From a virus: 25,726 bases of DNA. Below are positions 1 to 25,726 of this stretch, in pieces; within the stretch, counting starts at the first letter, position 1, and each line of letters starts with the position of its first letter. The translations under genes and the position numbers were made by a program. The notes beneath the pieces are model-generated. The model was not told the DNA's origin and did not search any database. It was given only the letters and a program-made list of their open reading frames with translations. The DNA lies in IMG/VR virus record IMGVR_UViG_3300009182_001873, positions 1-25,726 of that record; one strand, 5' to 3'.

Positions 1-804
1 GTCAAGTCTATAACTGTGGCGTTCTTCATACGTATACTTACGGTACAGCTCAAGATAGTCTAAGTGAACGCGACCAATGTAGTCATAGGTTACACTATCA
101 CGACCAAACTTTTCATATTCTCTGCGTTTAGGAAATTGGTCAAATAAACAAAAACGTCGGGTATCTTCTTTGCTTAGTGCTTTAGTAACACGATTAGTTG
201 TGTAGGGAATATCAAAACCTTCACTATTCCACCCACTTAGTACATCAGCATCTTTAATCAAATCAAGAAAAACATCTAGCATTTCTGCTTCTGTTTTATA
301 AAGCATTGTGTTAGGGAAGTCTTTAACTTGCTCTAACGCTTCTTCCATGGTAATAGTCTTTGGAGGAACTGCTAGACATACCATGGTTTCCATCCACTGT
401 AGGTAGACAGCAATCGCAGTAATTGGCATGAACGCATCGTCTGGACTTGCATAGCCACGCTCTGGATCAAAGTCTACCTCAATATCGAAAAACGCTACGT
501 TTAGTTTAGGAGCATCTTGATTAATGTAGTTTTCGCTTAGGCAAACAAAGATGGGATTAATATCTGCTTCAAATAATTGCTTACCTGAATTAATTGCTTG
601 TTCTTTGCGTAGTTCTTTTGTATTTTTACAGATAACCCTGTTAAGTGGGTCGCCGTAGATTGATTGATATTTGCCCTTGGGGTCTTTGTAGTAAAACGTG
701 TGTTTGACAGGTATGTCACGGAACTCACGCTCACCTTTCTTATTGCGTTCGACAACTTTAATAACATCGTTATTACGGTCAAACCATGCATCTACATAGC
801 TCAT
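1..804 (-). CDS. 43: DNA polymerase, T4 gp43-like, B family (N-terminal 268 aa, cut by window edge)
   Basis: Replicative phage DNA polymerase with proofreading exonuclease. The frame is open from an ATG at 804 to base 1, so only the N-terminal 268 residues are visible. The exonuclease Exo I motif is seen as FFDIEVDF (D107, E109) and Exo II as GWNSEGFDIPY (N193, F197, D198), both matching the T4/RB69 gp43 pattern, including the FYYKDPKGKYQSIYG stretch near residue 37 typical of the N-terminal domain. The polymerase palm motifs would lie to the left of the window. A good Shine-Dalgarno (AAGGAG, 815-810) supports the start. It lies 80 bp downstream of dsbA and is probably cotranscribed with it. 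A small hairpin next to the Shine-Dalgarno may allow autogenous control as in T4. Confidence 0.95.
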   Translation of the reverse strand, partial: MSYVDAWFDRNNDVIKVVERNKKGEREFRDIPVKHTFYYKDPKGKYQSIYGDPLNRVICKNTKELRKEQAINSGKQLFEADINPIFVCLSENYINQDAPKLNVAFFDIEVDFDPERGYASPDDAFMPITAIAVYLQWMETMVCLAVPPKTITMEEALEQVKDFPNTMLYKTEAEMLDVFLDLIKDADVLSGWNSEGFDIPYTTNRVTKALSKEDTRRFCLFDQFPKRREYEKFGRDSVTYDYIGRVHLDYLELYRKYTYEERHSYRLD

Positions 805-809
805 TAATT

Positions 810-834
810 CTCCTTATGTCATTTTAGGCTGACA
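810..834 (-). promoter_or_regulatory. Candidate translational operator hairpin upstream of gene 43
   Basis: On the minus strand TGTCA (834-830) and TGACA (821-817) can form a perfect 5-bp stem around the 8-nt loop GCCTAAAA, ending one base before the AAGGAG Shine-Dalgarno of the polymerase gene. T4 gp43 represses its own translation by binding a hairpin of 5 bp with an 8-nt loop in the same position. The geometry matches; the loop sequence differs from T4, so the function is inferred. Confidence 0.5.
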
Positions 835-878
835 AATACCTAGTGTGCGGTTTATGGCCCGCCGACCCTCTATAGCAA

Positions 879-886
879 TATTTATC
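879..886 (-). promoter_or_regulatory. T4-type late promoter motif GATAAATA
   Basis: GATAAATA on the minus strand, 75 bp before the polymerase start and overlapping the dsbA stop codon. It differs by one base from the T4 late -10 box TATAAATA. This is the weakest positional case of the five copies, because DNA polymerase is normally expressed before the late stage. Confidence 0.35.
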
Positions 887-1142
887 AGATACGCTTAGTG
901 ATATCCAAAATTGCTTCAATCTCTTCCCAATCTTCATTGTAAGCCGCCCAATCGCCTTTGTGTGCAATCTTGATAGCTTTGTTAATGACACTTGGTTTGA
1001 TCTGTAATTCTTCTGCTACTGCCTTAACTGTTTCTTTCAATCCTTCTTGCAAGTCTTCAACTTCGCGTAGTACTGTGCTACCTTCACTAATCAAACGCTC
1101 GAGTTTTGCCTTTTCTTCTGCACCGTATGAACGACCACCCAT
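885..1142 (-). CDS. dsbA: DsbA-like double-stranded DNA-binding / late transcription accessory protein
   Basis: An 85-residue acidic/basic helical protein. The C-terminal half (VAEELQIKPSVINKAIKIAH, then an acidic WEEIEAILD stretch) follows the pattern of T4 DsbA (AKDELGVDGKMFNRLLALYHK then EVVELYD), a small dsDNA-binding protein that enhances late-promoter transcription. Length is close to the T4 protein (89 aa). The N-terminal half is a predicted helix/coiled-coil region. The ATG at 1142 has a good Shine-Dalgarno (TTAGGAGAT). It is first in a transcription unit with the DNA polymerase behind a strong sigma70-like promoter, suggesting early expression. Assignment rests on pattern similarity and size; a generic small DNA-binding protein remains possible. 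Confidence 0.75.
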   Translation of the reverse strand: MGGRSYGAEEKAKLERLISEGSTVLREVEDLQEGLKETVKAVAEELQIKPSVINKAIKIAHKGDWAAYNEDWEEIEAILDITKRI

Positions 1143-1167
1143 TGTAAATCTCCTAATGTATAAGCCT

Positions 1168-1196
1168 ATTATATACTAGTTATCCGGTAAATGCAA
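1168..1196 (-). promoter_or_regulatory. Sigma70-like promoter for dsbA-43
   Basis: Minus-strand TTGCAT (1196-1191), a 17-bp spacer and a perfect TATAAT (1173-1168). Predicted start of transcription is near 1161, giving a short leader before the dsbA ATG at 1142. It sits just downstream of the terminator at 1219-1245, so the pair forms an operon boundary. Confidence 0.8.
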
Positions 1197-1218
1197 CCAC
1201 TAAGAAATTTTAGAGGTG

Positions 1219-1245
1219 AAAATGGCAGAACTAGTCTGCCATTTT
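1219..1245 (-). terminator. Intrinsic terminator after the virion-protein operon
   Basis: Perfect 11-bp inverted repeat AAAATGGCAGA / TCTGCCATTTT with a 5-nt loop, 14 bp beyond the stop of the gene ending at 1259. A-run and T-run on both flanks mean it could work in both directions, but only minus-strand transcription is expected here. Confidence 0.8.
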
Positions 1246-1258
1246 GTTGCATAACTAA

Positions 1259-3052
1259 TTACGGTGCTGGAGCCGGCGCCGCCTTTGGAAGTGAATCAAT
1301 AGCAGTTTGTGCGGATTGTAATGCGGCGTTAATGCCGGCATCGTTGCCGTCATCTGGTAATTGAGCCATGATTTTTCTAATCTCGTCAACCATTGCTGTT
1401 TGTTCCGGTGTTGGTCCAACTGGCACTACAGGAGCTACTGGTTTGTTTGGATCTACTACTGGTTTATTTGGATCAACTGGTTTATTTGGATCAACTGGTT
1501 TATTTGGATCAACTGGTTTATTTGGATCAACTGATGGATCTGGACCTTGTCCTTTATTTGGAGTTAACGCAAGACCAGCGGCACCTCCTAATGCTGCCGC
1601 ACCTAATGCAGTTTTAACTGGGTTCTTTGCAATTGCTGAACCTACGCCCATTCCTTTAAGTGCCGCATTTGAAGGAGCTCTTTCAGCGCCAGCTTTTGCC
1701 ATTGCTTGCACCTGGGCAGGCGTATACTTTGCTACTTTGTTTGCTCCACGGCCAGTAGTTTGCGCCGCTAATTTGTCAGCTGACTTTTGAAAGGCAGCTT
1801 TGTCTACAGTATTAGCTAATCCTGGTTGGCCTTTCAACCCCTTCCAAGCCGCACTACCAAAGTCTGCTATATCACCAAAGATACCTTCATCTAGTGTTAA
1901 TGGTTTGTTCTTTACACTTTCCCAGATGTGTTTTACTGTTGTAGTGTCTGTAACTAAGTCACCGTTGGTTCTATAAAAATTACCATCAGTGCCTAAGAAA
2001 TATTCTTTGTCTAATGTTGACATAGCTTCTAACATTTCTAAACGATTGCGTAGACGAACAATAGACTCGGCAGCAGATTCTGCGGCAGGCATTGTGACTC
2101 CATATTGCTTCATAGCGGCTTGAGTCATCGGACCCATTTTGCCATCAGCTTTAATCTTAGCACCTTTCTTGATTAGTTCATTTTGTACAGCAAATACTTT
2201 AGCATCTCCACCAGGTGGAACTGCAGGTTTACTATCAAACTCACCATGTTTGTAATCACGAGCTAAGTTGGCGGCATCTAATCCTAATGATGCGGCAGTG
2301 CCAATTCCTGGAACTAAACTAGCTAGACCACTGGCACCAGCCATACCGGCACCTAACCAATCACCTTTCTTAGCGCGATTATACGCATCGGCAGCACCGA
2401 ATGCTAAACCAACACCAGGGATAGCTTTGCCTAACATTTTACCAACACCTTTAGCGCCAGCGTATGTTGCGCCACCGACGGCAGCTTGTTGTGCTAGGCT
2501 TGCTTCGCTTTCAGTTTGATAACCAAAACTCTCAATCAATCTACGCGAGTTAAAAGATTCCTTAACGGCTGCAGGAGTTTTTAATGATGCTTGTAATTTT
2601 TGTACTAGATCTGCCAACTTAGTCATGTTGGCTTGATTTTGCTCGTTACTGTTTAGTGTAGCATTAGTTCTATCGCTTTGTGTTTGTACATCCTTGTCGT
2701 ACTTACCACCACTTACGCCAAACAGTCTACCAAGGAATGAACTCTTGTTTGCATTCTTAGGAACTAGACCTAAATTAGCTAATTTTTGGTCATCTTCTTT
2801 GCTAGCAGTAGTACTGATACGTGCTGTTGGCTGTCCGCCGTCGCTAGCCGGGTTTAATACAGCAGAAACATAGTTACCGCTTACTGGATCATACAATCCT
2901 GGCAAGCCGTTTTTCTCAGCCATCTGTTGTAGTGTAAGTGAACGAGCTTGTTCATTACTAGCACCTTGTACGGCAGCTTCTACATCTCGCAATCTAATAC
3001 CTTCGGATAGTTCGATTGCATCTAGTTTGTTCATTAATTCACGAATGTTCAT
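1259..3052 (-). CDS. Probable internal virion protein with glycine-rich helices and a peptidoglycan-binding-like segment
   Basis: A 597-residue protein of unknown exact function. The start chosen is the ATG at 3052 (MNIRELMNKLDAIELSEG), which follows AAGGAAA and lies next to the upstream stop; a longer reading to 3145 has no such signal. Residues 190-265 form two glycine/alanine-rich hydrophobic segments (ending SLVPGIGTAASLGLDAANLA) of a type common in marine phage structural proteins. Residues about 283-318 (VFAVQNELIKKGAKIKADGK, then GPMTQAAMKQYGV) resemble a PG_binding_1 domain. A third Ala/Gly hydrophobic stretch is at 475-497, followed by tandem VDPNKP repeats (about 508-539) and an Ala/Pro tail. 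The N-terminus carries a leader ending LSE before Gly, like a prohead-protease site. An ejected or cell-wall-contacting virion protein is inferred. Last gene before the terminator at 1219-1245. Confidence 0.6.
   Translation of the reverse strand: MNIRELMNKLDAIELSEGIRLRDVEAAVQGASNEQARSLTLQQMAEKNGLPGLYDPVSGNYVSAVLNPASDGGQPTARISTTASKEDDQKLANLGLVPKNANKSSFLGRLFGVSGGKYDKDVQTQSDRTNATLNSNEQNQANMTKLADLVQKLQASLKTPAAVKESFNSRRLIESFGYQTESEASLAQQAAVGGATYAGAKGVGKMLGKAIPGVGLAFGAADAYNRAKKGDWLGAGMAGASGLASLVPGIGTAASLGLDAANLARDYKHGEFDSKPAVPPGGDAKVFAVQNELIKKGAKIKADGKMGPMTQAAMKQYGVTMPAAESAAESIVRLRNRLEMLEAMSTLDKEYFLGTDGNFYRTNGDLVTDTTTVKHIWESVKNKPLTLDEGIFGDIADFGSAAWKGLKGQPGLANTVDKAAFQKSADKLAAQTTGRGANKVAKYTPAQVQAMAKAGAERAPSNAALKGMGVGSAIAKNPVKTALGAAALGGAAGLALTPNKGQGPDPSVDPNKPVDPNKPVDPNKPVDPNKPVVDPNKPVAPVVPVGPTPEQTAMVDEIRKIMAQLPDDGNDAGINAALQSAQTAIDSLPKAAPAPAP
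1440..1532 (-). repeat. 18-bp tandem repeat encoding VDPNKP
   Basis: Four exact copies of an 18-bp unit (GGTTTATTTGGATCAACT on the plus strand; 1461-1478, 1479-1496, 1497-1514, 1515-1532) and one diverged copy at 1440-1457. They encode a VDPNKP linker in the glycine-rich virion protein. The identity of the units suggests recent expansion by slippage or recombination. Confidence 0.9.
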
Positions 3053-3053
3053 T

Positions 3054-4133
3054 TTATTTTCCTTTATTTGGTACACAGTTAGGTACTGACTTGCTGCCTT
3101 TTTTCTTTGTACCAACCATTTTATAACCTTTCCAGCACGGATCATTCATCATTTCATCTATGCCAGCAGGTATGTTTCTGCTGTTTGAGCCGCCGGCTCG
3201 ACGTTTAGCACCCAATTCTCCTAGACCATGACTAATTTGTTCAATATTCATAGCAAGTTCGGGGAACAGCTTAGTAATATGTTGCCATATTCTAGGATCA
3301 TCACTTTGAGCCTGTTCTGCTAGATCTTTTAATTGTCTACGAGCTCGCATAATGCGATACTCGATACTACCTGGATTCGCACCTTTATGACTGTGAATAG
3401 TACTGGACATAGGGTTTTCACGATCAAAGTCTAATGGAGTTTCTGCCACATTACCTTGTAGACCAGGGCCGCCTGGCCCAGGTTTAAATCCCATGTTGTC
3501 AGATAACCCTTCTTGCATGGTCTTTAACAGCTCTTGGGCTTTTTCAATGCTAATCATATAACGGCCGAGTCTGTTTGGATCAGCGGCTTTTTCTAACCAC
3601 TCTTTACTATAACCAGTTGGTGCTGGAGTTGGAGCCGCCGACGGCACGACTGGTTGTTTACCTTGTTCTCTTGCTGTTAGTTCAGCCTGCGCATCAGCTA
3701 CACTAACCATGTATCTTCCAAGTCTGTTTGGATCGGAGGCTTTGCGCAACCATTCTGTATCAAACCCACTTAAATCGGCACCTTCTTTTATACGTTGCGT
3801 CGACTCTCTCATTAAGACACGTTCAGCAATAGTCTGAGCGTATTGTTTATACATTGTATTTTTTTGTGTCAATCTTTTGGTAGCATCTGTTTCAGCTTGA
3901 TCAAAATACTTTCTGATACTCGATTCACGAGTAATATTTGAAACAGGAGTAGTAATAGGTTGGCCAACAACAGGTTGCTGATAGTGTTGCATTGCCATTT
4001 GTACTGGCAATGTTACTTTGTGTGGATTGCTGCCTTCGTTGATAATAGAAAGAAACTTGGACATGCTATCAACGCCTTCCACAGGCTTCGAAGATGCCCC
4101 ATCCATCGCCTGTAGAATACGTTTCATGTCCAT
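3054..4133 (-). CDS. Conserved marine-phage-type virion protein with internal repeat and Cys-containing C-terminal module
   Basis: A 359-residue protein of unknown function. Residues 1-50 (MDMKRILQAMDGASSKPVEG, then SMSKFLSIINEGSNP) match an N-terminal pattern I associate with T4-like aquatic phage proteins and include an INE-G sequence like a prohead-protease site. A repeat of about 29 residues occurs twice (123-151 and 174-202), each with the core DPNRLGRYM. The C-terminus (331-355) has DPCWKGYKMVGTKKKG followed by VPNCVP, a small two-cysteine module. It begins 4 bp after the upstream gene's stop and overlaps no neighbour. It belongs to the operon of lysine-rich and leader-bearing proteins, so a virion-associated role is inferred. 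Confidence 0.6.
   Translation of the reverse strand: MDMKRILQAMDGASSKPVEGVDSMSKFLSIINEGSNPHKVTLPVQMAMQHYQQPVVGQPITTPVSNITRESSIRKYFDQAETDATKRLTQKNTMYKQYAQTIAERVLMRESTQRIKEGADLSGFDTEWLRKASDPNRLGRYMVSVADAQAELTAREQGKQPVVPSAAPTPAPTGYSKEWLEKAADPNRLGRYMISIEKAQELLKTMQEGLSDNMGFKPGPGGPGLQGNVAETPLDFDRENPMSSTIHSHKGANPGSIEYRIMRARRQLKDLAEQAQSDDPRIWQHITKLFPELAMNIEQISHGLGELGAKRRAGGSNSRNIPAGIDEMMNDPCWKGYKMVGTKKKGSKSVPNCVPNKGK
3528..3767 (-). repeat. Diverged internal repeat (EWLxKAxDPNRLGRYM unit, two copies)
   Basis: Protein-level duplication inside the 359-residue gene. Unit 1 is at 3681-3767 and unit 2 at 3528-3614; both contain EWL-KA-DPNRLGRYM followed by a helix with A-A-EL. The linker between them is rich in Pro, Ala and Thr. 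DNA identity is lower than protein similarity, so the duplication is old and kept by selection. Confidence 0.75.
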
Positions 4134-4137
4134 TGTA

Positions 4138-5673
4138 TTAACCTAATAGACGCTTTGTTAATGCACGAATGCTAGCAACTTCACCTGATTCAGCAACCAT
4201 AGTTCGCTCGTTTTGATTTAAACGACCTGTTAGTTCGCGCATACGTGATAAGTCAGAGGATTCGTTAGTGCCAATTGGATCTTTTTTGCCTGCTGGTGCT
4301 GGCATCATTGCTCCTAACTTCTTGGCTTCTTCAGCATCCTTAGCACCTGATGGATTTGGAACAACGGTCAAATTCTCGTCTGTAATCTTTTCTTTCTTTT
4401 TCTTTTCAGCTAGATACGCTTGAGTTTCTTTGATGTTCTTCCACATAGCGGCAGCGGCAACCTTCTCACCTTTCTCACCGCCACCAGCAGCCTTGGCCAC
4501 TTTGTCAAAACTCTTACCTGGCTTACCAATGTCGCCACCTGCTTTAGCTTTCTTAACTACAGCAGATTTTTTCTCTTTGCTTAGACCTGCGCTTGGTTTT
4601 GCGGCTTCCTTAACAGACTTTCCGCCTTTTTCATCTTTGCCAAGACGTCCGGCGATAACATCACCACGTGTTACTTTGTCGTATGGTTTAGCGTTGTTGG
4701 CCAAGTTGCCATCGCCTTTCTTTTTAGCTTCGTCTAATTCAACTTCTTTTTCTTTCTTTGGCTTAGCAGGTGCACCGTCACGATTGTCAAACTTCTCGCT
4801 ATCCTTCATACCCCATGTCTTAGCACTTTTAGGAGACATCTTTTGTGCAGGAGCTTTTTCTTTTTTCTCTGCGGCCGACTGCGATTTAGCATGGGTCTTA
4901 ATACCCTTACCTGATTTAGCGTTCGAAGAGATTTCGTCGCCGTCGTCGTGATACGTAGTATTGGTATGCTTCATACCGGTATCAGTTTTAGTTGCTACAC
5001 CTGTGCGTGTTTTAAATGTATCACCAGTCTTTGATTTGTCGGTAAATTCTTCATCTAAGTCTTCTTCACTGTCAGGAATACCATTGTGATTTTTATCTAA
5101 ACGCTTGTGAGCGGCATGCATAGCTTTAGTTTTGCGATCGTAATCACCAGCCATTTTCTTAACATGATCTGGAATTGGCATCGCTTCGACATATACCATA
5201 CCAGTACCACCACACTCTGTACATTGTTGCTCACCACCGCGCAACGGACCTTCCATTACTTTTTTATCTTTGGCTTTTTCAGCTTGAGTCTTTTTAAGAT
5301 CTTTCATCTTAGATTTAGCTTCTGAAAGCAATTCTTTAATTTTCATACGTTGTCCTTCGCTTAATGTATCGCTGTTATCTAAGTGTTTACCATATTCACT
5401 AAATTTCATCTCATATTCTAAGTAGTGGTATACTGATGCAATATAATCAGCGGCCTTAGTGATCTTAGCTTGCACCCATGCTTCTAACTGATCATCGTCA
5501 TGAACTTGTTTGAACAATTTCATGCTATAGTTAGCTAGTTTGTATAGATCAGCTTTGGCCATTGCGCCTTCGTGATCTAATTCATCACTGTGCAAGCCTA
5601 CTACTGCTGACTGTTCAGTTGGGCTACTTTGTGGTTCCATTTCTGGGTTCATTTGGTCTAAATCTGCTGGCAT
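4138..5673 (-). CDS. Lysine-rich conserved phage protein with EF-hand-like loop and CxxC motif
   Basis: A 511-residue, very lysine-rich protein. Residues about 35-90 (EGAMAKADLYKLANYSMKLF, WVQAKITKAADYI, HYLEYEMK) form a helical domain that I recognise from many T4-like aquatic phages, function unknown. A CTECGGTG motif at 151-158 resembles one half of a DnaJ-type zinc ribbon. DKNHNGIPDSEE at 193-204 fits an EF-hand/dockerin-type calcium loop (D, N, N, D and E at positions 1, 3, 5, 9 and 12). The rest to about 480 is low-complexity Lys/Ala/Gly with several LxE sites (ELDEA, YLAEK) that could be cut by a prohead protease. ATG at 5673 follows CGGAG. It has its own late-promoter motif. A DNA-contacting internal head protein is a reasonable inference, not shown. 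Confidence 0.6.
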   Translation of the reverse strand: MPADLDQMNPEMEPQSSPTEQSAVVGLHSDELDHEGAMAKADLYKLANYSMKLFKQVHDDDQLEAWVQAKITKAADYIASVYHYLEYEMKFSEYGKHLDNSDTLSEGQRMKIKELLSEAKSKMKDLKKTQAEKAKDKKVMEGPLRGGEQQCTECGGTGMVYVEAMPIPDHVKKMAGDYDRKTKAMHAAHKRLDKNHNGIPDSEEDLDEEFTDKSKTGDTFKTRTGVATKTDTGMKHTNTTYHDDGDEISSNAKSGKGIKTHAKSQSAAEKKEKAPAQKMSPKSAKTWGMKDSEKFDNRDGAPAKPKKEKEVELDEAKKKGDGNLANNAKPYDKVTRGDVIAGRLGKDEKGGKSVKEAAKPSAGLSKEKKSAVVKKAKAGGDIGKPGKSFDKVAKAAGGGEKGEKVAAAAMWKNIKETQAYLAEKKKKEKITDENLTVVPNPSGAKDAEEAKKLGAMMPAPAGKKDPIGTNESSDLSRMRELTGRLNQNERTMVAESGEVASIRALTKRLLG

Positions 5674-5696
5674 GAGTATACTCCGTTATCTTTATA

Positions 5697-5704
5697 TATT
5701 TATC
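5697..5704 (-). promoter_or_regulatory. T4-type late promoter motif GATAAATA
   Basis: CGATAAATATATAAAG on the minus strand, 24 bp before the ATG at 5673 and overlapping the stop of the preceding gene. The box differs by one base from the T4 late consensus and is well placed to drive the lysine-rich protein late. Confidence 0.55.
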
Positions 5705-6176
5705 GTTTGATGCTTCCGCCAGTCATTAGATTCACATCTATATCTAGGGCGTTTTTAGCTGTGCCGTCTTTGTTTTTAGGCTGTTTTACTGGTTTATTCT
5801 TATATACCGGGCCTACTGATACATTAGCGGCACTGGTTGCTCCAGCGGTTGCTGATTCTGACACATCTTCGGGTTTACCAAACGGATGTACTTCAATCCA
5901 CTTGCCGCCTTCATTTTTAATCCATTTTTCCTGATGAAACTTACTTTTGACAATGCCGTGCATTTTTAATGCCTGTTCAGGACTATCTCTAAATCCCTGT
6001 TGGCGAGCTTCATGTTCGCGATGGTTACTGATCATAGCTTGATGTAACCTACCATCTTTAAAAATGTATAATAGATTTGATTCGTCTTCTGCAGGATTGC
6101 GGCGCTGACTACTAAATCCTGTGCGATTGTTATCGTAATTGTTATAGTGACCTTCGTCAAGTTCGTGCATTTTCAT
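5700..6176 (-). CDS. Conserved hypothetical protein with leader-like N-terminus
   Basis: A 158-residue hydrophilic protein I cannot assign. It starts MKMHELDEGHY, where LDE before Gly looks like a prohead-protease (gp21-type) cleavage site at residues 6-9, as in several neighbours. Residues 34-50 (NLLYIFKDGRLHQAMISN) form the most ordered-looking part; the C-terminal third is Ala/Lys/Asn-rich and ends LMTGGSIKR. ATG at 6176 is preceded by GTAGGAAAAT. It follows the 97-residue gene with only 1 bp between them, so they are translated from one message. A packaged head protein is inferred from the leader and the operon. Confidence 0.55.
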   Translation of the reverse strand: MKMHELDEGHYNNYDNNRTGFSSQRRNPAEDESNLLYIFKDGRLHQAMISNHREHEARQQGFRDSPEQALKMHGIVKSKFHQEKWIKNEGGKWIEVHPFGKPEDVSESATAGATSAANVSVGPVYKNKPVKQPKNKDGTAKNALDIDVNLMTGGSIKR

Positions 6177-6177
6177 T

Positions 6178-6471
6178 TTATTTTCCTACAGGTTTTTCGC
6201 CAGTTAAGTACGGCTTACTAAACCACAGTTGAAACCATTCTGGGGTTCCGGGACGAATATGATGCTTACGCTCTAGCTCTTGTTTGCTCATACCAGTAAC
6301 ACTGATATTACTGCCTTGATTAGCACGGTATTCGTGTAGTCTAGCTTCGCCACCTAACCCGCCTAGTCCTGCTAGTGCTTTCATTTCGTGTATAGGATCA
6401 CTCGGATCTAAATAGCAGTCATCTGAACTATCTTGATTTAAATCCTGCGTAGTAATTCTATACTGTTTCAT
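6178..6471 (-). CDS. Small conserved phage protein (PGTPEWFQLWFSKPYLTGEK type)
   Basis: A 97-residue protein of unknown function. The start is taken as the ATG at 6471, because it overlaps the Dps-like gene's stop as ATGA, a typical coupling; an upstream in-frame ATG at 6495 would lie deep inside that gene. The C-terminal segment PGTPEWFQLWFSKPYLTGEK is a short aromatic motif I have an impression of from other T4-like aquatic phages. The middle is Gly/Leu-rich (ALAGLGGLGGEARLHEYRAN). No signal peptide, membrane helix or catalytic motif is visible. It is translationally linked between the Dps-like protein and the MKMHELDEG protein. Confidence 0.6.
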   Translation of the reverse strand: MKQYRITTQDLNQDSSDDCYLDPSDPIHEMKALAGLGGLGGEARLHEYRANQGSNISVTGMSKQELERKHHIRPGTPEWFQLWFSKPYLTGEKPVGK

Positions 6472-6908
6472 TTTAAACTTGACCTCAGCATCCAACTGTG
6501 CTTCTTATGTGCATCCTGTCGATCAGCTAAGAAATTACTCAGCCCGTGGTCACCATGCGCTTCAGCCATATCAAACGTAATGCGAAATATCTCAGCCATT
6601 CTGTCACTATCTGTTAATAATTCTTTTAGCATACCGCTCCAATCTGGTACATGATTTTCATCTTCTACCACAGTCAGCATACTGAATTTTTGTAAACTAG
6701 CCGGTGTATAAATCTGTAGAGCACGTAGATGTTCCGCAAACGGATCAATTGCACCATATACTTCCTCGTATATGGTTTGAAACAGTTCGTGTAACTGACC
6801 AAACAACGGTCCTTCTACATTCCAGTGAAAGTTATGCGCTTTTAGATAAAAACTAAATTCACTAGCAAAAGCTGTTTTTAATGATAAGTGATATTTGTCG
6901 TGTTCCAT
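6468..6908 (-). CDS. dps: Dps-like ferritin (DNA protection during starvation family)
   Basis: A 146-residue four-helix ferritin-fold protein. The Dps signature AHNFHWNVEGPLFGQLHELF is present at residues 24-43, followed by the D-P-F-A-E-H ligand segment. By comparison with Listeria Dps, ferroxidase ligands H28, H40, D55 and E59 are conserved, whereas the position four after H40 is Gln44 rather than Asp/Glu. The C-terminal helix (DAHKKHSWMLRSSLK) matches the family. Dps dodecamers oxidise and store iron, and many bind DNA and reduce peroxide damage. It overlaps the upstream nucleotidylyltransferase stop (TAATG) and the downstream gene (ATGA), so it belongs to the same operon. It has no leader like its neighbours. 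Use during infection could be protecting phage or host DNA from oxidants. Confidence 0.9.
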   Translation of the reverse strand: MEHDKYHLSLKTAFASEFSFYLKAHNFHWNVEGPLFGQLHELFQTIYEEVYGAIDPFAEHLRALQIYTPASLQKFSMLTVVEDENHVPDWSGMLKELLTDSDRMAEIFRITFDMAEAHGDHGLSNFLADRQDAHKKHSWMLRSSLK

Positions 6909-8203
6909 TATATACCGTATTTGTTTCTTTTGGCTTTATTTACAGGGCTAGTTTTGTTAGTGTCAGCGGGCTCTTCGCTCTTGCTAAACTTGCTAATTGT
7001 TTTTCCATCAGTGGGGACAGTTTTCATAGCCGATCGAATCTTATTATCGTCTTCTTTGGTGTAAGGATGATGTGTATTATACTTTTCAGCCCAGGTATCT
7101 TGCGGACTGTCTACAGCTTTTATACTCTCGCCGTCGGCCATGGCCATGGCCATCATCATGCGATTCATGTGATAGATACGATCGTACCCGCCGATATCGC
7201 GTGTTCGAATTACGCCCAGGCTGGCGGCATCGTGGTGGGGGTGTCGATGACTAGTTTTACCTTCGCGTACAAATTCGTTAGCTTTCATTTCTCTTAATAC
7301 CCTGTTAGCTTCTTTAATCAAATTAAAGGCTTTTAAATTCTTTTTTGGTGTACTACTATTTACATCAACTGTACTATTCTGTTTTGTAATAGTGCCGACC
7401 CCGGCAGCTTCTTCGTCAGTTTTAGTATATACTTGTTGCGGTTTTTTATGCCCCTCACCTCGTTCCATTTTATCAGGATCTTTGGATTTTTCTTTTTCAA
7501 AGTACTTGCGCATTTCTTCTGCACTGGTCGTTGGCTTAGCTTTAACAGGTTTAGTCATGAATCCCATTAAGCCTTCATCAGTTACTGGTTCTGCTACAGG
7601 TTTTTCTTTTTTAGCTCGTTTTACTTTTTCAGGATGTTGGCCTACTGCGGCTACTACTGTATCAAAATAGTGTTGACCATTTACTTCTAGATTAGGATCT
7701 GTACCAGCGGCTCGATAAAATGCGTCCATGTTACCAGCACGAGCCGCATTGCGTAGATCAGTTGCTGAGCTTACTCTGGGACTTGGTATATGGATGATTT
7801 TAGCAAAGTTAAAATAACCATGTGTACTTTCCTTGCCATTGTATTGATTTAATAATTTTCCAGCCCATGCCCAGTCAGTTGCATCAGTTATATAAGCTAC
7901 AGTTGCACCATCTCCAACTTCTGCATAAATCTTAGAGGCCAGTGTGATAACTGTAGATTCACCTAACACATGTCCTTCAATGCTGGGATCAATTGCAGAC
8001 ATCCATGCTGCCTTAACATCAAACGGCAACGGATCGTTGGTGCCGGTTGTACTAGGATTAGTACCTATGTACCATTGATGACCTGCATGTTTAACAGCTT
8101 CCCAAACTTTGGCATGCCCTTGATGCGGTGGATTGAACCGACCAAAGCAGAATGCCGCAGTTACCTTAGTATGAGTTGATTCAAAAAGTTCACGTAAATT
8201 CAT
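6908..8203 (-). CDS. HxGH nucleotidylyltransferase fused to a conserved phage C-terminal module
   Basis: A 431-residue protein. Residues 15-160 are a cytidylyl/adenylyltransferase-like Rossmann domain: FGRFNPPHQGH at 20-30 holds the HxGH nucleotide-binding motif, and SSATDLR at 145-151 corresponds to the ISSTxxR motif of NMN or pantetheine-phosphate adenylyltransferases. Substrate cannot be read from sequence; an NMNAT-like reaction (NMN + ATP to NAD) is one possibility. Residues 190-300 are a charged linker. The C-terminal part (about 300-431) has a His cluster (SHRHPHHD), YHMNRMMMAMAMADG, and an end NKAKRNKYGI that I associate with other aquatic-phage proteins. The N-terminus MNLRELFEST has a leader-like LFE-Ser site at residue 8. 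TAATG overlaps join it to both neighbouring genes. Confidence 0.8.
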   Translation of the reverse strand: MNLRELFESTHTKVTAAFCFGRFNPPHQGHAKVWEAVKHAGHQWYIGTNPSTTGTNDPLPFDVKAAWMSAIDPSIEGHVLGESTVITLASKIYAEVGDGATVAYITDATDWAWAGKLLNQYNGKESTHGYFNFAKIIHIPSPRVSSATDLRNAARAGNMDAFYRAAGTDPNLEVNGQHYFDTVVAAVGQHPEKVKRAKKEKPVAEPVTDEGLMGFMTKPVKAKPTTSAEEMRKYFEKEKSKDPDKMERGEGHKKPQQVYTKTDEEAAGVGTITKQNSTVDVNSSTPKKNLKAFNLIKEANRVLREMKANEFVREGKTSHRHPHHDAASLGVIRTRDIGGYDRIYHMNRMMMAMAMADGESIKAVDSPQDTWAEKYNTHHPYTKEDDNKIRSAMKTVPTDGKTISKFSKSEEPADTNKTSPVNKAKRNKYGI

Positions 8204-9396
8204 TATGGTGTCCAGGCTGGTATAGTTCCAGACGGAGTTTCGATACTACTACGCGGAACTAGTTTAATATGATCATCACCTTTTTTATCGTAGTGTACCC
8301 AGCCCTCTGGGTTGGTTACTTTAATCTCACCGGGATCTTTATCTAATTGTGCAATTACACTGTTCTTCAATTGCATAATATCGTCAAACAAATTAAACAT
8401 TGCAGGTAGTGCTCCTGGGAACATCTTTGCACGTTCTTGTACCTTAGCCAACTGTGTTGGACTTACAATTGTTGGATTAGATTCCATCCACATCATAAAA
8501 TTATGACCGACATTGTGTAATTGTCCTTGCTTACTCATAGTATTAACATATCTGTAAACAATATTTTTAAATCCACTTACTCCGGGTAGTGGTGATAAGA
8601 ATTGATCAATTTCAGCTGAATGTTTTTTAATTTCTGCTTCAACAATAGATATAGCTTGAGAATCAACTTCCGGCTGCATCTGGGTATAGTATGGACCTAG
8701 TACGATCAGTTGAGATGTTGAATTAAACTCTTCAAAACTGTCTTTGGGTTGTTGCGTATGGTCGGCGTCTCCGAATGTTTCAAATATGCCATGACCAACA
8801 ACCATTGCATGCGCTGTAGAAATTTGTTGTCCTAGATCAGTATCCTGTGCAATATGATAAACTGTTCCGCTTTTTGGATTTGGATGTAAATTATATATTC
8901 CATCAGCATCTGGGGTTGGTTGCCCTAAGAATAACCCATCGGCGTAGACAAATCCTCTAAAATCTTCAGGGGTAGCTTTTTCAAACACTGGATGTAAGAA
9001 ACTAAATTCTCTAGCAAACTCTTTACGTTGCTCTTGTTCTTCGGGGGTCTTTGGATTACCACTCTTGTTAAGAATAAAATTATAAATTCCTTGCTGTGTG
9101 GTAAACTCGTCTAATGTACTTGTACCAGTGCCGCCACGCAACCAACCATTGTGGTTAGTCAATATAAATGTACCATTCTCATCTCTGCCCCAATACACTT
9201 GCGGAGCACCGTCCCACTTGTATCGAACACCCTTGGCATTTTTGCCTATGGCTTTGATATGTTCCAGCGCCTTAATTGCACCAGCACTGCCATTTAAAAA
9301 TGTTAGATCCTCTGGATGATTGAATGCCCTACCTACTTTTTTCTTAACTTCTTCAGCGGCTGGGGCTTCTCTTAAAAATAATTCTCTTAGTAACAC
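8203..9396 (-). CDS. Ligase-like (KxDG) nucleotidyltransferase-fold protein
   Basis: A 397-residue protein. VRYKWDGAPQVYWG at 57-70 matches motif I of covalent nucleotidyltransferases (ATP-dependent DNA/RNA ligases), where K60 would take the AMP. FRGFVYADGLFLG (146-158) sits where motif III is expected, EGWV (364-367) resembles motif IV and IKLV (377-380) motif V. The spacing between the first and last motifs is larger than in small ligases, so the order fits but the fold is unproven; I associate the protein with a phage family of unknown function. Start is GTG at 9396 with AAGGA upstream. The N-terminus MLLRELFLREAPA has a leader-like LRE-Ala site at residue 10. It ends in a TAATG overlap with the nucleotidylyltransferase gene, suggesting linked roles. 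Confidence 0.6.
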   Translation of the reverse strand: MLLRELFLREAPAAEEVKKKVGRAFNHPEDLTFLNGSAGAIKALEHIKAIGKNAKGVRYKWDGAPQVYWGRDENGTFILTNHNGWLRGGTGTSTLDEFTTQQGIYNFILNKSGNPKTPEEQEQRKEFAREFSFLHPVFEKATPEDFRGFVYADGLFLGQPTPDADGIYNLHPNPKSGTVYHIAQDTDLGQQISTAHAMVVGHGIFETFGDADHTQQPKDSFEEFNSTSQLIVLGPYYTQMQPEVDSQAISIVEAEIKKHSAEIDQFLSPLPGVSGFKNIVYRYVNTMSKQGQLHNVGHNFMMWMESNPTIVSPTQLAKVQERAKMFPGALPAMFNLFDDIMQLKNSVIAQLDKDPGEIKVTNPEGWVHYDKKGDDHIKLVPRSSIETPSGTIPAWTP

Positions 9397-9398
9397 GA

Positions 9399-9770
9399 TT
9401 AGTCCTTATACTTGCCATCGGCAACGTGCTTACAAGTTTCATCGTGTATTTTTTTACATACTTTACTGCAAAGTTCCTCATCTAATTCGTCTGGTAGTTC
9501 GCGAATCGGAAATTTTTTAATGTACAATTTATAGCTAGCCTGTACAGGCACCTTAAACATATTTGGATGTGTTGCACGATCAGCTTTCAAACGGTCTATG
9601 CACTTGGAAATAACTGGATGGACATGACGTCGATACGATCTGTCATCGTTATGCATAAAATGAATTAAATCATCCGGAAGGTCGTAGTTAATCTCTCTGC
9701 CGTCATTCTTTGGCGAGACAAAGTCTAAATCTTTGAAGATGGTGCCTTCTAATAGCTCATTTATGCGCAT
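9399..9770 (-). CDS. Conserved hypothetical protein with leader and C-terminal Cys/His cluster
   Basis: A 123-residue protein, first gene of the leader-bearing operon. The N-terminus MRINELLEGTIFKDLDF contains LLE before Gly, a prohead-protease-like site at residue 8. The central DLPDDLIHFMHNDDRSYRRH (30-49) and the later YKLYIKKFPI fit a small family I recognise from T4-like aquatic phages, function unknown. The C-terminus has C101, C105, H109, C113 and H115 in a regular spacing that could bind a metal. No strong Shine-Dalgarno is seen before the ATG at 9770. A late-promoter motif lies 47 bp upstream, so this gene probably opens a late transcription unit running to 1259. Confidence 0.65.
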   Translation of the reverse strand: MRINELLEGTIFKDLDFVSPKNDGREINYDLPDDLIHFMHNDDRSYRRHVHPVISKCIDRLKADRATHPNMFKVPVQASYKLYIKKFPIRELPDELDEELCSKVCKKIHDETCKHVADGKYKD

Positions 9771-9816
9771 TGTTAAATCCGTTTTTATAGACCAGCAGAA
9801 TAAACTACGGTTAGAG

Positions 9817-9824
9817 TATTTATC
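9817..9824 (-). promoter_or_regulatory. T4-type late promoter motif GATAAATA
   Basis: CGATAAATACTCTAACC on the minus strand in the 72-bp gap between genes, 47 bp before the ATG at 9770. This is the best positioned of the five copies because it lies in non-coding DNA and heads the operon of putatively packaged proteins. Confidence 0.65.
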
Positions 9825-9842
9825 GATTTTGGAATCAACACC

Positions 9843-10472
9843 CTATGCTTTAACGATACGTTCAATCTTTGTTATTACGCCACCGAGATGCATTTTAGTC
9901 AACAGTAGTGTATTGTCGCCTGTTACATAGAAGTGTGTTCCGCCCCAACTTCTTGATTTTCCTAGCTCTTTTTTGCAACTTTTAGTCAGTTTTAGTTTGT
10001 CACGGCCAGCCGCCCATTCAACAAACGCTTGATAATCTTGGTTAGTTTTACCTAAAGTCACTCGATAATCGTAATTTGTTTTAGGCATTATTATAGTATT
10101 AGCCGCTAGAGGTGAATCTTTTGGTGGCTCAGATATATATTTCACATTGCTACTATCTAATTTAGACAGCAGAGTAACATAATCAAGGTTGTTAGTATAT
10201 ACGCTGACCCACGGAGATTCTACCCTAATTTCTATATCCTTCATTTTCTTCAAGGCAGTTGCAAGTCTAATAGCATAATCTAGCTGATCTTGAGTTTTGA
10301 TATTATTAATACGCCACACATCGTCGGGCTTTTGAAGTAAAGAAGTTTTACTTAGTAGTTTTAATGCAGTTTCCATATCACCGCTTCTAAACGAACTAGC
10401 GCCAGAACATATCAACACAATTTTGTATTGATATGTTCCTTTAAATAAACTTCTAGTTGTTTTGTACAACAT
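9843..10472 (-). CDS. Conserved phage protein of unknown function
   Basis: A 209-residue basic protein with no recognised enzyme motif. Stretches such as MLYKTTRSLFKGTYQYKIVL, DIEIRVESPWVSVYTN, TIIMPKTNYDYRVTLGKT and the C-terminal RSWGGTHFYVTGDNTLLLTK, HLGGVI-KIERIVKA resemble a conserved family found in T4-like aquatic phages that I know only as hypothetical. The alternation of short hydrophobic strands with charged turns suggests an alpha/beta protein with a recent or ancient internal duplication not excluded. Its start at 10472 overlaps the last 20 bp of the ClpA-like gene, so it is coupled to the chaperone operon. The 72 bp after its stop hold a late promoter for the next operon. No signal peptide or membrane segment is visible. 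Confidence 0.65.
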   Translation of the reverse strand: MLYKTTRSLFKGTYQYKIVLICSGASSFRSGDMETALKLLSKTSLLQKPDDVWRINNIKTQDQLDYAIRLATALKKMKDIEIRVESPWVSVYTNNLDYVTLLSKLDSSNVKYISEPPKDSPLAANTIIMPKTNYDYRVTLGKTNQDYQAFVEWAAGRDKLKLTKSCKKELGKSRSWGGTHFYVTGDNTLLLTKMHLGGVITKIERIVKA

Positions 10473-12726
10473 CTTCTAAGTTGCTCTCAATAGCCAGTAA
10501 TGCAATTTTAGATACTTTTGGTTTAGCAATTAACGAAATTGCATCGCCATCAACACTAATAGTGACCCAGCCGCCATTTTTAAGATCTCCAAACAACATC
10601 AATCGAGCAAGGTCGCGTTTAATTTCCTTGTCAATAACACGCTGTAACGGACGAGCACCCATCTTAGGATCAAAGCCTTTTTCGATGAGCCAATTAACTG
10701 CTTCCTTATCGATCTTAACTCGGATACCTTTATCTTTAACTTGGTCTTTAAGTTGATCTATAAACTTATTAACAATTTTTATCATTGTTTCTTTTCCAAG
10801 TTTATTAAATGTAACAACACCATCTAAACGATTGCGGAACTCCGGAGTTAAGAATTTCTTCAAATCAGCATCGCTATAGTCTTTATCTTGCTTACCAAAT
10901 CCAATAGCATTTTTGTCTGCTGATTGTGCTCCGGCATTAGTAGTAAGGATAAGAACAATATTACGGCAGTCAGCTTTTTTGCCATTTGATCCGGTAATAA
11001 ATCCGTTATCCATAAGCTGTAGCAATACAGTTATTACATCTGGATGCGCTTTTTCAATCTCATCTAGCAACAGTACAGCATTAGGTGCTTCTTGAATACT
11101 GGTAATTAGTTGACCCGCATTTTCTTCAAATCCAACATAACCGGGAGGGCTGCCGATCAACTTACTGATACTGTGTTTTTCTTGATATTCACTCATATCA
11201 AAGCGCAGTAACTTAACACCCAAGTTTTTAGCAAGTGACTTAGCAGTTTCGGTTTTACCAGTACCAGTCGGCCCCATGAATACAAACGATCCAACGGGTT
11301 TATTTTCTGTTTTAAGTCCAGCCTGTGCAACAACAATCTTATCAACGATTTCGGTGATAGCAAGTTCTTGCCCATACACTTCTGTTTCAAGTTTAGTTTG
11401 TAAACTAATTAAATTAACACTTTCAGTTTCTGAAACTTGCTCTTCCGGCATATTGACCATCTTAGCTAGTTCGAATTGAATTTCACGCTCGCCGATAATG
11501 CGCTCATCAGCTAGTTTGAGATTGAAGCGTGAGCAAGCTACATCAATTAAATCAATGGCCTTGTCCGGAAGTTTTTTATCTGTTTGATACTTAACTGACA
11601 ATTTAATTGCCGCATCAATTGCATCGTCCTTGATCTTAACATTATGGAATCCTTCGTAGTATTTCTTAATACCTTTAAGGATCTGTTTAGTAACTTCTGT
11701 TGTAGGCTCGTCAACAGTAATGCGTTGGAAACGACGCATGAGCGCACGATCCTTTTCGAAGTGCTTACGATATTCTTCCCAGGTAGTCGATGCTACAACT
11801 TTAATATTGCCTTTGCTTAGTGCAGGCTTCATCATGTTGGCAAGATCGTTCGCTGAATTGCTTGCCGACCCAGCACCACTAATCATGTGTGCTTCGTCAA
11901 TAAACAAGACAGTCTTACCTTTCTTTTGTAGGGCTTTAATAACATGCTTAAAGCGTTCTTCAAAGTCTCCGCGATATTTAGAGCCAGCTAACATAGCACT
12001 GATGTCTAGATTATAAACTGTATACTCTTTCAAGAAATCAGGAACAGCACCATTTACAATATTATGAGCCATGCCCTCGGCGATCGCAGTCTTACCTACA
12101 CCAGGGTCACCAACTAAGATCACGTTGTTTTTGCTACGACGACCTAGTGCTAACGCAATATTTTCTAATTCGTCAACTCTGCCAATAACTGGATCGATTT
12201 TGTTTTTCTTAACTTCTTGATTCAGATTAGTAGTAAATGCCTGAAGGGCTTTATCACTATGCGAATCAGCTGGGCTATCGTCCGGACCATTTTCCATATT
12301 ATTATTTAAATATTCAGCAAATTTATCTTTATCGATATTAGCTTGTGCAACAAAAAAGTGCGCCCAACTACGTTTCTCGCCCATCATAGCCAAGAATACA
12401 TCCGTTGGTTCAATACGCTGTCGCCCGTTGAATAGGACTTGAGTAAACGCCCTATTAAGTACACGCTCTACACTTTGAGTTTTCTTAGGTTTAACCACTA
12501 CATCTGGTACTGTAATTTCACTACATTTATTATGTAGATAATCTTGTAGGTTTGTTTTAAGGGAATTAGCATCAGCGCCGAATCCTTGAATACAGTTAGT
12601 AAACCCATCTTCTGCAAGCATAGCAAACAACAGATGTTCTATTGTTAGATATTCGTGATGAAGTTTTTTAGAAGTTTCTATAGCTCTTTCAAAGACTGCT
12701 TGAAGATTATCGCTAGGTTCGACCAT
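10453..12726 (-). CDS. clpA: ClpA-like AAA+ unfoldase
   Basis: A 757-residue ATPase with the ClpA layout. Clp N-domain spans about 1-140. D1 has Walker A GDPGVGKT (206-213), pore loop KYRGDFE (250-256) and Walker B VLFIDEAH (273-280). D2 has Walker A GPTGTGKT (485-492), pore loop GYVG (529-532), Walker B VLLLDE (551-556) and the sensor/Arg-finger segment TPEFRNRLD (627-635). There is no long middle domain, so it is ClpA-type rather than ClpB/ClpC. IGF at 608-610 sits where ClpA carries its ClpP-docking IGL tripeptide, so it could feed substrates to host ClpP; no clpP is seen here. Start ATG 12726 shares a base with the deformylase stop (TAATG). Confidence 0.95.
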   Translation of the reverse strand: MVEPSDNLQAVFERAIETSKKLHHEYLTIEHLLFAMLAEDGFTNCIQGFGADANSLKTNLQDYLHNKCSEITVPDVVVKPKKTQSVERVLNRAFTQVLFNGRQRIEPTDVFLAMMGEKRSWAHFFVAQANIDKDKFAEYLNNNMENGPDDSPADSHSDKALQAFTTNLNQEVKKNKIDPVIGRVDELENIALALGRRSKNNVILVGDPGVGKTAIAEGMAHNIVNGAVPDFLKEYTVYNLDISAMLAGSKYRGDFEERFKHVIKALQKKGKTVLFIDEAHMISGAGSASNSANDLANMMKPALSKGNIKVVASTTWEEYRKHFEKDRALMRRFQRITVDEPTTEVTKQILKGIKKYYEGFHNVKIKDDAIDAAIKLSVKYQTDKKLPDKAIDLIDVACSRFNLKLADERIIGEREIQFELAKMVNMPEEQVSETESVNLISLQTKLETEVYGQELAITEIVDKIVVAQAGLKTENKPVGSFVFMGPTGTGKTETAKSLAKNLGVKLLRFDMSEYQEKHSISKLIGSPPGYVGFEENAGQLITSIQEAPNAVLLLDEIEKAHPDVITVLLQLMDNGFITGSNGKKADCRNIVLILTTNAGAQSADKNAIGFGKQDKDYSDADLKKFLTPEFRNRLDGVVTFNKLGKETMIKIVNKFIDQLKDQVKDKGIRVKIDKEAVNWLIEKGFDPKMGARPLQRVIDKEIKRDLARLMLFGDLKNGGWVTISVDGDAISLIAKPKVSKIALLAIESNLEDVVQNN

Positions 12727-13211
12727 TATTTAAATTTCCTTTGTTTTTTCTGTGCCATTTTTAATTTCAAATCACTTACATATTCTGTAAATGTTATTCC
12801 ATCTAAGTGATCTAATTCGTGTTGAAAACAACGAGAGTCGATTCCTTCAAGTTCTATTATACATTGTTTTCCTGCGCTGTCAAGATACATGGCAGTAATT
12901 TTGTCACTTCTTTTGACTTTAAGCCAGAGATTTGGAAAACTTAAACACCCTTCGTCAGCTTGTACATCTGCGTTGTCGCCGACTAGAATAGTAGGATTGA
13001 AAACCCCAAGTTCTCTACCGTCTTGTAGTTTCATCACAAATACTCTACGCAACAACCCAACTTGATTGCCAGCAAGTCCGATACCGTTATGTGCTCGCAT
13101 GAGTTCAAGCATTTCTCTTTCTATAACATCCGCATTAACATGGTTTTTAAAATCCCAACGTTCTGCTTTTTGTTTAAGAATTGGATCAGGATCTTGAATT
13201 AATTTCAACAT
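12726..13211 (-). CDS. def: Peptide deformylase
   Basis: A 161-residue metalloenzyme that removes the formyl group from the N-terminal Met of new proteins. All three family motifs are present: GIGLAGNQ (43-50, a variant of GxGxAAxQ), EGCLS (87-91) and HELDH (131-135). Metal ligands would be C89, H131 and H135 with E132 catalytic. Length is that of compact phage and bacterial enzymes; the short C-terminus ends in a basic tail (KKQRKFK). It overlaps the DnaJ-like gene by 26 bp at its start and touches the ClpA-like gene at its end, so the three are one operon. Phage deformylases in cyanophages are thought to support rapid turnover of host or phage proteins; the same is inferred here. Confidence 0.95.
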   Translation of the reverse strand: MLKLIQDPDPILKQKAERWDFKNHVNADVIEREMLELMRAHNGIGLAGNQVGLLRRVFVMKLQDGRELGVFNPTILVGDNADVQADEGCLSFPNLWLKVKRSDKITAMYLDSAGKQCIIELEGIDSRCFQHELDHLDGITFTEYVSDLKLKMAQKKQRKFK

Positions 13212-14043
13212 CTAGTGCTTTAAGTTTTTCTATTAATGATGGATCTGTAATTGCCGGTGTTTTAATATTTACAACAATTACTAGCCGACCTTTCTGACCA
13301 GTATTAATATTAGGGAATCCGTGCCCAGAGCTTGCAAATTCAGATCCAGCTTCAATACCTGGACGAATATCAAGATCTATTTTTTGGCCGGTTATAGTTT
13401 TAACACCTTTACTACAACCGATCATAGCCTCGATCGGTGTTATGTACACTGTAGTATACATATCGTCTCCGGCACGCCTAAAGTTGCTATCAGGAAGCAC
13501 AATAATAGTTACATTTAAATTTCCTCTCGGAGCATTAGGAACACTATCGTCACCTAATCCATTATATCGTATAGTTTCACCATGACTTATTCCAGCCGGA
13601 ACATTAATAACTACAGTCTGCGTTTGCCCGCTCGGCATTTTATAATTTGCTTCTAGTTGTTTTCCTAGATAGCTGTCTAATATTGAAACTTGACATTGGA
13701 TGTTTAGATCTCGATTTCTGCGCATCTGCGCATGTCCGCCGCCGAACATGCTAGTAAATGGGTGCCCTTGCGGGAATCCTTGTCCAAACATCGCGCCAAA
13801 TGGATCAAATCCATCTGTAGTAAATCTTACTTGCGGGCCACCTCCGAACATACGTTGTTGGTCGTATTCAGCTTTCTTTTGTGGGTCGCTTAGGTTATCG
13901 TATGCAACGCTAATATCTTTGAATTTGGCTTGATCACCACCCTTGTCCGGGTGATGTTTATTAGCCAAGCTTCGGTATGCTTTTTTAATTTCATCTGGGC
14001 TAGCGTTTTCGCCAACACCTAGTGTTTGGTAATAATCTGTCAT
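13186..14043 (-). CDS. DnaJ-like co-chaperone (type B, no zinc finger)
   Basis: A 285-residue Hsp40. Residues 1-65 are a J-domain with HPD at 31-33 (KHHPDKGG), which stimulates DnaK ATPase. A Gly/Phe-rich linker (67-105, with GGGPQ, GQGFPQGHPF, MFGGGH) follows. The remainder fits the two beta-rich substrate domains of CbpA/type B DnaJ (AGISHGETIRYNGLGDDSVP, RGNLNVTIIV, EAMIGCSKGVKTITG), without the CxxCxGxG zinc region. It is preceded by a consensus sigma70 promoter embedded in the previous operon's terminator, so it opens a unit with deformylase and ClpA. No strong Shine-Dalgarno at the usual distance; GGAG lies 14 bases upstream. It probably works with host DnaK. Confidence 0.93.
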   Translation of the reverse strand: MTDYYQTLGVGENASPDEIKKAYRSLANKHHPDKGGDQAKFKDISVAYDNLSDPQKKAEYDQQRMFGGGPQVRFTTDGFDPFGAMFGQGFPQGHPFTSMFGGGHAQMRRNRDLNIQCQVSILDSYLGKQLEANYKMPSGQTQTVVINVPAGISHGETIRYNGLGDDSVPNAPRGNLNVTIIVLPDSNFRRAGDDMYTTVYITPIEAMIGCSKGVKTITGQKIDLDIRPGIEAGSEFASSGHGFPNINTGQKGRLVIVVNIKTPAITDPSLIEKLKALDVEINSRS

Positions 14044-14049
14044 AGTCGT

Positions 14050-14098
14050 AAAAAAGGCTCCAGTAATAGCATTAATTATACTATCTTAACTGAAGCCT
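14050..14098 (-). terminator. Intrinsic terminator after the lysis cassette, overlapping a promoter
   Basis: Minus-strand arms AGGCTTCAGT (14098-14089) and ACTGGAGCCT (14064-14055) pair over 10 bp with one G-U, around a 24-nt loop, followed by TTTTTT. It lies 14 bp beyond the stop at 14112. The dnaJ promoter's -35 overlaps the 5' arm and its -10 is in the loop. Confidence 0.75.
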
Positions 14099-14103
14099 GT
14101 CAA
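14075..14103 (-). promoter_or_regulatory. Consensus sigma70 promoter for dnaJ-def-clpA
   Basis: TTGACA (14103-14098), 17-bp spacer, TATAAT (14080-14075) on the minus strand: a perfect consensus. Transcripts would start near 14068, inside the terminator loop, so they lack the 5' arm and cannot be stopped by the hairpin. Confidence 0.9.
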
Positions 14104-14111
14104 GTTTTTGA

Positions 14112-14291
14112 TTACTTCTTCTTGCTGTCTGGAACTTTATCGCCCTCGACTTTTTTGTGAACTTTGATAGTTTTGCAAACTTCTTTCTTTGTTTTTGGAT
14201 CAGTGTTGCAAACCTTCTTTGATTCACCGCCGGCAAATGCTGGGCTAGATAATGCTAAACATAGTCCTGCTACAAATATATAATTTTTCAT
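14112..14291 (-). CDS. Small secreted cationic protein with two cysteines
   Basis: A 59-residue protein with a clear Sec signal peptide: MKNY, hydrophobic FVAGLCLALSS, and a SPase I site AFA before Gly at about residue 20. The mature part is about 39 residues, very lysine-rich, with two cysteines in a near-repeat (KKVCNTDPKT / KKEVCKTIKV) that could form a disulfide, and the ending VEGDKVPDSKKK. The start at 14291 has AAGGAAG; a longer in-frame start at 14333 would sit inside the holin-like gene. It is the last gene of the lysis cassette, before the terminator. A periplasmic role in lysis or in protecting the infected cell is inferred from location; the family is not one I can name. Confidence 0.7.
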   Translation of the reverse strand: MKNYIFVAGLCLALSSPAFAGGESKKVCNTDPKTKKEVCKTIKVHKKVEGDKVPDSKKK

Positions 14292-14301
14292 TTTAACTTC
14301 C

Positions 14302-14880
14302 TTAAATTGCTGGTTGACCAAAATCTGGTACAATCTTTTTACCGCTTGCAGTTGTGCCTACTGTTGGGGTTGATCCCCAGCTTGCTGGCGGTGTGAAACT
14401 GCTTGAGCTGTTGCCGCCGAGTGGTACTGAACCAAAACCTGTGCTGGGGGCACCGAAGCTGCCTGTTTGAGGTACGCTAGGTGCTGTTGACCCACTCGCA
14501 AATCCTGTTGTTGGTGCTGTTGTTGTGCCATTTCCAAATCCTCCGCTGACCGGTGGTGTATATGTTGTACCTGAGCCTAAGCTAAGACCTCCATTGTTTG
14601 CGCCGCCCAGCTTTTCTTGTGTACGCCCATATGCTGAAATACCAATAACAGCACCCATCGCAATGTGGAATAATCCAGCACCTTGCAAGGTTAATGGTTG
14701 CCATTGTGTATTGACTGATCCATGACTTAGGGATTGTAATAAACTCCATAGGATTGGGAATCCTACAAAGTCCATAGTACACACCAGCATATACATCCAA
14801 CCCATCATGGGACGCCATTTGCTGTTCATCCAATCTTCTTTCTTTAGTTCGCTTGCGCTCTTGACTTCTTCGTCTGCCAT
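14302..14880 (-). CDS. Holin-like membrane protein with long low-complexity tail
   Basis: A 192-residue protein. After a charged N-terminus, WRPMMGWMYMLVCTMDFVGF (22-41) starts a membrane segment reaching about residue 52, and residues 63-84 (LTLQGAGLFHIAMGAVIGIS) form a second, followed by AYGRTQEK. This layout fits the phage holin family described for gene-transfer-agent release. The C-terminal half (about 92-192) is a Gly/Ser/Thr/Pro-rich low-complexity tail, unusual for a holin. It is directly downstream of the endolysin and both spanins, which supports a role in membrane permeabilisation. ATG at 14880 follows CAGGAGCG; a late-promoter-like AATAAATA lies 28 bp upstream. A structural membrane protein is the alternative. 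Confidence 0.7.
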   Translation of the reverse strand: MADEEVKSASELKKEDWMNSKWRPMMGWMYMLVCTMDFVGFPILWSLLQSLSHGSVNTQWQPLTLQGAGLFHIAMGAVIGISAYGRTQEKLGGANNGGLSLGSGTTYTPPVSGGFGNGTTTAPTTGFASGSTAPSVPQTGSFGAPSTGFGSVPLGGNSSSSFTPPASWGSTPTVGTTASGKKIVPDFGQPAI

Positions 14881-14907
14881 GGTTCGCTCCTGTTGGCTTA
14901 ATAGTAG

Positions 14908-14915
14908 TATTTATT
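14908..14915 (-). promoter_or_regulatory. Late promoter-like motif AATAAATA
   Basis: AAATAAATACTACTATT on the minus strand, 28 bp before the holin-like ATG and overlapping the o-spanin stop. The -10 box has two departures from TATAAATA in its first bases, but the following ACT is like T4 late promoters. It could give the holin its own late timing. Confidence 0.4.
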
Positions 14916-15183
14916 TGATACTGTCAAATATTTTCTTTTGCTCAATATACCACTCTATCCATGCGTTATATCGCTCACGTAATTCGTAATATTTGCCAGC
15001 ATTTTCGTTGGCATTTTCTATAATATCGCTTAATTCTATTTTTTTACTAGTATCCAACGGTGATAATTTTCCAGCAGGTACTTTAAGTGCTTCTGGTACT
15101 TCTGGGAATTTTATTACTACCGGAGCAGTTGTACTACATGCAGTTAGTGCAGAAATGAAAATAATTAGTAATAGTCTTTTCAT
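14911..15183 (-). CDS. Outer-membrane spanin lipoprotein (o-spanin)
   Basis: A 90-residue lipoprotein. The signal MKRLLLIIFISALTAC has a lipobox LTAC with C16, followed by Ser-Thr-Thr, so the mature protein would be lipidated and sorted to the outer membrane. The mature part is short and Pro-rich at first (PVVIKFPEVPEALKVPAGKL) and then helical (ELSDIIENANENAGKYYELR), typical of Rz1-like subunits. Start ATG overlaps the i-spanin stop as ATGA (15180-15183). With the i-spanin it would span the periplasm and fuse the two membranes at the last step of lysis. This pair shows that the host has an outer membrane. The assignment is by layout and lipobox, as o-spanins share little sequence. Confidence 0.8.
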   Translation of the reverse strand: MKRLLLIIFISALTACSTTAPVVIKFPEVPEALKVPAGKLSPLDTSKKIELSDIIENANENAGKYYELRERYNAWIEWYIEQKKIFDSIK

Positions 15184-15638
15184 TTGTTAACCTCGGTTGG
15201 ATCGCTTACTGCTTTATTATAAAGTTCTATGGCAATGTCATTTATTTTACATTCAGCATTAATAACTTCTCGTTGAATTTCTATTTCTTTTTTAACAACT
15301 TCGACCTTCTTCTCTACAATTTTAACACGTTCTACAACCTTAGTTTGTATTACAGTATTAGCTTCTTGTGATTTAGTTTCGGCTGCTTTAACTTTAGCTT
15401 CTAATTCGGCTACACGTTCTAGCCAGGCTTTTTGAACACCATGCCCACCATAAAAATATGCACCGACTACTAGTAATATAACTCCGATGATTTCTGAAGG
15501 AAATTTGTATTGCCCCATCATGGGGATCCATTTTACTAGTTTGCTAGCAATATACAATACGATACCTGCTGTCAGCATGATATAGTATATTAGTATAAAA
15601 ATACTATCAGGTACAAGGCTTAAAACCCAACCAAACAT
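15180..15638 (-). CDS. Inner-membrane spanin-like protein (i-spanin)
   Basis: A 152-residue protein. Two hydrophobic segments are seen, about 10-32 (IFILIYYIMLTAGIVLYI) and 48-64 (SEIIGVILLVVGAYFYGG). After them a long charged coiled coil (about 72-130, rich in E, K, V and A, with KIVEKKVEVVKKEIEIQREV) reaches into the periplasm. Classical i-spanins have one N-terminal membrane helix and a coiled coil; the extra membrane segment is unusual. One cysteine (C130) near the end of the coil could allow dimer linkage. It sits between the endolysin (2 bp upstream) and the o-spanin lipoprotein (4-bp overlap), the usual arrangement of a spanin pair. Confidence 0.75.
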   Translation of the reverse strand: MFGWVLSLVPDSIFILIYYIMLTAGIVLYIASKLVKWIPMMGQYKFPSEIIGVILLVVGAYFYGGHGVQKAWLERVAELEAKVKAAETKSQEANTVIQTKVVERVKIVEKKVEVVKKEIEIQREVINAECKINDIAIELYNKAVSDPTEVNK

Positions 15639-15639
15639 A

Positions 15640-16266
15640 TCAGCCTCCTAGGACTTGTAGTGCGTGTTGATAATGCTTTTGACGATCTTCAAGGCCTAGT
15701 GTGCCACCGTTAATACGTTTGGTCATGGTTAGGATGTCACCTGAATCTGCATACTGATTTAGGTTATTAGCTTCCCAGAACCAAGCCGCTGATTGTACAC
15801 AACCCTCAAAAGTTGACAGATGTTCGCTGGCTTCGTCTAAACTTTGTTCGGTTGCTTGTGCATAACGGGTATAGTTATCTTTACCAGTTAACTGGATAAG
15901 TCCGCGTCCGCAAAACTTCCAACCGTCGCCTGATGCTTCGTTACCGTTGCCCATGCGGTTAGCATAAGCTCGATTGGCAATTTTTTCTGGTTGATGAGCA
16001 TAGTCATTGGCATTGCCTGCATTAAAATATTTAGGCCATACTTTGCATAGACTTTCTGCTTTGTAATTTAGATTTTCTTTGATTGCAGTATATCCGCCTG
16101 ATTCGTGTGCTGTCTGTGCTAGAAAGGCTGCAACACGTTCCACAGTATCAATATCATAGTCTGGAAGTGTTTCACTCAATGCTTCGAACCAATGATCGGC
16201 ATAAGGATTATTACCAATAATTGCTTTGAATTTCTCTAATGTAAAATCAAATTTAAAGTCGCTCAT
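15640..16266 (-). CDS. Endolysin, GH19 (chitinase-like) muramidase
   Basis: A 208-residue cell-wall hydrolase. AAFLAQTAHESGGYTAIKEN at 46-65 includes the likely catalytic Glu (E55) of GH19 phage lysozymes, and GRGLIQLTGKDNYTRY (120-135) is the family's hallmark. KENLNYKAESL is also typical. No signal peptide or transmembrane segment is present, so release depends on the holin-like protein. GH19 endolysins cut the glycan strand of peptidoglycan. ATG at 16266 follows AAGGAAATAAG. It begins one base after the stop of the preceding gene and is followed 2 bp later by the i-spanin, completing a four-gene lysis cassette. Confidence 0.93.
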   Translation of the reverse strand: MSDFKFDFTLEKFKAIIGNNPYADHWFEALSETLPDYDIDTVERVAAFLAQTAHESGGYTAIKENLNYKAESLCKVWPKYFNAGNANDYAHQPEKIANRAYANRMGNGNEASGDGWKFCGRGLIQLTGKDNYTRYAQATEQSLDEASEHLSTFEGCVQSAAWFWEANNLNQYADSGDILTMTKRINGGTLGLEDRQKHYQHALQVLGG

Positions 16267-16267
16267 C

Positions 16268-17002
16268 TTATTTCCTTTCTAGTGCAACGGCCCAGCCGTT
16301 GTTTTCAAATATAAATTTGTTACTAATCTTAGTAATATTATAGTTACCGATTATTTTAGTTAAGAATAATACTTCTGAAATATCTTTACCTTCTAGCATA
16401 ATAGGACCACTGATACTATTATAAACTTCTGCCCTAGGTCCACTATTAACTATATTAAACTTAATTTGTTCACCGTAGACTCTTTTAAATGTAATAGACT
16501 CGTCTATTAATTTTAATTCTTCTGCATAACTATTTTTAAAAAACTCACTAAAGTTATTTAATTTATGCTCTTCGGTTGCGATTGCATATGCATTTCTATC
16601 AGTGGGAACCACTGCTGATATATTTTCTTCGTTAGCAACTTCACTTTTAAAACTTTTAAAATATCTAAATCGCATGTATTCTAAACCAGTTAGTAATATT
16701 ATGCCATCTACGATTTCCATTATTTGTCTAGCCACATGCCGATTGCGTTCAAGTTCTACGTATACACGATAGTTGCCATCGTCAGTCTCACCTGGAGTAG
16801 CATCGGCATCTAGAACAAATTCATAGCCCATCTCGATAAAGTTTTCTAAATCTTTAGCGGCATCTTCTTGATCTACAGTAAAACTCAACACAACAATATC
16901 TTCATCGTCGCCAGTTTTACTTTTAAATGAATCAATCTCAAACACTTTTTTAACTAAGTGTTCTAAATCACCTGCTCTAAGATTTTCTGTAATGTATGTC
17001 AT
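16268..17002 (-). CDS. Conserved T4-like phage protein of unknown function (MTYITENLRAGDLEHLV type)
   Basis: A 244-residue protein. The start is the ATG at 17002 (MTYITENLRAGDLEHLVKKV), 2 bp after the upstream stop; a longer reading to 17086 only reads the GC-rich tail of the neighbour in another frame. Residues 1-130 (VFEIDSFKSKTGDDEDIVVL, LENFIEMGYEFVLDADATPG, YRVYVELERN) fit a conserved family of T4-like aquatic phages that I recall as hypothetical. The remainder (about 150-244) is an alpha/beta region without recognised motifs. No Shine-Dalgarno is visible, so translation probably depends on coupling with the upstream gene. Its pairing with the 186-residue gene appears to be conserved in these phages; a virion or assembly role is a guess. 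Confidence 0.7.
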   Translation of the reverse strand: MTYITENLRAGDLEHLVKKVFEIDSFKSKTGDDEDIVVLSFTVDQEDAAKDLENFIEMGYEFVLDADATPGETDDGNYRVYVELERNRHVARQIMEIVDGIILLTGLEYMRFRYFKSFKSEVANEENISAVVPTDRNAYAIATEEHKLNNFSEFFKNSYAEELKLIDESITFKRVYGEQIKFNIVNSGPRAEVYNSISGPIMLEGKDISEVLFLTKIIGNYNITKISNKFIFENNGWAVALERK

Positions 17003-17003
17003 A

Positions 17004-17564
17004 TTATGCTGCCGGTGTAGGTGCCGCTCCTGCCGCCGGTGCGCCGGCTGCCGGTGCCGCCGCTGGTGCTCCTGCCGGTGCTCCACCCGGAGGCGGCGCC
17101 GCTGTACTTGGAGATTGTGATTCTTTATATTCGTTCTTCATCTTGTCCATGTAACCTTTGTATACATCAAATGCTAGTTTTTTTGGCATTTTAATTTCTA
17201 CAATCCAAATAGGATGGCGATCTAATTTACCTTTTTTACTATTGGGTCTTAGATCTTCTTTCGTTCGTATTTTACGGGGCTCTACTAAGAAATTCTTTTG
17301 ATAGGAAATTTTACATCCTAAATCAGTTAATCGCTTGCCACCGATGGGATCGGGCATCTTTTCTTCAGGCCACATGAATCCCACGGTAATCCAATGACGA
17401 TCTACTTCAGGCCCATAGGCCAATTCGCCTTCTTCCCAGTTTTTGTAAACATACACATCTAGTTCGTCCAACACCCGTTCGAAATCTTTCAAAACAGCTA
17501 AACTACTGTTGTTTTCGTATAGATCCTGTATATTTTGTATAACGTCTAATATGTCGTGGTGCAT
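17004..17564 (-). CDS. Conserved T4-like phage protein with Ala/Pro/Gly-rich tail
   Basis: A 186-residue protein. Residues 1-145 (MHHDILDVIQNIQDLYENNS, LKDFERVLDELDVYVYKNWE, RHWITVGFMWPEEKMPDP, LTDLGCKISYQKNFLVEPRK, HPIWIVEIKMPKKLAFDV) match a conserved hypothetical family I recognise from T4-like aquatic phages. The last 35 residues are nearly all Ala, Pro and Gly and are encoded by unusually GC-rich DNA (17010-17110), unlike the AT-rich surroundings; this looks like a late-added or expanded linker. ATG at 17564 follows TAGGATC. It probably opens the operon that continues through the lysis cassette, with a promoter candidate at 17647-17676. Confidence 0.7.
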   Translation of the reverse strand: MHHDILDVIQNIQDLYENNSSLAVLKDFERVLDELDVYVYKNWEEGELAYGPEVDRHWITVGFMWPEEKMPDPIGGKRLTDLGCKISYQKNFLVEPRKIRTKEDLRPNSKKGKLDRHPIWIVEIKMPKKLAFDVYKGYMDKMKNEYKESQSPSTAAPPPGGAPAGAPAAAPAAGAPAAGAAPTPAA

Positions 17565-17601
17565 GAGTTGATCCTAGAGTCTTCTACACTTATTTAGCTG
17601 G

Positions 17602-17630
17602 TTTAAATCCATAACGTATCAGTTTATAAT
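17602..17630 (+). promoter_or_regulatory. Sigma70-like promoter for phoH
   Basis: TTTAAA (17602-17607), 17-bp spacer, perfect TATAAT (17625-17630) on the plus strand, about 100 bp before the phoH ATG. The -35 matches consensus at four of six positions. Transcripts would have a leader of about 94 nt. Confidence 0.6.
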
Positions 17631-17646
17631 TCTGTAGATCCGTTAA

Positions 17647-17676
17647 ATAATAGTGTAGGACCTCTGTAGTTATCAA
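17647..17676 (-). promoter_or_regulatory. Sigma70-like promoter candidate facing the phoH promoter
   Basis: TTGATA (17676-17671), 18-bp spacer, TATTAT (17652-17647) on the minus strand; one mismatch in each box. It would drive the genes from 17564 leftwards and points at the phoH promoter, so the two 5' ends would overlap in opposite sense. Confidence 0.5.
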
Positions 17677-17730
17677 GGCCGGTCACTACAAGTTCTACTT
17701 TTATTACAGTAAGAGTAGGAGCACAACTAG

Positions 17731-18450
17731 ATGAGTAAACAACGAGTGAAAAAGCGTTTTACATCAGAAGTTAACATAATTGACTTTCAACCATATCTTC
17801 CTCAAAAGAAACAGCGTGTGAGTCTACATGCACGAAATCCAAATCAAAAAGTATACCTTGACAAGCTACAAGATGAAACTAAAAGTATCATTTTAGCTAT
17901 CGGGCCAGCAGGCACGGGTAAAACTATGTTGGCAGTGCAAGTAGGAGTTAAGCTGTATCAAGAAGGTATTGTTGATAAGATAATTGTAACAAGACCCGCC
18001 GTCAGTGTAGATGAAGATTTAGGATTTTTACCAGGTACGCTAAATGAAAAAATGGCACCTTGGACTCGTCCTATATTCGACGTTCTAGGAGAGTATTACC
18101 AGCAAAAAGACATAGCTAAAATGCTAGAGGATGGAACCATTGAAATAAGCCCACTCGCGTACATGCGTGGACGCACATTTAAAAACGCATACATTGTTGC
18201 AGATGAATGCCAGAACACCACAGTCAATCAAATGAAAATGTTACTAACTCGTTTAGGCGATGGTAGTAAGATGGTTGTTACGGGTGACTTGGCTCAGGCT
18301 GATCGTGTTAGTGATAATGGTTTAATAGATTTTTGTAACTTACTCTCATCTAAACCTGCTCTAAAACATATCGACATAGTACAATTTGAAGCTAAAGACA
18401 TTGAACGCCATAATGCCGTGAAGGAGGTGTTAGCGGTTTATGGAGACTAA
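17731..18450 (+). CDS. phoH: PhoH-family ATPase
   Basis: A 239-residue P-loop protein, the only plus-strand gene of the window. Walker A GPAGTGKT is at 58-65 and Walker B AYIVADE at 153-159, within the PhoH-specific context VTRPAVSVDEDLGFLPGTLN (86-105) and PLAYMRGRTF (141-150), and a later TGDLAQADR. PhoH proteins are NTPases related to the superfamily 1 helicase core; phage copies are very common in marine viruses, but their role (RNA processing, phosphate stress) is unsettled. ATG at 17731 has GGAG nine bases upstream. It has its own promoter and ends at a bidirectional hairpin, so it behaves as an independent gene inserted between two minus-strand operons. Confidence 0.95.
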   Translation: MSKQRVKKRFTSEVNIIDFQPYLPQKKQRVSLHARNPNQKVYLDKLQDETKSIILAIGPAGTGKTMLAVQVGVKLYQEGIVDKIIVTRPAVSVDEDLGFLPGTLNEKMAPWTRPIFDVLGEYYQQKDIAKMLEDGTIEISPLAYMRGRTFKNAYIVADECQNTTVNQMKMLLTRLGDGSKMVVTGDLAQADRVSDNGLIDFCNLLSSKPALKHIDIVQFEAKDIERHNAVKEVLAVYGD

Positions 18451-18451
18451 A

Positions 18452-18477
18452 AAATAGGAGCATGGACGCTCCTATTT
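18452..18477. terminator. Bidirectional terminator between phoH and the converging operon
   Basis: Perfect 10-bp inverted repeat AAATAGGAGC / GCTCCTATTT with a 6-nt loop (ATGGAC), one base after the phoH stop and 20 bp beyond the stop of the minus-strand gene ending at 18497. A/T-rich ends on both sides suit termination from either direction. Confidence 0.8.
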
Positions 18478-18496
18478 AGAATGTTATAGCAATTTG

Positions 18497-19252
18497 TTAC
18501 TTGATGGGAAGTTCTATATCGTGGACATCAACGGTATAGGACTTCTTCTCTCTTATGTGACGTACCCAACTAGTAAAAGACATTTCTTTAAGATAAGACA
18601 GTGAGTTATGTCGTTTGATCATGGATTGTGTAAGCTCGCCTGAAAATGCAGTAATCTCTTCTCGTTTAAGAGGGATAACTTGTACTAACGGTTCGCCCAT
18701 CTTGATGACAGTTGTTTTAGGTTGCTTCAACATAATATTAATAGGTTGAATCAATGGTACCTTATCATGATCAATGATCCCGGGAATAGCTTCCCAGTTA
18801 CGTGAGTCGTCATAATAATACATAGGTTGCCAAAACAAACTGTAACCCTTTGCCGCCCACACAGTCCATGGATTATCAAGTTTAACTGGAGTGCCAAACT
18901 TAAATTTATTACCCATGAATCCCTGTAGGGCATCTTTAGGTTGAGCACCTTCTTTATATTTAGGATGGCTATAGCGGGTAACTACTCTGCCATTCGGACC
19001 CGGTTCAATTTCAATATCACACCATGCAGGAATAACAAATCCAGTACTACAGTAATCAATAATTCCAGGGCACGATTTAACAGTTTTATCACTGTCAATG
19101 GGCTTTGCAGATTTCTTGTAGTACAGCGCCATGTCCTTAAATGCAGGCGGTAAAAACTCGCTTGCTGGACGGATTGGTGCATGGTGTCTAATAGCCCACT
19201 CGTCGCAGGCAAAGTAAATCTGATGCTCAAGTTTTTTCTTAAATGGCCACAT
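18497..19252 (-). CDS. Conserved phage protein of unknown function (DUF6065-like)
   Basis: A 251-residue protein. KSCPGIIDYCSTGFVIPAWC (58-78) and the later GEPLVQVIPLKREEI (about 187-201) are patterns I associate with the uncharacterised phage family DUF6065. Aromatic-rich segments (YSLFWQPMYYYDDSRNW) suggest a beta-rich binding fold. No signal peptide, catalytic motif or metal site is evident, although four cysteines are present. It begins 2 bp after the clamp loader stop and occupies the position where T4 has the small clamp loader subunit gp62, but it does not look like gp62 and is longer (T4 gp62 is 187 aa). Last gene of its operon, before the shared terminator with phoH. Confidence 0.6.
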   Translation of the reverse strand: MWPFKKKLEHQIYFACDEWAIRHHAPIRPASEFLPPAFKDMALYYKKSAKPIDSDKTVKSCPGIIDYCSTGFVIPAWCDIEIEPGPNGRVVTRYSHPKYKEGAQPKDALQGFMGNKFKFGTPVKLDNPWTVWAAKGYSLFWQPMYYYDDSRNWEAIPGIIDHDKVPLIQPINIMLKQPKTTVIKMGEPLVQVIPLKREEITAFSGELTQSMIKRHNSLSYLKEMSFTSWVRHIREKKSYTVDVHDIELPIK

Positions 19253-19254
19253 GA

Positions 19255-20169
19255 TTACAGATGTCCGAGTCTAATTAGTGTTGCGGCTAGGTTAATCTCT
19301 GGATCCATGACTAGTGTATGATCCACAAGACCTTGCTTGATAATGAGAATAGCTTTATCTTGCTTATCTTCTGCACCAAAGATTTCTACATTGTCATACA
19401 GCCAGCGATAAATTTCTTCCATTTCTTCTGGACGAGCTTGACTGCATACAAGTTTACGTGCTTCAGCAATTTTTCCTGCGGTAAACAATGCTACCATTTC
19501 GACCCGATAATCAGTACTGTCAGCCGCTGTTTCTACAATCTTTAGTCTACCGTCCATACTGTTCATCTGAGCATTATTGATTGTTTTACGCAGGTCTGGA
19601 TAAGTTGCTTTAACATAGATGTCTAATGTATCTAGATCAAATTCTACATTCTCTTCTACAAGGATTGTAGCAACACGAGCTGTAAACTCAGTCAAGTCAG
19701 TTTTTTCAATATGCATCTTCTGGCACCTGCTGTGCAACGCCGGAAGTATCTTATTAGGATAGTTGCAAGTTAGGATAAATCTAACAGAGTTACTGTAGTC
19801 TTCCATTAGATTACGTAGTGCAGGTTGTACTGAATTTGGATTCATGAAATCTGCTTCGTCAATTAGTACAACTTTAAAATCGCCAAATGGCATAGTTTGA
19901 CAAAATCCAATCAGTTTGTCGACCCACTCAACCTTACGTGCTTCTTTACTGCCGTTAGCATATAGCACATCACAATCTTGCACACCTAACTTGTTAAGCA
20001 AAATTTTAGCCAGTGTAGTTTTACCTACACCTGCATTACCACTGAACAATAAGTGAGGAATACTTCCTTCCTTGAGCCAACTTTCAATTTGATCACGTTG
20101 ATGGTCATCTTTGAATACATAACCGTCTAAGGTATCTGGTCGATATTTTTCAACCCATAATTCTTTCAT
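19255..20169 (-). CDS. 44: Sliding clamp loader large subunit, T4 gp44-like
   Basis: A 304-residue AAA+ protein that loads the sliding clamp for the phage polymerase. WVEKYRP at 5-11 is the hallmark of RFC/gp44 subunits. Walker A GNAGVGKT is at 44-51, Walker B VLIDEAD at 101-107 and the arginine-finger SRC motif at 147-149 (ALHSRCQKM). Length is close to T4 gp44 (319 aa). The start is the ATG at 20169, which overlaps the preceding stop as ATGA; longer in-frame reading to 20217 has no initiation signal. No sliding clamp (gp45) or small subunit (gp62) is recognised in the window. Confidence 0.95.
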   Translation of the reverse strand: MKELWVEKYRPDTLDGYVFKDDHQRDQIESWLKEGSIPHLLFSGNAGVGKTTLAKILLNKLGVQDCDVLYANGSKEARKVEWVDKLIGFCQTMPFGDFKVVLIDEADFMNPNSVQPALRNLMEDYSNSVRFILTCNYPNKILPALHSRCQKMHIEKTDLTEFTARVATILVEENVEFDLDTLDIYVKATYPDLRKTINNAQMNSMDGRLKIVETAADSTDYRVEMVALFTAGKIAEARKLVCSQARPEEMEEIYRWLYDNVEIFGAEDKQDKAILIIKQGLVDHTLVMDPEINLAATLIRLGHL

Positions 20170-20429
20170 ACTAGTTCCTCGGCAATGCCTAATACTTCTG
20201 CTACTACTAACAACCACCCGGCCGCTTGTAGATAAGGATTCATTTCTAACCAGCCACCGCCAGCAAGTGCTAGCCCAGCGGCGATTCTAACGCCACTTTT
20301 AATTAGGCTAATATATAAATGTTTTTTTGGATCTGGGTGTGATGATTTAGGACTTTCTGTTGTATCAACAGAATCCAAAGCTTCTACTGCTTTTTTAATA
20401 TCTTCAACTGCTTCAGCATGTGTACTCAT
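20166..20429 (-). CDS. Small membrane protein of unknown function
   Basis: An 87-residue protein. The start is the ATG at 20429 (MSTHAEAVEDIKKAVEALDS), preceded by AAGGAGATG and placed just downstream of a strong promoter; a longer reading to 20477 would begin upstream of the predicted transcript start. The N-terminal 40 residues are polar and acidic. Two hydrophobic segments follow, about 46-62 (IKSGVRIAAGLALAGGGWL) and 67-84 (YLQAAGWLLVVAEVLGIA), consistent with a helical hairpin in the inner membrane. It is the first gene of the early unit with the clamp loader, and its stop overlaps the clamp loader start (ATGA). A membrane link for replication or host interference is possible, but nothing identifies it. 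Confidence 0.7.
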   Translation of the reverse strand: MSTHAEAVEDIKKAVEALDSVDTTESPKSSHPDPKKHLYISLIKSGVRIAAGLALAGGGWLEMNPYLQAAGWLLVVAEVLGIAEELV

Positions 20430-20448
20430 TTGACATCTCCTTTTGTGT

Positions 20449-20477
20449 AGTATAAAGGAAAAATCAGGATCTGTCAA
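20449..20477 (-). promoter_or_regulatory. Sigma70 promoter for the membrane protein-gene 44 operon
   Basis: Perfect TTGACA (20477-20472), 17-bp spacer, TATACT (20454-20449) on the minus strand. The predicted start near 20442 is a few bases ahead of the AAGGAG Shine-Dalgarno of the gene at 20429. The -35 lies exactly in the loop of the upstream terminator. Confidence 0.9.
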
Positions 20478-20487
20478 GGATCCTGAT
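20459..20487 (-). terminator. Intrinsic terminator after the groES-like gene with a promoter -35 in its loop
   Basis: Perfect 9-bp stem ATCAGGATC (20487-20479) / GATCCTGAT (20471-20463), 7-nt loop CTTGACA, followed by a T-run (20463-20459). It lies 11 bp beyond the stop at 20498. Confidence 0.85.
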
Positions 20488-20497
20488 AGTCAAATAG

Positions 20498-20890
20498 TTA
20501 CAAACCGGCGGATGGCGGACGGAAGTCGAATTCCGGCGGACTTAGGTCGATAGCAGTCAACCCAGATGTTATATCGTTTGGCTTTTCATCAGCTGACATT
20601 AACATACACTTAATATCAACCCTGTGTATCTTACGCTTGGTTCCATCGGGCTCGACTATTTCAATAGCTCTAGTCCAACGACCGTGTTCAAGCAAGATCC
20701 ATTCACCAACTTTCACATCTTTTTGATCTTTTCCAATAGCGTAGACACGACCCCAACGAGGTTTGATCCCGCTATCTTTACCATCATCGCTAGGTATGTA
20801 AATACCACCGGCGCTGACTTGTTCATCGAAACTCATATCACTGACAAATACATTGTCGCGAATAGGAACAATTTTGCCGTAAACAGCCAT
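20498..20890 (-). CDS. GroES/gp31-type co-chaperonin
   Basis: A 130-residue co-chaperonin. The GroES fold is seen as a conserved start (KIVPIRDNVFVSDM, 6-19), a mobile loop about 20-44 with the GroEL-binding tripeptide in AGGIYIPSD (27-35), then RWGRVYAIGKD (45-55) and VGEWILLEHG (61-70), matching the GEVVAVG and VGDRVLF positions of GroES. The C-terminal extension (about 100-130), Pro-rich and ending SAGL, is absent from bacterial GroES. T4 gp31 replaces GroES for folding of the major capsid protein by host GroEL; the same is inferred here. Its ATG overlaps the upstream stop (TAATG), and a strong terminator follows. Confidence 0.88.
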   Translation of the reverse strand: MAVYGKIVPIRDNVFVSDMSFDEQVSAGGIYIPSDDGKDSGIKPRWGRVYAIGKDQKDVKVGEWILLEHGRWTRAIEIVEPDGTKRKIHRVDIKCMLMSADEKPNDITSGLTAIDLSPPEFDFRPPSAGL

Positions 20891-21216
20891 TATTCTTTCC
20901 CTTCAGGGTCCATGTCTGCAATATTTTTTACAGTAGTAGCTGTTACAGGTGCAGTTACTTTTGACGTAGTTGCTATTTCAGGTGCGGGAGCTGTTCGAAC
21001 ATTAATTTGATCAGGAACACCTACACTAGACTCACGCAACACATCTTCGCGTTTTTTAATGATCTGTCCGCCCGGCCCGATCTTGTCGCCACGGGCATTA
21101 ACACCCATGTTGCCAACAGCTATAGTCATTTCATTTTGGTTGATAAGTTTGTTCATATCAACGATTTTACCTTGCATACTGCGATGCACTGTTTTTGGGG
21201 CTTCTTTCATTGCCAT
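20890..21216 (-). CDS. Small conserved phage protein (GKIVDMNKL..ARGDKIGPGGQI type)
   Basis: A 108-residue protein of unknown function. The core MQGKIVDMNKLINQNEMTIA followed by VGNMGVNARGDKIGPGGQII (about 14-54) is a pattern I recognise from T4-like aquatic phages, where it occurs as an uncharacterised small protein. The C-terminal 40 residues are Ala/Thr/Val-rich and probably disordered. A strong Shine-Dalgarno (GAGGAG) precedes the ATG at 21216. Its stop overlaps the start of the co-chaperonin gene (TAATG), so the two proteins are made together; the conserved pairing might indicate a capsid-folding or capsid-associated role, which is inference. Confidence 0.6.
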   Translation of the reverse strand: MAMKEAPKTVHRSMQGKIVDMNKLINQNEMTIAVGNMGVNARGDKIGPGGQIIKKREDVLRESSVGVPDQINVRTAPAPEIATTSKVTAPVTATTVKNIADMDPEGKE

Positions 21217-21242
21217 ATTAATCTCCTCGATTATACTAGTAC

Positions 21243-21749
21243 TTATCTCAGGAATTCCTGCCAGTCCAAATTATATTTGACAGAATCCACTTGGTGTACA
21301 CCTAACACATATAATACATAACTAGCTACGCTAGACCCACGTCCTACACCTCGAACAATATTATTAGCTTCGCAAGTGTCAACAAAATACTTTAACCAGC
21401 GTAATAAATCTAGCATGTTTCTAGATTTGTATTCTGCCATTTCTTGCATGGCCCTAACAGTGGATATTTGAGTCAAACACTTTGAATATACAAATTGTTC
21501 AATATCTAGGGTTTTATATTCTTCGGGCATAAACCAGTTTGACTGGCAAGCCTTGTCATAGTCAGCAACTTCAAAATGGGTTTCATACGGTTCTAAGAAT
21601 TTAAAACCCAATTGTACTTCTAGTTGTTTAACAGCGTCTGTACGTTCAACGAGTAATGTGTCGTCGACATTAAATCCGTAATCTTTATATAAAGAATCAA
21701 ACAGATCTTGTTCTGTAAAAATGGGATTATTATATTTGTCTAAGTGCAT
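21243..21749 (-). CDS. Short protein resembling part of the bacterial DNA polymerase III alpha palm
   Basis: A 168-residue protein. The last 35 residues, GVGRGSSVASYVLYVLGV (134-151), then HQVDSVKYNLDWQEFLR, closely follow the Pol III alpha segment GRGSAAGSLVxYxLGITxxD followed by KYxLLFERFL, the Gly-Ser motif of the Pol beta-like palm. In Pol III alpha the catalytic PDxDxD aspartates come directly after; here the protein stops just before them. The preceding helices (WFMPEEYKTLDIEQFVYSKC, LLRWLKYFVDTCEANN) also fit the region upstream of the motif. The start taken is the ATG at 21749; the TTG at 21755 is an alternative, and neither has a Shine-Dalgarno. A stand-alone binding or regulatory fragment, or one half of a split polymerase, are both possible. 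Confidence 0.55.
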   Translation of the reverse strand: MHLDKYNNPIFTEQDLFDSLYKDYGFNVDDTLLVERTDAVKQLEVQLGFKFLEPYETHFEVADYDKACQSNWFMPEEYKTLDIEQFVYSKCLTQISTVRAMQEMAEYKSRNMLDLLRWLKYFVDTCEANNIVRGVGRGSSVASYVLYVLGVHQVDSVKYNLDWQEFLR

Positions 21750-21759
21750 ATACAACAGT

Positions 21760-21990
21760 TTAACTGATATTAATTAGTTTGTCAAGACCTTTATCTCGAC
21801 TGTTCATCATTTTGTCGTATTCTGCCGCTTTGCGTTTGCTCAATTCTTCTCGATAAGAATCAAGTATACTGGACATTTGAGCTTTGACTCCCGGATTAGG
21901 AGTCATAAAATACTTACGAGTTAGTTCATTAATTTTGTTTTCTAACTCGGAATCTTTTATACCGCTCAAATCGTTAACTAACGGATGCAT
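21760..21990 (-). CDS. Small conserved phage protein of unknown function
   Basis: A 76-residue, mostly helical charged protein. MHPLVNDLSGIKDSELENKI, ELTRKYFMTPNPGVKAQM and DSYREELSKRKAAEY follow a pattern I recall from uncharacterised small proteins of T4-like aquatic phages. The long uninterrupted helix-forming stretches suggest a coiled-coil or helical-bundle protein. ATG at 21990 begins one base after the stop of the fibre-type gene upstream, without a clear Shine-Dalgarno, so it depends on coupled translation. No enzyme motif, membrane segment or signal peptide is visible. Confidence 0.65.
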   Translation of the reverse strand: MHPLVNDLSGIKDSELENKINELTRKYFMTPNPGVKAQMSSILDSYREELSKRKAAEYDKMMNSRDKGLDKLINIS

Positions 21991-21991
21991 C

Positions 21992-22576
21992 TTAGTATTC
22001 GCCGCTCAGTTTGATATATACGTTAGCTCCGGCATCAACAGACCATGCTTCAATGACTTCAAGTTTAGTTGAACCAATTGCACCAACTGTGAATGGGCTA
22101 AATCCAGTTGCAAAACGCACAACTCCGCCGTTGGCAGTGGCAAATACTGGTGTTCTAACAGCAATAGTGTCGCCTTTCAAAATAACTCTAATAATTCCGT
22201 ATGCAGGTACCGCAGGCCAGCCGGTAAAAGTTAATGTAGCATTTCCTGCGAGTGTAAATTGTTGTATAGATCCGTTGGCCAAGTTAATATTTGCAGTAGT
22301 AGATACAGTTCCACCGGGGTAGAATATACCGTAAAATTGATTATGTGTACCGTTTGTGATAGAACTTTGTAACAGATTATTTACTACAGGAGTGGTACCA
22401 GTTGCTAGATCTGCTTTTAATAGTGTATTAGTTTGTAGTGCAGTAATTTCAGACTTGGCTACTCCTAATCCCGCTGAAATAGCAGTAAAGTTGTTACGAA
22501 ATCCCTGACTATCGTTGTCCTGCCCTGCTACAGGGTAAGTTGTGTTAATTGAGATATAGTTTATTTGACTTGTCAT
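21992..22576 (-). CDS. Tail/fibre-type structural protein
   Basis: A 194-residue protein. The N-terminus TSQINYISINTTYPVAGQDN followed by DSQGFRNNFTAISAGLGVAK and EITALQTN is a recurrent start of structural proteins in T4-like aquatic phages, with a short helical bundle after it. Residues about 65-194 are beta-rich (GNATLTFTGWPAVPAYGII, RVILKGDTIAVRT, KLEVIEAWSVDAGANVYIKL), typical of a trimeric fibre or baseplate-decoration head. The ATG at 22576 overlaps the stop of the large fibre gene as ATGA, so the two proteins are coupled and probably assembled into the same structure. A late-promoter motif lies 30 bp upstream. Confidence 0.7.
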   Translation of the reverse strand: MTSQINYISINTTYPVAGQDNDSQGFRNNFTAISAGLGVAKSEITALQTNTLLKADLATGTTPVVNNLLQSSITNGTHNQFYGIFYPGGTVSTTANINLANGSIQQFTLAGNATLTFTGWPAVPAYGIIRVILKGDTIAVRTPVFATANGGVVRFATGFSPFTVGAIGSTKLEVIEAWSVDAGANVYIKLSGEY

Positions 22577-25500
22577 ACGGTTATCCTATCATTTCTAAAT
22601 ATAAGGTATTTATCGCCTAGATAACCACTGACAGAATCTATTGTATATCTGTCTACAGTATAATCTAATACTTGAAAATCAAATTTACTAAATTTGATGT
22701 TTAGCAAAATATCGTTAGCAGTTCCTACTTTACAGAAGCAGATAGGAATAGCTAGGGTATACCCTTGTTCTTGTTTTTGCCCAGTTTGTATAGTTCTCAT
22801 CCAAAGCGGCAAATAATTGCGCTCACTTAGTCCTACACCGGATAATCTTGATTGCCAGTTTGCTATACTATTGGGGAATATCGTATTTGGATTAGGATTA
22901 GAGACTTCGTATCCTGTACTGTCGGCTGTTATTATAGGCTCTGGTCGAACAGAATTTGGAGCATCTAGATTTAAGACTGCGGCAGAGTTATTCCAGAAAT
23001 TATTGCTACTATCAACTGTTATAGCATCTGAACTTATTCCAAATTTATTAATTATCTTATTTGGAAGTTTTCCACTCGCTGGACTTAGCGGGTCTATCAT
23101 GTTTATATAAATTACTTCGTATAGATCCAACCCTGTAGCAGGATCTACAGCCCTTGACGATGACACAGAGCCAAACTGGAATCTTTTACGTTTGTGATTC
23201 AATCCCATAGCCCCAATATATGCCGCTGCCTCTTTAGTTTCAATCCCGCCATATACTAGCATTGATAATGATGATTGAATACCAAAGTTTTGATCATTTA
23301 TTCTATAAATGCTACTGGGTGTAAAGATGGTTGAGTCATTAATAAATCCCTTCCATATGGCTCTTTGGTCTTGTTTTAAGAATGGTCGAACTACTATGTT
23401 ACTATAAGAAGTAGTATTAGGTGTATCAATGGTCAACGTAAATGTTCTAGTACGGGAGCTGTAACCAAATTGATCTCGAGCTTCAACAGTAAACTTATAC
23501 GTATAGTCAAACGTTGCGATACCTTTATCAAACGTAGTGGCACTGGTATCAAATCTAATCAAACCCAATGAACCGTTTAACGGATTATAATACTGATTAA
23601 CTTTACCAATAATTTCTCCGTCAAGATTTAATGTTAGTCCAGGCGGTAGTGCTCCGTCTACGATAGAATAGATTACAATAGAATTAGGAACAGATGATAC
23701 TGCGCTGATGTTTAATGTTGAATAGTAATCTGCATGCAATGTTTCTAAAATACTATTAGTTTTCCACGTAACAGTACTGTCAATCTCACCGATGATGGTT
23801 ACTGTAAATGTTTTATATGCAACTGTAGTTTCGCCTTTCTCTCCAATTCTTGTAGCAGTCAGTGTAAAAGTATAGAGCTTGCTGATAGCAGGTTGATATG
23901 GAACTATGCCATATACCTCGCCAGTGCCTGCATCAAATGTAGTACCTGGCGGAAGTTTGCTTAATGATCCCATATAAAACGGAACCATATCGGGAAGTGT
24001 CATTACTAGCCCAGTTGTTAGAGTTAATCGATATGCGCCACCGCCTAAATCAGCTACTACGGAAATTCTATATAGTTCACCAGTTGCATTTGGAATATAG
24101 TTTGCAAAACTAATGTATTGACCAAATAGCGGCGGACTTGATGCGTTAGTAATAGTTAGACTATGACTGCCGATAGTGTTATCTAGATTAGTTAGTTGCT
24201 TTGTAATTGCTCGTATTTCTTGATTTGTTGGAGAAAGATTAAAAATAACATTACTATTGTCGTATAAGACAATTGGCAGGGTGATATAGTTGTTTGCTCT
24301 AAGAACACCTAAGTTTGAATCATTAATCCATACTGGTTCGCGTAAGTATGTTGCATCAGCAGTAAAATTCCCAGCGCCACCGTCTAACGTTGTTGAGTCT
24401 GCACGGAATTGATCTGTACCTACAACAAATATTTTAAAAATTCGTTGAGCATAATTGACACCATCAGTTAGTGTTACACGAAATTGATAATTAGAATTGA
24501 TACTGTTTGGCGGATGTAACGGACTATTGTAGTCATAAAACACTCCATCATACTGATAACTGTCAAAACCGTCATTGGAAGTAGTACCAAAATCAAATGC
24601 CACGCCATCGTAATAGCCATCGTCGTATGTGCCTGAGCCGTCGATCGCTGTGATTTTATAAGTAGGTAGTATAAATCCCGATAGTCGTCCTGAACTTGAC
24701 AGCGTAAGTCCTTTAGGTAGTACTCCGTCATCACTGGCTATAAAGTATGTTAGTTTACTACCGACTACAGTGTTCAAATCAAATGCTTCAATTTGATAAT
24801 CAACATGTGTATCGTCAAGTACATATAATTGCTGGTGGACTCCGATCGGCAATGGTCCAGCGGCAGTTACAAAAACTGGTATATTAGAACCTGTAATAGT
24901 TATAGTAAAAGTTCTATCGGCTATATCTGTTCCGTTTGTAGCTCTGATACAAAATTTATAAGTTGTATCGTTACTAACAATGTATGGACTTCCAGTAATT
25001 GTGCTACTTTGTAGTATCAATCCAGGCGGTAATGATCCACTAATCACTGTAAATGTTATTCCAGCAGTATCGGACAATGGAGGAGGACTAGTGCTAGGTG
25101 ATCGAGCAACTATGCTTGGAACAGCGCCTGAAATAAGGTCTGCACGTTCTACTGCTACAAATGCATCAGCCTGCATGTGTACTGTATCAGTATTGCGTAA
25201 AATTATATCAGATAAGGTAGCACTATTAATCCAAGTTAAATCTGTTGGATTCCATGGTTGATTTTGATACCAAGATTGATCACCATCTCGTAATCGAATC
25301 ATTTGATCTGCTATGATAGCACGGAATGTCGGGCCTACCATTGCTCCTGGATAGCGATCCTCTGCAAGACCACCAACCCATAGATCTATGTCATTGATAT
25401 TAACATAAGCTGACTGTAATGCATTGGCTACAGTTACATCGCTAGTAATTTGACTAAAGCTAGTATATGCTGAAAATCCTAATGCTATACGCATTTGATT

Positions 25501-25726
25501 TAAACTTGGAAGACCTAAGTCACGCCCACGCTGTATATTTGTTGCGGCAAGATCTAATGCTGCCGGAGGATCGTTAAGCAAGTTACGTAAGTCTTCAATA
25601 ATATATACATCTAATTTGTTAGATATATCGCTGGCTAATTTTCTTAAGAATCCGTTTGCGCCACCGTTGCGTTCATACTGTGCAGGTGTTAAGAAAAACG
25701 CTTGTCCTAAAGTTAAAGATTCTGTA
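22573..25726 (-). CDS. Large tail/fibre-type protein with haem peroxidase domain and Ig-like repeats (N-terminus cut by window edge)
   Basis: The frame is open to the right edge, giving 1050 residues and no visible start. Residues 1-198 in the window are the C-terminal part of an animal-type haem peroxidase: LDLAATNIQRGRDLGLPSLN (58-76), DIDLWVGGLAEDRYPGAMVG (112-131), then GPTFRAIIADQMIRLRDGDQ, and DIILRNTD (173-180). N63 matches the Asn that holds the proximal His in myeloperoxidase; the family's usual RDHG is RDLG here. The proximal and distal His lie upstream, outside the window. About four He_PIG-like modules follow (LPPGLILQS, LPKGLTLSS, LPPGTTFDA, LPPGLTLNL, each ending in an RTFTITI-type strand). 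The C-terminal domain (about 760-1050; ERNYLPLWMRTIQ, DYTVDRYTID, GDKYLIFRNDRITV) is of a type seen in T4-like aquatic-phage tail proteins. Confidence 0.85.
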   Translation of the reverse strand, partial: TESLTLGQAFFLTPAQYERNGGANGFLRKLASDISNKLDVYIIEDLRNLLNDPPAALDLAATNIQRGRDLGLPSLNQMRIALGFSAYTSFSQITSDVTVANALQSAYVNINDIDLWVGGLAEDRYPGAMVGPTFRAIIADQMIRLRDGDQSWYQNQPWNPTDLTWINSATLSDIILRNTDTVHMQADAFVAVERADLISGAVPSIVARSPSTSPPPLSDTAGITFTVISGSLPPGLILQSSTITGSPYIVSNDTTYKFCIRATNGTDIADRTFTITITGSNIPVFVTAAGPLPIGVHQQLYVLDDTHVDYQIEAFDLNTVVGSKLTYFIASDDGVLPKGLTLSSSGRLSGFILPTYKITAIDGSGTYDDGYYDGVAFDFGTTSNDGFDSYQYDGVFYDYNSPLHPPNSINSNYQFRVTLTDGVNYAQRIFKIFVVGTDQFRADSTTLDGGAGNFTADATYLREPVWINDSNLGVLRANNYITLPIVLYDNSNVIFNLSPTNQEIRAITKQLTNLDNTIGSHSLTITNASSPPLFGQYISFANYIPNATGELYRISVVADLGGGAYRLTLTTGLVMTLPDMVPFYMGSLSKLPPGTTFDAGTGEVYGIVPYQPAISKLYTFTLTATRIGEKGETTVAYKTFTVTIIGEIDSTVTWKTNSILETLHADYYSTLNISAVSSVPNSIVIYSIVDGALPPGLTLNLDGEIIGKVNQYYNPLNGSLGLIRFDTSATTFDKGIATFDYTYKFTVEARDQFGYSSRTRTFTLTIDTPNTTSYSNIVVRPFLKQDQRAIWKGFINDSTIFTPSSIYRINDQNFGIQSSLSMLVYGGIETKEAAAYIGAMGLNHKRKRFQFGSVSSSRAVDPATGLDLYEVIYINMIDPLSPASGKLPNKIINKFGISSDAITVDSSNNFWNNSAAVLNLDAPNSVRPEPIITADSTGYEVSNPNPNTIFPNSIANWQSRLSGVGLSERNYLPLWMRTIQTGQKQEQGYTLAIPICFCKVGTANDILLNIKFSKFDFQVLDYTVDRYTIDSVSGYLGDKYLIFRNDRITV
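22607..22614 (-). promoter_or_regulatory. T4-type late promoter motif GATAAATA
   Basis: CGATAAATACCTTATATT on the minus strand, 30 bp before the ATG at 22576. It lies inside the last codons of the large fibre gene (GDKYLIF), so chance coding is possible, but position and sequence match the other copies. Confidence 0.45.

Follow-up and report, generated by a model that had tools for sequence, protein, structure and literature searches.

A complete and apparently working relative of white-blood-cell peroxidases in a phage tail-region protein

Introduction

The window analysed here is the whole of a 25,726-nucleotide stretch of viral DNA (IMG/VR record IMGVR_UViG_3300009182_001873). It ends within a large open reading frame in which an earlier note had placed, at 25132-25726, an animal-type haem peroxidase fused to a phage tail protein. 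The locus raises the question of whether a phage tail-region protein carries such a domain, whether the enzyme is intact and what it might do. Were a tail protein to carry an intact haem peroxidase, redox chemistry would become part of phage entry, infection would be linked to the levels of peroxide and of halide or phenol in the water, and phages would have a cargo of host-derived haem.

Results

The peroxidase domain and the complete protein

Residues 3-189 of the window ORF matched positions 337-530 of the PF03098 An_peroxidase profile (E 4.8e-48, 164 bits, cut-off 25 bits), confirming the proposed domain together with its motifs and coordinates, on the minus strand (Table 1). A six-frame search of the window's record found the peroxidase, free of stops, at 25159-25719 (minus strand, E 1.3e-51), and none of 14 control genomes matched in the same search. 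When the window protein was compared with the PDB by phmmer, the top match was 8s6c (bacterial CyanoPOX, deposited as lactoperoxidase; E 5e-42), and peroxinectin A (6erc) matched at E 1e-30. By sequence, the phage domain belongs to the animal haem peroxidase family (PF03098) of the peroxidase-cyclooxygenase superfamily.

Table 1. Positions of the tail-region gene, its parts and its neighbours in the window
Feature	Position	Strand	Remark
Tail-region protein ORF with N-terminal peroxidase	22573..25725	-	1,050 aa, open at contig end
Animal-type haem peroxidase, C-terminal 198 aa (PF03098 profile 337-530)	25132..25725	-	
Proximal-side Asn codon (N410 of full protein; NIQRGRD)	25537..25539	-	coordinates computed by hand
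Arg R413 codon (NIQRGRD)	25528-25530	-	coordinates computed by hand
Cadherin/Ig-like domain 1, second piece	24883..25059	-	coordinates computed by hand
Additional He_PIG Ig-like repeats	23470..24882	-	profile match
Conserved C-terminal domain	22576..23469	-	two viral-contig scans with 445 and 406 matching stretches
Next gene, 194 aa	21992..22576	-	protein cluster c2; 4-base overlap with tail gene stop
Clamp-loader-like AAA+	19255-20217	-	syntenic neighbour
PhoH	17731-18450	+	syntenic neighbour
DnaJ	13186-14043	-	syntenic neighbour
Peptide deformylase	12726-13211	-	syntenic neighbour
ClpA-like	10453-12726	-	syntenic neighbour

The 5' part of the ORF, with the codons for the distal Gln, His and Arg, the Glu and the proximal His, lies beyond the contig end. 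This N-terminal part of the peroxidase was present in L003, a 223-kb contig that is 100% identical to the window across 10,595 common bp and reads through the gene; the complete protein has 1,397 aa there and matches PF03098 over its full length (E 3e-114). The profile was complete (3-530 or 4-530) in all four full-length proteins scanned, at 370-389 bits against the cut-off of 25 and with E values from 2.5e-110 to 4.6e-116. PHROGs gave weak matches, to families of unknown function only, in three of these proteins and none in the fourth. No signal peptide or export signal was visible by eye in the peroxidase-bearing protein.

The peroxidase was found on 30 other contigs, some of them partial, with 23 sample ids. 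Contigs L002, L005 and L006 share their final base with the window, L020 stops 122 bp further on, and a comparison of the end stretch across eight contigs gave a single base difference. Shared ends in a near-identical stretch suggest a branch of the assembly graph rather than a chimera. Together with the read-through in L003, they oppose the assembly break near 25132-25726 that the earlier note had considered.

Active site and selection

Residues were counted in 24 non-redundant sequences, from which fragments contained in others had been removed. Q116, H120, R237, E240, H331, N410 and R413 were invariant wherever covered (21-22 of the 24 sequences), as were the Ca2+ ligands T174, W176 and D178; the distal His and Arg and the proximal His, which the earlier note had proposed as a check, are thus in place. 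In the distal Ca2+ loop, position 180 was S (16) or T (5) and position 121 was E (11) or D (10). The 18 non-redundant full-length domains measured 502-508 aa (the domain being about 505 aa), and the mean pairwise identity of the phage domains was 74%.

N410 aligns with what we take to be N421 of myeloperoxidase (MPO). The two haem-ester acids of chordate MPO and LPO are presumably Asp94 and Glu242 in MPO numbering. The ester Glu was kept in 21/21 covered sequences and the Asp94 position was Thr in 21/21, so that the phage domain lacks the two-acid haem ester of the chordate family (family 1). It also lacks the sulphonium link of myeloperoxidase, as the Met243 position was Asn in all 21. The Asp96 position was Glu in 11 of 21, which, with the change of Asp94 to Thr, suggests that the phage enzyme may oxidise halides less strongly than MPO does. 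By alignment, the phage sites correspond to the distal Gln97-His101-Arg233, Glu236 and the proximal His325-Asn403-Arg406 of Dictyostelium DdPoxA, as given in PMC5787809. The same source describes an Ile at the position of the haem-linking Asp and a single haem ester in DdPoxA, and a one-ester haem would be expected in the phage domain too.

An AF2 model had low confidence across the peroxidase (mean pLDDT of the entire model, 40.7), so that the active-site geometry is taken from the sequence alignment. Of 105 pairs, 19 had a dS that could be used; in these the dN/dS (NG86) of the peroxidase had a median of 0.17 and a range of 0.06-0.21, and the sequence evolves under purifying selection. Judging from its conserved residues, the phage domain is likely to have peroxidase activity.

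Insertion into the first Ig-like domain

The earlier note had the Ig-like repeats directly following the peroxidase. He_PIG Ig repeats do occur after it in the same ORF (E 2.7e-21 in a profile search), but the peroxidase sits inside the first cadherin/Ig-like domain (Ig1). The alignment places it between strand 1 and the remainder of this N-terminal domain, whose initial ~35 residues precede the peroxidase and lie outside the window. The window protein belongs to a widespread tail-region family of these phages, with the common first strand, Ig1 and the C-terminal domain. Among 110 distinct family members, a non-random sample, the first strand continued straight into Ig1 in 74, and 19 carried the peroxidase. 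The confident parts of the AF2 model were residues 1-30 and 571-628, and its best structural row aligned 84 residues, more than the length of the second piece of Ig1, with a single uninterrupted cadherin-like region in SraP (Z 9.9). The same Ig1 stretch hosts other modules in other phages, one of which is a CBM5/12 match; one beta-rich module at or beside the site was scanned, and no enzyme family was found in it. The peroxidase is very probably a domain insertion in an Ig-like domain, with its active site intact.

For the C-terminal domain (mean AF2 pLDDT, 53.9), the VIA-align rows leaned to 2H-phosphoesterase-like folds (Usb1, Z 10.4, 163 aligned, 7% identity). No HxS/T pair is conserved, however, and no function was drawn from these matches.

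Presence, absence and exchange

L022 matches the window at 98% identity along 10.4 kb and is without the peroxidase in this gene; no peroxidase was found anywhere in its 102-kb record. At least one close relative can therefore do without the peroxidase. Between L003 and L004, the DNA identity over residues 61-570 was 92-100% in 16 of 17 blocks and 83% in one, and beyond the cassette it fell to 43-74%. For L121 and L106, it was 77-100% up to residue 570 and then 43-67%. The peroxidase is optional and is swapped between phages as a cassette.

Phage relatives, distribution and origin

Atu_ph07 has the same gene order of ClpA, DnaJ, PhoH, clamp loader and tail gene, and the cluster of the 194-aa neighbour has 13 members across the 16 loci compared. 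Upstream of the tail gene, one ORF has Mtd_N (E 2.3e-8), and some long ORFs appear fibre-like by eye. The major capsid protein was recovered in three of nine records searched; the nearest was that of Phosso (72.7%), followed, in the best 30 of 2,486 matching records, by those of jumbo phages of several proteobacterial hosts. A scan with the C-terminal domains of Phosso and Atu_ph07 gave one locus, on a 490,380-base contig. These giant, freshwater-type phages are jumbo members of the T4 superfamily, related to Phosso, Atu_ph07 and CBB. The Atu_ph07 homologue is gp329 (counted by hand), the last gene of the proteomically mapped virion cluster CDS 284-329, and by this analogy the peroxidase-bearing protein is probably located on the virion.

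The earlier note knew of no such peroxidase in a described phage virion, and consistent with this a tblastn search of 50,697 phage records (E 0.01) gave no match to the domain. The titles and abstract starts of the matches listed in the open-licence literature describe no phage-virion peroxidase; PMC13390420 was rejected as such a paper, haem peroxidase being mentioned solely in its reference list. Among cellular genomes, a scan with strict patterns gave one locus, and sampling of Chloroflexota gave a match in 29 of 301 genomes. The nearest cellular sequences found were those of Chloroflexota L131 and L133, with 51-52% identity across the best-matching piece. In a tree of 22 rows, in which the outgroup branches were long, the 17 phage rows formed one group (97/99), and the two permuted Chloroflexota rows adjoined it at a fork with values of 86/85. 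Chloroflexota were the sole group sampled further, and a nearer donor may exist outside them.

Discussion

On balance, the best explanation overall is a peroxidase that is carried on the virion, can be swapped between phages and oxidises the surface of the host. The gene product would be a modular tail or adhesin protein of a jumbo phage of the T4 superfamily, and the same protein carries a protease in related phages. The domain would take up host haem in the cytoplasm, as suggested by the lack of a signal peptide visible by eye and by a bacterial relative that is haem-loaded in E. coli, and would then be displayed on the virion. Ambient or host H2O2 could drive the oxidation of iodide, thiocyanate or phenolic and tyrosyl groups at the host surface or slime, and the barrier would be remodelled locally for adsorption or penetration. 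That host-surface oxidation is the selected role is put forward tentatively, at slightly under even chances. The chances are about even that this is the first virion-borne oxidoreductase, a tail haem enzyme whose H2O2-driven oxidants attack, cross-link or label the surface of the host, and that its cassette plugs in and is lost again at a recurrent insertion site within an adhesin domain. Counted against the explanation as a whole were the dispensability of the peroxidase in L022, the identity of only 24-25% between the C-terminal domain and those of Atu_ph07 and Phosso, and the GC content of the domain, which in 15 of 15 cases was higher than elsewhere in the gene (mean 0.413 vs 0.368; mean GC3 was similar, 0.253 vs 0.242).

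A defence against peroxide, in which the virion-borne enzyme clears H2O2 near the particle or the infected cell and so shields phage or host, would suit the intact H2O2-consuming site but is unlikely. Many of these phages encode the peroxide-related Dps, from which the earlier note had suggested an oxidant theme. This did not hold up: Dps was about equally common in records with the peroxidase (7 of 11) and without it (4 of 7, including the peroxidase-less sister record G006), all of them possible fragments, and a link between the two was rejected. Enzymes of the superfamily also require an electron donor, and an adhesin-like tail protein is an odd place for bulk detoxification.

Less probable still is a haem lure, in which the haem-bearing domain baits host haem-uptake receptors and docks the tail, with catalysis secondary. 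The other modules at the Ig1 stretch, with their CBM5/12 match, are compatible with it, as are the potential iron-binding domains reported in a phage tail fibre (PMC11705849), but a lure has no need of the invariant distal Gln-His-Arg. Similarly improbable is an oxidative weapon, with peroxidase released in lysates forming oxidants that harm competitors or grazers. The rapid oxidation of iodide and thiocyanate by DdPoxA, which PMC5787809 terms antibacterial, would fit this reading; the phage peroxidase, however, is tied to a tail-region protein and not freely secreted, and shows no export signal by eye. We give as little credence to a structural passenger, a large non-catalytic domain retained solely as adhesin or spacer, an option that the earlier note had mentioned. 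The domain is optional in a close relative, and the scanned beta-rich module at or beside the site belongs to no enzyme family found, but the catalytic and Ca2+ residues are invariant despite the 74% mean identity, and the low dN/dS (0.06-0.21) likewise disfavours a scaffold. A chimeric assembly that joins a bacterial peroxidase to a phage tail gene, which contigs ending within the domain might suggest, is scarcely credible and was rejected in view of the 30 other contigs with 23 sample ids, the 18 full-length domains, the 223-kb read-through and the recurrence of the cassette in several backbones.

The natural pair with and without the peroxidase, together with the cassette swaps, makes the function of the putative surface-oxidising enzyme directly testable, and the swaps mark an insertion site at which a phage adhesin acquires new domains.

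Comparison with known systems

CyanoPOX (8s6c) and DdPoxA (6erc) are of the same superfamily (full-length sequence, E 1.7e-82 and 8.8e-64) and share with the phage domain the distal Gln-His-Arg, the Glu, the proximal His-Asn-Arg and the distal Ca2+ site. Unlike the phage domain, they stand outside any phage tail protein, and CyanoPOX retains the haem-linking Asp where the phage domain has Thr. The Chloroflexota peroxidases L131 and L133 are also outside phage tail genes and, in contrast to the phage domain, are circularly permuted. Atu_ph07 AUZ95088 and Phosso XYS97278 are homologous to the peroxidase-bearing protein in the C-terminal domain and He_PIG repeats but have an S8 subtilase in place of the peroxidase; this subtilase is N-terminal, whereas the peroxidase lies inside Ig1. 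The tailspike and tail-fibre depolymerases of phages, as we know them, are likewise optional enzyme modules of virion adhesins that are swapped between phages. To our knowledge, these depolymerases are all hydrolases or lyases, and the phage virion enzymes we know of all cleave polymers by hydrolysis or elimination, whereas the domain described here is a predicted oxidoreductase that would require haem and H2O2.

Gene and full-length protein

The earlier note had recognized the animal-type peroxidase motifs of the tail-region ORF correctly. The record of the window is viral and 25,726 bases long. The first 198 amino acids of this ORF match positions 337 to 530 of the An_peroxidase profile (PF03098; E = 4.8e-48), which is about the C-terminal 40% of the domain. 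The N-terminal part expected upstream of the window is present in L003, a 223-kb contig that matches the window base for base across 10,595 bp and encodes the complete protein of 1,397 amino acids, to which residue numbers refer. PF03098 was complete in all four full-length proteins scanned. The contig end of the window coincides to the base with those of L002, L005 and L006, and L020 extends 122 bp past it. All of these ends lie in a stretch that is nearly identical among variants and probably mark a branch of the assembly graph. Scans of viral contigs yielded 19 loci with the 198-amino-acid query and 26 with the whole domain, together 30 contigs with 23 sample identifiers in their names, a count that includes partial genes and possibly two halves of one gene.

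Features of the window
Feature	Coordinates	Strand	Remarks
Tail-region ORF	25725 to 22573	minus	1,050 aa; open at contig end
C-terminal domain of tail-region protein	22576-23469		low-confidence model; best structural rows 2H-phosphoesterase-like (Usb1, LigT, Acb1); HxS/T pairs, none conserved
ClpA-like, peptide deformylase, DnaJ and GroES-like proteins	10453-14043 and 20498-20890		
Dps/ferritin-like protein	6468-6908		PF00210, E 1.5e-21

Active site

Sites were assigned by alignment with solved peroxidases and from site descriptions published for the bacterial lactoperoxidase CyanoPOX (PMC11776367) and Dictyostelium peroxinectin A (DdPoxA; PMC5787809). The alignment identified distal Q116-H120-R237, haem-linking E240, proximal H331-N410-R413 and the Ca2+ ligands T174, W176 and D178. 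All were invariant in every covered sequence (21 to 22 of 24 non-redundant sequences, 18 of them full length), so that the distal His/Arg and proximal His are indeed in place (H120, R237, H331); only N410 and R413 lie inside the window. Asn stands at the position of myeloperoxidase Met243 in 21 of 21 sequences, and position 121, which corresponds to Asp96 of myeloperoxidase, holds Glu in 11 sequences and Asp in 10. In all 21 covered sequences Thr replaces the second haem-linking acid, at a position where DdPoxA has Ile (PMC5787809). The median pairwise dN/dS of the domain was 0.17 (NG86; 19 of 105 pairs had usable dS).

Insertion into the first Ig-like domain

The peroxidase had been described as directly preceding Ig-like repeats. 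The shared frame and the order hold, as He_PIG repeats follow the peroxidase part in the profile search, but the alignment places the domain within the first cadherin/Ig-like domain (Ig1), between 'LPV' and 'TFxVISGxLPPG'. The peroxidase is an insertion in Ig1 of the tail-region protein rather than a plain fusion to it. Relatives of the C-terminal domain are widespread, making up at least 445 among 599 stretches in a first scan and 406 of 426 in a second; 80 from each were kept. Among 110 distinct members, a sample gathered partly with peroxidase queries and therefore no measure of frequency, 19 carry the peroxidase, 74 continue from the same N-terminal strand into the remainder of Ig1 without interruption, 12 are arranged differently at the N-terminus (L068 may simply start late) and 5 are incomplete.

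The AF2 model was confident for the two Ig1 pieces (residues 1-30 and 571-628; pLDDT 81-93 per block of ten) and not for the peroxidase part. The best structural row aligned 84 residues to SraP residues 574-663 (Z = 9.9; Z below 8 may mean merely a common arrangement, and the range gives outer limits only), more than the second Ig1 piece alone can supply. At or near the insertion place, other members carry a beta-rich module of about 80 amino acids (L062, L065, L074, L167; no Pfam family found in L062), a 'GTTDF' stretch (several members) or a CBM5/12 match barely above the cut-off (L160; 27.0 versus 26.2 bits). The N-termini of L067 and L081 show further modules at or beside the same Ig1 point.

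Animal-type peroxidases of Chloroflexota (L122/L131, G010 C180; L133, G255 C193; L135, G183 C206) appear circularly permuted within one ORF: the stretch of the profile that begins at about 116-125 and runs to 504 comes first, and 1-115 second; L135 is a fragment at a contig end, with one stop read through in its first piece. Such natural permutation would agree with fold ends near enough for loop insertion.

Cassette exchange

The peroxidase domain is absent from L022, which shares 98% identity with the window across 10.4 kb; its 102-kb record, in which 1.3 kb separates the gene from the end of the contig, has no PF03098 match. DNA identity was compared per 30-codon block. L003 and L004 share 92-100% in 16 of 17 blocks across residues 61-570 (83% in the other), with 64-79% before and 43-74% after. 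For L121 and L106, identity is 77-100% from the first strand through residue 570 and then 43-67%; for L112 and L119 it is 80-100% over residues 61-600 and 57-82% beyond. The pattern is reversed in L104 and L014, with 90-100% from residue 661 onward; within the domain, identity is 83-100% over most of the first half but 70-83% in the second. In 103 of 105 pairs, similarity is higher in the peroxidase domain than in the C-terminal domain (means 74% versus 57%). Compared with the DnaE-like and GroES-like proteins, the peroxidase domain is the more similar in 44 and 45 of 55 pairs, respectively (11 loci with neighbours compared). Judged from these identities, the domain is evidently a cassette exchanged between phages. 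Mean GC3 is alike in the domain (0.253) and the rest of the gene (0.242), and GC of the domain exceeds that of the rest in all 15 (0.413 versus 0.368); nothing in these values points to a very recent acquisition from a donor of high GC.

Relatives of the domain

A tblastn search of the domain against 50,697 phage records gave no match at E 0.01, and no peroxidase PHROG was matched. The best plasmid match was 37.5% (Limimaricola), and the nearest cellular sequences found were from Chloroflexota (51-52%). Term searches found no mention of 'phage' or 'virus' in a superfamily review (PMC4420034) or of 'peroxidase' in a jumbo-phage overview (PMC7824862).

Proposed mechanism and probable virion location

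The domain, its residues, its insertion and its exchange are demonstrated steps of the proposed mechanism. Haem would be loaded in the cytoplasm; CyanoPOX is described as coming haem-loaded from E. coli expression. The peroxidase would then be displayed on the phage tail, use external H2O2 and oxidize iodide, thiocyanate or phenolic groups, which are substrates of relatives (DdPoxA, PMC5787809; CyanoPOX), with a possible gain at the host surface. The oxidant theme suggested by the Dps-like protein was not borne out: Dps showed no association with the peroxidase, occurring in 7 of 11 records that have the peroxidase and in 4 of 7 that lack it.

The major capsid protein (PF07068) was found in three of nine records searched. 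Among the matches listed, that of the 223-kb record shares 72.7% identity with the protein of Sinorhizobium phage Phosso and 67-70% with those of jumbo phages of Vibrio, Pectobacterium, Cronobacter, Erwinia and Pseudomonas. Long ORFs of cluster c0, fibre-like in appearance by eye, lie upstream of the peroxidase gene; in L003 one of them carries Mtd_N. The conserved downstream gene overlaps the peroxidase gene by 4 bp. Counting from ClpA (gp292) and DnaJ (gp293) to the tail fibre (gp327), the homologue in Agrobacterium phage Atu_ph07 is gp329, the last gene of the virion-protein cluster CDS 284-329 reported in the published proteome (PMC6102473). Because this homologue closes the cluster and the gene order ClpA, DnaJ, PhoH, clamp loader, tail gene is the same in Atu_ph07 and the window, a virion location of the peroxidase-bearing protein is likely. 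The C-terminal domain is 25% identical to that of the Phosso homologue and 24% to that of Atu_ph07; both homologues carry an S8 subtilase (E about 1e-36) rather than a peroxidase.
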